NCBI GenBank assembly: GCA_027563935.2
Contig: CM050446.2
Coordinates: 123,892,499-123,956,498 of the forward strand
Source: Costus lasius
Taxonomy: Eukaryota > Streptophyta > Magnoliopsida > Zingiberales > Costaceae
Direction of reading: 5' to 3'
Length of the DNA: 64,000 bases
Shown: one piece after another, positions 1-64,000 of the stretch
Numbering within the stretch: position 1 is the stretch's first letter
Layout of the letters: the number at the start of each line of letters is the position of its first letter
The notes under the pieces: generated by a model
What the model was told of the DNA's origin: nothing
The model's input: the letters and a program-made list of their open reading frames with translations, nothing else
Database searches by the model: none
Position numbers and translations under genes: made by a program

Positions 1-930
1 TTTGAAAAGTTCATGAAAAACAGTGAGGAGACACATAATCAATTCATGACAAATCAAAGTAAGGAAATTGAAGATCTTAAAGGGATAATTAATCAGCTTG
101 CATCTCAAGTAGAATCTATATCTGCTAATACTGAAATGTTAGAAGCCCGGATAACACAACAAGCTTGTTTATTTGAGTTTGATTTGGAAACTGAGAAAAT
201 TGATTTAGAAAATTTCCCCTCTGATTATGATTGTTTTGAGATTTAGCCTTATGTGAACATTAATGAATCTCACTCTGATTTTGATAATTGTAAAATTGAT
301 TCATTTGATAAATTATTTGTGGAAAAATTTGAGGAAATTGATTTTGTTAAATCTCCTTTCGATTTTTGTGATAATTATGAAATTGATTCTTTTGATGATA
401 TATTATTTGTGGTTAAATCTGATGAATTATATGAGGGGACTAATTTAGAAAAATCTTACTCTGATTTTGTTGGTAATTTTGAAATTGATAAATTATTTAA
501 TGATAAGCATGAAGAACTTGAAAATGATTTGAAAATTGTGAATATTGATGAATCTCACTCTGATGTTTTGCCCATGTCTTCTGATTTATTTCAAAAATTT
601 GGCTTTATTGAAGAACCTAATATGAGAAAGAAAGATTGTTTTAATGATCCAATACTTGAATCTTTTGATCGAAGTCCTATTGCAATTGAATATATAATTA
701 TGAAAAAAGGACTAATGATTTTACTTACTGACAAATATAGGAAGATTATTGAATATCCTTTGAGTAGAATTGAAAATTTTCATTTTGATTTCTGCATATT
801 TGAGAAAGCCACGGTGATTGTAATTATGAAATTTTGGATGTTTGGATTAGTGGCTAAACTTTCAGGACAAAGAAAATGCAGAAAATTGTATGCTATTTAC
901 TATGGTACTGATCCACCTGCTTCGCCATGA
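1..930 (+). pseudogene. gag tail plus acidic Asp/Phe-rich ORF of a gypsy-like element
   Basis: One reading frame runs from the window edge to a TGA at 928-930, broken once by a TAG at 244-246. Residues before the TAG are a Gln/Glu/Asn-rich coiled-coil of the kind that ends plant Ty3/gypsy gag proteins (FMKNSEETHNQFMTNQ..., IEDLKGIINQLASQV). After the TAG come about 225 codons of strongly acidic, Phe/Asp/Ile-rich protein with repeated DSFD and ESHSD motifs, ending in a more basic tail. I see no protease, reverse transcriptase, RNase H or integrase, so the element is non-autonomous or internally deleted. The 5' part lies outside the window. The acidic segment resembles no domain I know. Assignment to a gypsy element rests on the gag-like tail and on the downstream marker at 969-991. 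Confidence 0.6.
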
Positions 931-968
931 AATTGATTTTTGGTCAAGCTATAGACCTAAAAATTAGT

Positions 969-991
969 GCTTCTTGGGAGGCAACTCAAGC
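969..991 (+). other. Conserved post-coding box of Tat/Athila-like elements
   Basis: The phrase CTTCTTGGGAGGCAACTCAAGC lies 40 bases after the stop codon of the acidic ORF. Near-identical phrases commonly follow the pol stop codon in plant Tat/Athila gypsy elements. Here it follows an ORF that is not pol. Confidence 0.5.
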
Positions 992-1087
992 ACTCTTACT
1001 TTACTTTGTTTCTTTTATTTTAGTTTATTTTTAGAATTAATTTTTCTTTTCTTTTTTGCAGGAAAAAACAAAACTTTGTGCAAAATA

Positions 1088-1375
1088 CGGCACTGCCGTA
1101 ATCTTTTTTACGGTGCCATAATCCGGGTTGATTTCTTTCCCGAGTGTTAACTGATATTTACGGCACTACCGTAATAATTTTTACGGTACCGTAATTTATG
1201 ACCATTTTCGACTTCACGTGCTGTATTTTTGAGTGATTTTTTATCCAAAAATTTTATGTCTTTTACGGCAGTACCGTAATCTTTTTTACGGTATCGTAAT
1301 GTCATGGTATTTCTGTACCCGAGAATTTTGTTCAAATTACGGCACTACCGTAAGGAATTTCACGCCCGTAATTTG
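1088..1375. repeat. Palindromic ACGG box cluster 1 (four boxes)
   Basis: Four boxes start near 1088, 1159, 1262 and 1338. Each has a palindromic core of type TACGGCACTACCGTAA, then a short T- or A-rich spacer, then a second half of type ACGGTACCGTAAT. Each can fold into one or two small hairpins. Spacings are 71, 103 and 76 bases. Confidence 0.75.
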
Positions 1376-1379
1376 AAAA

Positions 1380-3000
1380 CTGCATTCTGCTTATCTGATT
1401 AGGTGTTTTCTCGCTGCGATTTTAAGAAACCGGGTTGGGAAAATTTTTGATATCTGGCACAACATGGAAGTACTCATCTTTTACTATTTTTTGGATATTT
1501 TTGTTGAATTTTAAAGTTCATGTATCATCCTATAACACATAGCATCTTTTCGATTTTGATTAATTTCTGCATTAGTTTTCTTTTGACTATTCTGATTAGC
1601 GTTTTTGCTGCAAGTTTTTAAGATGTTTTCTTCAGTTGAAATCCTGATCTTTCAATTGAAATTGGAAGTACATGTTTCGTTCTATCTTGAGGATTAGTTG
1701 TTTTCATGAAAATATTTTCTGATCATCCTATAACACATGGTAACTTTTCAAATCTAATTAACTTTTGTGTAGTTTTTGATTTTTGTAATCTGAATAGCCT
1801 TCTTTCTGTTAATACCCTAAATTCCTAACAGATTTTGATCCTTTGATTTTTCATACACCCGAAAAGAACACGTTTTATTCTACTTCATGGCTTTGACTAT
1901 TTTCTTGATGGATCATTAAATCTTATTCTTGGGTATAGCTACTTTTCATAAATGAATATGCTGCTCTACTATCCTTGGACACCTACAGCTTCTTCTCCAG
2001 ATTTGCAGCACCTCTAGCCAGCCCAGCCGCCATCACTCAGGCTGCCTCTAACACCACTGTTTCCAGCCGTCGACACTGGATTATACCATTAGCAACCTCG
2101 TACTTCTTCTTCTGCCTCTATTTCTATTGATTTTATTTATTTTTGCAGCGGAATCTTCATTAGTGACTGATTTTTTGCAGTGCTATCTCTCCCCCCACTG
2201 GCCAATGACTTTGCTTCCAAGACTATAGTCTTCAGCAGGCCACTAGAGACTACTCATCATCACTCTACTGTCGGCACCATTATCTTCATTGCTAGCAGCT
2301 CTTCAGTTAGCATCTGTTCCACCTCTACTTCTCGCATGCATCGGATCTTTCCATTGGCATCCTCTTCAGACCTCCGGCGACATCTCTGATTCTCCCTTGA
2401 GAAAATTATTGTTATTATTTTGTTAGAGACTATTTTTGATCTGAGCCTTATGTATCTTAAATTATGCAGAAAAATTTTCAGAAGGCACATCTTTGGACCC
2501 AGCTACACCTCGGATGATGATTGAGCTTGCTACTTAGTTTTGTAAGTATTGCTTGCACTTTCTTGTGATTTGATATGATTATCTATACTTTTCTTCTCCT
2601 AAAATTTTTATGCCCATCCTTTGCATTGTTTGAGCCTTATGTGATTATTGAATCTATCACTTTACATCTTTTGAATACATGAGTTTCATGCTTCATACTT
2701 TTTGCATTGATATTGATATTTTGATGGTTTAAAAAAATTTATAACTTAAATTCATGTGATGTGAGGTGTGTGGATTTTTCTATGATGATGAATGTTCATA
2801 CATGGAAATATTTCTATTATGTTGAATTTATTTCTTCAATATATATCAACTTGTTGAAATCTTTCACTGATTGATGCGTAAGGTTTTGGGTAGATGTATT
2901 GTTTGATGAACGTAATCTAAGAGTGAAACTTCTTTCTTGAACAAAATGAGCATATGAGTGTAATTTTTGAATTGATGTCAATTGATGAACCTAGTTGATG
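1380..3000. other. Untranslated region of the gypsy element, no gene
   Basis: AT-rich sequence with no credible coding region. It holds a degenerate duplication: the phrase ATCCTATAACACAT recurs at about 1527 and 1726, each followed by similar T-rich text. The phrase GCCTTATGTG also recurs (246, 2634 and 3591, with a variant at 2445). The lineage often has long untranslated DNA between coding region and 3' LTR. Confidence 0.5.
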
Positions 3001-3065
3001 TTTAGTTTATCTTATTATTTGTTGGGAAGAAAGATTCCAAGACCCACAAAAAGAGAGAGAGACTT

Positions 3066-3213
3066 CCCTACTTGGCACTGTGTAAAATTGAGAGTGGTAC
3101 CGAAGATATGGGTTGAAGTCTGAAAAAAAGAGAAAAGAGAGAAAAAGAAAAATAACTCCCCTACTTGGCACTGTGTAAAATTGACAGTGGTACCGAAGAC
3201 AAGGGTTGAAGTC
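3066..3213 (+). repeat. Two copies of a 56-bp CTACTTGGCACTG box
   Basis: Copies at 3066-3122 and 3158-3213 share CTACTTGGCACTGTGTAAA, then GTGGTACCGAAGA and GGGTTGAAGTC, with a purine-rich AAAAAGAGA spacer between. A third diverged copy lies at 6248-6307. The boxes sit upstream of the polypurine tract of the gypsy element. Confidence 0.8.
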
Positions 3214-3568
3214 CAAATAAAAAGTGTGTATCTATGTGGGTACATACCATCAAAAACACAAAAAGAGAAAAAGAGATTTTAAGTGGAAAAAGATTTTGGA
3301 AATCCTATTCCTGTAAACAAAGGTATGATAGATTTAAACTGAAACTTGGGTGAATTCATGAGACTGAGATTCTTTTTATTATGCGAGTTGCGAAGTTTTA
3401 TTTGATCAAAGTTGTGAATCTTAAAGATTGATTTTAGAGGACGATGTATTTATCTAAAATTTTGTGCAAGAAATTGGTGGAATATTTCATGAGTAATTAT
3501 ATTTTAGAAATTTATTTTTCATAAGAAGGTATATTTTCCATGGCATTGTTCTTTATTCTATTTATTTG

Positions 3569-5170
3569 CTTGAGGACAAGCAAAGTTTGAGCCTTATGTG
3601 TTTGATGACACCAAAATTTATAGTATATTTTGTGTCATTTCATTAGTATTTTTGTGTCATATTTATGCTCCTTTGCTTATTTTTATGCCTTTTTTTATCA
3701 AATATTACATAATCTATTTCCATTTTGATTTTTGATGATTTTCAGGTAAAAAGGCACGATTTTAAGGCGTTTTCAAGCAAAATCAGATACATAGAAGAAC
3801 TCTCATCATCAAGAAGAGAATACATGAAAAATTTCAAGTAAATCAGAGCTAAAACCCAAATGACGGCAGTGCCGTAATTATTATTATGGTGTCTTTTTTA
3901 GTACTACCATAATTTTGGAACATTGTCGTATTTTGGGTGATTTCCGTACAGAAGATTTTCCAGAAATTACGGCAGTGCCATAAGGAAAACCACGGTGTCG
4001 TATTTTGAAGCGACTTCCAACCAAAGAGATTTGCAGAAATTACGGCACTACTATAATGTATTTCACGGTACTGTAATTACCAAACAGTTTCAATCAAAGA
4101 ATTCGACTGAAATTACGGCAGTGTCGTAACCAAAACCACGGCCGTAATTACGACCTGGAACGCGATTTCCACGGTCAATTTGAAGTCCAATTTTTGCGCG
4201 ATCAATTGCAGACGATCCAGGGCTTTAAATTCAAAGCCGTAAGAAGGAAAAAGAGAGCCACCGAGGAGGAGAACACGCCAAGGGCGAAAGCCCTAATTTT
4301 CATCCACTGTCGAGGGAGAAATCGTAATTCTCACCGCCGCCCTAGGTTTCGCTGCCGGGAAGCGTATAGCGCATCTTCGGCTGTGAAATTTGAGGGGAAG
4401 CTTCGCTTGGAGTAGGAGACGATACCCCAGAAGTTTCAGAGGAAAAGGATCTCGATCGGAGGAGAAATCAACGAAAGAGTGGGCGCTAGCACTGTTCACG
4501 AGCGAAAATTACAGCTATAATTTCCATTACAGCCGTGTTGTAACGTTTATCTCTCCTTTCTCTTCGATTTCTGACACTTTGAAACTATGGATGTATTTCT
4601 TTTTCCATGCTAGCTTAAACCTTTATGGGACATGGGGGAGTAATTCATCTTGATTTTATATAACTAGATAACTTTTACTTTGTCAGAATAGTTTTGTTGT
4701 GATAATTTTACTTATGTGATGATTGCCTATAATTCTCCATAGTTTTCTTATTGTCATGAATGTTTTAGAATTTTGCGAAATAGACTCAGAGGTTGTTTGT
4801 GAAATTTGGAACACTAAAAAAATCATTGAGTTTGGAACTTATCGTAAGAAATTAGGTTAGTTCTTTGAATTCTAATTTTTAATGATTTTATTGCCATGTT
4901 TGATAATTTGAATCTAGGATTGAGTTTTCTTGTTAAATGTAAAGATCTTGTGCGAAAGTGAGGATTGGAGCGTTGGAGAACCATAAGTAGAATCTGTGTT
5001 GAGCAAAGGAGGATGTGCGATGACATATCGCGATTGGAGCAGGGACAGTCGAAGGCACTCGACTCTTTACACGCGATAGAGGAGCTATTACGACATCGTC
5101 TCCCATCTTCATCGACACGACATACTAGAGACGAGGAGAAGGATTCCGAGCATACAGAGACAGATTGATA
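3569..5170 (+). mobile_element. Polypurine region and 3' LTR of the first Tat-like element
   Basis: TTGAGGACAAGCAAAG at about 3569 followed by GCCTTATGTG and then TGATGACACC (3603) matches the usual PPT-to-LTR junction of Tat-like elements. The second element at 11007-11040 has the same arrangement. The LTR carries the second ACGG palindrome cluster. The right end near 5170 is a guess. A short coiled-coil-like ORF at 4965-5168 in this zone has no recognisable family. Confidence 0.5.
3862..4160. repeat. Palindromic ACGG box cluster 2 (four boxes, in the LTR)
   Basis: Boxes start near 3862, 3966, 4037 and 4111 with cores such as ACGGCAGTGCCGTAA and second halves such as ACGGTACTGTAATTAC. Spacings are 104, 71 and 74 bases, almost the same set as in cluster 1. 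The copies are more mutated than in cluster 1. Confidence 0.75.
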
Positions 5171-6900
5171 GATCTTGTGAGTATCTTTACTTTATTTTAA
5201 CGTATTTACAGTTACTCTTTGATATTATGTACGAAATCTCACATCTATCCTATCTATGCACAGGATTTAGTGGACTGGATACTGATATGACCACACATAG
5301 TATTTTTATATTTTCTTTGTGTGTGTGCGTTGTATCTAGATATTATGTGGTTCATTTTGATATTTTGACATTAGACTTAATATTGTATATACATGATGGT
5401 ATTGGACCTTAGGATGCTGGACATGGTGTGGATAGGATGATTTTGTATGCATTTAGTATTTGTCGTGTGTTTGCGATGCTATGTGATGATTTTTGATGAT
5501 GTGTTGATGAGTTTATGCATTTTAGATTGATTTTGATATATTCTTTGATATTTAGAAGGGAATAGTAATTCTATATGGTAAATTGTGATTTGAATGATAA
5601 AACGCGATGGTATTTGATATTTGAGACTTGATTACCATGTAAAATTTGAATATCTTTGATATGGTATATTTTCCTGATTTTTCTGAGTTATATTTTACAC
5701 TTTTGATATAATTGTATAGGGTTTCGCCCTATAATACAAAGGGAACTCTTGAAAAAAAAATTTCTGAAATTCTTCATTGATCGAATGCTAATGTATATGC
5801 AACAATTTAAGTCTAGGGTATTCTTTTTCATATTTTGCTAATTCTTTACGGCTCTGTTGGTATGAATTCTGAATGTTTATGATTTGTTTAAGGATACACC
5901 AGACTGCAGTTATCCTCAATTTTGAACTTAGGAAGTATTTGGGCATTTGATTTGATAAACTTAGAAAATTTTTGAGATTTCATGAAGACTTAAATTGTTG
6001 AGTAAGATTGATCCTGGTATTGATAAAGTTTATATAGGAGTTGTTGTATGTTTAAATAGCATGTGCATAATGATCTTTGTACTTTATGTTTAATTTGTCT
6101 TCCTTTGATTCAATAGTGACTTTTATGGATAGAAATTTGGTGATGCATATTTAACTTGAGATTTGCTCCAACTCCTCTGGTTACATAATCTGAGGCTATG
6201 AGTTAACACTGGCCGGCTTTCCTCCATACATATAAAAAAATGATGACTCCTCTACTTGGCACTACGAAAAATTGGCAGTGGTACCGAAGACATGAGTTGA
6301 AGTCTGAAAAAAAAAAAGAGAGAAAGTTGTAGGCTGAGTGGAAGATTCCTCTGACTTATAGATTGAGACCATGAGTTAAATTATACTGTTGAGCCATTTA
6401 TTTTGCCTGGAAATGGCAACGCCTGGAAACGGCAGAAGAAACAGTGTGTGCAAAACTCAAATAGAGCAGATGCTGACATGATGCAAGAAGAAAAATCTTT
6501 CATGTGTGTGCAAAACTATTGATGCTTCGGGTTTCGTTTTCCATGAGCTATTCTAGAACAGAAAAAGTTTGCAACAGTTTAATTGATGATAAAAACTCAA
6601 ATAGAGCAGATCACAGACATCTCTTTGAAAATTTTCACATCACGTGCTTCCTAAGAAACAGTCAAAAGTAAACCTACCAAAGTGGGGCAAAAAGGAGATG
6701 AATTAGTTCATAATTCATACTAAATAGATAGATCAAGAATCAGGTACCATGTCACCTTCAAGTAATTAAAGAAGAATGCACGCTGTAGGGACCTTCTTTA
6801 CCTATCTAAACCTGAAAATATTCCCAGCAGAAACATTTAAAAAAAAGCGTAAAGAAACCTTGAATTGTCATTAATCAAATTCAGAAGAGCAAAAAGGACT
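5170..6900. other. AT-rich TE-derived sequence, no gene
   Basis: No supported coding region. It holds the third CTACTTGGCACT box (6248-6307) and T-rich text similar to the untranslated region of the first gypsy element, so a second degraded copy of that region is likely. A short perfect palindrome (TATAGGGTTTCGCCCTATA, about 5716-5734) is also present. Confidence 0.4.
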
Positions 6901-6917
6901 ATTGGGACGTTCATTGG

Positions 6918-7178
6918 ATGGAATCATTAGCTCAATTTTTTCTTTTAAAAGATTGTTGCTTACTTCATAAACAAGCGTCGGATCAGGTTGTAATGAATCA
7001 GCTCCAGCAAGAATTGGCCACCCACGAAACTCATATAGAGATCCTGACCAGCAAATTAGAAAAGGGTGTTGCTGATCTTCAATCAAAATATGGTTATGAG
7101 ATCGAGGAACTGAACTCTTGGCTTCGTAGTGAACAGGAAGAGAACAGAAGGTTGCACATAAAGCTGCAGAATGCTTAA
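6918..7178 (+). pseudogene. Exon-like coiled-coil fragment, family not recognised
   Basis: The frame encodes about 86 residues with heptad-like spacing (MNQLQQELATHETHIEILTS..., KLEKGVADLQSKYGYEIEEL..., EEN RRLHIKLQNA) and stops at 7176-7178. Composition and heptads look like a real plant coiled-coil exon rather than chance. I cannot name the parent gene. No acceptor site, partner exon or promoter is convincing nearby, and the region just downstream is a tandem duplication. It is probably a captured or relic exon. Confidence 0.4.
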
Positions 7179-7186
7179 AAGGTAAG

Positions 7187-7275
7187 AAGAAAAGTTAGTA
7201 GAGACAAGCAAGCAAGCAACAAAAAAAAACAGAAGAAAAGTTAGTAGAGACAAGCAAGCAAGCAACAAAAAAAAA
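7187..7275 (+). repeat. 44-bp tandem duplication
   Basis: The phrase AAGAAAAGTTAGTAGAGACA followed by (AGCA)n and an A-tract occurs at 7187 and again at 7231. Confidence 0.85.
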
Positions 7276-7550
7276 CATGACATACGCCATCAGGCATGCA
7301 AAAATATATTACCCAATCCTATTAATCTGCAAATAAGACAAAAATCAGAAGAAGATATGGCAGCAGGCATAAGCTGCCAACGAGAGAGGAGGATCAGTCC
7401 CCAACCAATGAAGCAATGCTTAGGGCTGACTAGCGAAAGGGATGGAAAACCCTCATAGCAGCTAATAAAAAAAATCAATCGATCAAAGAAGCAAAAAAGG
7501 AGGGAAAGGAAGGTAAGGAAAAGAAAGAGGTTTCCTCTGTTTGTTTTTTT

Positions 7551-7672
7551 TTTAGGCTTCATGGTTGCACTAAGCAACCTGGCATCACCAAAGCACACAC
7601 CACTTCTTTTTGATCGCTCGATTTTTTTTTAGGGCTTCATGGTTGCACTAAGCAACCTGGCATCACAAAGAA
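7551..7672 (+). repeat. Duplicated GGCTTCATGGTTGCAC segment
   Basis: T-tract plus AGGCTTCATGGTTGCACTAA and GCAACCTGGCATCAC occurs at about 7551 and again at about 7630, roughly 79 bases apart. Confidence 0.8.
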
Positions 7673-7924
7673 GTACTCATACACCACTTCTTTGCTTCAT
7701 ACCGAGCACACGCTGAGTAAAACCAAAAAGGATGTAAAAGGTGATGTAGGGGCGAGTAAGGAGTAAAGGGGTGTTGAAGAAGATAAAAAGTGTAAAGGCG
7801 TGGGAGGAGTTGAAGGAGTGTAGAAAGATTAGAGGGGCACAAGAATAAGTAAAAAAAAAATCATCATCGTGTAAAAGGGGATAATCCAAAAAAATAGTGA
7901 TGCAAGAGAAAGGGAGAAGGGAGT

Positions 7925-8066
7925 AAAAAACCTGATATGAAGTTCCCTTTGATCTTTTTTCCTTCTCCGGGCCTCTGTCTGGAATAAAGATAGCACTAGG
8001 TGATGAAGCACTTCTCGAAAGGGCTTCCGTCAAGAAGCTTACGGTTGCCCTAGAACCTCCAATAAA
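7925..8066 (-). pseudogene. Exon-like fragment on the minus strand, unrecognised
   Basis: On the minus strand, after a possible acceptor (CATTGCAG), an open stretch reads HFIGGSRATVSFLTEALSRS then ASSPSAIFIPDRGPEKEKRS and KGTSYQ, ending at a plausible donor (CAG then GTTTTTT). The Ser/Pro-rich text and intact flanking splice-like sites resemble a real exon. The adjacent plus-strand fragment (6918-7178) runs the opposite way, so both could be pieces gathered by a transposable element. No family assigned. Confidence 0.35.
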
Positions 8067-8289
8067 ATGCTGCAATGAGGTGTTCAGAGATCAATATGTG
8101 AAATAAACGGGAAGATACAGAAGGAGGGGTGGGATCACCTGTATAGAACCGAATCACAGTGGACCGTCTAGACCGTCGAAGCTCTGTCTTGATCACCGCA
8201 CGCTGCCGTATGAGTGTTCTCAACAAGAAGAAAGAAGCACAAAAGAGCCGTTTAAAGAGAGGAAAACATAAAAGGGGAGTAATAAAAAT

Positions 8290-8990
8290 GGTAATAATAA
8301 AGGGGCGTGGGCTTTTCGGGCGGAGCTGACCCGGATCCGCCCCAATCTAACCCGTCGACATCTCTTCCGTGGACTCGCGATCTCGACAAGAAAATCGGAC
8401 TTCCGGCGCCATCTCCCTCACGGACGGCGCGGTCGCCGCCACTCCCAAACCAGGGTTGTCTGAAACCCTGTACTGTCTCTTTCATCACCGTTGCCCGCTC
8501 CATGCGTCCCTAGATGTCGGTCTCAGCCTCTGCTCCAGCAGCGCTGTGAAAATTGAAGCCGTCGTCGCCCAAATGAGTCGCCTGGAATTCGCCCAGTAGC
8601 AGAGCAGCAAAGGAGATGCGCCCATATTTCGAGCAGCCAGCCCTACCCCTCGATCGAAAGTCTCGCCATCAGGATACCCGTCCACGAAACCAATTCACCG
8701 TCGCCTTTCAGAGACTTGGCCGCCGCAGACACCGTCGCTAAAAGAGCGAAAGATCAAATCCCCGTCGCTCCACCTCCATTCTCTTTCATCGCCGACGGAC
8801 AGTCGGTGATCGTCTTCGGCAACGCCCTCCAGCGTACAGGGTCATCTGTGACGCAGCGGCAACACCGTCCTTCCCTTCGCCAACATCACCCCTCAGCCGG
8901 CGTCAAAACGCAAAGAGAATGGGCGAAGAACGCGAAGACATCAGAACGCGGAGAGAAAGGGTAAAAAAAAAACGCGAAGAGAAAGAGTAA
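8290..8990. other. GC-rich segment, leader or promoter-like
   Basis: An abrupt GC-rich island in AT-rich surroundings. Several short frames are open on both strands, as expected of GC-rich DNA, and none looks like a protein family. It could be a relic 5' region of a gene or part of a gene-capturing element. Confidence 0.35.
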
Positions 8991-9407
8991 AGAACGCAGA
9001 GAGAATGAGCAGCTTTACTCTTTCCCATAAAAAGGAGACGAACAGTGGTAAATAAAATTTATTAAGGCGTCGAACCAACACATTTGTTTCGGCATTGCAA
9101 AAATAAATTCAAACTTCGACAAATAAAAGTGAAGCCAGCATTCCAAGTGTCGACTCAAGCCGGATGATAATAACCCGACGTTCTAAATACGAAGCCTAGG
9201 TGTGGTCAAAAGAAATAACCGCGCGCCAACATGGAACCAAACGACCTAAACTCAACCCAAGTCGCCAACCCCAGTTGGACTCAATCGCATCCGTGAGGAA
9301 GTCAATTAACGCTGGAAGTCTCAGTGCGCTAAAGGGAAATTTCGTTTCGGAGACGCGTACATCAAGATTTATCGTCAGAATGTAACTCCTCAATGTAATG
9401 TTGCATT
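8990..9407. other. Left flank of the 43-bp array
   Basis: No gene seen. The text at 9330-9410 (GAGACGCGTACATC, then GTAACTCCTCAATGTAATG) is repeated in diverged form at 10235-10300 on the far side of the array, so the array lies between two copies of its own flank. Confidence 0.45.
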
Positions 9408-10190
9408 CGCCGCAGGGCCGGGTAAATTTCAAAAATTAAATTATCCATCACGCCGCGAGGCCGGATAAATTTCAAAATTAAATTATCCATCACGCCGCGA
9501 GGCCGGATAAATTTCAAAATTAAATTATCCATCACGCCGCGAGGCCGGATAAATTCTGAATCAAATTATCCATCAACGCCGCAAGGCCGTATGAATTCCA
9601 AGTTAAATTATCCAGCACGCCGCGAGGCCGGATAAATTCCGAATTAAATTATCCATCAACGCCGCAAGGCCGGATGAATTCCAAGTTAAATTATCGAGCA
9701 CGCCGCGAGGCCGGATAAATTCCGAATTAAATTATCCATCAACGCCGCAAGGCCGGATGAATTCCAAGTCAAATTATCCAGCACGCCGCAAGGCCGGATA
9801 AATTCCGAATTAAATTATCCATCAACGCCGCAAGGCCGGATAAATTCCGAATCAAATTATTCAGCACGCCGCGAGGCCGGATAAATTCCGAATTAAATTA
9901 TCCATCAACGCCGCAAGGCCGGATAAATTCCGAATCAAATTATCCATCACGCCGCAAGGCCGGATAAATTCCGAATTAAATTATCCATCAACGCTACAAG
10001 GTCGGATAAATTTCAAGAATCAAATTATCCATCAACGCCGCAAGGTCGGATAAGTTCCGAATTAAATTATCCATCACGCCGTGAGGCCGGATAAATTTCA
10101 AAATTAAATTATCCATCACGCCGCGGAGCCGGATAAATTTCAAAAATTAAATTATCCGATACGTTGTAAGGCTGAATGACCCCCCAAACC
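9408..10190 (+). repeat. Minisatellite of about 18 units, about 43 bp each
   Basis: Units follow AATTATCCATCA(A)CGCCGC, then (A/G)AGGCCGGATAAATT, then CCGAATTA. I count 18-19 matches to the CGCCGC(A/G)AGGCCGG core. From about unit 4 to 14 two variants alternate: CCATCAACGCCGCAAGG and CAGCACGCCGCGAGG. This makes a higher-order dimer of about 86 bp. Outer units are more uniform or more degraded. Tandem blocks inside Tat-like gypsy elements are known, and the next PPT/LTR lies 800 bp downstream. Confidence 0.9.
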
Positions 10191-11006
10191 AAATATCCAA
10201 TACGTCTAAACGCAATTACGGTAGAATATTGTTTGGGAGGTGCGTACGTCGATGTTTACCATCGGGGCGTAGCTCCTCAATATGACATCGGGTTGCCTAG
10301 ACCGGATATCACTCAATGAGCTGCTTCAAAGCCGAATCTCCGATGGGCACAATATTCAAAATTGATGAAAAAGCCCATTTTCTCACCATTTAAATACTGT
10401 GTCAAATTTTGTATTTCATTACGTTTATAAATGATATTGTCCGGTTTATTTCTCTTATCTCGTTGCGTATTATAGATCTCTTAATCAAAGGTTCCTTAAT
10501 TTTAGGGGTAATTAACAATGAACGCTTGCGCTCATTGGAAGTCAGAACCCATTAAACAAAAAGCCTTATTAATTTAAGGTAGATTTGAAACGGTCATATT
10601 ACATTCATAACATAACGAAAATGACCCCACATATACTATAACGCAGTATACTTTAAACAATGTTATGGCATATAACAGTTTAAAGACTAAATTGCATTAA
10701 AAATCTCTCATCTATATTTTCACCAAATGACTTGAAGTGATCCTCTATCTGTTGGTTAAAAGAGATTTATTAAACTTGGAAGTATTTGATGCTTGATATG
10801 TGTTGATTGAACATTACAACATGACTTGTGAATTTTATCTTTCTTGACTTGTAAATTCTTGATAGTTTGGGTCTACTGTGATTTCTCTTAAATGATTTAG
10901 TTCTGAAAAGTTGTTTGTCTAAAATGTAAACTGAGAGCTTTATTGATGGTAGAATAGTTGAATGTACCGTATCTTTACATTCTTTATTCATATTGATGCA
11001 CTGCTT
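10190..11006. other. Noncoding DNA between the array and the second PPT
   Basis: Contains the second copy of the array flank (10235-10300), then AT-rich sequence without a gene. Its position just before a Tat-like PPT suggests the untranslated part of that element. Confidence 0.4.
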
Positions 11007-12543
11007 GAGGACAAGCAAAATTCTAAGTTTAGGGTATTTTGATGCGTTGTATTTACACCACATTTTTGCCTATATTTTAGATTATATTTTGGGCTTATTT
11101 GCATGATTTTGTGCTTATTTCAGTGTTTTTACTTCACTTGGTACAGAATCTTTACTTTTTTTGGTTTTTATGAAAATATAGGAAAAATCACCCAAAAATG
11201 AAGGATTTCACGGTTTTAAAGTCAAAGCATGATTCTCGAGGAAATTACGAGGTCGCACATCAAATTTGGAGTCAAAATAGTGAAGATCGCAACTTTCACG
11301 GCCTTGGCTGTAATTATTGGGCCGGCAGTAATTCTGCATTCGAACGGGTGGAAAAACGGCTAAGTGTTAGAATGAACAAAAACTTTCATGACTGAAGTCG
11401 TGAATCTATCACGGTCCGTGAATAATTCTGTGACTTAAGTGTTGTACACACAGAGACATTTACGGCCGTGGCCGTAAACTCGTTACGGACCGTGAAAACG
11501 TCCGCGCGATGAGTTTTTCACTCGATTCTCTAACGATTCGAACCGGATTTGAACCAAACTTTGCAGAAACATTCCTTGAAGGGTTCCGAACCAGTCTAAC
11601 TATAAAAGATGAGATTTTTCGAGGAATAAAGAGGCTTTTTGGGACAAAGAACATTGGCGGCGGCGATAAGGGACGAAATTCGAATTTGGAGCGGATTCTG
11701 TCGAGATTTCACGAAAAAGATCAGTTTGATTACTTCATCTTCATCGTCAGACCGAGAAGAAGCACATTAAATTGTTGTTCTAGTGATTTCTTAGCAATTT
11801 TTATGAGATTCCTACTTATTCATCATAAAAACATGTTTTCCTTTAAGAACATGAGTGAGTAGATTTTAGTTTCGGGATTTAGGGCTTAGCCCGCTGACAA
11901 TTATGAATTAATCTGTATTCACGCTCATTTGTATAAGAATTTGTTATCATGATTTGATTAAAGTTGTGCTTATCTCGTAATTTACCTTGGCCACGTAACA
12001 TTGCGCTTTAGACGTTACGAGAAGGACCGAGAGGTGAATCGCAATGCCTGATCTATTTTAATCGAACCTTCAAATCCGATCACGAGAGTAGTTCGGATTT
12101 GTCTGAAGGATTTAACCCACTTTTCATAGAGCTTAATGGGTTTGGTTAAGTTAACTATCACGAGAGTATGGAGTTAACCTAATTAAACACCGTATTACGC
12201 TCCGAGAGGAGGTGATATGTACATTAGGAAGATATGTACATTAGGAAGAGTTCCTTTCATGATTTATATTTCCTATTGATTGAGTTATTTTTATAAGATT
12301 TATAATTGTCAGTGTGATGAAACCTAGAGATCCCGATGCTCTTCAAATTTGAATCCCTTAAAAGCTGTTTCTGAATTGTTCGTACTTAGAAGTCTAATAC
12401 AACCTCTTATTTAGTTTTGCCTAGATTCAAACAATTCAAAAAGTTAGTACTTAACTGCGTAGTCCTCCTTGGGAATGATAATCTTTTTATTACTTTGATA
12501 AATCCATGCACTTGCGGATACCTATCAGCGATTAACACACAAA
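11007..12543 (+). mobile_element. PPT and LTR of a second Tat-like gypsy element
   Basis: TTGAGGACAAGCAAAATTCT followed by AAGTTTAGGGTATTT leads into TGATGCGTTGTATTTACACC at 11040, the standard PPT/LTR junction of this lineage. The LTR has a TATA-like TATAAAAGATG near 11600 and palindromic CACGG boxes upstream of it. Its right end is probably near ATTAACACA (about 12543), shortly before GCCCCGGCGC. No coding domain of this element is seen in the window. Confidence 0.55.
11290..11500. repeat. Palindromic CACGG/ACGGCC boxes in the second LTR
   Basis: Boxes near 11296 (CACGGCCTTGGCTGTAA), 11384 (CATGACTGAAGTCGTG plus CACGGTCCGTGAA) and 11461 (ACGGCCGTGGCCGTAA plus ACGGACCGTGAAA). The architecture matches the boxes of the first element: paired palindromes 75-90 bases apart, just upstream of the presumed TATA box. 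The sequence is different. Confidence 0.6.
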
Positions 12544-12649
12544 CTGGGAGACTACGCCCCGGCGCTAAGCACTGACGTACGCATCCTCCAAACAGTGTGG
12601 GCTAACGTCTATATCTCGAATGCAACAGATTTACCACAAACCTCCTTCT

Positions 12650-12720
12650 GATACCACTTGTTGGGATCTGCCTCAGCTCTGATAGCACTTGTTAGGATCA
12701 ACCTCAGCTCTGATACCACT
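12650..12720 (-). repeat. Primer binding site repeated three times at 31 bp
   Basis: GATACCACTTGTTGGGATC, GATAGCACTTGTTAGGATC and GATACCACTTGTTGGGAG start at 12650, 12681 and 12712. On the minus strand each is an initiator tRNA-Met-type primer binding site (TGGTATCAGAGC) next to the terminal LTR bases. Confidence 0.75.
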
Positions 12721-13336
12721 TGTTGGGAGAGAAGGCGCAAAAACCCTATTGTTAGATTTAAAACCAAATAACCACCGGCAATAATAACACTCAGAAATGG
12801 CAGTGAAATAAAATACCAAACAACTAGACAAGGAACACCAGGGATTTTTACGTGGAAAACCTCCCCAATTTGAGGAGGAAAAACCACGGGATCTAAGTCC
12901 GCTCAAACTTTCTACTAAATCAGTTTAATGGGTATTACAACTCTTCCTAGAACATCTAGGAGCATAACCACATCATCAAGTATAAACTTGGATCTCAGAC
13001 AATCATCAACATAAACTTGAAAGCAATACAAGAAGAGGAGAAGAGTTCAGATTTCACCAAGATAATCAGTTTCTGTTATAGGCTAACTGCGAGAGATAGA
13101 GACCTCAGGTCGACGATCCGACCGTTCAGATTGAAAGGCTCTGAGTCACGAACCTTCTCTTAAAATTTAGGCCCGATCCAACGGTGAATCTCTTTCCGGA
13201 GGCTGATTTACGCAGACTGTCCTAAGTTCATAACTTGTCGCCGAAGCTTCTTCTTCTTTCTCTCTCTCTTTCACGTCTGCTCTCACGCATGTACTGTGGC
13301 ATGCACCCGTACACCCCTAATACCTAATGATAACAA
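12721..13336 (-). mobile_element. LTR of a minus-strand retrotransposon
   Basis: It starts TGTTGGGAGAG beside the minus-strand primer binding site at 12709-12720, so it would be the 5' LTR of a minus-strand element. The internal part on the left is cut off after about 70 bp. The right end is uncertain; TAATGATAACAACA near 13336 is a candidate terminus. No protein domains are associated with it. Confidence 0.45.
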
Positions 13337-13371
13337 CATATGTCAAATATACACTAACGTATCCATGAAAA

Positions 13372-13850
13372 AGGTGTGTCCACCATAATCTGATATCGTG
13401 GACAGTGTGTCCACGATCTTCATGGACAGGAAATCCACGATCTTCGTGGACATGAAATTTACAATCTTCTGCAGAAAATCCACGATCTTCATGGACAGGA
13501 AATCCACGATCTTTGTGGACAGGAAATCCATGATCTTCGTGGACAGAAAATCCACGATCTTCGTGGACAGAAAATCCACGATCTTCGTGTCTACGATCTT
13601 ATGTAGAAAATCCACGATCGTCATGGACAGGAAATCCACGATCTTTGTGGACAGGAAATGCACGATCTTCATGGACAGGAAATCCACGATGACTGCAGTG
13701 TGTCCACCATAATCTGGGGTGTGTCCACCATAGTTGAGGTGTGTCCACTATAATCTGGGGTGTGTCCACCATAGTTGAGGTGTGTCCACCATAATCTGGG
13801 GTGTGTCCACCATAATCTGACATCGTGGACAGTGTGTCCACGATCTTCTG
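13372..13850. repeat. Compound minisatellite (24-bp and 22-bp units)
   Basis: The left part (13400-13695) is built from a unit of about 24 bp, GAAATCCACGATCTTCGTGG plus ACAG. The right part (13700-13815) has a unit of about 22 bp, GTGTGTCCACCATAATCTGG or its GTTGAGGT variant. The same block (CATCGTGGACAGTGTGTCC) occurs at both ends (about 13396 and 13823). Frames stay open on both strands because unit lengths are near multiples of three; I do not regard them as genes. Confidence 0.85.
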
Positions 13851-13934
13851 ACATCATCCACGATGGAGCCATTCTCCACGTGGGCATAAGCTGAGTCATC
13901 CTCCACATAGGAGGGAAACTCACCCAATACTCGC

Positions 13935-14097
13935 TTCTTAGCTGATTTGATTCGGTTGCATTTATATATATTGTGTTATTGATTACACCGGTGAAGTTTA
14001 GGGATCACGTAAATATCATACAATCAATTAACTCTAGTGGTGGTTGCAAATATTAGTGTCATTGAATTTATTTAAGAGAATAAAAATGTAGAACTAG
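13935..14097 (-). pseudogene. Duplicated 3' flank of the NOL9 gene (left piece)
   Basis: This block aligns with 42345-42515 downstream of the intact NOL9 gene: TGCATTTATATATATTGTGT, GTGAAGTTTAGGGATCA, GTGGTGGTTGCAAAT and GAATAAAAATG all match. The alignment stops at 14097, where an LTR begins, and resumes at 20337 after the element. Confidence 0.75.
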
Positions 14098-14694
14098 TGA
14101 TGTAGGGGCTTTGGTGGAAATGTGCATTTCCACCAATGCCTCTAGAGGTCAAAATGCAGGTCAAAATCCAGCTTGTCAAAGGCTGGGAGTCAATGGGGTC
14201 CCATCCCAGTGACTAGGGTGAAGAACTGGTTGAGCTAGGGAATTAAAAGAGGGCAACAAGAGAAGAAAGGAGAAGTTTTTTTGACAAGAAAGAAAATTCG
14301 CGAAGCTGTGCTCTAGCCGCTTCTTTCCTATTCAATGCTTGTATCATGAGCACGGTTCCGAGTGGTGGCACTTTCGATCTCTATCATTTGTATTCTAGCT
14401 CCGACTTAGATGGTGACACTTCTAATATTTCCTATATTTTTGTGATTACATGGGTTTCTCTTGTGTAACTTGTATTTTCACCTAGCATTATGTTTCCTTC
14501 TTAATCAATTAATCCTGCATCTCCTTATTGCTGGTAGTTGGGATTTTAGTTATGGGAAGTATGTGGATTTAAATGCATCAAAGCAAGTTGGATTTTTGCC
14601 CTTTCACTTCTTTTATTCTTGCAAATTTTGGCTGTCATTGTGTCCTGAGTTCTAGTACCTAGACACATAAATTATGCTAGGAAGATTTGTATCA
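14098..14694 (+). mobile_element. 5' LTR of the gene-capturing element
   Basis: 597 bp with TG..CA ends. It has a perfect 10-bp palindrome arm pair GGTGGAAATG/CATTTCCACC at 14113-14134 that is missing from the 3' LTR. The segments AGCTTGTCAAAGGCTGGGAG, GCTTGTATCATGAGC and GCTGTCATTGTGTCCTG recur in the 3' LTR. Confidence 0.85.
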
Positions 14695-14696
14695 TG

Positions 14697-14708
14697 TGGC
14701 ATCAGAGC
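14697..14708 (+). other. Primer binding site (initiator tRNA-Met type)
   Basis: TGGCATCAGAGC starts two bases after the 5' LTR end. It differs by one base from TGGTATCAGAGC, the complement of the plant initiator tRNA-Met 3' end used by many plant LTR elements. Confidence 0.8.
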
Positions 14709-14778
14709 TTGCCGATCATAGCTGGATGCTATTATAGGTGACCTTATATTGAAGCTAAGCACCATCGCTTAAAAAATA

Positions 14779-15180
14779 TTGGTGAAATTGAAGTCACTGA
14801 GCTATGGAGACAACTCCACCAATTGCAAGAGCAAATCGCACTACTACAATGCACAAAAGATATGCGATCTCAATAAACTTATACACAGAAAAGATCACGA
14901 CAAAATTGAAGATATACCAGAATTTGAGGGCAGATCCCAATCCGATGAATTTCTCATTTGGATGCATACTGTAGAGAAAATTTTTGATTTCAGGGATGTT
15001 TCTTAAGTTTGTAAGGTAAAATTGGTTATTCTAAAGTTGAAGAAGTAGGCTAGACTATGGTGGGAAAAATCTAAAAAAGCAACACAGTCGTGATAGAAAG
15101 CATCATATTCAAACATAGAATAAGATGAAGAAAGAGCTAATATGGAGGTTCTTACCTGATAATTATAAGTATGACTCCCA
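14779..15180 (+). pseudogene. Ty3/gypsy gag remnant
   Basis: The conserved gag opening reads IPEFEGRSQSDEFLIWMHTV, then EKIFDFRDVS, a stop, VKLVILKLKK, another stop, and ARLWWEKSKK. This is the DFxG...FLDWL...KVKL...A..WW pattern of plant gypsy (chromovirus-like) gag. At least two internal stops and further damage follow. It fixes the identity of the element as gypsy and the direction as plus. Confidence 0.75.
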
Positions 15181-15305
15181 CTTGCAACGCCAAAACAACT
15201 TAACAGTGGAAGTTTCCAGCCATAATATTTACTTGAAGAAGAAATATAAAGATGAAGGTGCTAGTACAAAGAATGAAATACGATAAAAATATTTGGGTTT
15301 CCAGT

Positions 15306-15660
15306 CCCTGCCAGATCATCTGAACTTAGCTTTCCTGATGATGTTGACCTAACTCACAAGACTAAGAAGCAAGTGATGACAAAATTAATCTCAAAGAACA
15401 AATTGTACAAGGCTCAAAAGGCAAAGGAACATGACACTGAAATTAAAAATTTAGATGAAGACTTTGGTGCACCAACTCAAACTGGTGCCTTATGTTCTTT
15501 TATCTCATCCAAGCTAGGGCTCTATCGAACAAGGATACTAATTGTGAGTCCAACGAAAAATTATTTGCTTTATGGATTAAGAAATCTGGTGCTAAACCTG
15601 ATCCGTATGACAAGCTTATCAAAGAGTTGGGTTCTGATAGGAGAGCTCATGCAATAGGAC
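15306..15660 (+). pseudogene. NOP14: Captured fragment of the nucleolar protein NOP14
   Basis: The translation contains LNLAFPDDVDLTHKTKKQVM, ISKNKLYKAQKAKEHD, LDEDFGAPTQTGALCSF and, after a frameshift, KKSGAKPDPYDKLIKELGSD then RRAHA. These match the central region of plant NOP14 (KTKKxVM..., KxYKAQKAKE, LDxDFxxLxQTxALxS, KPDxYDKLxKE, DxRAxxxDRT), a small-subunit ribosome biogenesis factor. The order of these motifs is conserved and no intron interrupts them, which suggests an mRNA origin. Frameshifts make it non-functional. It lies between the gag remnant and an unidentified captured segment. Confidence 0.75.
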
Positions 15661-15664
15661 CAAA

Positions 15665-16245
15665 ACACTAGAGGATGACGACAAGGACAAGAGAGAGCAT
15701 GGAATAGACAAAGACTTGGATGAGGCATCTTCATATTATAACAGTGGAACTGACCAAGTTATGTTTTTTTACGGAGAAAAGCCCAATGTGACATGCAATG
15801 GTGAGTTAGTGAAAGAAGATGTAGAATCCTATTTCATTGCAAAAACTATCATCTTGGATGCGGAATTAAGAGATGTCATGGCAAGTAATGATGTTCTGGC
15901 ATTTCCAAAATTGGTTCCTCTATTAGAAAATTTTAATACATTGATTCAAGTAAAAACTCCAATCTCTGTCATATCTAGTAAGGAAGAAATTTTATGTAGC
16001 TCTAATAAATCTAAGTGGCTTGATGAAGGAACCAGTGATGTTAATTTTAGTAATACCTCCAATTCACAAGTACCTAATATCATCATGAAGCAATCTTCTT
16101 AAGAAGAGGCAAAACTAGCTTACAATTTATCTTGTTTACAGAAGGCAGCTACATTAGAAGATAATCAAGACGTATCACAAATTTCACAGTTATCTTCAAT
16201 ATCATGGAGATTGACAAAGCCTTATCTAAATCCTTTGGTGTTTAA
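15665..16245 (+). pseudogene. Captured protein-like segment I, unidentified
   Basis: An open stretch of 128 codons (15716-16102) reads GELVKEDVESYFIAKTIILD, AELRDVMASNDVLAFPKLVP and LLENFNTLIQVKTPISVISS, a protein-like composition with mixed hydrophobic and charged residues. It ends at TAA (16100-16102), and similar text (EEAKLAYNLSCLQKAATLED) continues after the stop. I do not recognise the parent. Neighbours on both sides are host gene fragments, so this is likely another one. Confidence 0.5.
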
Positions 16246-16250
16246 TAGCA

Positions 16251-17078
16251 GTGCGACTCCTTTCCCATGTATGTGAACCTTCACAAATGCTGCTTGTTGA
16301 AGGATTTGAAATAGCAAATTCAGATAGCCCTGAAGAGTATGAGAAATTATATCATAATCTAGCCGTTGAGGCCCTTGTTAATATCTCCATGGTTCAAGAT
16401 GTTGAGACTAAAAATTTAGTCAATCAGAAAATGAGGGCCATCATTTACATTGCTCTTACTGATGAAACATGCGATGAGCCAAATATTACAATGAATAAGG
16501 TAGTCAAATCAAACCTCAGGGTGGGGCATGGGGATGTTGTCTTAATTCGTCAATGCCAAGGTGTCATGTATGGAAAGCGTGTTCATATTTTGTTAATTGA
16601 TGACATAATTGAAGGAGTTATAGGAAGCCTCTTTGATGCCTACTTGAAACCATATATTTGGGGAAGGTTTAGAGAGGCTGGTCAATTTTGCAACATTATT
16701 TTGGACTCTCTAGAGTTTGCAATTTTACCTAATGGCTTGCCCAGGAGCTTCATAATTGACAATAAACTACATGAGATATTGTCTTGTCGGAGGGCCCTTC
16801 CTGGTCATTGGACTCTTGATGCTATTACGATTGCAAGGACACAGAAACAGTTTGCTATTTTTCTTCTTTATGGAGGTTGTGTTGCAATCCCTCCTAATCT
16901 TTGTTCTCTATTGGATAGTGCATCTATTCCTAAGGACAATATAGGAGAGGCAGCGCTTTTGTTAATTTTTCTACTGAGGAAGTTTTCTCTTAAGAGGATT
17001 GGTTGGGATCCATCCATCATTGATTATATGACTTTTGTGCTGTCTATATTTGGACAGCTACATATTCTTCAAGGGTGA
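16251..17078 (+). CDS. Chimeric ORF: unknown piece + CDC48 N-domain fragment + unknown piece
   Basis: A 275-codon frame begins ATG at 16251 and ends TGA at 17076-17078. Residues about 1-63 ([40 protein letters not shown]) are unidentified. Residues about 66-138 ([25 protein letters not shown]...[33 protein letters not shown]) match the N domain of the AAA+ ATPase CDC48/p97. The CDC48 hallmarks [21 protein letters not shown] and FDAYLKPY are all visible with several substitutions. Residues 139-275 ([40 protein letters not shown]) are a third unidentified piece. The pieces are fused in frame without introns. The parental start codon is absent and there is no obvious promoter besides the upstream LTR. 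It may be an expressed chimera or a fortuitously open relic. Confidence 0.55.
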
Positions 17079-17427
17079 GCTTATTTTTATATACATGGAG
17101 ATGGTGAATGAGAATGTTGATAAACCAATGTTAGGATATTTTGGAGTTGCAGGAGATGTTCCTCCAGTTTTGGCATGCACAGGAGATGACAATCCTAAGC
17201 AATTCATCCATGATGGTGAAATCTTGATTGAGAATATTAAGGAATTTGTTGAAGGATTTATTTTTGACAAGAAAATAGGAATTGATCAGCCAAAATGTAT
17301 CGAAAATGCAAAGAATTTGGTGGCCAACATTGCTATGGGTACTGACAAAGTAAAATTAAATGATGTTGGAGTTTGTGTTGATTCAATGGTTAATGCTGCT
17401 GAGATAGAAGGAGCTAAAAAGTTGTAG
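17060..17427 (+). pseudogene. Captured PDI fragment fused to CCT-beta fragment
   Basis: The frame (ATG at 17035, stop at 17425-17427) first encodes [40 protein letters not shown] and FIHDGEILIENIKEFVEGFI. This matches the b' domain of plant protein disulfide isomerase (FKGKLIFVYVEMDNEDVGKP, YFGVTGDxPKVLAYTGND). From about 17268 it changes to KKIGIDQPKCIENAKNLVAN, IAMGTDKVKL and CVDSMVNAAEIEGAKK, matching the CCT-beta (TCP-1 beta) chaperonin subunit (QPKRIENAxILVANTAMDTDKVK...RVDSM...AEIEGAEK). The two are joined in frame. PDI belongs to the ER lumen and CCT to the cytosol, so the fusion has no evident biological logic. Confidence 0.7.
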
Positions 17428-17645
17428 AAAATCATTACTCATGAAATCGACTATTTTGTTAACCACGAGTTGATGTATATTTTTTTCGAAGAACTTGGTG
17501 ACTGGTGGAGAGATTGCCTCATTTTTTGTCAACCCAGAGTCTATTAAGCCTAAACACTGCAAGCTCATTGAGGAAACAATGATTAACAAGCATAAATTAA
17601 TACACTTTTCTAGCATTGAAATAGGCCAAGCGATGAACAATTTAA
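17428..17645 (+). pseudogene. Captured CCT-beta fragment, continued, with a 20-codon deletion
   Basis: After the stop at 17427 the CCT-beta homology continues ([20 protein letters not shown] ending EEL), then jumps by about 20 codons and shifts frame to [40 protein letters not shown]. The family has [40 protein letters not shown] at this point. The shared bases CTT at the junction suggest a microhomology jump. Homology fades at about 17640, where LTR sequence begins. Confidence 0.75.
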
Positions 17646-20336
17646 GAGTCCTAGCTCGAGGTCAAAATCCAGCTTGTCAAATGCTGGGAGTCAATGAGTC
17701 CCATCCCAGTGACTAGGATGAAGAACTGGCTGAGCTAGAGAATTAAAAGTGGGCAGCAAGAGAACAAGGGGGAAGTTTTTTGGACAAGAAAGAAAATTCA
17801 TGAAGCGGTGCCCTAGCTTCTTCTTTTTTTTGGACAAGAAAGAAAATTCATGAAGCGGTGCCCTAGCTTCTTCTTTCCTACTCAATGCTTGTATCCTGAG
17901 CTCGGCTCTAGGTGGTGGCACTTTTGGTTTTTCCTACTCAATGCTTGTATCCTGAGCTCGGCTCTAGGTGGTGGCACTTTTGGTTTCTATCGTCTGTATC
18001 CTAGCTACGGCTTAGGTGGTGACACTCCTAACATTTCATGTATTTTTGTGATTATGTGGGTTTTTCTAATGGGGTAGTTTGCATATTCGTTAGTTTCTAT
18101 TTTGATCCTAACAAGTCTTCAAATCAGTTGAAGGTGATTTTTTTTGTGTCTTACTCTCATCTCAAGAACTTGTGTAGCTTGTATTTTCACCTAACGTTAT
18201 GTGAAGTTTTGTTGCCATGTTTGAACTAATGAATCCACGTTAAGAGAGTTTGGAGTTTATATCTTCTGAATTATTATTTCATAGTATTCCAATGGTGGAT
18301 TTCCATTTTCTATACCGAGGCTCCTTATGTTAGAATAAGGCAAACGCTGGAGAACAAGTTATGTATACGAGTGTTTTCCAAATCTTAACTTGATCTATTA
18401 AGCAAATGGATTTACAAGCCTTATAAAGAGATGTTAAACATCTACCTAGTAAATATGCAATGCTAAATACAAAGTATTATCAAATACGAGGCATTCCTCG
18501 TTTAAACTTTCTAAGCCTTTAAATTCCCTAATTTATTTCAGGTTTATCTTTCAACATTCCCTCTTAAACCTGAAATTCAAAAACAAAATTACATGTCCAT
18601 CTTATATATCTTCTTCAGTCTTCAAAATTAACCCGAGCTTCTCTAGATGGGGTTTTTCTTCTATCTTGCATCCTATCAAATTTGCTAATGCATAGTTACT
18701 ATTAAATCCATAAGTTTCAGGAGTGTTGCTGAATTCTTCCAGCTTTACTTTTGAGTGAGAAATAGTCATCTATCTTCGCTTCTTTTTTTCACTTTGACAA
18801 GTGCTTGACGTGCTTTCTCTCATTCCAATTCGACCTCCTCCTTTTTTGCATCGAGATAGTTCTGTCTTGTTTTGTTAATTTCCTCTATTATGCTTGCAAG
18901 TTTTTTTTCTTTGTAATATTCAAAAATTCTTTATTCGTACCGAGTGGTCATAAAATCAGTTTTAATTTTATACTTCAACATTCTCTTTTTTCGTGAAGTT
19001 TCAATAATAGTATCAAAATATTTGATTTTTAACAAGACTTTTACAAGCTTTTTTTTTAGTCAATATTTTTATCTGAATAAGTGAATTTTGACTTTGGATT
19101 TGACCTTGACTTATGAATTTACACATTTTCTTTTTTCTCTCGATCTTTTTATTCTTCTCTTTCTTTATTTCTTTCTTTCTCTGTCTGACAATTAATTCTC
19201 ACCCAATTTCTTCTTCCCGATTTCATTTCTCAATTCTCACTTAATTTCTCTTCTTCTCAATTCTCAATTCTCACTTAATTTCTCTTCTTCTCAATTCTCA
19301 CCCAATTTCTCTTCTTCCTAATTTTTGTTTTTCTCAATTCTCACCCAATTTTTCTTCTTCTTCCCAATTTCTTATCTCAATTCTCTCAATTTTATGACAG
19401 CTGTTTTACATGTTGCTTTCCTTTTTCATTACTCAATTTCCCTTAATTACTTTTCTCTCATATCAATTATAGAATTCTCTCTCTCCTCTTAGAGTATTTT
19501 CCTCTCGACTTTCTTACCTTGTAGCCTTGCGAGTCGTCTTCCTCCTCTCGACGATAACTTTTTTCTGATGGAAGGTGGCTCTCGGCGATGATCAACAACT
19601 CTAGTGAAGATCTTTCTCCTTTTGTGAGATTTTTTCTCTTTCTTCAATAGGTATGGTAGCATACTTCGATTTTTTTGGTAGCTAACTTTTTTTTTATCAC
19701 GGTTTTCTTCTAACCGGACTCCTCCTTATTTGTCACGGTCACTCCTTGACTAGACTTCTCCAAGCTTCACTATAGCTTGTCTGTGCTGTAGCTTACTTCT
19801 ATGCACGACGATAATCTATCGCCAGCAATTGTCTACTGCTCCACGCACAACAATAATCGACCGTCGGCGGTTTATTTTCATCCTCTCTTCGAATGCACTC
19901 TATTTTCCCTTCTTCAAACAGCATTGCCCCCCTAGCTTTGATACCACTTTGTTAGAATAAGGCAAACGTTGGAGAACAAGTTATGTATATAAGTGTTTTC
20001 TAAATCTTAACATAATCTATTAAGCAAATGGATTTATAAACCTTATATAGAAATGTTAAGCATCTCTTAAAGGTTCTTCCTAATAAATATGCAATACTAA
20101 ATACAAAATATTATCAAATACAAGAAATTCCTCATTTAAACTTTCTAGGCCTTTAAATTCCCTAATTAATTTCAGATTTATCTTTCAACACCTTAATCAA
20201 TTAATCCTACATCTTCTTGTTGCTGATAGTTGGATTCTTGCCATCCACTTTTTTTTTCTTATAAATTTTAGTTGTCATTGTGTCCTGGGTTCTATAGTGC
20301 CGAGACATGTAAATGGTGCTGGGAAGATTTGTATCA
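17645..20336 (+). mobile_element. 3' LTR of the gene-capturing element, rearranged
   Basis: It matches the 5' LTR from its about 60th base onward; the start, including the palindrome, is missing. Two short tandem duplications are specific to this copy: GGACAAGAAAGAAAATTCAT (17781 and 17831) and CTACTCAATGCTTGTATCCT (17878 and 17934). Extra segments of about 100 and 120 bp follow near 18063 and 18205. A small LTR element is inserted at 18328-20190. The final part (20191-20336) matches the end of the 5' LTR. Confidence 0.75.
18328..20190 (-). mobile_element. Small non-coding LTR element (TRIM/LARD-like), minus strand
   Basis: LTRs of 229 bp (18328-18556) and 241 bp (19950-20190) both begin TGTTAGAATAAGGCAAACG and end TTATCTTTCAACA. 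Both flanks have the perfect 5-bp duplication CCTTA (18323-18327 and 20191-20195). The primer binding site on the minus strand, TGGTATCAAAGC, lies next to the right LTR (about 19936-19947). The polypurine tract TTAAGAGGGAA lies next to the left LTR (18557-18567). The 1.4 kb interior is pyrimidine-rich with repeats of TCTTCTCAATTCTCACC and no coding capacity, so it depends on another element for mobility. Confidence 0.9.
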
Positions 20337-21765
20337 GCTGGAGAAATGGGAAGGCACAAGCACAGCTCCATTCACGGAAATATTTATATGAGCCCTAGAC
20401 TATCGATTCTTTAATTTCTTTTTTTCAAAGAATATTGACCTTTATGCTGTGTTTAGTAGGAAAGAAATAAAGTTAAAAGGAAAAGAAAGTAAGAAAAAAG
20501 GGAAAATAAAAAAGAAAGAAAATAATAAAATTTTTCATCATTATGTTTATTTAGAAGGAAAGAAAATTAGAAAGATTGATAAACATTCTCTTTTTTTTTA
20601 TTTTTATGTCGATGACGACGATGAGAGGCCATGGTAAAATAGCGGCGACGAGAGATGAGAGGTGATGGTGAAGAGGCGATGACAACGACGATAATGATGA
20701 CAACAATGGCGATGGCGATACAACGATAGATATGACGACGGTGATGACAACGTTGATGAAGAAGGTTGCAAGAAAAGCACGAGAAGAAGAATAGATATAA
20801 CAAAGAAAATGGTGAAAATAGGTATGAGAAGGACAAATCTAACTTTCTCCCAATTTGGACGAAAAGCAAATAGGGCTATTTCCCTCTTACTTTCCTTCCA
20901 TTTTCCTTTTTTATTTCCATATGTCTTACTAAATACGATTTTATAGCTTTCCTTCTAACTTTCTATCCATTCTCTCCTCCTTTCCTTCTTACTAAACACG
21001 CTATTAATGAACATCATGGAAAATATCCTAAAGTATGTACATTAAGAAAAGCTAAACAGAAACTTAAAATGCACAAACAGCAAGCGGACGGGAGTAGTTA
21101 CCTGCTGGGATTTCAAAAAATCCATGCAGAAGGAGACGTACCATGTGTAAAATGTGAAATGGAACAGGTGTAGTGACAAAAACGTAATTGGATCAATACC
21201 AAGACAAAATGCAAACTACCACAAGAACAGCGGACTAAAAGTGAAGCACGCAAAATGGAGCTTCCTTCATTTAGCTGATTTCCAGAATTCCTGGGGTATT
21301 GTAACAGCAAACTTCACTAGCAGCAATTATACAAATTTCCTCGCGGATAGGAAACCCACACAACCACGGAATGCAGGAAAGTTAGATCACCTCACCACCT
21401 GAGCCTGCAGTCAGGATACAGGCGATAGAACTCAGAATCGAGATCGCCAATCTCTTGCATCGTAACAGCGATAAGCAGGTCGGTTTAAAGTACCACTTTC
21501 CACACACCAAGGTATAACAGAATCGGGCTTTTCATGTACATCACAACTTACTGCCAAGCCAACAACTGTAGCATTCAAACTATTGTAACATTTCGCAGCT
21601 TGGAACCTACATATTACAAGAACAAGGGGTTAATGACTATGAAACAGTGAAATTTCAAGATTTTCTGACATTTAATTGTTGTTGCATGACTTAATAAGCT
21701 CGTGGCTCAAGGTTTTATCAACAGGCACCTGCTGTAAATAGTTGGTGCAATTGAAATTAAAGCTC
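20337..21765 (-). pseudogene. NOL9: Truncated NOL9 pseudogene (last exons and flank)
   Basis: Aligned to the intact gene, this block has the 3' flank (20337-20444 and 21004-21100), the counterpart of exon 8 (about 21102-21220) with an 11-bp deletion, a shortened intron, the counterpart of exon 7 (about 21494-21606) and part of the next intron (to about 21765). Matching phrases include TGTAAAATGTGAAATGGAAC, ACACACCAAGGTATA, CAACAACTGTAGCATTCAAA and AACAAGGGGTTAAT. Frameshifts abolish coding. Introns are present, so this is a DNA-level duplicate rather than a retrocopy. The gypsy-type element separates it from its left piece. Confidence 0.8.
20445..21003. mobile_element. Tourist/PIF-Harbinger-like MITE
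   Basis: 559 bp with terminal inverted repeats TGCTGTGTTTAGTA and TAGCGTGTTTAGTA (right end read in reverse) and TTA on both flanks (20442-20444 and 21004-21006). It interrupts the NOL9 pseudogene flank: the intact gene region reads straight through from AATATTGACCTT to ATCATGGAAAATATCCTA. Its interior has simple GATGACGACG-type repeats. Confidence 0.8.
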
Positions 21766-22311
21766 GACACATGAGCCTCAAGCTACTTATGAATAGTACT
21801 GATTCACAGTTCCCCAAATGCACCATTATTTATGTATACAAAGAAATACTAAGTTTCTACCGTTAAAATTAACATGATTCATAGGAGCTAAGCGGTCAAA
21901 ACTACTATTCCGAGCATGACCGATAGGAGCACGTCCCTGACTTTGTCCTCAGCCTATTCGATACAGCCACCTGGTTACTTGTCTCGACAAATCGAAAACC
22001 CCCACACGCCTGGCAAAGACCGCTGCATGAACCAACTCTAAAGAACATATGGGTATATCACTTGAGACTCGACTGCGATGCAGCGCATGTACAAGTCCAG
22101 TACACCGGAATGAATACAAAATCACACGTAGGCAGTAACTCACACATGTGCGGAGGACAACGTCATGCAGGACGGCGGGCATACGCCCAAATCCCGAATA
22201 GACCGCTCTCAAGCCATCAAGCTCACTCACTCACCAACGCGGACATCTCGCAATTCGGAGCACTCAACCAGCACATGCTGGACAGCACAAGATAGAGTGG
22301 AGAATGACAAA
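21766..22311. other. Intergenic, duplicated segment continues or ends
   Basis: No gene supported. The minus strand is open over 21949-22230, but composition gives no family. It leads into the hAT-like element at 22320. Confidence 0.35.
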
Positions 22312-22319
22312 TCAGCCGG

Positions 22320-22799
22320 TAGGGGTGGCAACGGGTCGGGTACCCGCGTTGCCACCCAAAACCTAAACCTGACCCGAATTCAAAACCCGATACCCGAACC
22401 CGGGTTAAATATCTTATTGTGCAACCCGAACCCAGGTCGGGTATTTAATCGGGTACCCGCGGGTACCCGATTAAATAAAATAAAAATTATTTATTATTTT
22501 ATATTTTATAAAATATAATTTAAAAATTATAATAATAATAAATATATTTATATAATAATAATTTTTATTATTTTATATTTTACTAATAATAAATATTTAT
22601 ATAATAGTTATTTTATTATTATTTATATTTTATTAAAACTATATATATTTATTTATTTATTATTGAAATCGGGTATCGGGTACTAGGTACCCGCATAACT
22701 AAACCCGAACCCGTCCCGTTTAGATAAACGTGTACCCGAACCCAATGTAAACGCGTCGGGTCAGGTACCCGCCCCCGACGGGTAATTTTGCCAGCCCTA
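22320..22799. mobile_element. hAT-like MITE rich in GGGTACCCG
   Basis: 480 bp with ends TAGGGGTGGCAAC and (reverse) TAGGGCTGGCAAA, and the 8-bp flanks TCAGCCGG and TCAGCCAG (22312-22319, 22800-22807), one mismatch. GGGTACCCG/CGGGT motifs fill both ends around an AT-rich core. This is the common plant non-autonomous hAT layout. Confidence 0.85.
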
Positions 22800-22807
22800 T
22801 CAGCCAG

Positions 22808-22898
22808 GAGTGCGAAACAAGAGGAGCCAAGGAGGGGAGAATGCCGGAGTCATGATTTCGCCGCCTCCGCCGAACGCTCTTGTCTCCGTTGTTGACCC
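22808..22898 (-). other. GC-rich segment split by the Copia element (left part)
   Basis: This ends with GACCC, the target duplication of the Copia element, and continues beyond it at 29949. On the minus strand both parts are open in the same frame if one GACCC copy is discounted, giving Arg/Ser-rich protein text (NNGDKSVRRRRRNHDSG). Family not recognised. Confidence 0.4.
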
Positions 22899-23157
22899 TG
22901 TTAAAAATAGCAAATATGTAAACATGACATTGTGTCATGTGTATGTGTTACGTGAGGATTGAGGTTAGTGGTGTTGAGTTGAGGTATAGTGGTTTTTATT
23001 TTTAGCATAGACTAGTTATTTTATTTCTATATAAATGTGTACTTTGTTTATTTCATTACAGCAGCATTTTTAATACAAGATTACGCTATTTCTCTGTCTC
23101 TTCTCTGTGTTGTGTGTTCTCTCTCGTCACCGTACTTCCGCCGTGTTGTTGCCAACA
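22899..23157 (+). mobile_element. 5' LTR of the plus-strand Copia element
   Basis: 259 bp with TG..CA ends, followed by the primer binding site TGGTATTAGAGC at 23159-23170. It contains TATATAAATGTG (TATA-like, near 23028). It belongs to the same LTR family as the minus-strand LTR at 25392-25631, sharing TGTTAAAAATAG, TAGCATAGACTAG and TTTTTAATACAAGATTA. Confidence 0.85.
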
Positions 23158-23204
23158 GTGGTATTAGAGCAAGGTTGAAGAACTGCTCTAGCAAAGAGTT
23201 AAAT

Positions 23205-23465
23205 CTCATTGTTTGCCTAGCGACGCTGTACTTGACTGTACAGTTGAGGGTGTGTTACTCGCTGAGCGAAAAAAATTTCAGTTTTGCCTGGCGACGCTGT
23301 ACTTGATTGTACAGTTGAGGGTGTGTTACTCGCTGGGCGAAAAAAATTTCAATTTTGCCTGGCGATATTGTACCTGACTGTACAACTGATGGCGATACTG
23401 TACCTGACTGTACAACTGAGGGCGTGTTACTCGCTCAGCGAGAAAAATCTCACTGTTATTGTGAG
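23205..23465 (+). repeat. Leader repeats of about 67 bp in the Copia element
   Basis: TTTGCCT(A/G)GCGACGCTGTAC followed by TTGA(C/T)TGTACAGTTGAGG, GTGTGTTACTCGCTG and GCGAAAAAAATTTCA recurs at about 23212, 23283 and, in variant form, 23355 and 23390. Confidence 0.8.
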
Positions 23466-23529
23466 ATCTGTTGCTGAAGATTAGAGATAAGATCCATTGA
23501 CCGAGAGAAGAAAATCACTTCATTGATAT

Positions 23530-23912
23530 TGTGATATCCAAAGATTGAGATCCGTTTGGCGAAAGAAAAAAAATGTCATTGGGATTGAGATGTGTTGCCG
23601 TTGTTCGCCAAGAAGAAAGGCCGCTTAGTCTCGTTGCTTTCGCTAGCGGCTGAAACACCACCGCCGCTCAGAATCGTCGTTCGCTGTTTTTTCAGTGCCG
23701 ATCTCTGCTGCTTAAATTCGCGATCCAAAGATTGAGATCCGTTTGGCAAAAGAAAAAAAAATCTCATTGGGATTGAGATGTGTTGCCGTTGTTCGCCAAG
23801 AAGAAAGGCCGCTTAGTCTCGTTGCTTTCGCTAGCAGCTGAAACACCACCGCCGCTCAGAATCGTCGTTCGCTGTTTTTTCAGTGCCGAATCTCTGCTGC
23901 TTAAATTCGCGG
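23530..23912 (+). repeat. About 187-bp tandem duplication in the Copia leader
   Basis: Two copies start near 23536 and 23723. They share CCAAAGATTGAGATCCGTTT, GTTGCCGTTGTTCGCCAAGA, GCTGAAACACCACCGCCGCT and CAGAATCGTCGTTCGCTG. The sequence between the gag start and these repeats (23912-24720) is very GC-rich with CGCCGGA repeats; open frames there look fortuitous. Confidence 0.85.
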
Positions 23913-24986
23913 CTCGCTGAAATCGCCCGAGTGGCTGGTCCTATATCTGTTTTTCGGCTCCAGTCGTTTCGTTGCTCGCAGCACAGGATGACGAAGTCCA
24001 GATACGCCAACAACTCGATCGTTCGGCGCTAGGCGAAACAATCGTTTCTCACCTGCAGATCCGCCGCCGATCGCCGCTCCACAAGACGAAAACGAGAAGA
24101 ATTTCCAAAATAGTCTCTCGCCGTTTCGCCGTCCTTTGTCGTTCACCGGATTAACACCGCTTGCGAACATCAGTTTCCGCCTCCACACCGAAGACGAACG
24201 CGTGATCCGAACAAATCTTTGGTTCGGCGCTTGCCGTCTCTCACGCCGGACGCCGGACGCCGGACGCCGGACGTGAGTAAAAGTTTTGCAGCGACGCTCG
24301 GCGCTGAAGTCCAGAGCACTCGCCTGCCGCCACTGTAAGGTTCTCAGCGGAAAATCACGTCGCTCGCCGACGAAAAAAATTTTCTGGTCACGCGACGAAT
24401 CCCTTAGTCGCTCTCAAGGCACCCCTGCTCGCCTCCAAGCCATAGAAGACGAAGAAGACGAGAAGAGTCTCGTCCAGAATCCGCCTCTCACTCAAGCACT
24501 CGCCGCTTGTCTGATCGACGAACGCCGACCGTCCGTTCGCTGCCGCCGGTTCAGCATTTTTTCCAATGACGCTCACAGCCGCTGCAAATTCTTGATCGAA
24601 GCTTGCGGCTGAAATTCCAGCGCCGCCGACGTCCCTGCACGCCGAACGCGAGCAACGGAGCAACGCTCGCAAACGAAATTGTTTCGGCGCCGCTGAACCG
24701 AACGAAGTTTTGGTTCGGCACCTGAACCAAGACAATTTTGACCTAATATTTGGCTTTGCTATTTGGTCGGAGAGATTTGGATCTAACTAAGACCAATTGA
24801 GGTATAATTCTTGAACCAACAATTGACCTATTTTTGGTTCAATTTGATCAACGGTTCAATTTGAATTTGTTGCTTCAATTTGATTTAGCTCAAATCGAAT
24901 TTGTGACAAATTTGGCCAGATCAAATTTTATTGACCAAAATTGGTGTGCGGGTGAAAATTAAAAAATTATATAGAAGACACAAAAA

Positions 24987-25391
24987 TGAATAACGGTATG
25001 ATGTCATTTCAAGTGCCAAAATTTACAAGTGAAAAGTTTGATAACCGGTGAGATGCACATGATGTATGGGAAATTGTTAAAAATGGGTATGTAGCTCCAG
25101 TTGACCCAGCTACTCTAATGCAAGCATATAGAGATCTTCTTCAAAATTCAAAAGATGGATCAAAAGGCTATTTCTTTGATTCATCAAGCATTGGATGAGG
25201 CAACATTTGAGAAAATATCCAATGCAATAACAACCAAGCAACTATGGGAGATGTTGCAAAGTATTTGCAAAGGAAGCGCGAAGGCCAAAAAAGTTCGCCT
25301 TCAAAGCTTGAGAGGAGAATTTGAAGCTCTTTGTATGAAAGAATATGAAAATGCTAGATCAAATTTCAGCAGCCTTGTTTATAGAAATTGA
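24987..25391 (+). pseudogene. Copia gag, damaged and interrupted
   Basis: It starts ATGAATAACGGTATGATGTC and encodes MNNGMMSFQVPKFTSEKFDN, with an early stop, AHDVWEIVKNGYVAP, MDQKAISLIHQALDEATFEK, ISNAITTKQLWEMLQSI and VRLQSLRGEFEALCMKE. This is the standard gag of plant Copia elements, whose signature is the WExL...VRLQxLRGEFEAL..MKE pattern. About a dozen residues around the usual NWSIRMKALLG are missing. The frame is cut by the LTR of the nested element at 25392. Confidence 0.8.
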
Positions 25392-25631
25392 TGACACAAG
25401 ATCTACTTTGAGAAGAGACAGAGGCACACACAAAGAAGAGACGGAGAAATAGCATAATCTTGTATTAAAAATGCTTCAATCGAAACAATAAAAATTACAT
25501 GTATTTATAAAAAGTAAAGATAGCTAGTCTATGCTAAAAATAAAAACCACTAACTCTCGACTTACGACACCTCAAACCTCAAGTCACACACACCACATAG
25601 AGAGTCGTGTTTACTATTTCTATTTTTAACA
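25392..25631 (-). mobile_element. 3' LTR of the nested Copia element
   Basis: 240 bp, of the same family as the LTR at 22899-23157 but clearly diverged. TGTTAAAAATAG is at the right edge and TGACACAAGATC (minus-strand CTTGTGTCA) at the left edge. The left flank 25387-25391 is ATTGA; its right partner is lost. Confidence 0.75.
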
Positions 25632-25639
25632 CTCCCCCT

Positions 25640-26160
25640 TAAACACGACACTTACATACTCCTAGCAAGCTCCTCAATTCATTGAAACTACTAATCTTCA
25701 AAGCTTTCGTGAAGATATCTGCTACTTGGTCCTGGGAATTTACATACTTTAATTGCACTTCCTTATTTGCAATACATTCTCGTACGTAATGGAACCTTGT
25801 GTCTGTGTTTACTGCGCTCATGATATAAAGGATTCTCCGTTAAAGCAATAGCAAACTTATTGTCAATATTAATTTGAGTAGGCTCCTTTTGTATAACATT
25901 TAAATCTCTCAGAAGTCGTCTCAGCCAGATTGCTTGAGTTACACTTGAGTTAAGAGCCACATACTCTGCTTCACAAGTTGATAAGGTAACAATTTGTTAC
26001 TTCTTCGAACTCCATATGAAAGTTGTGTTATCTAAATAGAACACAAAGCCTGTTGTGCTTTTCTGATCATCGATGCCCCTAGCCCAATCACTATCACAGT
26101 ATCCTGTAAGTTGAAAATTATCTGAGGCAGAATAATATAATCCATAGTCAAGAGTGCTTT
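25640..26160 (-). pseudogene. Copia RNase H domain, broken
   Basis: Minus-strand text includes YCDSDWARGIDDQKSTTGFV, TLSTCEAEYVALNSSVTQAI, WLRRLLRDLNVIQKEPT, NPLYHERSKH, and the C-terminal VNSQDQVADIFTKALKI. The family motifs D-S-DWAG, CEAEY and ADIFTK are visible. Stops and frameshifts interrupt it (for example before QIVTL and after RMYCK). Confidence 0.8.
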
Positions 26161-27235
26161 TAATGTATCAGAGAATCTTTTTTGCCGCATTTAGATGCTC
26201 TGAAGTAGGAGTCTCCATGTAACGACTTATAAGCCCAACACCAAAGCATATGTCAGGACTTGTACAAGTAAGATACCTCAAACTCCCAACTAGACTTTTG
26301 AAGGAGTTATATCTATCTTTTTACTGTCATCAAACTTTGACAGTTTAACATTGCACTCAACCGGGGTACTCAATGAATTGCAATTGCTCAGATTGAACTT
26401 TTTCAACACTTCTTTTGCATAGTGCTCTTATGAGATGAATATTCCCTCATTTTTTTGATGCACCTCCATTCCCAAATAGTTTGACATCAGTCCTAGATCA
26501 GTCATCTCAAACTCAAGATTAATCTTCCTTTTCAAGTCCTCGAACATCTGAGGATTGTTGCCAGTAAATATTAAATCATCTACATATAGGCACATAATCA
26601 TGATTCCATCATTATTTGCCTTTAGATATAAAGCATATTCATACGGGCACTTCTTAAAACCATTCTTTTGAAAGTAATCATCAATTCTGCAATTTCAGGA
26701 TCTAGGTGCTTGCTTCAAACCATATAAGACTTTTGTTAATTGAAGGACTTTTCCTTCGTGCCCTTTTACTACATAGCCTTGAGGTTGTTTAATGTATACC
26801 TCCTCTTCAAAGTATCCATTTAAAAAGGCTGACTTTACATCTCTAGAAAATTTCCTATTTTTGTTGAGTTGCCATAGAGATAATTAGCCTTATAGTTTCC
26901 AAACGGGCAACAGGAGCGAATACTTCATCATAGTCAATACCTTGACGCTGCTTATAGCCTTTTGCGACAAGTCTAGCTTTGTACCTTTCTATCTCTCCGT
27001 TCAAATTTTTCTTTACTTTGTAAACCCATTTGACTCCAATGGGAGTATGCCCTTTTGGGAGATTGGCTAGCTCCCATGTCTTGTTCTTCTCAATAGCCTT
27101 TATCTCTTCATTCATGGCTTTTCTCCATCTCTTATCCTTAGAGGCTTCAGTGTAATTGACTGATTCTGTCTCTGCAAATAGACAAATGTATGTGACATCA
27201 TCAATTCTTACTGACTGCATATTCATAGATGTCAA
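26160..27235 (-). pseudogene. Copia reverse transcriptase, broken
   Basis: The best open part (26855-27235) encodes [80 protein letters not shown] and [11 protein letters not shown]. Downstream follow [40 protein letters not shown] (catalytic YVDD) and EMTDLGLMSNYLGMEV. Frameshifts near 26860 and 26700 and later stops make it inactive. Confidence 0.85.
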
Positions 27236-28316
27236 CCAGTCTTCTTATGCGAGGATGTAATCGCCCTGAACTTTCTTTAGATGAGCTAGGTTCACTTCTA
27301 CTGTGGGAATGCATTCTTCCTGAGCTCTCTCTAGATGAACTAGGTTCATCATGCGATGGAGATGTTGGTAGAGTACTGACTCCAGAGGTGTCATCCTTTT
27401 CCCCATTTTCTAAGAAAGAAAATAAACCTTGATCGTCTTCTTGCACTTGCCAATTCCAGTTTGACTCTTCGTCAAAATCAACATCTCTGCTTATAAAAAC
27501 CTTCTCAGTGCTCAGATTATAGAGTTTGTAACCTTTTGTTCTTGAGTCATAGCCAACAAATATGCACTTTCTACTTTTGTCATCTAGCTTGACACGATTG
27601 CCATCAAGAACATGAGCATAAGCAGTACTACCAAAAACTTTTAAGTGTGATACAGAAGGTCGTTTACCACACCAAGCTTCAAGAGGGGTTTTTTGACTAA
27701 GAGATCTTGTTTCGCAACGATTCAAGATATAGACTGCACAATCCACAGCTTGTGCCCATAATTCTTTTGGCATCTTCTTTGTCTTCATCATGCTCTGTGC
27801 CATATTTAAAATAGTGCGATTCTTCCTTTCTGCAATTCTATTTTGTTGTGGAGATCCTGGAACTGTTAAGAATCGTCGAATTCTGGCTTTGTTACAGAAA
27901 TCTTGAAATTGTCTGGATGTGAACTCTCCTCCTCTATCTGATCTTATGGCTTGAATTTTATATCCCTTCTCATTTTCAACAAGTGCTTTGAAGTTCTGAA
28001 AATATTTGAATACTTATGACTTTTCTTTCAGGAAGTATACCCAAGTCATTCTACTATAGTCATCAATAAATAGAAGGAAATATTTATTCATGCCAAAAGA
28101 ATTTGGAGAGATCGGCCCACACACATCTATGTGTATTAATTGGAGTGGTCTTGAAGCTCTTGATTCAGATTCTTTTGGAAAGCTTTTCCTCAACTGCTTT
28201 CCCAACATACAACCTTCACACACATTGTCAAGTTGTTTTATATAAGGTAATCCTTTTACCATTCTTTCTTGTGCCATTTTCTTTAAACTGCCAAAATTCA
28301 AATGGCCAAGTCTCAA
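27201..28316 (-). pseudogene. Copia integrase with GAG pre-integrase, broken
   Basis: It begins RLGHLNFGSLKKMAQ and CEGCMLGKQLRKSFPKES (HHCC zinc-binding part), then LIHIDVCGPISPNSFGMNKY, FLLFIDDYSRMTWVYFLKEK (first catalytic Asp region). After a break come the SDxGGEF and PQQN motifs around 27870-27950, then LWAQAVDCAVYILNRCETRS, TPLEAWCGKRPSVSHLKVFG and KCIFVGYDSRTKGYKLYN. A stop at about 28012 and frame changes inactivate it. Confidence 0.85.
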
Positions 28317-28489
28317 ATGTCATAACCATGGAGTCTTTGTAGCATGCTGACAAGCATTTTGCACCACCAGTCTGAATACTTAGTGGAAACAAACGATTCC
28401 GAGTCATTGGCACTTTAGCAATCAACTTTCCTACATCGTCCTTTAGATATAGATTGTGTCCAATTGTATAGAAACAATATCCCTTTTCT

Positions 28490-28732
28490 AATAGCTATCC
28501 CATACTGAGTATATTATTTTTCACATCAGGGGCATAATAGACATTTGAAATAAACTGATGACTTCCATCCTTCACCTTTATCAGAATTCTTCCTTTTCCT
28601 TGCACAGGTATTTTTGATGAGTCTCTAAATATAATATTATCTTTCATCCTGTCATTAATTTCTGTAAACAAGGATTTGTTTCCACACATGTGATTGCTTG
28701 CTCCTGTGTCAAGAAACCATGAGTCAAGGTCC
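28490..28732 (-). pseudogene. Copia protease remnant
   Basis: Minus-strand text reads DSWFLDTGASNHMCGNKSLF, the DTGA active-site motif of the Copia aspartic protease, followed by KVKDGSHQFISNVYYAPDVK and NNILSMG, the usual protease tail. The element homology ends just before it. Confidence 0.8.
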
Positions 28733-29443
28733 TACAAGAGGTAGGGGTACATAGACCCATGAAAATACTTCTCAATTTACCTCGACAAAAGAAAGAGGTA
28801 GAGACAGAACATATCAAACTCAGAGGCTTGACAATCAGAAGTGAGATGTTACAACTGTAACAAGTTTAGACATTATGCTAGGGAATGCAATCATGCTCGT
28901 AATGAAAGAGCTTATCTATCTCAAAAGGAGAGCAGTGAGGATCAAAAGGAGAGGGATGAGGAGCTAGATTGTAAGCTTTTAATGGCATATAAGAGTTCTA
29001 CATTGGAAGTAGATCCTTATTATGGAGATAGATTCTATTTTATAGATTTTGATGATGAGAATGACAATGACATTACCACATCTGAAGACTCTCTAAAGAT
29101 GGATGTACAAGAGGAAGTCATAGTTACATGTTTGGAAGCATGCCCAGATAACTATGAAGAACAAGAAAGCGTTCGTGGTAAGATAAATGTGAATAATGAG
29201 CATGAGCAAAGAATAGATGAAGAACAAGAAAAGAAAAATCAAAATACTAGCATTAACGAACATGAAATAATGCATCAAGCTACATTTTGGAAGATTGAAG
29301 AGAGTTCAAGACGGAGGCTACAAAGAAACACTGAGGATGATAATAGTTTTATGCTAAATATAGTGTCACAGAGGTTACTGACAAAGGACTATCAAATGGA
29401 ATATCTTGGGGGATGGGAGAGAGCTCAAGACATCCTCACATAA
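28733..29443 (+). pseudogene. Copia gag zinc knuckle and unusual Glu-rich extension
   Basis: An Arg/Gly-rich lead-in is followed by CYNCNKFRHYARECNHARNE, a CCHC zinc knuckle (C-X2-C-X4-H-X4-C). Then comes about 170 codons of acidic, Glu/Asp/Asn-rich text (YYGDRFYFIDFDDENDNDIT, NNEHEQRIDEEQEKKNQNTS) ending at TAA (29441-29443). Normal Copia elements have DTGAS protease text soon after the knuckle; here it is absent. The extension resembles no family I know. Confidence 0.65.
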
Positions 29444-29658
29444 CTAAAGTAGAAGACTTATATGTTGAAAATGGTATCTTTATATGTCACTTTGCAGATG
29501 AAGAGCCCATTAACTTTGTTGAAGTTAATGAAGATGATCAATTCAGAAGGATCATCAACGAAAAAATAGAAGAGCATGCTAATGCAAAAGGTAAAAGGGT
29601 ATATAGTAGAAGAAAGAAGAAAAGACATAAAACAAAGCTCGTGGGAAGAAGATACTAG
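29413..29658 (+). pseudogene. Short RT-leader-like ORF before the 3' LTR
   Basis: An overlapping frame reads VEDLYVENGIFICHFADEEP, INFVEVNEDDQFRRIINEKI. It aligns with the segment before the reverse transcriptase of the nested element ([37 protein letters not shown]). The reverse transcriptase proper is missing and a basic tail (RRKKKRHKTKLVGRR) ends at TAG (29656-29658). Confidence 0.55.
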
Positions 29659-29716
29659 CATTGTAAAGACATTGGTTAATTTTTCTATGACATATACTTA
29701 GAGTTATATAGTGTCA

Positions 29717-29948
29717 AGTTAATAACTCTATGTGAACATGACATTGTGTCGTGTGTATGTGTTACGTGAGAATTGAGGTTTAGTAGTGTCGTGAGTTGAG
29801 GTATAGTAGTTTTTTATTTTTACATAGACTAGCTATTTTATTTCTATATAAATATGTATACTTTGTTTATTTCATTGCAGCAGTATTTTTAATACAAGAT
29901 TACATTGTTTCTCTGTCTCTTCTCTGTGTTGTGTGTTTTTTTTTAACA
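29717..29948 (+). mobile_element. 3' LTR of the plus-strand Copia element
   Basis: It matches the 5' LTR over ACATGACATTGTGTCGTGTG, TATGTGTTACGTGAG and TTGAGTTGAGGTATAGT, but the final 35 bp of the 5' LTR are replaced by a T-tract. It ends AACA, then the GACCC duplication. Confidence 0.75.
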
Positions 29949-30200
29949 GACCCCGCCTGTCTCGTCCGCGCGTTCCGCCTCCATCCAACTTGACGACAGA
30001 GCCCATCGCAGCTTTCGTCCGCCCCAATCCTCGCCAGGACTGAGGCTGCGGATTCCGCCGGCCGTTGTCCCCGCCGGCGACAGCGACGCAAGCGCTTGCT
30101 TCGTCCGAATGCTCGTCGAAGCGGCATTTAGCATTTGGGCTTCCGCAATCCAATCTTCTCTCGGCCTGGCCCGAGAGAAATTAATCCTCACAATAGGGAA
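29949..30200 (-). other. GC-rich segment split by the Copia element (right part)
   Basis: Continuation of 22808-22898. The minus strand is open here: AEAQMLNAASTSIRTKQALA, SLSPAGTTAGGIRSLSPGED. It could be a first exon or a GC-rich promoter of a lost gene. No family recognised. Confidence 0.4.
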
Positions 30201-31400
30201 GAAGCTCTCGAAAACGTGATGCCTGCTCAACAATTGTTCGGTGCTTTTGTGTATGCTAGAGAGAAAATATATGCAATACTTAAGTAAAATATGAGCATCA
30301 ATTAACAATAATACTTTGATAATTGGACATAGAAAACCTTTGACGTAAAAAATCATGAGATAAATCAGATCAAATTAATCCACTAATAAAATATGTACAG
30401 ATAAAAAGCTTTTGCACCTTAAGCTTTTATCTAAAACTTAAGATTCAACTAATTAAAATTATCTTAATAATTGAATTTCTTACGAGTAATAAACCAATAA
30501 GATATCACCATTACAACTTCAGGTGCTAAATGGTTTGATCTGTCTGCACCATGAAATTAGTTTTGGATGGAAATGGGTGAATTTAATTCAGAAAATTAAT
30601 GTATTTTGAGAGATTAGACGAAATCGCCTCAAACTGATTTATTGAGATTAAATGTGGCAGATGAAACTCCCCAGCAAATAGCTGTAATTGACACTGAATT
30701 AATCAAACGAAAGTTCAATTTCAATCTCCAACCGTTTACTCTGGTTCCCGGCGACGACGTGTGTGCTTTAAGCAAAGTGGTATCATATCTAGAACAAAGT
30801 GATATCCGAACACTGAATTAACACTGGAAGGAAATTCGGAAAGAGATTGATTCCGGTCACCGTCGGGTAAACGGCTTGGTAACTTTATTTTTTTTTTTGC
30901 AAAATTCGAAAATAATAAGTAAAAGCAGTAAAAAGTTTCTAAAAATTTTATGAAGAGTAAATTTTTTATGAAAGAGTAAATTTTTATAAAAAAGTAAAAG
31001 TTTCTTAAAATTTTCTAGGTAGATAGCTGAATATTGCCCCAGGCTCAATTTAGTCAATTGCTTCTGAATTTAATTCAGAAAATTTTTTAACTATTGTTCA
31101 TTGTCATGAGAAAGTTGAAAAACTATAAATAAAAAGGCAAACACTTCCCTCCTGGTGAAGTACACGATGGTGGGCACGACCACCACCACTTGGCCACTCT
31201 GTATTTCTTTTCCCACTTCGCGCGTGAGGTTGTCTAAACTCGCATCCCATGTGCTGCGCGCATGCATTCTAAGAATGGAAAGTTGGGAAGAGCCAAATCA
31301 GATTTGGACCAAATGGGTGCATAGATGCTATTAAATTGACTGATAATTCCTATTTAATTAAACGGGAAATTTTTTTTAAGAGGACGGTGTCGTATCTGTT
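30200..31400. other. Intergenic, no gene seen
   Basis: AT-rich sequence without a credible coding region. It includes A/T tracts around 30880-31020 with repeated AGAGTAAATTTTT(A)TGAA text. Confidence 0.4.
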
Positions 31401-31404
31401 TTAA

Positions 31405-31552
31405 TAGAAAGACAACCCCCACGACTCCCCCACCTGTATTTTGTGACAAATATATTTTATTTTGTGACAAATATATTGCATAGAAAGACAACCCCCACGA
31501 CTCCCCCACCTGTATTTTGTGACAAATATATTTTATTTTGTGACAAATATAT
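31405..31552 (+). repeat. 76-bp tandem duplication
   Basis: TAGAAAGACAACCCCCACGA followed by CTCCCCCACCTGTATTTTGT and GACAAATATATTTTATTTTG starts at 31405 and again at 31481, nearly identical, so it is recent. Confidence 0.9.
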
Positions 31553-32869
31553 TTGCAAGTTGTCGGAGAACATCTTGTACGCACTGGACATTCACGTGTG
31601 CGACCCTAAGTTGAGTTTGTCGGTTATTGGTTAGAACGCACAGCATGCAGAATATAATATTATTTTGCAATTGAAAGTTTTCCGACTTCCGAGGAAGGCA
31701 CGTGTCGGCAGACAACAGTAGAAATCAGGCGGGCCAGCCATACCAGATTATGAGATGGAAGATTTACGGTTACTCATTTAACCAAGGTAGTGTATTAATT
31801 ACTCTACGATCAATATGAGTCACATTTAACAGAGTGAGAAGCGTATATGAACAAGAAAAATGGGGTGGAGTACCTTTGCATGGACGGAATAGTCAAATTA
31901 GTGTTGTATTATGATAGCTTTTCAACGACTTTTCCCTCAATCCGAGTCATCGACCCGATCCTGAAATGAATTCCGCGAGTATATAAAAGCCTGCGCACGC
32001 GCTTTTTCTGGTTAAAAAAATTAGTCAAACTTTTGTTTTACCGCGATTCCACCTTACAAAAATAATCAGGTACGTTGAATGTATCTCCCTTTCCTCCACG
32101 TAGACTGTAATGCAGACAATTGTTCTCGATTCGTCGGCGGTCACATTATTTATCTCGCATGATGGTTGACCTGAGCAATGGTCTCGCTTCCTGTTGCTTT
32201 GGATCCCAAAGTTGGCATCCAGTTTCAAATAATTTCCACGTTGGAATTTTCTTACCCAATCAGACACGAACAATATCAACTTCTCAAATTGAAATATGTC
32301 ATAAATTTGATATTCAAACTGATATTGTAGGACACGGACGAGAGACAGTAAGCTTAGTGTGCAAGAATTGACGCCGACAGGGCAATTCTGGTGAGGAAGA
32401 CGGCATAAAAGCTCCCAAACAATTTTATTGCCCGCGCCGTGCATGTTAGGAAAACCTAGCTCGCCTGATCAGCTTTCAGTAGAAGCGAATTGAATTGATC
32501 ACCGTGGCAAAAACACATACAGGTTCCGGAGAGCAAAAAGATAAAGAAATCGTGCTAATAAAACGAGAAAGACCATAGTGCTAATAAAACGAACAGAAAT
32601 TTGGGAAAAGGTTATTCAGTACAAGTTGGAAATCGTTCTGCAAGACCAATCTCAGCTAATTAAGTTGGATACGTCCAATTGTAGTTGTTCTGGAGCTGCA
32701 GATTTCCATAGAGGTGCATGAATTTTAGGGACATGGTCTACAACTCTACATCTGTTAATTGTATTTCACATATCTTAAACAATATTATACATAGATCTCA
32801 TATTTAATTTTTAACTCTTTTAATCAAGGTTAGAATCTATTTAAACCGGTAAACTCTTGCACATTAGAT
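31553..32869. other. Intergenic with a possible plus-strand TATA box
   Basis: No gene supported. GAGTATATAAAAGCCTGCGC at 31976-31995 is a good core-promoter match facing right, but no convincing coding sequence follows within 900 bp. It may serve a noncoding transcript or be a relic. Confidence 0.3.
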
Positions 32870-32896
32870 ACAGACAAGTTCCTGGCAGTTACACCA

Positions 32897-33312
32897 GGCC
32901 TTGTTTGGCCTAGCTTTTGGGGCTACTTATAGTGTTGCGGCCAGCAGAAATCAAGAAGCTAAAATGTTTGACCCTTCAGCTTCTCTGTTCTAATCCACAA
33001 ATAGCTGCTTCTCTGAAAAACAAAGGTGAAGCTGCTTCTCTGGTCTCCCACCTGCTTATGCTTAATAATTCTTATATGTAATAATAATTTATTAATAGTA
33101 TAACTTATAATATTTTTAATAAATATTTTAATTATAGTTAACTATAAATTTAATCATATAATTTTTATCTTAACAATTTTTTAATAAAAATTTATTTATT
33201 ATAAATAGAATTACCTAGCCATAAACTGTGCATCCAAACACTCTCAAACTTCTTCAGCCAACACTTCTTCAACCAACAAAAGCTAAAAGCAGAAACTAGG
33301 CCAAACAAAACC
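32897..33312. mobile_element. MITE with GGCCTTGTTTGGCCTAG ends, 27-bp flanking repeat
   Basis: Left end GGCCTTGTTTGGCCTAGCTT and right end (reverse) GGTTTTGTTTGGCCTAGTTT form an inverted repeat around an AT-rich core. Immediately outside, 32870-32896 and 33313-33339 are 27-bp imperfect direct repeats beginning ACAGACAAGTTCCT. That is far longer than target duplications of hAT, Mutator or Harbinger elements. A related but more decayed end lies at 47880-47985. Confidence 0.65.
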
Positions 33313-33355
33313 ACAGACAAGTTCCTAGAGTTACACACAAATCCTCGATCTATCT

Positions 33356-34045
33356 ATGGTGAACTTTTCGAAGAACTTTCCGGCAAACTTTCTAGTTACT
33401 CCTAGTCATCTCTTGCAATCTTCTGCGAGCTCCTGGTTATCTCCGGCAAGCTATCAGTCATCTCCGACGAGCTCCCAGTCGTCTTTAGTGAACTCAACTA
33501 TTACTTGCGAGTTAGGGTCGTGGACAAACTTCTGCCCGTTAAAGGTGAGTTACAGCTATTACCGGCTAACTCTTGTTTGTTACCACAAGTTACCGTTTTT
33601 ATCGGTGAACTCTTACCCATTATTGGTGAGTTACGATTACCGGTGAACTTTCAATTATCTCTAGTGACTTTTTAATCGTCTCCGATAAACTTGACTATTA
33701 CTGGCAAGTTATGGTCATTACTGATGAACTCTTGCTCATTACTGATGAGTTAAGATTGTTATTGGCGAACTTTTTGCCGGTGAACTTTCAATTATCTCTG
33801 GTGACTTTTTAATCGTATCTGCTAAACTTGACCATTACTGGCAAGTTACGGCCATTACCGATGAACTCCTGCTTGTTATTGATGAGTTAAGATTGTTGCC
33901 TGACGAACATTTTACCGGTGAACTTTCAATTATCTCTAGTGACTTTTTAATCGTATTTGCTAAACTTGACCATTACTAGCAAGTTACGGCCATTACCGTT
34001 GAACTCTTGCAGTTACTGATGAGTTAAGATTGTTACCAATGAACT
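33356..34045 (+). repeat. Hierarchical minisatellite, about 137-bp units
   Basis: GGTGAACTTTCAATTATCTC starts at 33640, 33779 and 33916, defining three units of about 137 bp, each followed by TAAACTTGACCATTACTGGC and GATGAGTTAAGATTGTT. The left part (33380-33630) is made of the same short motif, (T/C)TCCGG(T/C)GA(A/G)CT(C/T), about every 20-25 bp, so the long unit seems to have grown from the short one. Confidence 0.8.
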
Positions 34046-34104
34046 TTCGATCACCTTCGATGAATCTCCAGTCATCGCCGACAAACCCTCCCGCGCAGCA
34101 AAAG

Positions 34105-34310
34105 AGGAGCTGCAGCTCAGATGGTTGAGGGTCATGACTCGTGAGGGTCATAGACAGAGGTCGAATCCCGTTGCAGACGCAATTTGTCCGGGGTAACAGG
34201 AATCTGGACCGTGGATTCGTGAGGTCAGGGACCTAGCCCGCTGAGCCTGAACCTGTTACGGGTATATGATTCTCTTTATTTATTTATTTATTTATTTATT
34301 TATTTTTCAT
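34105..34310 (+). mobile_element. tRNA-derived SINE
   Basis: An RNA polymerase III A-box-like AGCTCAGATGG (34114-34124) and a B box AGGTCGAATCC (34158-34168), 44 bases apart, are followed by a tRNA-unrelated body ending in a (TTTA)n tail (34277-34306). Box order and the simple tail define a plant SINE. It is not a functional tRNA: no cloverleaf stems are seen. Confidence 0.75.
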
Positions 34311-34643
34311 AAAATTTTGCACACATAGGAGTGTCAGTCGACCATCTTGGCGGTAAAAAATATCACCAACCACAAGCAATTTATTGATTTTGTGCACGAA
34401 ACAAAGGAGTAATAAAAAAGAAACGCCATTACGTGTCACTTTTGAGCAAATGGATCAAAGGAAGAGATGTTTTTCTGCTCTCACTTGTAACAAATTCAGC
34501 AAGCAGCTAGAGATACAGCGATATAATAGTAATAAGTAGAACAACCATGGTCGTAGGAGGCATCAAGGAGCTAGAGATACAACAATATAACAGTAATAAG
34601 TAGAACAAGCAGTGGTCGTAGGAGACAGCAAGCTTTTTATCAA
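34311..34643. other. Intergenic, presumed 3' region of the membrane-protein gene
   Basis: A near-direct repeat of about 60 bp (GAGCTAGAGATACAACAATA and TAATAAGTAGAACAA, at 34505 and 34567) lies just beyond the stop codon of the minus-strand gene, within its likely 3' UTR. Confidence 0.4.
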
Positions 34644-35114
34644 TTAGCGTGGAAGAATTTGCTGTGCGTGTTGTGCAACTCCGCAGAGAAAGAGTTTATA
34701 GAAGCCACCTAAAATGACTAACCCAGATTTGAGAAAAACTATGATTGCAAGTTCAGGTGGAAAGTTCTTCATCTTTTGCAAAGGAAAGACGACGTTGAGA
34801 GCAGCGGCGAAAACCCAAAGCACACCTCTCATTACATTGCCCGAGCTGTTACTATCAGGAACTCCATAGATGAAAAGCAAGTAGCACCCACCGACAGTGA
34901 ACAACTCGCTTGATGTCCAAAAGAGGAAGATGAACTCCGGTGGCATGAGTTCTTCAGCGCCAGTATGCCACGCCAGAGAGAGGAACAAAAAGGAACTCAC
35001 CATCCAAATTGCGACCTTGGATTGCTCCCGCTGTTTTTGATTGAGAGCGTCCTGGCTAGTGTCAGTGGCCGTCGCCAGAGTAGATACGCCCCTCGCGTCC
35101 GGGGATCTGGCCAT
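34644..35114 (-). CDS. Small four-helix membrane protein, function unknown
   Basis: Single-exon frame of 156 codons. After a polar start rich in Ser/Thr/Gln (residues 1-33) come four hydrophobic segments: about 34-50 (AIWMVSSFLFLSLAW), 59-84 (EFIFLFWTSSELFTVGGCYL), 94-112 (GVLWVFAAALNVVFPL) and 123-147 (LAIIVFLKSGLVILGGFYKL). The short C-terminus ends QQILPR. An integral membrane protein with both ends probably on the same side is inferred. A TATA box (TATAAATAG on the minus strand, 35164-35172) lies 50 bp upstream of the ATG, leaving a short leader. No other in-frame ATG precedes it. Codon use and promoter position argue for a real gene. I do not recognise the family. Confidence 0.7.
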   Translation of the reverse strand: MARSPDARGVSTLATATDTSQDALNQKQREQSKVAIWMVSSFLFLSLAWHTGAEELMPPEFIFLFWTSSELFTVGGCYLLFIYGVPDSNSSGNVMRGVLWVFAAALNVVFPLQKMKNFPPELAIIVFLKSGLVILGGFYKLFLCGVAQHAQQILPR

Positions 35115-35163
35115 TCCCGTTGAATGTGGTGGTGGGTTTATTGTTCTCTTACTATCGCGCTCT

Positions 35164-35172
35164 CTATTTATA
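35164..35172 (-). promoter_or_regulatory. TATA box of the four-helix gene
   Basis: TATAAATAG on the minus strand, in ACATTATAAATAGAGAGCGC, 42 bases before the ATG at 35114. Transcription would start about 20 nt before the start codon. Confidence 0.6.
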
Positions 35173-35279
35173 ATGTGCGCAAGTTTAAATGAAGAAACTC
35201 AGAAAGTCCGCGCATTAAGCACACTACGAGATGGAGAAAGAACTCATCGCTAGTTCGCCACGTCATTGCATGGAAAGTA

Positions 35280-36300
35280 AGAACGGGTAGATCAGCTTTC
35301 ATAATTAATACCACATTTTTGAACTCCTAGGAAATCACAACATATACTTGACTTTCCAAAACAAACAGTCCATTCTTTCTAACATATACGCGTATTTCCT
35401 TTCTAACATTTTCCATTCTTTCTCCCATATTTTATTTTTAAATTTAAATTTTTTAAATGGTCCTCACTTTGTAACCTTTTATTTTATTTGATTACTTTTT
35501 AAAAAATTGTCCTTTTATTTGTTTTATTGGCTTGTGATAATTTGACTTTTACCTACTGTTTTTCTATGCCAAAGATTAAATGGGAGTTAAATTTAATGAA
35601 TCCAAATAGAAAGGAAAATGCAGTCGGATTCAAAAAAAAAAAAAAAGGAAATTTACCTTTTCTTACCTTTAAGTCTAAAATTATTTCAAAATTTAAATCT
35701 TCTGAAAAATTTTTAAAATAATATATTTTAGAATTTTTCTAAAATTAAAATATTTCAAAATTTATGAAACTAATTTGTTGAGTTATTTTAAAATTAAATA
35801 ATTTGCATAAAACTTGAAGAATTTAAAATTTATGAAACTAAACGGATCTTTCGAATGAAAGCTCAGGCACAATTATTGGAATTGCTCTTGCACTATCTCA
35901 TTAATTGACTACCAACATCTACAATTCTCAATAGAAACTCTTTATAATCATCATCCTACCCTTGGTTATGGCCATACATCAAGCACTGACAAATTATAAT
36001 TTTATTCATCATTATGTATTTTTCTTGATTATACTAATTTGCAGTCGCTCATTGCGTATACCGCTCATACAAATATATATATTTCTCCGCATATTACTTG
36101 TTATGAGTTTTAGTTTCTCTTTGCAGCAGCAAAGAAGGCTAGTGAGATTTCTCCTTAAATATCCTATATACCTACCGCCACAATTTATCATCGAAGGCAC
36201 AAGGCACAGATTTCCAGACTCGGGATCTCCAAAAGCATGTGGCGTCCACCTTTTTCTCCCAATACACCGCCACGTTCTGCCAGATCAGTTCATGAAATTT
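35280..36300. other. Intergenic, no gene seen
   Basis: AT-rich, with an A-tract at 35629-35645 and repeated AAAATTTATGAAACTAA text (35757, 35826). Open frames here are short and lack protein character. Confidence 0.4.
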
Positions 36301-36439
36301 GTTACGACTCTTCCTCTTGAAGGTATAAAGCAGGTTCGGTCCCGTGGTATGTTGCCGGCGGGCTGCAAAAGCTTACAAAAAGTTTTTTTAAACTCTGTCG
36401 GCGTCGGCAACCTTGAATTATGTGGTTTTGGAAAGCCAA

Positions 36440-36690
36440 CGGTCTCAGTGTGCCATGTTGTCTAACGGCCCAGTTCCCGCCCTCGATGCCACCCCGTAGC
36501 ATTTCAACTAGCATACGTTTAACTTCACAACGGAAAGTCTCATTGGACAGAAGCATCTCAGCGAAGCTTGCGATAGATGCTTCGTGGTGGAAGTTGGACA
36601 CAAGTAAAGAAAGTTCATGGTGCACCAAGGCGGAAGGCTTGCAAAAGCTGTGTGCGAACACGGCAGAAGCTGCTCGGTATGCTTTGGTAC
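36440..36690 (-). pseudogene. Exon-like minus-strand fragment, unrecognised
   Basis: The minus strand reads VFAHSFCKPSALVHHELSLL, VSNFHHEASIASFAEMLLSN, ETFRCEVKRMLVEMLRGGIE, which looks like helical protein. It runs on without homology to a stop at about 36302. The region is more GC-rich than its flanks. It could be a relic exon or a small gene; no splice partners were found. Confidence 0.35.
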
Positions 36691-37009
36691 TGGTCTCGTG
36701 TGGACCGATTTGAGCTTGAACTATAACATTGGTCTAATTAATCTTTTAAATCTTGAAAAGAATTATAATTAGACTTTTTAAAATGTTGAATTATGATGCC
36801 TTCTCTAGTGAGTTTATTTCGTAAGATTTATGATCCGCTAACCTCAATTAAATGAACCAGCAATTGGCAACCACTCCACGGTTGACAAGTGGTTGCCAAA
36901 TGCTTGCCTTAGGAAATGTCTATCAAGATTGACAACATTTGACTCCTAACGCCGGCATCATAAGCCGTGGCTTCCATGTGATGAGGGGCCCGTTTTATTT
37001 GCATGTATT

Positions 37010-37800
37010 TAATATTGCTAATCTCATGAGTAAAGGACAGCGATTAGGTTAAGTTTCCTAACAATTGAGCCGTTTAATAATGTGTGGTTGTACTTAGTCA
37101 AGGTCGTTGAAATGGTCGCATATGTATTAGCTGGTGGCTCCCCCGCTAAATGACAAAAGGGCGAGGTTTACGGGCGGCGGGGAGTCCTTTTGATGGGTCC
37201 CCTGCCACATCTTGGTATCGAGTACAAAAAAGGTACCTATAATAATTTTTCTCGGTTTCTTCTTTTAAACTAAACACAAAGAAAAAAAAAATTTATTTCT
37301 TATTATTATTATTTTTTTATTCTTCTCAGTTTTCGTCCGTTTGTTAAACACAGTATAAATGACAAAACAAATAGAGGAAACGTGTTTGACTGCACCTTTT
37401 GCCTTTTGTAACATTACGAGTAGAGTCATGTGGCTAATCAGCGTAAGGAAACGTTTGACCAACAAGTAAAGCGAAATGTGATGGCAATAACTTCACAATT
37501 ACACCAACCACGAGTCTTAAAACCACTGTAAAATATGTAAATTTGGTACATTAGGATGCATCTATTGTTCTTATAACAAAATCATGAGCCACTGAATCGT
37601 CTTATTTCGATTACTAGATAATCAACTGGATTCATATAAAGTATAATAATATATTGGTGCTCCACTTTGCACCGTAATATTCCATCTAGTCTTTGCACAG
37701 TGATCGATTATGAACCATTCCTCCACAGATTTCAAAGTAATAGGCCATCTAGCCTTTGCACAGATTTCAAAATGCTCCCCATATAAAAATATCCTTAACC
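37010..37800. repeat. Degenerate segmental duplication (copies near 38.6 and 53.3 kb)
   Basis: 37010-37490 resembles 53255-53520: TGAGTAAAGGACAG(C/T)GATTAG, TGTGGTTGTAC, GTCGCATATGTATT and GAGGAAACGTGT are shared in order. 37480-37800 resembles 38630-38960: TCTTAAAACCACT, CATATAAAGYA, CCACTGAATCG versus CCACAGAACCG, and CACCGTAATA. No gene is present. Confidence 0.55.
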
Positions 37801-37859
37801 TGCATGGTGTGATACTATTAGAGCCAGCACTTTATAGTTTATACCTGAACTGAACAAAA

Positions 37860-38600
37860 CATTTGGAGCTTGATTTTTTTTTTTTTTTTTAACCTGAGAA
37901 AGCATGAACAAAACATATGGTGTTGACAATATTAGAGCCATATATACGTAAGTCCAAATGGATCACACATCTCTCCTTCAGATGCCATATGCGATAGATT
38001 TGTATACCAAGTTTTAAAGCAATTACTATTAAAATTTTAAATAAATTATAAATTACCCAAAGTACTTAACCAACTAATCTTTAAAATAAATATTACAGGA
38101 ATATATAAAAGTTATTTTAATGAAACATTTCTTATTATAAAAGTCCAGATGATCTAAATCGTTCCACTTAATTGCAAACCTGATCTTATCAGTCGACCTA
38201 CATATGTATATGTATGCATCTGTTCCACCAAAATGATAAATAAAATCTAAATAATTCAAATTACTTAAAAATGTAAATAACTCTAATTTGACAAATAGAA
38301 CACCTTATACGTAGTTGTGAGAGAAATATTATCAAGTGCACCACAGGATTGCTAACCATGACCAATTCTCACAAATTGACCAATTAATAATAAACAGTCT
38401 TCTTTATGTCAATTTCCCGTGATCATTTATCTTTATGTCAAATTATTTCATACGTTTGACATTGAAGTTATAATATCATATGGTGTCTATTAATCTACCT
38501 AATATCCTGTAATATCAGAATTAAAAACATAGTAATTATGTACCTCAGCAGGTTCTGTAAGAAAAAGTGCAAAAAGAACGTAGTTGCCGAGCTCTTCGTG
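37860..38600. other. Intergenic, no gene seen
   Basis: AT-rich; nothing with coding or TE signature recognised. Confidence 0.4.
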
Positions 38601-38629
38601 TGACTTCACCAAAAAACATAAAAAGTAAC

Positions 38630-38960
38630 GTAAAATGTGATATTTCTCCAATTTGATCAGGATAATTTGACAACTACGTTAACAACTCTCTTAAAACCAC
38701 TACAGTCAATATATTTAGCACATATTTCATTGTGCTTATAGAAAAATCATCAGCCACAGAACCGTTTCGCCTTAATTACCACATAAACAACTGGATACAT
38801 ATAAAGCAAATATGAAGTTATGATGTTTCATTTTACACCATAGTAGTCAACCCTACAAAATTCATATACACTTGATGCTCATTGTGATTAACTCTGAACT
38901 GTTCCGCCAGAAATTCAAGCGACAGGTCATCTACTGTTTACCGCAGAGATATCTTTTCTT
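38630..38960. repeat. Second copy of the 37.5-kb segment
   Basis: Diverged counterpart of 37480-37800 in the same orientation, about 1.15 kb away. Confidence 0.5.
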
Positions 38961-39825
38961 TATATAGAATAAAGGCTCGAATTGGCAGCCGGACGGAGCC
39001 AAAGAGAAGCTCAGCTAAAGATACCAACGGTATCAAGAGTAGATATCATGCAATCTTTATCATTCATGCGAACAGCGCATATGTAGCAACTAACCCACTT
39101 GGATAGCTCTTATAAATCCTCATCCGAGACCTTGTGGATAACATTTGTTGACATGAAAGGGGATACATATCCACGCACCTGGGAAGTTCCAAATAGACAA
39201 ATTAAGCACTAATACTCAAAGCAGCTGCTCTAATGTTCACAACACAGTTTGCAGCAAGTTGCCTTCATCAATACGCATATGAAAGCTCAACATATGGAAA
39301 AATGAATGTAATCTCTTGCATATTCTCAAAATGGAAGTTGTCTAAGCCTAAGCAGAAAAAAATTATCAAAAGTTCAAAACAACAAGAAACAAACAAAATG
39401 GCCGTCTATATTGGGTATGTATTATGTGGGTTGTGCACCTTACAAAGACACATCTATGATAAAAAAAAATAACTTACTGGCTTTTTTATAAAAAAAAAAA
39501 TTTTTTAAAGGGTATAGTATTTTTTTTGTGGGAATTACTGTTGCAATGAATAATTATCGACATAGGAAATAGTATGCAGCTTCACAGAGAAGAAAATAAA
39601 TAAAGTTTTCCTCCTTCCTTTATGTTGAAATCTTCTAGGCGTGATTAGGAAGTCATTTACTGTTTGATGGTCATGAAATTTTGCATAGTTGCTTTGTGGT
39701 ATAGTTCTATAGTGGGATCTTGAATTTATCTCTTCACTTTTTTTATTCAATTCACATTGTGGTTTTGAAGAAATAATTGATAATTAAGAGTCATTGTATT
39801 GTTGTTTCATAATGAAAGATGTGAC
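38961..39825. other. Intergenic, no gene seen
   Basis: No supported coding region or element before the Harbinger-like insertion at 39829. Confidence 0.4.
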
Positions 39826-40542
39826 TTAGGCCCGTTTGGAGGGGCTTTCTAACCGCGTTAGCATTTGCGCACAGCTGAAAATAGAAAGCTGGTTGCGTTT
39901 GGGACGCAACTGAGAAGCTGCAAACTGAGAAGCTGCATTGTCTAGGGGAAGCGGTAAATATGAGCTTTTCAAGATCGGCTGCAGCTGTCTATGAATATGA
40001 ACAGTACTACTCCTCGAAGCAAGCTCGCGATCGCCCGTCGTCGCCCGTCACCAGCGTTCAATGGCGCCTCCGCCCATCCTCGCCTCCGGCAATTGCTGCT
40101 TTCTCCGGTCATTGCCTCCTCTCCCGTCATTGCCTCTCTCCCATCACCGCTCCCCCCTCTCGCCGCCTCTTCTCCAGTGGCCGCCTCTTCTCCCGTCTCC
40201 GTCTCCGCCTCCACCTGTAGCCACCTTCTCTTCCGTCACCGCTTCTCCTCCCGTCGCCACCTTCTTTCCGGTCGCTACCTCCACCTGTAGCTGCCTCCTT
40301 TCCCGTCATCGCCGTTGTTCGTCGTTGCTCCAACCACTGATCTCCTCGCCTGTCGCTGCCCCGAGTCTCCTTCGACAGCGACGAGCCGTCGGCAAGGCGC
40401 CGAACAGCGGCGTCGAGGAAAGTTGGAAAAAATCCCAATCCTGGCGATGACGAAATGGGATTTGGGATTTTGGATTTTTTTTTTTATTTTTTATTTTTTT
40501 TATTTTTGTTTTTTTAATCAAGCATAGGTATAAGGTATAAAT

Positions 40543-41261
40543 CAAGGTTGTCAGGATCGAGATCCTACCTAGAAACGATAAAGGCTTTATAGGATCGGAA
40601 CGTAGAATTGGATCGTAAGATCGTAAGATCCTACCAAATCACTTAAAATATATAATTTTTTAAAATATATTTATCTAATTAGACTTAAGAGTATAAAACA
40701 TATTTTATTGAGTAATGAATATTTGTGAGGTGATGATGATGGACACAAGTTAATAGAAGATGAATATAATAAAGGTGTACAATAAAACTAGAAACAACAA
40801 AGACATACAGTGAAATGAAGACAACAAATAAAAATATGAAAAATGATGAAGATAAAGATATACATTATAATGACAATAATAAATATTATAAAGTTTATTC
40901 TATTAAATAATTAAGGTAGACAAATATAGTTGTAGATGATAACAAGCTTAAGTTGATGAATATTAGTCAAAAAAGAGTAAATAATGACAATTAAAGACGA
41001 AAAATTAAATTACATCAATTAAAAGCTTTTAACATAATAGATTATTGATTTTTAGTATAATATAAACTTATTTTACATATTAACTTATGCTCGAGTAGGA
41101 TCGATGGGATCGTAAGATCCTACCCGATCCTAAGACCCAAATCGTGGGATCAGAAGATTCTACAATATTTCAGATCCTACATTCGTTCCGGAACGGTTTG
41201 CCTAATTTGGATCGTAAGATCGGAAGATCCTAAGACCCGGACCGCATTTTTGACAACCTTG
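40543..41261. mobile_element. hAT-like element with CAAGGTTGTC ends
   Basis: Perfect 10-bp ends CAAGGTTGTC/GACAACCTTG and a perfect 8-bp duplication GTATAAAT (40535-40542, 41262-41269). GATCGTAAGATCCTAC motifs are repeated near both ends around an AT-rich core. No coding capacity. Confidence 0.9.
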
Positions 41262-41662
41262 GTATAAATAAGAAAAGTTAAATATAAGATTAGATATATT
41301 AATTAATATGAATTATAGAGATAAAATTAAATTATGGAGATTGAGATAAAATTATATAGATTATTAGCATATGCAAGATAAAATTTAAGATTAGTCATAT
41401 TATGTATGTAGGGTTCTATACTTAGGGAATTCTTACAAAAAAAATTTAAGATTAGTCATATTTAAGATTAAATTCACATATATATAAAATAGTTAAAATA
41501 TTTATTTATTATTATATTAAATAATTTTATTATATATATACATATGGATATTAGAAAATTTTATTTCTATAATAAATTATAAAATTTTATATGTATTTAT
41601 AAATTTTTCACTCAATAAAACCAAATAGCACAGCACAGCATTTCTAAGCTACTATCCCAATC

Positions 41663-42149
41663 TAGGGTTGTCCAAACGGTTCGAACCGAACCGAACCGAA
41701 CTTGTGCCAAATCGAACCGAACCGATTGTGATGGCAACAAACCAAACCCGAACCGAATTATGTAAAAACCGAACCGAATTATTCGGTTCGATTTAAACAG
41801 ATTAAACCAAAATTTATTATATAAATATATATTAATTTATTTATACTATTATATTATTAATTTTAATAAAAATAATAATATAATTATATAATTAAAATAA
41901 TAATATAATATATTTTATATAATTAAAAATAATAATATTTTATATTTTATATAAAAATAATAATATTATATTTAAAATTGAGTTTGTTCGGTTCAAACCG
42001 AAAACCGAACCGAACTTCCCAAACCGAAAATCGAACCGAAATTTTTTTACTATTTCAAACCAATCGAACCGAACTGAACTTGGTTTGAAACCAAACCGAA
42101 CCGAAATTCGATTCAGTTTTTCGGTTTGACCCTTTTTTGGACACCCCTA
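41663..42149. mobile_element. hAT-like MITE with GAACCGAACCGAA repeats
   Basis: Ends TAGGGTTGTCCAAAC and (reverse) TAGGGGTGTCCAAAA, with flanks TCCCAATC and TCCAGATC (6 of 8 identical). Both ends are filled with AACCGAACCGAA, and the core is AT-rich. Confidence 0.8.
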
Positions 42150-42339
42150 TCCAGATCAGCTGTTTTACCCAAACAGCCTCAGCTTTTCTAACCAGCTTCA
42201 GTCAAACCAGCTCTGGTCAAACCAGCCAAAAGCCAGAAACTTCAGCCTTACCAAACTGGCCCTTACTCCCGTGGGGCTTTTACCCTCTTACCGAGGGGTT
42301 TTTCCACGTTAACATTAGTGTCAATCTTACATGATTACT

Positions 42340-42600
42340 GTTCTCAGTTGATCTATTCATTTGCATCTATATATATTGTGTGTTTTAGCACGCGTGAAGT
42401 CCAGGGATCATGAAAAGAGTTTTTACATTGAAAATCTTACTATCAATTCACTGTGGTGGCTGCAAATCATAGTGTTATTGAATTTATCCATGAGAATAAA
42501 AATGCGCAACTGGAGAAATGTGAAGACACATGCAGGGAAAATATCAATTGTTTAATTTCTTTTTTACGAAATAATATTGACCTTCAAGGCAAATCATGGA
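42340..42600 (-). other. NOL9: 3' region of the NOL9 gene
   Basis: Immediately downstream of the gene on the minus strand. It is conserved in the truncated duplicate (13935-14097, 20337-20444, 21004-21040) and, in part, at 53600-53660. It probably holds the last short exon and the 3' UTR. One candidate last exon starts after CTATGATTTGCAG (about 42465) and stops after three codons; I could not confirm it. Confidence 0.4.
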
Positions 42601-42682
42601 AAATATCCTACACTACATACATTAAGGAATGAAGAAACAGAAACTTAGAATGCACAAACAGCTAGCGAACGCGAGTTCTTAC

Positions 42683-45600
42683 CTGCAAGAGACAAGTTGG
42701 GATTTCAATAAATCCTTGCAGAAGGAGATCAACCTTCTGTAAAACGTGAAACGGAACAGGTGTAATGACATAAAGTAAACCTTTAATAGGATCAATACCC
42801 CTCACAATACCTGATCAATGAAGTTAATGGTTAAACAAAACAAAGAAATCATAGCCTTAATATCAAAAAATGAAGATTCTAGTAAAACGTAACTTTATAT
42901 CTCCAACTATGATTTTCAAACTATATACTAATTGCCTTCCATTCATGACACGAAGAGTAAGTTCAAATATATGTAGTAAGTAGAAGAATAAGGCTTTTTT
43001 CTGTATTTTCCATCCAACAAGCTTTATTGAAGACATATAGTAGTTCATTCATAATTATGGTGCCGATTTCTGAGTTACCAGATCGATATTCTCTTTTGCC
43101 ACATTAACCATGTTCACTCATAATGAGATAATTTGATAAAAGTTGTTGCACAAGAATCTATCCAAAAACATTATTAGCATCTAGTGAAAGTGAATTATTC
43201 TACTGCGCTATAGAAACTAAAAGGCTTTCCAAGTTGACAAGGACAACAAATTGTAGATTTCACTTGGTTTCATCCTGATTTGAAGAAGCCAGAGGATTAT
43301 TGAAGAACCAAGGGCAGTGATTAGGCATCAAGTCATTGAGGAAAGATGGGTGCCACGTTGCTAGGTGCAAGTGTTGTTTTGCTCCAATTTCACATGCTGT
43401 CAATCAGCCTAATGTGAAACCTCTCCCCTCCAGTGATCCTTCTAGAAGTAGCTGAGTGCCAGCATGTGAAGCCTCTACCTCCAGTGATCCTTCTAGGAGT
43501 AGCTGCAGCGGCCTACGAATTGCAAAAAAGGCCACAAGCTTATCCAATATCTAGATATACCTCTTTAGCGTGCCTAAATCCTTGGTCTAATCATATCCAC
43601 CAAATCCTTTTAGGTGCAGTGCAATACACATAAGGACTTCTGGATAATGAACACATCCAATTAAATTGAGCTATCACTGTATGGTTATAAATTTTAACTT
43701 CTATATCCACGCTCATAGTCCTCTAATTTTTTTTCTGAACGTTATCGTTTTCTTAAAGCAAAATGTGAGCAGCCTCACCCGGCAAGACTTCCAAAATTCA
43801 TGCAAGGCTCATGAGGTCAATGCACAGAATTTACTATATAACAAGTACAGAAATAGTTTCAGGAAATTGATCATCAGAAGAATAACTTGATAACCAAAAA
43901 GATGTTCGCTCCAACCGAACACATTAGGATGAAACTGCGTGGTTAAGCATGCATATTAATTAATTTTCGTAGACAGTTGCAGAAAAGACATTCCCCTGTT
44001 TGTCTAAGTAGATAAGCAAGGAATTCAAATCACATAGAGCAAATAGATAGCAGAGATAAACAGGTCAGTTAAAGTACCAAGTCCCACACACCAAGGTATA
44101 TCAGATCGGGCTTTTGCAGGTACATCAGAACTTACTGCCAGGCCAACAATTGTTGCATTCAAACTATGGAATATTTCACTGCTTGGAACCTACATAAGCA
44201 TATTAAGAGCATTGAGTAAAAGAAATTACAAATTCCAAGAACAAGGGGTTAATTGCACTCATGTATGATCTAGATTTACGAAGAACTGTTTGCGCCAGTT
44301 AATGAATACAACATAGCGAAATTTCATGATATTATGACATTTAACTGTAATAGCATAGCCTTGCGGTCCAAGGTTATATCTATGGGGCACCCGCTATAAG
44401 TAGTATCGGGTGAATGAAGAATTTTAGTAAAATGCCAAATGTTTAGCAAACCTGAGAATGTAGATGTACAACTTTTAATTTTGGGAAAGGAACCACGTAG
44501 GGAGAAACAGTAGCCAGAGCATGGGCAAGTTCTTTATTTGTTGAAATATTCAGGTTACAGGGGAAGCATTGCCTGAAGTAGTTGGATATGCATCTATCTC
44601 GCACACAACGAGCATCTTTTCGAACTAATATTCTGCATAAATAAAAGAAACGTTTTGTAGTGCCAAAGATGAGGTTATCCAATTTATTTAATATGCACTT
44701 TGGCAATATCTAGCATGCCAAAGACAGAGTAGGAAAAGAAAATAAATTCCAATGACAAACAAAATATACAAAATTCATTTAACAAGCACAAAACCAAACA
44801 ATTAAAGCACAAAACTACAGTATCCAAAGTGGCATGAATTTAGTAAGTAATTCAAACCAAAGTTTTTAAAACTACTCCGAACTGGCGGGAATTTCTAGTT
44901 TGGACTCGGAGCAGCAAAAGTCTCAGAGCAGCGAAATCACGAAATCCAGGGAGAAGGAGAAAAAGGAGGGAGAAAGAAGAGGGAAGAGGAGAGGAAGGAC
45001 CCTGGGTGATGGCGGACATGGGCGATGGCCTATGTAGGCGACAGTAGACATGAGCAATGGCGGACGCGAGTGATGGCGGACATAGGCAATGTCAGTACAC
45101 TTGTTATTAATATTTTATAACTTAATTTCAAAATTCCATTTAAAGTTAGTTGCTTCTCAAGTTTTGATCCGAACTTGTAGTGAATCATTGGCTGAAACTA
45201 AACCTCAAGCATCAAATTATTGGAGTAAACAAATTGAAGGGAGAGAAAATTCAACAAATAATGGTGAGGTAACAACAAAATCACTAAGTAAAAAATTGTC
45301 AAATTAACATCAAATTAGAGACAAATCATGTTTCTTTTTCTAAAAAACCATGGTGACATCATTCTCATATAAAGTTGTTCTTACAACACATCTTACAAAT
45401 AAAATTGTAAATAATAGAATTTCAAGGAAACTCACGATTGATTTGCGTAGTCTCTAAGTGCCGAATTGAGAAGAAAGATATGAGGTTCTTCGAGTCCTTG
45501 ATTGTTGTCATCAACCCAGAATATTCCACGAGGAAGATTTTTGTTCTCAACTGAAATACGTATCTGAACAACATGAGTTGGAGAAATGTACCTCAACATT

Positions 45601-46834
45601 TCTACCAAAAGATCAAAGCCGGTGCCTGCATATAGTAAAAGAGAATGATGACATTAAATCATATTTTCAGGAACGAAATACTTTAACTAAAGTAAAGAAT
45701 AAGCTAGTATGTGCAACGGTTTCCACAAACAAACCTTTTACCCATCCAGGAGTGTTAATAATCAAAGGCAACACTGAATTTCCAGAACCATCGCATTCTG
45801 GTTGACAATGCTTCCTGACAAAGTAATCATACAAGTTGAATGTACAATCCATATATGCTTTTGGATCACTCTTTGGGGAGATATCACCAAAGTAGAAACA
45901 CCTGGATTTCAAATAGATATATTATCTGAGAACAAATTTTGCAAAATAACACTCAACAGAAAGAGCCTTAAGCTTCATTACTTTCTTTTACACAAAATTT
46001 TAGATCCGAACAAACTTTACAACCCAAGTGATGATCTTTGGACATTATTTCTTCAATGTTTATATAATAATGGAGATCTTGAAGGTTTTTTTATCTATAT
46101 ATTCTTCTTTTTCAGTCTGCACACCATAGAATAAATACAGAGGATCCCAAAGTTTACAAAAACAACACAAATTCTTATAGTAGATCTCTAGAGTCTAGAC
46201 AAGGAGTTTCCAAATCAAATAAATGTAATTAATTACTAGTGTAATGTTAACCAACTATATTATGAAACTACATCAAAAAATTACATAGTCAATCAAAAGT
46301 TTCAAAGCAAAACCTTGTAATGTAATGATTACCTCTCGCTTGCTATAATGCATGAATTCAACAGATCTGTGTAACAAGCTACATACTTCAAAGCTCAAAC
46401 AAGTAAAAGAGTCGATAAAGAAAGGAAATAAGAAAGAACACGGACCTGGAATCTTTTCTTTAACAAGAGTGAGAGAGAGACATCCGGGGAATGAGAACTC
46501 TGGTTGTCCCACATCAGTATCCAAATAAGCCACTCTACCATACCTACAACCACCTCATCAAAATTAGAACTTTTAAGAGAAGGAAAATGGAAACCTACAG
46601 TACAAATACAACCTTTGCAAAAGGATGTGCACCAAAGAATAAGAGGGGAAGCAAGGAGAACCTTGGCAACAGGGCATTCAGGAGATAGCGAGAAAAGGTC
46701 GACTTGCCACTATTCTTCGGCCCGCAAATGAAAATGACCAGCGGATTTGAGTCACAAGCAATCTTGTCTATCGTAACCTCCCAATCCATGGGAATGTGTA
46801 CCTCTCCTGTCACTGTAGTGATGATGGCTGCCAT
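42683..46834 (-). CDS. NOL9: Polynucleotide 5'-hydroxyl-kinase NOL9/GRC3-like
   Basis: This kinase family phosphorylates RNA 5' ends and acts in the nucleolus on pre-rRNA. Eight exons (minus strand) join in phase: 46662-46834, 46446-46543, 46333-46366, 45735-45901, 45436-45625, 44452-44632, 44078-44189 and 42683-42810, giving about 361 residues; a short last exon is not resolved. Exon 1 has the Walker A motif FICGPKNSGKSTFSR and exon 2 the GRC3 motif VAYLDTDVGQPEFSFPG. Exons 4-5 have CFYFGDISPKSDPKAY, LIINTPGWVKG and SPTHVVQIR. Exons 6-8 have RQCFP, ELAHALA, YVVPFPKLKVVHLHSQ, IVRGIDPIKGLLYVITPVP and VDLLLQGFIEIPTCLLQ. All introns begin GT and end AG. The length fits the short plant form (about 365-370 residues). 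The start ATG has no upstream in-frame rival. Exon 3 is a 34-nt microexon. A truncated duplicate lies at 20337-21765. Confidence 0.85.
43000..44077 (-). other. NOL9: Intron 7 of NOL9
   Basis: The intron spans 42811-44077. A duplicated phrase CCTCCAGTGATCCTTCTAG(A/G)A occurs at about 43427 and 43480. No gene is seen in it. In the pseudogene the matching intron is only about 270 bp, so much of this was inserted or lost. Confidence 0.6.
44633..45435 (-). other. NOL9: Intron 5 of NOL9 with GGCGGACAT repeats
   Basis: 44900-45095 is purine-rich with imperfect repeats of GATGGCGGACATGGGCGATG. It probably is an inserted repeat; no coding region is supported. Confidence 0.5.
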
Positions 46835-46849
46835 CCTGCTGCTCTAAAG

Positions 46850-47560
46850 AAAGTTATTTTCCTAAGTACATAACAGATATGTAGACTTTGTTGCCTCGGC
46901 GGAATCAGCAATTTGAATAACATAAACTAAAAACCAATACAGCACGATATCATAGGGCAATTCGGGTCACTGAGTTGCAAATGAGTCATGTCACTTGAAT
47001 AATACAAAATAAATTAGTCATGACCCAATTAACTAGATCCTAACACAATCATAAATTTACTCAAAGCCCTAACCCAAACACAACAGAAACATGGGTTAAC
47101 CCGACACTGAAGTAACTCATTTAGTATATAAGTCATATAATAAACAATCAGTTATTAACACAACCTTACAAAGACCATAGTAGTTTGATTTTATTTTTCA
47201 AATCATTTAAATAATAATTAGATAAAAAATTTTAATAGTTAGATCCATAGCAATCCATACAACAAAAACATACAATGCTTGTTAGGGTTCATCAACAGCA
47301 ACACATCATCACAGGCGCACAACCAATACAAAAATGAATGCACTTATTAATATTCAATAACCATAAAAACTAGTAGAAAGTAACCTACGTCTAGATGGTG
47401 GTAGGTCATAGGTGCATTTAGACATGTGAATTGTGATCTATAAATCTCAATTTAATTAGTTTATGTTTTCCGAATCTACTCTGATTCACTACGTGATTTT
47501 TATTTCTACGTACTTGATGGACCACAGCTACAACGGAGGAACAATGGGCCTATTTATATA
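46850..47560. other. Upstream region of NOL9, no gene seen
   Basis: AT-rich, with no recognisable core promoter. A 5' UTR intron is possible because an AG lies a few bases before the ATG. Confidence 0.35.
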
Positions 47561-47564
47561 CCGC

Positions 47565-47985
47565 ATAAGTAGTTTTAGAGAAGCTAGCACCATTTGGAAT
47601 GCAGCTTAAGCTAAATCCAAAAGCTGGCATGAGAAGCTGAAATCTCCAAAAGGAAGCCGGCTTTCCAGCTATACTAATTTTAGGGTATTTTATATATATA
47701 TATATAATAATCAACTTTAAAAATAATAATAAATATAAATATAAATATAAATAACAAAATTAAAAATAAATATAAATAATAAAAATTAAATAATAAAAAT
47801 TAAAAATAAATATAAATAATAAAATAAAAATAAAAATATATATAACTATAAATAAAAAAAATAACATAACCATAAGCTATGAATCCAAACACTCTTAAAA
47901 CTTCTTCAGCCAGCCAGCATCTTTTCAACTAGTATTTCTTTAGCTACCAGAAGCAAATAACAGAAGCCGGGCCAAACGCAGCCAA
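47565..47985. mobile_element. Decayed MITE related to the one at 32897
   Basis: The right end shares ATCCAAACACTCT, AACTTCTTCAGCCA and GCCGGGCCAAACGCAGCC with 33228-33312. The core is (AAATATAAAT)n and the left end (about 47565-47680) has AGCTGGCATGAGAAGCTGAA. Exact ends and a target duplication are not clear. Confidence 0.45.
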
Positions 47986-47989
47986 TGAC

Positions 47990-49620
47990 AACAGTAGGCA
48001 TGGTAGGCACCATGTTGGCAATGGAGATGTGTGAGGATGATGCAGCTTGGGTGATAGAGCAAGATGTTGGCAATGGAAAAACAAGAATGATGATGAATAT
48101 GCAAGGTCAACAATGGAGACGACATCAATATGCAGGTACAATGATGGAGGTGCACAACAATGAAGTATCAATGATGGAAACACTAGTAAAGGAGGCGCAG
48201 CGATGCCAGCCTGCGATGGAGATGCTAAGTTGGTTCGGCTGTGAACAATGACTTGTGAGGATGAGAGTAAATGAGGGAACTAGGGTTATTTGTAGGGCTG
48301 AGCATTCGATAATTACTGTTTTACTGATTTAGCGAATCAAATTTTTTATTACCAAACCGTATAAGAAAATAACCGCTCGGTAAGTTTTTTTTAAGTGATG
48401 AGAGTCGATATGAGAACTATGCAATGCAAAGCAAAAAATGAAAAATTAGGATTAAGCATATGGAACTAATTCATTTAGCATATAATAACTCTAATATTTT
48501 AGTAATAAAAAAGGCTTATAACTCTTAACTCTATGAGCTGAGGATAATACAAAGCACATTGTACTAGCCACCATTATCAATTTTTCATCTTTATATCCAC
48601 TAGATTTTAAAATACCAAACCAAATATAATTATACATAATAGAATATTCAAGTTGCAAAAATTTGCATGATAGTCACTCATCTTTATCAAAATCCACAAA
48701 TTTAATAATTATTAAGACCAATAATCAAACTGAAGAGAATTTCACAAAATACAAGAATAATGACTCACCTATTCACCTCATGATTGGACTCGTCGTCCCA
48801 GTGAAATAGAGTCTCAGACTCGGAGAGTTGCCACTTGTCGAGCCACTGAGGTTGACACTTGAGATGATGTAGCGATGAAAGGCCATGGCCAAGGCCCAAC
48901 GGCAAGTGATGTGAGTCGATAGTCATAATTAGGAGAGCTGGCAAGCAACGAATGGTGCTGAAAGTTCAAGGATTGAGGAGGTGAAGGTGATGGCGACTTC
49001 AGGTTTCAGTCATTTGTGATGAGAGGACTTTGGTAGTCGCCGTGAGAGGAAGTCTGAACAGAGGATGAGTAGCAATGATAGTGAGTAGGGTACCCGCTAT
49101 TTTTGCACTACCCATACCTAAACCTAAACAATTCCTCTACTACTCTTACTCAATTATCTATCCAACATTTCTTCCAAACCTATACCCTAACCTGACCCTA
49201 ATAATCACCCCTATCAAAACCCTATTAATACCTAGATATCAGGTCGTGTATTATGGGTACCCACTGTACCCAACGTGATAAAATTAAATTGATTCAATAT
49301 ACAGGAGATGGAAAGAACACAAATACAAGTAATTTATGGACAAACTGTAATTTATAACATACACTCTTGCTTAAAAAAATAAGTATATAAAACCACAAAA
49401 CAAATAAGCAATTTACATACTTAAAAACACAACCAACAAATAGCAGTTTAGGATTTCAGGTAATCAGGATTCTATCTTGTGAGAAAAAAGTAACAAATAG
49501 CCAACTATGAGTTGTAAATATCCTACTCCAGTTCAGTGGCAAGAAAAACAATTCAGTTAGGGTTTTACACACCATGTTACCAACCCACACTGATGCTTCA
49601 ATGAGTAGTTGATGGCGTCA
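47990..49620. other. Intergenic with TE debris
   Basis: No gene. GTAGGGCTGAGCATTCGATA at 48290 looks like one end of a hAT-type MITE without a partner. GGGTACCC-rich text at 49085-49275 resembles an incomplete copy of the 22320-22799 family. Confidence 0.4.
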
Positions 49621-49639
49621 CTCCGAATGGCATGGCTGG

Positions 49640-49862
49640 CCACTAGGATTAAGATTTAGGGATTTATGAGTTACAACGACATCTTTGGTTCTTCGTCAGC
49701 ATCGCTTCTAATGGAATGGCGAGGCAGCAAGCTAGTGGCAATGAGATCACGAGGATTAGGGATTTACGATGATGACGTCTTCCGTTCTTCATCGGTGTCG
49801 CTTCGAATGGCCGGCGGGCGGCAGGCTGGCAGTGACAAAGCCACAAGGAAGAGAGGGGATTA
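49640..49862 (+). repeat. About 100-bp diverged tandem duplication
   Basis: TTAGGGATTTATGAGTTACA...GACATCTTTGGTTCTTCGTC...GCTTCTAATGG is repeated as TTAGGGATTTACGATGATGA...GACGTCTTCCGTTCTTCATC...GCTTCGAATGG. Confidence 0.7.
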
Positions 49863-50780
49863 AGGGTGAGGGTACTAGCACCTCACCTGAGTGCCATCGG
49901 TACTTGAGACGAACTGTAGGAGGTCTCTCATGACATCTCTCAGGTGATAAACAATTCTACATTAGGATTTCTAACAAAGGCATATGGAGAACTGAAGATT
50001 AGGTATTGCCAATTACTTAAGAAATCAACACATGTGAATGACACCAGGAGCTACGGTTAGAATAGTCCACTGTCTCACCATAAACATTTTCAATGGGAGC
50101 TTTGCTGAATAGAGAAAAGAATTTTCCCTTGAGGACATGGGACAATGGTTGAAGGTTGGACAATACGAAACAAAAAATATGTTTAACTACCCAAACCCAA
50201 TCTCAAATTCAAGTAGTCGACCTGACCCAACACAAATGCATGGCAACCACCTGAACATTCAAATACTTCTTAAACATGCTACATTGAATAAAAATGTTCA
50301 GTGTCAGTTGGAAGCTGATAACAAGAAAAATCAAAAGTTGAAATTTATTCTTGAAATCTCCATTGACAAACCTTCGCCTGAACTGGAAAGTAAAATACGA
50401 GCGGCAGCAGGTTCTGGAAGGCGAGTTCTTGATGGCGACAACAGGAGAGAAGAAATGGTACTTCTACTACCCGAGGGATGGCGACGAGTCACCGGCGTCG
50501 GATTCTGGAAGAAGAGCTTGATGGCGACAAGTGCTTGAGACGGTGAGAAGCGGCAAGGAGAAGACGAGTGGCAGCGGCGACGAGGAGAAGATAAGCCGCG
50601 ACCACCAGCAACAACGAGGAGTCGCTAGGGCAGCAGCGACGAGAGAGCCTACGGCAGGGGGAGCGGGAGGCGATGAGGAAAAGAATACGAGCGGGTTAGG
50701 GCTTTTTTCGGGAGGCGGTGAGTCCGCGCAGTTTATCTAAACATGAGTCCGCGCAACCTTCAGAAAATCTTCTGTTGGCT
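49863..50780. other. Intergenic with GC-rich GAGGAGAAG block
   Basis: The block 50395-50730 is GC-rich with GGCGACGAGGAGAAG-like repeats and fortuitously open frames. No protein family is recognised. Confidence 0.35.
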
Positions 50781-50781
50781 C

Positions 50782-51267
50782 TAGAGCTGGCAACTCCCGA
50801 TCAGTTTTAGATCGAATTTGGGTACTTTGTTTATCTAAACATGAGGGGGGTTCAGATTTAATGGATCAAATTTTAATCAGATTTAGTTAGAATTCTGGAT
50901 TTAATAATATGAGTATCCGATACATGATACTTAATTTTAATAATAAATAAATATTTTTTTATTAAAATATAAATAATTATAAAATAACTATTATATAAAT
51001 ATTTATTATTAGTAAAAATATAAAAATAATAATAAATAGTTATTATATAAATATATTTATTATAATAATAATTTTTAAATTATATTTTATAAATAATAAA
51101 TATTTTATATTTTATTTAATAAGCTATCTATGGGTACTTGTTTAAATACTTGACCCGGGTTCATGTTATATAATAGGATATTTAACTCAAGTTCAGGTTG
51201 AGTTTGGGAATCGGATCAGATTCAAGTTTGGGTGGCAATGTAGGTATCCGACTAGTTGCCACCCCTA
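50782..51267. mobile_element. hAT-like MITE
   Basis: Ends TAGAGCTGGCAACTCC and (reverse) TAGGGGTGGCAACTAG; flanks GTTGGCTC and GTTAGCTT (6 of 8 identical). AT-rich core. It is related to the 22320-22799 family by ends and size. Confidence 0.75.
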
Positions 51268-52633
51268 GTTAGCTTTGATCATTATAGCAAAGCAACGTAC
51301 TGTTGCTTCACGTCTAGGATAATTTTTACCCGCAGCTTATGGGACCGGTGGCTTACCTCACATTCCCAAACGCACCCTAGGATGAGTGAATAACGGCTTC
51401 GGTTCGGGTCCTAACTCCCACCCTAATAACGTAACGGGTACTAGATTACGGGTAATTGATTTAAACGGTAGTCGTGTAAAGTACAGATATAAATATTATA
51501 AATTTAAATACTAATATTTAGGTGGTGTTTAATATGTGTTATGCCTACAGCAGTTAATGTAGTTAAAAAAAACGTACTTGTCTAAGCTATTGCTATTATA
51601 AACCTATCTAAGTCCACTATAGATTTATATATCATATTAATATATAAAAAATAATATGGATTCATGCATGATTTGAGCCTAAGTCATAAATGAATTAACT
51701 TAATTATAATCTAAATACAATTATGTCTATTTTACATCTATTTATCATTATATTGAGCAATGTCAGAGTTAAAAGTAGGTCAAGTCAATTTTCTACAAAG
51801 ACTAAAATACCAAGTTAGCAGTGAGGAAAACATTCATGGGCTCATTTCGTAGCTTCGTGATGAACAGAAAGAGAGAATAATAGACAAGAATTAGTGTAAA
51901 GTTTTAGTTAAACAACATAATATTATGGCATATAAGAAAATTATTTTAGAAACCTAAATTAATTATATCTTTTTTAAAAAATTATTAAATATATTTTTGT
52001 AATTTTTATTTTTTTTATTAAGTATATTTAGGCTACTATCAAGTATAGAAACCATAACGCATCAGAAACATTTATAATTAAAATGCAACTGCCCGACTAT
52101 ACGAGTTGTTTCATTAATTATTTTATATTGAAAAAGAAATCCACAAATTTATGATGTAAAAGTTAAATTTATGAAGTGGAAGATAACTTTAACTAAATAT
52201 AGTAGATGTTTGATTGCGCCATCAATCTAATATCCACTGTGGGGCTAGAAATCTTCCATTTGTTATCCTTCTTTAGATGGCTCACAATGGGAAATGACCA
52301 AACGATCGCAAGATGCAAGTGGGGACCTAGCCTATATTTATAATGATAAAAACCCTAAGCTCCCCCATAAAGTAGTTTTAGGTTTCAGGTGCGAAATCCA
52401 TAATCCAATAAGGATTTATCTCAAGACCTAGGGTGCAGAATCCAATATCTAATAGTGATTCATCTTAAAACCCGCAGGTTACATAGGCTATTTTTCACAT
52501 TCAATAATGAGATGTTATGGGCCCATTAATCGATTAACAAATGTTCTCACAAATCAATAATGTTAGACCAAAAATTCCAACACATACACCACGCACACTC
52601 CAATGCCTAGGATTTATAGAACGGATTTGGCGA
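51268..52633. other. Intergenic, no gene seen
   Basis: AT-rich. Around 52380-52470 the phrase (G/C)AGAATCCA(A/T)ATC(C/T)AATA(A/G)(G/T) is weakly duplicated. Nothing else recognised. Confidence 0.35.
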
Positions 52634-52975
52634 GCAGGGTACTATAATTCTAAAAAAAACAAAAAATATTATGATGATCTATGCACTCTAAGTTATCCAT
52701 CGGTACCAATATCATCATGAATGAAATCTTCTACGATGAAAAAAAATCATAAAAGATAATATAATCTGTGCTATAGTAACAAGGTACAAATTCTACTATT
52801 TGTTACGATTTTTTTTCTTATCGTAAAAGATTTCATTTATTATGATATTTGTATCGTTGGATAGCTTAGAGTATGTAGATCATCATAATATTTTTTATTT
52901 TTTTAAAAACTATTAAAGGGGTAAAATTGTCACCCTTCTTTTCGTCGGCAAGCAGGTACCCTGCTCGCAACGATC
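52634..52975. mobile_element. Fold-back MITE with GCGAGCAGGGTAC ends
   Basis: Long inverted arms: GCGAGCAGGGTAC and AAATATTATGATGATCTA, ACTCTAAG..TATCCATCG, GGTACCAATATCATCATGAA on the left pair with the reverse complement on the right, so the whole 340 bp can fold back. The target duplication was not resolved. Confidence 0.7.
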
Positions 52976-53254
52976 GCTCAGATTTATAGCCCCCAAATGT
53001 TCGTCAAACTTTTGCTCGTTACGAGGACCAAATTTTTTTTCCTATGGGCCCGCTTCAAATATAATGCACTGTGATATAAATGTCATTTCTCTTTTGTTAA
53101 GTAATCTTAGAAAAATATTATAGTATTTATTTTATAATAAAAAATGTATAATTTGCCCTCGTAATTTTTTTATATATTTGTATTAAATATAATAGTGTTT
53201 CTCTTCTTTAGTTGTCTATTTGATTTAATTTTATTTGCATCTATTTTATTATTA
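52976..53254. other. Intergenic
   Basis: No feature recognised. Confidence 0.3.
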
Positions 53255-53665
53255 ATGAGTAAAGGACAGTGATTAGTTTAAAATTTATAACAATTTGAGC
53301 TCTTTTTTAAGTAATTAATTAACTGGATATGAGTTTATGACATGGATAATATGTAGTTGTACTTTTATTAGACAAGATGGCTTGAAAAATAGTCGCGTGT
53401 GTATTGGCTAAATAACAAAAGAATATGGCTCAATGAGGAAACGTGTAACTTGTTCATGCCGAGTAATCTCACAAATGACTGGGATGTGAAGCGAGATGTG
53501 ACATCACTTTTATTTGATCACAATAACCTCGCGTATATGATGTTATTCGTTTTGTCAATTTATATATTTATCAACACTAGAAATAGGGAAAAATAGTAAT
53601 GATATTGACCTTAAGGCCCATCATCGAAAATATCCTACACTATACACATTAAAGTACACTTTTGA
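53255..53665. repeat. Degenerate segmental duplicate (37.0 kb and NOL9 flank)
   Basis: 53255-53520 matches 37010-37490 as described there. 53605-53660 (ATATTGACCTTAAGG, ATCGAAAATATCCTACACTA) matches the NOL9 3' flank at 42568-42625. A third relic of the NOL9 neighbourhood is therefore likely. Confidence 0.55.
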
Positions 53666-54518
53666 GTTTCTACGCTCTGTCAATTTTCACAAGCATTTTT
53701 TTTTTACTTTATTTGTCACACCCAAATAAGCACTAACCTAACTAAAATTAGCAAATGACTTGTGAAATATAACAAATATAACCCAAATATCCCCATTAAA
53801 AAGTGAATAAACAATGTAGCTCAAAATAATGAAACATATATGTCTACAATCATCACTTTATAAAATTATCCTTAACAACTATCTACATAGAAAAACCAAA
53901 TCAAATGATCAAAAACCAGATTAAAAGAAATCTGATCGATAGAAATCCAATCGAACACAAATACAAACACCTAGATCAGAGCAACCCGATCAATCAAAAT
54001 AACAAAATACTAATATATCAAAATAATAGCTAGCTATCGCCAATATCAAGAACAATCTCACTATCCGGAGGCAAAAGTAATAGGAGTTAGCTTAAATAGC
54101 TAAGTAGGAATCAGAAGATATAGCAATGCATCAATAACTGAGATACATCAATCTGCCATGTATACAGAATAACTCTATATGATGATAATCAACATCAAAC
54201 ATAATATGTAATCACATACATGTGTTATGCAATTAAGATCAATGACCATAACAGCTCTACTACGAGCTCATACTCTTATCAAGAGTGTTTTCACCATTGC
54301 TCACACGATAGAACAACTGTCCTCAAATGATAACTCAAAGGTATTGCGTCCAACACCTAGGTAACCTAGGAAAATCCCGAAAGACTCCATCTAAGAAATC
54401 TACCAGTTGGCCCTATAGCCATGAATCTGCATATAGTATACATCCTGGTCCACTGCCTAAAAGGCTCAGTCCTGGCTAACATCAGCTAGAATAAAGATCA
54501 CAATGGGCTAGAATAAAT
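53666..54518. other. Intergenic, no gene seen
   Basis: AT-rich; an ACCAGATTAAAAGAAATCTGATCGAT palindromic stretch near 53917 is the only structure noted. Confidence 0.35.
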
Positions 54519-54520
54519 AT

Positions 54521-54700
54521 GCAGTATATGGGATCATCATCCTCCATTTTGGCTTGCACACAATCCCCACCCTTCATTCTGCTTTGTGATCAATATGGTG
54601 TGCAGGATAGAGTTATAGTAAAGGGGATCATCACCGTTCACCATGCACACAATCCCCACCTTTTATTCTGCTTTTGTGATCGATATGGTGTGCAAGGAGA
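54521..54700 (+). repeat. About 92-bp tandem duplication
   Basis: GGGATCATCATCC, GCACACAATCCCCACC and TTCATTCTGCTTTGTGATCA then ATATGGTGTGCA recur as GGGATCATCACCG, GCACACAATCCCCACC and TTTATTCTGCTTTTGTGATC then ATATGGTGTGCA. Confidence 0.8.
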
Positions 54701-54819
54701 GTTCCCGAAGATCATCAGTTCATCACCGAAAGTTTTCAAAAGTAAGTGACTACTAAGCTAGCCAATGAACAAAATCCACGTCGTAATCCCCAGCATCCTC
54801 GTCCACATGCCTCATCTTA

Positions 54820-55215
54820 GGAAAAAAACTTTTATGCGCCCGGGGTGCTTAAGTGGGAAAAACGGGGTCTTTTATTTTTTTTTAAAAAATATATTTTTTA
54901 TTTTTTTTAGAAATAATGTACATCTTGTAAGCTATCTAATGGTACCAATATTGAATTATTTTAGATTACGTATACGTATAGAATATCGTAACCAATATTA
55001 GATTTTTTTATAAAGTAAATAATTTTTTGTTTTATATGTGATATTGATTAGGGTATTCTATATGTATATATAATCTAAAATACCATAATATTAATACCAT
55101 TGGATAGCTTATAAAGTGTACATTATTTCTAAAAATAATAAAAAAAATTAGGAAAAAAACGAGAGACCCTGTTTTTCCCCACTTAAGCGCCCGAGGGCGC
55201 TTAAAAAGTTTACTC
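54820..55215. mobile_element. Mutator-like fold-back MITE
   Basis: 396 bp flanked by a perfect 9-bp duplication CTCATCTTA (54811-54819, 55216-55224), the Mutator target length. The arms pair over most of the length: ACTTTTATGCGCCC, GTGCTTAAGTGGGAAAAAC and GGGGTCT on the left against their counterparts on the right. The core arms GTAAGCTATCTAATGGTACC resemble those of the element at 52634-52975. Confidence 0.85.
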
Positions 55216-55224
55216 CTCATCTTA

Positions 55225-55713
55225 TGTCCAGGATCTATACATCTTGATGACTTAGATAAATTATAGGCTTTTTTTGTTTGACTAATAATCTATTTTATCA
55301 TACACAGCAATATGAAAACTTTAGAAAAAAAATTAAATTTATTTGCACCTCATTCTTAAGGTTGCACATGATAGTATGCCAATTTTTGTAGGTACTCCTA
55401 TTTAGCTGGGATTCATTTCCTTCCTCATAATTCTTTTACAATATTATACTGTATCATTTAGCTTTTAATTTCTAAAATGCATAAATTAGCACAAATACTT
55501 GAATTCTTTAAATTCTAAAATTTATATATTTACCTTAGAATTTGAATATTTGACACCTCGTTTGTAATTTATATTGATAAAACAAAAAATATATGTTATG
55601 ATCGTTTTTTCACAGAGAAATCCATATAACGGTAACATTATCTCCGCTTAGTGGTGGTGGTGGTTGCGGAAGGGGAGGACGTCGCTGAAGCTTAAAAAAG
55701 AAAAGTAGATACC
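55225..55713. other. Upstream region of the LPA3-like gene
   Basis: Intergenic AT-rich sequence, then a GC-rich leader (GGTGGTGGTGGTTGCGGAAG, 55654-55673) just before the ATG at 55714, whose context ACCATGGCA is a good plant start. No clear TATA box. Confidence 0.45.
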
Positions 55714-58700
55714 ATGGCAACGGCCGCCGCCATCGCCGCCGTCGCTTCCACTGCCTCCGTATCCTACCATCATGTCTATGCTCGCTATGCCCGTGCTTCC
55801 TCCAACCTCATCCCAACCCCTCTCCGCACCTCATCTGCAGGGCGGGAGGGCACCCGACGTGTCCTTGCCCGCTCCAAGTTTGACAAGTTCGACACTTCAG
55901 CCGATGTTCCCTCGCCTCCCCCCGTAGGCCCCGATTTGGAGATCTCTGCGGCCTCAGAACAGTTAGAATTAGACGAGGACAGGTTCGGCTCCTATCGGGA
56001 AACTCAAATTTGATGATCTTGGAAAATGATGGTTGTCTCGAACTTCTGCAGATTCGCTCTTATCCAATTTCAGTTCTTTTAGTATCTTATTTTATCGATG
56101 GAATTGTGAACGAATAGTCTATTAATGGCTGAACTATGCTGTTAAATGTTGATATCTAATGTATTGCAAATTTGAACTCTTTATTCGTTTTCAGGAGGCA
56201 GAGAAACTGATTCTTAGGGTTTTTTTTTTTTTTTTTTTTTGGCTCAGTGACTTGCCTTCGGATTTAGAGGGTGCGATCAGACAGTCAAGTGCAGCAAGTG
56301 CTTTGTTCGTATCGTCCGGAGGAATGAGAGCTATTGTAAGGCTTAATTGAAAATTTCGTCCATAAATTTTCGGATAATCGAGTTATTATGTAATACTCTA
56401 GTTCTTATTGAAAAGAAAATGACTCGATAGACAAATGCAAATCACATGCTTCTCTAAATTCGGCATTATGGTCTTTCTCTGTTACAGATTTTATTTCTCC
56501 GTAAACTGTATGTGTTTTCCTCGATAGCCGCTTTAATTTTACTAGCATCAGTGACGAGCTAGGATTTCCGTATTGTTCTTCTTACTTGTTTTTTTGTTCC
56601 TCCACGTCTCTTAAAAATTTCCAATTGATGTATTGCCATTAATCTACATAATTATCCTAATCTGCAGTAATCCTATCTGACCCCACTGTAATTTCTATTA
56701 TATTATGCGTTTCAGCAAACTTAACGTTATCAATTAATAAAAACCCTGGTGTAACTTGGGGGATAATATCTTTAATGTATAGATAAAAATGAAATAAGAA
56801 GAAGATGAAATTATTCGTAAAAATTTTATGAAGAAATTGAACTTAAATCATCTTTAAACAATCACTGAATATGTAGACCTGTCTAGTTTCACCTCTGCCA
56901 GGGACTTTCAAGCTTCTGATGCAAAATCTTTTGATAAAATTATGAAATGAAAGCATATGGATTTTGGATTTTCTTTTAAATATTAGCCACTTGAGTTGTT
57001 TCCTATGTATTTATGATAACTATTAAAATGGCTTTTAACACATATGTATATCTTCAACCAATTCAACCTCAACACCTTGCAGGTTGAACTTTTAATTCCT
57101 CAAATACAATTTCTTGACGATGAAGGTGCTCAAGCTGAGTTATGGGAGATGTCTAGAATCTTTTTGGACTCATTCATAGAAGAATCAGGAAATCCGGTAA
57201 GAGATTACTTTTTCATGCAACATATTTGATCCATTTGGTAAACCTTCTCCTCTAGGCTTCTTATACTTCTTGTATGCTTAATGGAAATGCTGATCAATGT
57301 AAGACATTTGTAAAGTTATCTTAGTCACAGTGGACCACTTCATTTTATTTAAAAATTACTATACTTCCCCACAACAACAACATAGTGTTACATGTTTTTC
57401 AGTAAATTGTCAACATCATACGCATGTATGCATTCGAGTGGCATCCATTTGTCATCTTTTATTTGTTAAATTTTCATCGGAATGGTGAATTGCTCAATTT
57501 TGGTGAAGGTGAAGAATCACTGGTTAGTTGGTCAACTGAGACATCAAGATGGATCAGTAATTGTCTAAAGCCAAGTAAAAGAACAGGAAAAAAATGCTTA
57601 GCTTTTTATCTGGACCAACTTCATTTTTTGTGGTTTGATTTGTAAAGTATGAAAATTAAAAACCCAAAATTTGTGCCTATAATAGCTACTGAGCGCAATT
57701 TCTTAAAAGGAGCTAACAATTGCATTTATAATATAGGTTCAAATTTGCTCACATCCATTTTCAGCTCCTGTGTTGTTTTCTGTATTGTAATTATTATGTG
57801 CACAGTATTGGTTGGACTCCACGAATTTGTAGGTCTCGTTGGTTTCTCTTTCCTTCATGTCTATTCTAGTTGGTTTTTCCCACTGGACAGTTGCGTGCTT
57901 CTGCTTATTGTAAGTAATCAAATTCTTTGCCTTATTTCCAAACTTTTGGAGCTCTCTGTCAAGCAACCATCAAAATATAATGGATTCTCTTGTTATTTCA
58001 ATATTTTTCCGTGGCATGTTCTGTTCAAAAAAGAGTTTTTCTAACTGAGTTAACTTATGAATTTTAGATGACAAAAACTTAATTATAAAATCAATGCAAA
58101 CTCCCATGTAATACATTCACAGATGTATCAAATGATGCTCTTTTACTTTACAGTTCATGAAGCACAAACTTTCTATATCAATTTTCACATCACCTCTGAT
58201 AATGTTTAATTAAGTATCATAGAAGCTAAAAGTGTCTTCAAAAGCCATATTTTTGGAAATCTTTTTCATTTATCTTTTGACTAATTCTCCCATAGAGGGT
58301 AAAAGCTATTTTTCCTGATGCTGGAGCAGCTGCTCTTCTGAAATATCAGTGGAAGGATGCAAATTTTGGTTTCTCCAGGTAGTTACCTTTATTTATCATT
58401 CAACTGAGGCAGTTACCATTGATAACATTCCACAGGCTGACCATTAACTTAAAAAGAATTCTAATATTAGGTATACGCCGTATCATACTTAATGAAATTT
58501 GAAATATCATCAGATCAGATGAGGCGTACTCACTAAGTAGACAGTTAAACAGTATATTCTGTTAGTCACTGTTGTAGTACCTATCAGCTTCATTAATCCT
58601 GCATTTTCATCATGTATTTCATCATTTCACTAACTGTAACTCATGTATTAGATTCACCTTCTTTGATTGCTGCATGATCATGAATATTTATTGCGCGCAC

Positions 58701-61700
58701 TGAAAAAAGTAGGATCACTTTTACATGTTAACGTGAATAAAACAGGTTTTGCCTGTTAACAAAATTTGATAGATGACAATGACAAGTAAAGATATTAAAA
58801 TAACTGGCTATTAATTAATTTAAGACTGTATATCATGAAGTGCAAAACTGTTTGAAGATTGTGAATATTGGGATGAAAATAGCCAGAATCATTCAGTTAC
58901 TATGTATTCTTTATCTTGGAATCTGCTTTTCTTACATGTGCTATACTATCTATTCATAAATATCTGGGAGTTAAACTTTATACATCCTCCTCAATTATTC
59001 AGTTATTACGCAGCTTAAGTGACCGGAAGCCTGTTGACAATGAAGATGAAGTCATCGTCATGGTTGTTCCTGATTATCAGATGTTGGAATATGTTCAACG
59101 AATAGCAAACCTTCTTTCAGAAGACCCAGTATGTTATTTGTTTGATTTATATAAAAAGATACATGATTCGTTCTTTCTTTAAGATGTTTATGATGACTTC
59201 TTTCCCTCATTTCTTACCATAGTTTTTCTTGCCAACTTGCTTAGTGATTACAGGTCTGCCGACCTAAAAAATTGCCCACTTTGTTGGGATTGTCTCCCAA
59301 ATCCACAAAGCCAATACCTTTATTTTACGTGGCATAATTATAGGAGCATTTTTACCCCCATCGAGACACTTAACTTGATACATCCATGAAAATTGGTTAA
59401 GTTCCACTATTGCTTCAATTTTTTTGTTTTTTTGGAACTTTATTTATAAAATTTTATTAATGAACGAAATGAAACTTGCACCACATCAGTTACTTTCTCG
59501 CATTCCTTTTAATTAATAATGGAATAATTGACACCACGCACAACTAGAAACTTGCACTGTGTTAGAAAAATATGTGTTATATTAGTCCACGTGTATAATC
59601 CTCTAGCACACTGTATAGTTACCTTCCTGCTTTCCGAGATCTTATATGATGGTTCCCTGAGATTTTCATATACATATAGGTGCCTTATCTTTTGAGTGCA
59701 AAATATAGCAACTTTAAATCTCAAATCTTTTTTGTATATACTTTACCACCTGTAGTAGTTTTACATGCTAAGGTGGATCATTTTCCTTACACAGCATTCA
59801 TCGTTATTATGTTATTAGCCAAGACCTCTCATCATGTGGAACCCACGGCTTATCAGCGAAGATGTTGGTGTCGGAATCAATGTTCGCAACCTTCGTAGAT
59901 ATTTCTTAAGGCAAGAATTCAATCATCTATTATGTTACTTTGCTTTTAATTGAGGTAGTTAAGCAAGTTATTATACCTCTAGTATTATGCCTTTTTGTTT
60001 GATCTTTTTAACTAAAAGCTGTGCAATCTGCAGCACGTTCACTACAGTTTACTCAATGAGGCCATTGCAATCTGGAGCAGTCTTTAGATGTTATCCTGGG
60101 TAAGTTAAATTTTAAAACAATATAATGTACTTTCATTACAATTGGAAGAAACTATTGTTGGCACTAGATTTACTTTCACATTCAATTTTCCCTGTAGGAT
60201 GTGGAAAGTGTTCTATGATGACACGAGTAGGCCAGGTCGATATTTGCTGGCCAAAGAACAAGCTCAACGTCCTACTGCAACAGACATTGAGGCACTTTTC
60301 TCACTTTATTTCTTATCTTTTTATATGCCAGATGAGATTGGAGGATCATAACTATCATAATACTTCTGAGTACAAGAATATCCAAGAAAATTTAATGAAT
60401 AGACCATGGGCTATACTTAACATGAACAAAAACCAAGTCATGACAATTAAATTTATGCAGACAAACAAAAAGGAACAATATTTCAGGATCAAGATAGAGA
60501 AGATTGATAGCCTATAACAAATATTTGAAATATGATTAACAAAAATAACATACAATAAGAATCTTATTAATAGAGAGCGGGTCTGTTGATGAATGCCTAC
60601 TAATTTTGGATCAGTAGCATCCCTCCTAAGTAACTATTACTAAATAAACTCTTCACTAGAGAAAATATCATAATTCAGCATCTTAAAAATATAATTCTAG
60701 TTCTATTTCATTTTAAACAACCATTAGCAATAACTAACTTAATAATTTGTAGTTTAACAAACACTAAATGGAACTAGAGTGTTGAACCGGTTTATAATAT
60801 ACCAGAGAAGAGTAGGACATAGTTTGGCCATATTGAGTGTCGGTGCTATATAGTACTAGTGTACCGGAGGAGGTTGTGAAGGGTGTTGGGATTAGTATTT
60901 TAAATACATAGCAACATAACATAATTGAGTAAGTTTTTAGTAAACAAATGGGCCTAATAACGATTCACAATACCATCAAGGTGTACTTCATCATATTTAA
61001 ATAAGAACCCAAACACAGTGTGGAACAATAACTATATATTTTGTCCATGATTTGTTTGCCGAAATATTGCTATAGCTTCGTGTAATGACTTGTTAGGATA
61101 TCATATAGTATGAAGAAAAATGTGATACGATAAAAAAAAGACTCGATGAGAAAGAGGATGATCAATAAAAAGGATTATCTAGCCTTGTAAGGAGCAATGG
61201 AAAGATCTAGTTTAATGGAGCTAAAATATGGAAAAACCATTAGAAAAGTCAATGCATGTGTAGGTTGAATTTGGGTGTGGCATGAGGTGTCTATGATAAC
61301 TTGGAGTGGTATTGCGGTAATAGAGTGGGTCTTATTGATGGGGCAAGTGCCATAGCAGCAAAGAAGGAATATGCAGAGAGGATAAGAGGCAATAGGTAAT
61401 GACAATAATAATATCAAAGGAAGATTAACAAGAGGAGAGGGTAATTTATCATATATGCAATGAGTTTAGAGAATCATAACAATGATAATTCCTTTGTGTA
61501 CAAGATTAATTAAGAAAAAAATATAGTGAATAAAGCATGTCTAAATTAATCATGAACACCTCAGTTATGAAATTAATAAGACAAATAATTTTGTTGCATA
61601 AACAAAAAAGAGCAATATTTTAGGATGAAAACAAGAGAAAGGGCTAAAAGCTAAAAAGACCGATTAGAAACATGACTTACAAAATAACATACAATAAGAA

Positions 61701-63354
61701 CGTCATCATGGTTTACCTTATAACTATGTAGTCTGTGCATTTGAGAGAGCAAAGTAGGTGTCAGGAGATGACTTATGTGTTATACTATTTTACTTTGTTT
61801 AATGTGTAATACCATAAGATTGACAAAGAATTAAAAATATTTACAAGGATTGCAAATGCACAAAAATTTAAAACTAAGTTCGAAATTGATTTTTTTTTTC
61901 TTTTACTTTTGATAAAAGCTTTGAATATATTAAAGATGTTGAAATGATTTAGGAAGATACACTTAAATAAATAAGGATAATCATTTATAAAATTGATAAC
62001 ATAACAAAAAGATCACAAGTGGCTCTAGGACTCCAACCTAGAGGGATTAAACATTAGAATAAACTAAAATTAAAATTATATTAACTTGATTAAATGAGCA
62101 AAAAAAAAGACTTTTGGTTGTTTTCCAATTTAACAAGCATCATGAACAAACCTAGGGCAAGATCATAGAACTAGGAGTGCTGAATCTTGGATGATATTAG
62201 GTGTTCCACCCAATTATCCAACTAATATGAGTTATATTTGCCAAGTTGATAAGTAACATAAACAAATATAGGCTAAAATCATAAAGATAAAACAACTGAA
62301 CTTTAGATGATAGTCCCATCAATAGTACCGCTAATACAATGAGAGGGTGGTGTGCAGGAAAGACATATGAACTTAATCAACTAGAGTACAAATGCAGCCA
62401 AATTAATCCCCACCGATCGTCATCATTGTTTGTAGATCCTCAGAAATATAATGAATAAGGAAAGGGTCATAAAATAAATAAAAAGCACATACAAGAGAAC
62501 TAATAAATTAAAGATTAACTAGAAAACATGAGGTATGAAGATTAATTTATAATGTAAGAGAAGTGGATGCAAAGAGTGAAACTAGTGCTTTTAACAAGAA
62601 CATGAGACTCGTCAGTGATGGAATCGGGGGACAATTACAAGTAAAGGTGAATAAACTAGAAATACCTAGGAAGCTCTTGAATCTTAGTAACCATGTAGCA
62701 AAGCTTTGTAGGACTTGACTTTTGGAAGGAACAAATATATAAATAGTAACTCAAACCTACCCAAGCATAATGAACCCTAACTTAACCATGTGTACTAAGT
62801 ACTTATGACAAGTAGAAGCTCATTCTTTTCTATGGAAAGGAAACTTGGTTATGCCATACGTGTGTTGTTGAATATTTAAATTCTATTCTCCTAATATTAG
62901 ATGTTTTATTATGATGATATTTCTGAAAATGTAGTTATAAAAAGTAACATAAAATAGGGGACTACAAAGATTGAAACTAAATATATTGTTGAATCACATG
63001 AAGCATTTATATATCAAAATTTTGCTCTATGTTAACTTAAAGCACTATCATAAAAATCATTATTACTTTATAAATTTTCAGCTTATTTGATATAAATATC
63101 CTATTTCTAGAGCTAAATTTTCAGCATTTTGTCTAGAATATTTGGCTAGACGGTTTATTTATATTGATATAGAAGCACGTGGTTTAAACATCTTAGATGC
63201 CTCTCCCACCAATGTCTGAATTTTCTCTTTTTTCATTTTTATACAGCTGATATTTGGAACTAACGATGCGAAATCAGAGGAACCTTCATTCTTCAATAAG
63301 GCTATCAGTATGTTTTCATCCATAAACAGGTTCATGAAGGCCATTTCCAAGTGA
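55714..63354 (+). CDS. LPA3: Chloroplast DUF1995 protein, LPA3-like (photosystem II accumulation)
   Basis: LPA3-type proteins of the DUF1995 family are plastid factors needed for photosystem II assembly. Exons read: 1, 55714 to about 55985 (Ala/Ser-rich transit peptide start, then VLARSKFDKFD and LELDEDR); 2, 56195-56335 (LSDLPSDLEGAIRQSSAASA); 3, 57083-57196 (VELLIPQIQFLDDEGAQAEL, WEMSRIFLDSFIEESGNP); 4, 58296-58378 (RVKAIFPDAGAAALLKYQWK); 5, 59014-59128 (LSDRKPVDNEDEVIVMVVPD, YQMLEYVQRIANLLSEDP); 6, 59819-59910 (RPLIMWNPRLISEDVGVGIN); 7, 60034-60099 (TFTTVYSMRPLQSGAVFRCY); 8, 60198-60291 (MWKVFYDDTSRPGRYLLAKE); 9, 63247-63354 (LIFGTNDAKSEEP, stop TGA). Exons 2-9 join in phase. The exon 1-2 junction does not: the only GT (AG then GTTCGG) is out of phase by one base, and exon 2 has a 21-T run. 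The donors of introns 6 and 8 are GC. Whether the allele is functional is therefore open. Confidence 0.75.
56220..56240 (+). repeat. LPA3: 21-base T run inside exon 2
   Basis: It lies between codons for EAEKLILR and LSDLPSDLEG, which should be nearly adjacent in this family. The frame happens to stay open and would add about seven Phe and a Trp. It may be a genuine slippage expansion or a sequencing or assembly artefact. Confidence 0.7.
60292..63246 (+). other. LPA3: Intron 8 of the LPA3-like gene, about 3 kb
   Basis: Long, AT-rich and without coding content. The phrase GATCATAACTATCATAATACTTCTG (60345) recurs in altered form at 61472 (GAATCATAACAATGATAATTCC), and AACATACAATAAGAA recurs at 60547 and 61686. 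So about 1.1 kb was duplicated in tandem within the intron. Confidence 0.6.
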
Positions 63355-64000
63355 ATAATTTAACTTTCAACTCCATGTATTTATTACCTTTTGTACTATA
63401 GTGAACATGAAGATGCACAATCGTATTGAAAATTTGTTTGTTAAATTGTTTAAAGTAATGCTTGCATCCAATTTATCTTCCAATGTGACTTTATGGTAGC
63501 CTTGTGGGAACCGACCAAATGGTATCTGTTCATTCATTTCAAGATTTGACTTTTTGTTTAACGTATATCTTGAAGGAAAACAAAGAAGTCCGCGCACAAG
63601 AACACTTGTGAGACGGTATACGGATGTGTTCCAATTTCTATTTTGTCAATGGGTGGAGAGGCAGTCAACAAAACGTGTACAAGGCATTTCCTTTTCTATA
63701 CCATCACCATATTACCTTGCTATTGTGGTGCAAACAGTTGCTGTGTAATTTCAATCCATTCGCTTGAGTAATCAATGAGAACTTGAATACGTGAAGTCAC
63801 TGTATTATGCTACAACTGCATCAACTGTGTGAATAACTGCTGCTATTTCATTTACCGAAAATGATCGAATTGATTGTGGTTCTAACAAGAGTAATATTTA
63901 TGTCAAACAATCTAAGTTGTCTTACATTCAGCGAGAATCTTTAAAAAAAAAAAAAACAAACAAACAAACTGCTGTTTTCATGTGATAATATAATATTACT
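63355..64000 (+). other. 3' region of the LPA3-like gene
   Basis: No further gene is supported. The 3' UTR of the LPA3-like gene should end in this stretch. Frames that are open here lack protein character. Confidence 0.4.

Follow-up and report, generated by a model that had tools for sequence, protein, structure and literature searches.

The window analyzed here, a stretch of 64,000 nucleotides from the Costus lasius genome, contains an LTR element (positions 14098 to 20336) in which a preliminary description recognized fragments of NOP14, CDC48, PDI, and CCT-beta, and it raises the question of how one retroelement could come to carry pieces of several host genes. The region is an old, damaged LTR retrotransposon whose inner part has been replaced by host-gene pieces. 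The best account of this mosaic is the mechanism that the description had proposed, serial template switching in the course of reverse transcription, with spliced host mRNAs as the templates; its probability is roughly 85%.

Structure of the LTR element

The 5' LTR (14098 to 14694, plus strand) is 597 bp long and runs from TGATG to TATCA. The TGATG start was matched in five of the seven other loci examined (L010, L014, L016, L017, and L018), while L012 reads TGATA at this point and L019 has an unlike LTR. A start at 14155, the point from which the 3' LTR and two copies could be aligned, is ruled out by the TGATG corresponding to 14098 in copies and by the finding that part of the window's 3' LTR has been deleted. 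This 3' LTR lies on the plus strand in two parts, the first of which (17658 to 18327) contains two perfect tandem duplications of 50 bp and 56 bp and the second of which (20191 to 20336) reaches the end of the element; between them is a nested LTR element of 1,863 bp on the minus strand (18328 to 20190), with terminal repeats of about 229 and 241 bp, a minus-strand primer binding site, and the target site duplication (TSD) CCTTA on both sides. The 5' and 3' LTRs of the window copy are 86 to 87% identical, with TG...CA ends. The LTR ends given in the preliminary description hold for TGATG at 14098 and for TATCA; the 3' LTR lacks its TG end, as its first 50 nt or so and the polypurine tract were lost in a deletion at a GAGG joint that follows the native 3' end of the element (17643 to 17661, plus strand). 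This end was recognized by comparison with family members L011 and L016, in which the polypurine tract AGGGGAGTT lies immediately 5' of TGATG. Neither of two LTR patterns had an exact match in viral contigs.

The primer binding site mentioned in the preliminary description is present as TGGCATCAGAGC at 14697 to 14708 on the plus strand and has one mismatch to the complement of what is presumably the initiator methionine tRNA. Variants occur in the family, namely TGGTATCAGAG in L012, L017, and L019 and TGGTATCAAAG in L015. A putative gag remnant follows on the plus strand, with approximate limits of 14773 and 15252 and with many stops and frame changes. Pfam gave no match to it in the window; in the copy on C2 (L010), PF03732 was matched at 8.7e-4, below the curated cut-off, and no Retrotrans_gag-type match was found in L012 or L019. 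Families of polymerase, integrase, or protease were not found in six frames of 15277 to 17657 at E values up to 0.5. The element is a non-autonomous LTR retrotransposon that has no intact gag-pol of its own. With no pol detected in it, the gypsy-type (Ty3/gypsy) label of the preliminary description is a tentative one.

Host-gene segments and their parent genes

All of the identified pieces lie in the sense orientation of the element. The first is a piece of NOP14 (15253 to 15675, plus strand; parent L050 at C2:161.90M) that matches four parental exons from 15280, with three GT-AG introns absent and one frameshift. Its 5' joint lies at about 15216 to 15253, and an intronless NOP14 copy elsewhere (L044) matches from 15253. 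The Pfam matches to NOP14 (1.9e-5 and 0.014) are below the curated cut-off but collinear, and the parent gene agrees with them. Next comes a piece of an unnamed gene (15711 to 16359, plus strand; parent L035 at C2:8.11M), which skips 679 nt of parental sequence at 16034 to 16041. The skipped sequence has one stop-free frame and is enclosed by a long open frame of the parent, for which reason it is read as coding sequence, and its interpretation as an intron was rejected.

The first of three CCT-beta segments (16360 to 16430, plus strand; approximately amino acids 78 to 115; parent L051 at C1:25.25M) lacks one intron and has a coding skip of about 51 nt. It is followed by a segment of the CDC48 N domain (16426 to 16657, plus strand; parents L037 and L053 at C6:105.56M), which extends about 9 nt past the next exon junction and matches Arabidopsis CDC48A at 2e-29, and by a segment of a TPR gene (16658 to 17066, plus strand; parents L033 and L052 at C8:3.92M), which we take to be NPG1-like. 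The TPR segment lacks one intron, before which some 16 nt of exon sequence are retained, and has a coding skip of 63 to 66 nt; the predicted structure of 16665 to 17075 was poor (pLDDT, 53.9). At 17064 to 17068 is a deletion joint where other copies contain about 0.7 kb more cargo, consisting of the remaining TPR piece, CCT-beta at approximately amino acids 13 to 58, and further PDI sequence. The PDI segment itself (17064 to 17247, plus strand; parent L049 at C8:0.895M) spans two intron sites in the window and four in the copy at C4:86.4M. Taken alone, the window piece is weak (Thioredoxin_6, 4.7e-4) and had no PDB match, but its identity is firm through the parent gene and the C4:86.4M copy (2.2e-12). 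The last CCT-beta segment (17247 to 17642, plus strand; approximately amino acids 216 to 372) has a deletion of about 62 nt at 17494 that is absent from the three copies in which this region is preserved. The CCT-beta pieces gave matches of 3e-13 and 9e-12 as well as a match to TIGR02341.

There are thus seven segments in the window and eight in the fuller copies, derived from six source genes, with CCT-beta used three times in non-collinear order. The four gene names of the preliminary description are borne out by protein-level matches and parent genes, and its three protein-like pieces of unassigned origin can now be attributed to the C2:8.11M gene, CCT-beta, and the TPR gene. Protein database searches with these pieces and with NOP14 gave no match, and the real NOP14 was missed as well, so these negatives carry little weight. 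The longest open frame has 282 codons, a length that was equalled in none of 500 shuffles; in a neutral simulation, the chance that this frame would contain no stop was 2.4% at a K of 0.2 and 16% at a K of 0.079. Since the frame was chosen as the longest, nothing about selection is concluded from it.

In total, the cargo lacks 13 GT-AG introns that are present in five of the parents (four each from PDI and CCT-beta, three from NOP14, and one each from CDC48 and the TPR gene), which agrees with the same-strand, intronless cargo of the preliminary description. Ten of these absences are flanked by at least 25 nt of matching exon on each side, in the window or in a sister copy, and for three the matching exon sequence is short on one of the sides (6 nt at CCT-beta 216, about 9 nt in CDC48, and about 16 nt in the TPR gene). 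The parents do not share the order of the cargo in the genome but are scattered at separate places on C1, C2, C6, and C8. The pieces look as if they had been copied from spliced mRNAs of six host genes.

The missing introns weigh against capture at the DNA level, in which a Pack-MULE, CACTA, or Helitron would have picked up the gene pieces and afterward have inserted into the LTR element or been engulfed by it. In 22 Mb of maize the gene-fragment carriers numbered 187 Helitrons, 20 LTR elements, 9 MULEs, and 5 CACTA elements in the survey cited (PMC2773423). However, only two inverted pairs were found in 12500 to 22500 (seed of 11, at least 20 bp), neither of them around the cargo, and native 3' sequence, polypurine tract, and LTR come in succession after the cargo of L011 and L016. 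The joint between gag and NOP14 is, moreover, common to three of the four other copies, and capture of this kind is very improbable.

Spliced mRNAs could also have been joined by template jumps of a LINE polymerase, with the resulting chimeric retrogene inserted into an ordinary LTR element and carried along. Chimeric retrogenes made by LINEs are on record (PMC2104539), and an intronless NOP14 copy (L044/L045) exists outside the element family; it was considered as a copy of the element and rejected, as trees place it with the NOP14 gene. A scan of the window, however, found no A-run of at least 7 in 15280 to 17660 and no A-tail between or after the pieces, and the placement of the cargo after gag and ahead of the native 3' end, with no pol detected, also argues against a LINE origin, to which we assign a small probability. 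A similarly low likelihood attaches to filler-DNA repair, in which cDNA fragments would have been used to patch a broken element. Short homology occurs at the skips and joints, and a few nucleotides of it fit end-joining equally well; that seven segments, or eight in the fuller copies, should all lie in sense orientation would be improbable under random ligation.

Sister copies and the order of capture

The same cargo was found in four other insertions in the host genome, and inner junctions are shared among them, as the preliminary description had anticipated for a mobile family. Five joints (NOP14 to the C2:8.11M gene, the skip within that gene, that gene to CCT-beta, CCT-beta to CDC48, and CDC48 to the TPR gene) are spanned in all four of the other cargo copies, the joints of PDI to CCT-beta and of gag to NOP14 are each spanned in three of the four, and the joint of CCT-beta to the native 3' end is spanned in two of the four. 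None of the eight cargo joints probed was spanned in the nine parent loci compared. Sister copies with identical joints indicate that the mosaic spread as a family, and the shared joints are the basis for arguing a single origin. A further match at C1:123.774M was rejected as a separate insertion because both of its flanks are shared with the window, making it a segmental duplicate.

The target duplication reported in the preliminary description is imperfect in the window, where ACTAG (14093 to 14097, no strand) and GCTGG (20337 to 20341) match at three of five positions, or at four of five if the left side is taken from the duplicated locus L009, whose flanks are ACTGG and GCCGG. Perfect 5-bp TSDs are present in two of the three sister copies in which both ends were examined (CAAGG in the C2 copy and AAAAT in the C4:22.03M copy), and that of the C4:86.4M copy is imperfect.

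Trees separated the copies from parent-side sequences with support of 0.99 to 1.0 for five of nine pieces, these being the five with at least two parent-side sequences; the other four (two pieces of the C2:8.11M gene, the TPR gene, and PDI) had a single parent sequence. For TPR and PDI, certain copies lie at much the same distance from the parent as from fellow copies. The C4:22.03M copy, for example, diverges by 0.171 from the TPR parent and by 0.154 to 0.172 from the other copies, and by 0.099 from the PDI parent and by 0.088 to 0.117 from the other copies. Mean divergence from the parents ranged from a K of about 0.125 for PDI, the nearest, to about 0.26 for the last CCT-beta piece, the furthest, in small samples of pieces of about 130 to 390 nt.

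Under template switching, the pol region would have been replaced, with retention of the LTRs, the primer site, a portion of gag, and the native 3' end. Reverse transcription would have taken place inside a virus-like particle that came from a helper element and into which host mRNAs had been packaged. Close to the 3' end of the element RNA, the polymerase would have switched away from this template, copied CCT-beta, PDI, CCT-beta, the TPR gene, CDC48, CCT-beta, the unnamed gene, and NOP14 in that order, probably by jumps where short stretches matched, and returned to the element RNA in gag; the process would have taken one round or several. The chimera, with the ends needed for transposition, would then have inserted at at least five sites and decayed. 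The threefold, out-of-order use of CCT-beta is consistent with a polymerase that switched repeatedly among spliced mRNAs.

How many rounds were involved is a separate matter, on which the spread of divergence leans toward several. A variant of the template-switching account in which CCT-beta was captured first and the others were added in separate rounds is somewhat favored, in line with the nearness of PDI to its parent, the distance of the last CCT-beta piece, and the equidistant TPR and PDI copies, although the short pieces limit the weight of this range. The related element L019 hints at the same order, as CCT-beta at approximately amino acids 78 to 130 is joined there to amino acid 216 onward, with a START-domain piece in place of CDC48, TPR, and PDI, none of which was matched at its joints. 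In the search on L019, 40 of 1823 candidates were scored, and no loci were extracted from them. A resemblance of another piece of L019 to nicotinate phosphoribosyltransferase was not confirmed. The CCT-beta match between L019 and the window covers only 85 and 25 nt, however, and amino acids 13 to 58 lie downstream of amino acids 78 to 115, so that a single CCT-beta insert later split by the others is insufficient. Formation of the whole mosaic in one or two rounds, with eight or nine hops among six co-packaged mRNAs and the CCT-beta mRNA revisited at three non-collinear places, is a tentative reading that we consider doubtful. If it were true, the element would be a fossil record of the host mRNAs inside a plant virus-like particle, and polymerase switching would be far more frequent than a single retrogene reveals.

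Comparison with known gene-carrying elements

Each segment can be compared, within one genome, with its parent gene, its exon joints, and its sister copies, so that serial template switching, capture order, and spread after capture become testable by sequence. The mosaic also shows that many host genes can accumulate in LTR elements, and the fragments of NOP14, CDC48, PDI, and CCT-beta could pass for genes in annotation; small RNAs from the element might act on the parent genes. The intronless cargo differs from that of Helitrons. It likewise differs from that of Pack-MULEs, which contain exons and introns (PMC4717578), although both Pack-MULEs and Helitrons resemble the Costus lasius element in carrying one or more host gene fragments (PMC2773423).

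The preliminary description cited Bs1 of maize as the classic carrier of one host gene; Bs1 in fact carries segments of three (PMC13317346), as exons only (PMC4717578). Like Bs1, the Costus lasius element is an LTR element with exon-only, sense segments of several host genes, but it contains six genes in eight segments (seven in the window), one of them used thrice out of order. Bs1 is reported to be transcribed and translated, whereas the Costus lasius element is known here from its sequence. In soybean, the TRIM GmaRetroS15 contains exon-only fragments of three genes, with 5-bp TSDs and copies made after capture, and a second TRIM with more than two genes is mentioned (PMC4717578). The gene-carrying TRIMs given there (Gao et al. 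2016) are 1,172 to 1,449 bp long, whereas the Costus lasius family is several kilobases long and has a gag remnant. Genes captured by LTR elements number 672 in rice, 1,343 in sorghum, and 424 in maize (PMC3726574), and mosaics as large as the Costus lasius one are not described in the passages of PMC3726574 and PMC2773423 considered here. Since three-gene, exon-only capture has been published for Bs1 and GmaRetroS15, the kind is already known, and the Costus lasius mosaic is a larger, informative variant of exon-only multigene capture by LTR elements.

Element structure and marks of retrotransposition

The window corresponds to C1:123892499-123956498 in the host assembly (1.28 Gb, 269 contigs), and other loci are given here as contig and megabase position. 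The element begins with a 5' LTR (14098-14694), followed by a primer binding site (14697-14708), and ends in a 3' LTR (17658-18327 plus 20191-20336) that is split by a nested short LTR element of 1,863 bp (18328-20190, minus strand). The nested element contains terminal repeats of ~229 and ~241 bp that diverge by 0.098, a minus-strand primer site, and CCTTA as a target duplication on each side, and it has no long open frame. The 3' LTR also contains two adjoining, perfect tandem duplications of 50 and 56 bp (17776-17986); since they are perfect within an otherwise old LTR, they probably arose long after the element itself. Elsewhere in the window are a Copia-type remnant (26855-27803, minus strand; RVT_2, 1.1e-25; SH3_retrovirus, 8.2e-33) and two minisatellite arrays, with 42/83-bp units (9408-10157) and with 24-bp and 21/41-bp units (13396-13819).

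The gag region is heavily broken in the window and gave no Pfam match there, and its open stretch is of ordinary length (reached in 77/500 shuffles). In the C2 copy, this region has a Retrotrans_gag match that falls short of the curated cut-off (8.7e-4); the corresponding regions of the copy at C6:17.44M and of a related element at C1:36.58M (L019) did not match this family. No polymerase, integrase, or protease families were found in six frames of the element's inner region.

Sister copies of the cargo were found at C6:17.44M, C4:86.4M, C4:22.03M, and C2:31.56M, with differing 5' flanks in the loci inspected; the match at C222:1.71M is limited to the LTR through NOP14. Target duplications flank the copies at C2:31.56M (CAAGG) and C4:22.03M (AAAAT) and, imperfectly, the copy at C4:86.4M (CTTTT/CCTTT). 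In two family loci (L011 and L016), the polypurine tract AGGGGAGTT immediately precedes the 3' LTR. In the window copy, the tract is missing together with the initial ~50 nt of the 3' LTR, as if by deletion between two GAGG stretches, which makes later movement of this copy improbable.

Two further loci were rejected as independent insertions. C1:123.774M has both outer flanks in common with the window locus; it is a segmental duplicate of window 13930-21716, ~132 kb distant and 91 to 95% identical in its outer parts, with its own deletions, a ~1.5-kb insertion within the element, and a nested element reduced to one repeat (solo LTR). C6:17.29M repeats C6:17.44M in inverted orientation at a distance of ~144 kb, with 99.98% identity across 9.5 kb; the pair either arose by duplication very recently or reflects an artefact of the assembly.

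Parent genes and intron loss

The preliminary description named pieces of NOP14, CDC48, CCT-beta, and PDI, all of which were recovered: NOP14, CDC48 (best match, Arabidopsis), and CCT-beta in the Pfam and PDB searches, and PDI by a weak Pfam match, with no match for the PDI piece in the PDB. The longest open frame of the cargo (282 codons) was reached in 0/500 dinucleotide shuffles of the cargo, as were the open stretches of two pieces that Pfam and PDB left unnamed. Only the best candidates were scored when the genome was searched with the cargo DNA, so further relatives may exist; the search located a source gene for every piece: NOP14 at C2:161.90M (four blocks, spaced by 901, 704, and 723 bp), PDI at C8:0.895M, CDC48 at C6:105.57M (relatives at C6:105.54M and C4:68.38M), and CCT-beta at C1:25.25M and C8:20.08M. 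The three pieces described earlier without a name gained sources. The piece at 15711-16359 derives from a long open frame at C2:8.11M that has no significant match to a protein family, the piece at 16658-17066 from a tetratricopeptide-repeat gene at C8:3.92M (TPR_19, 1.2e-7), which we take to be NPG1-like, and the third is the first segment of CCT-beta. A further NOP14 copy at C1:121.46M, broken by a ~3-kb insertion, crosses two parental exon joints and groups with the gene, apart from the elements; it is probably an independent retrocopy.

The claim that the pieces are free of introns held. At 13 exon joints, judged from the boundary sequences, canonical GT-AG introns of five parents are absent from the cargo (NOP14, 3; PDI, 4; CCT-beta, 4; CDC48, 1; TPR gene, 1), those of CCT-beta comprising two in an N-terminal segment present in sister copies, one in segment 1, and one before residue 216. 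At ten of these joints, the window or one of its sister copies matches at least 25 nt of exon on each side; the other three were read from short one-sided overhangs (6 nt at CCT-beta 216, ~9 nt in CDC48, and ~16 nt in the TPR gene), of which those of CDC48 and the TPR gene gave no significant match by BLAST alone. The window copy holds 9 of the 13 sites (NOP14, 3; CCT-beta, 2; PDI, 2; CDC48, 1; TPR gene, 1), and the remaining 4 are visible solely in sister copies. Three other gaps were rejected as introns, the stretches being coding in the parent: 679 nt of the C2:8.11M gene, 63 to 66 nt of the TPR gene, and ~51 nt of CCT-beta, all skipped at short direct repeats.

Shared joints and the order of capture

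Other copies carry the same inner junctions, as the preliminary description had asked to be checked. Eight cargo joints were tested with 90-nt probes in the four independent cargo copies. Five were spanned in all four (NOP14/C2 gene, the skip in the C2 gene, C2 gene/CCT, CCT/CDC48, and CDC48/TPR), gag/NOP14 in three and also in C222, PDI/CCT in three, and CCT/native 3' end in two. None was spanned in L019, the NOP14 retrocopy, or nine parent loci, a set that leaves out the parent relatives L039, L041, and L043.

Between the TPR and PDI pieces, C4:22.03M has 1.41 kb and C4:86.4M 1.52 kb more than the window; ~0.8 kb of the latter is a common repeat, leaving ~0.7 kb of cargo absent from the window. 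This cargo comprises the last part of the TPR piece, CCT-beta residues ~13-58, and more PDI exons. A single 172-residue frame at C6:17.44M runs from a CCT-beta match (4.9e-8) into a PDI match (4e-6). The family order is therefore gag, NOP14, the C2:8.11M gene, CCT-beta 78-115, CDC48, the TPR gene, CCT-beta 13-58, PDI, CCT-beta 216-372, and the native 3' end, with approximate residues in human numbering and with CCT-beta present three times, out of order.

The window LTR pair diverges by 0.159 (K2P, 491 sites) or, with another choice of blocks, by 0.149 (447 sites); the C2 pair gave 0.129, C4:86.4M 0.149, and C4:22.03M 0.070 over 105 sites only. Cargo divergence is 0.03 to 0.20 between copies and 0.10 to 0.30 between copy and parent. 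For five pieces (two of NOP14, CDC48, and two of CCT-beta), at least two parent-side sequences were available, and the copies separated from these with support of 0.99 to 1.0; for each of the two C2-gene pieces and those of TPR and PDI, the comparison had a single parent sequence. CDC48 retains 49/70 core residues, an amino acid decay equivalent to K ~0.18 (range, about 0.11 to 0.27) versus 0.074 per LTR lineage. The capture of NOP14, CDC48, and CCT-beta thus clearly preceded the spread of the family. At C4:22.03M, the TPR and PDI pieces are roughly as near to the parent as to other copies; the shared joints place both pieces in the element before its spread, which may have followed soon after their capture. 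On average, the pieces differ from their parents by between ~0.125 (PDI) and 0.26 (last CCT piece), a range that hints at staged capture, but they are short.

L019, whose gag region is 77% like that of the window, is a second multi-gene mosaic (positions 700-1650), with a START-domain piece (4.7e-9) and CCT-beta (Cpn60_TCP1, 3e-9). Its CCT-beta joins residues ~78-130 to 216 onward and lacks the CCT skip of the cargo family; it may preserve the CCT capture at a prior stage or represent a second capture, and the 85 and 25 CCT-beta bases in common with the window are too few to choose.

Comparison with published elements

The sequences establish the mosaic and its parents, the loss of introns, the shared joints, and the marks of retrotransposition, and template switching on packaged mRNAs would tie these together. 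No LTR element drawing on more than three source genes was found in the open-access main text available. Bs1 carries three genes (PMC13317346), each of two TRIMs combines exons from more than two genes (three in GmaRetroS15; PMC4717578), and gene fragments are described as common in LTR elements of maize, rice, and sorghum (PMC2773423, PMC3726574).
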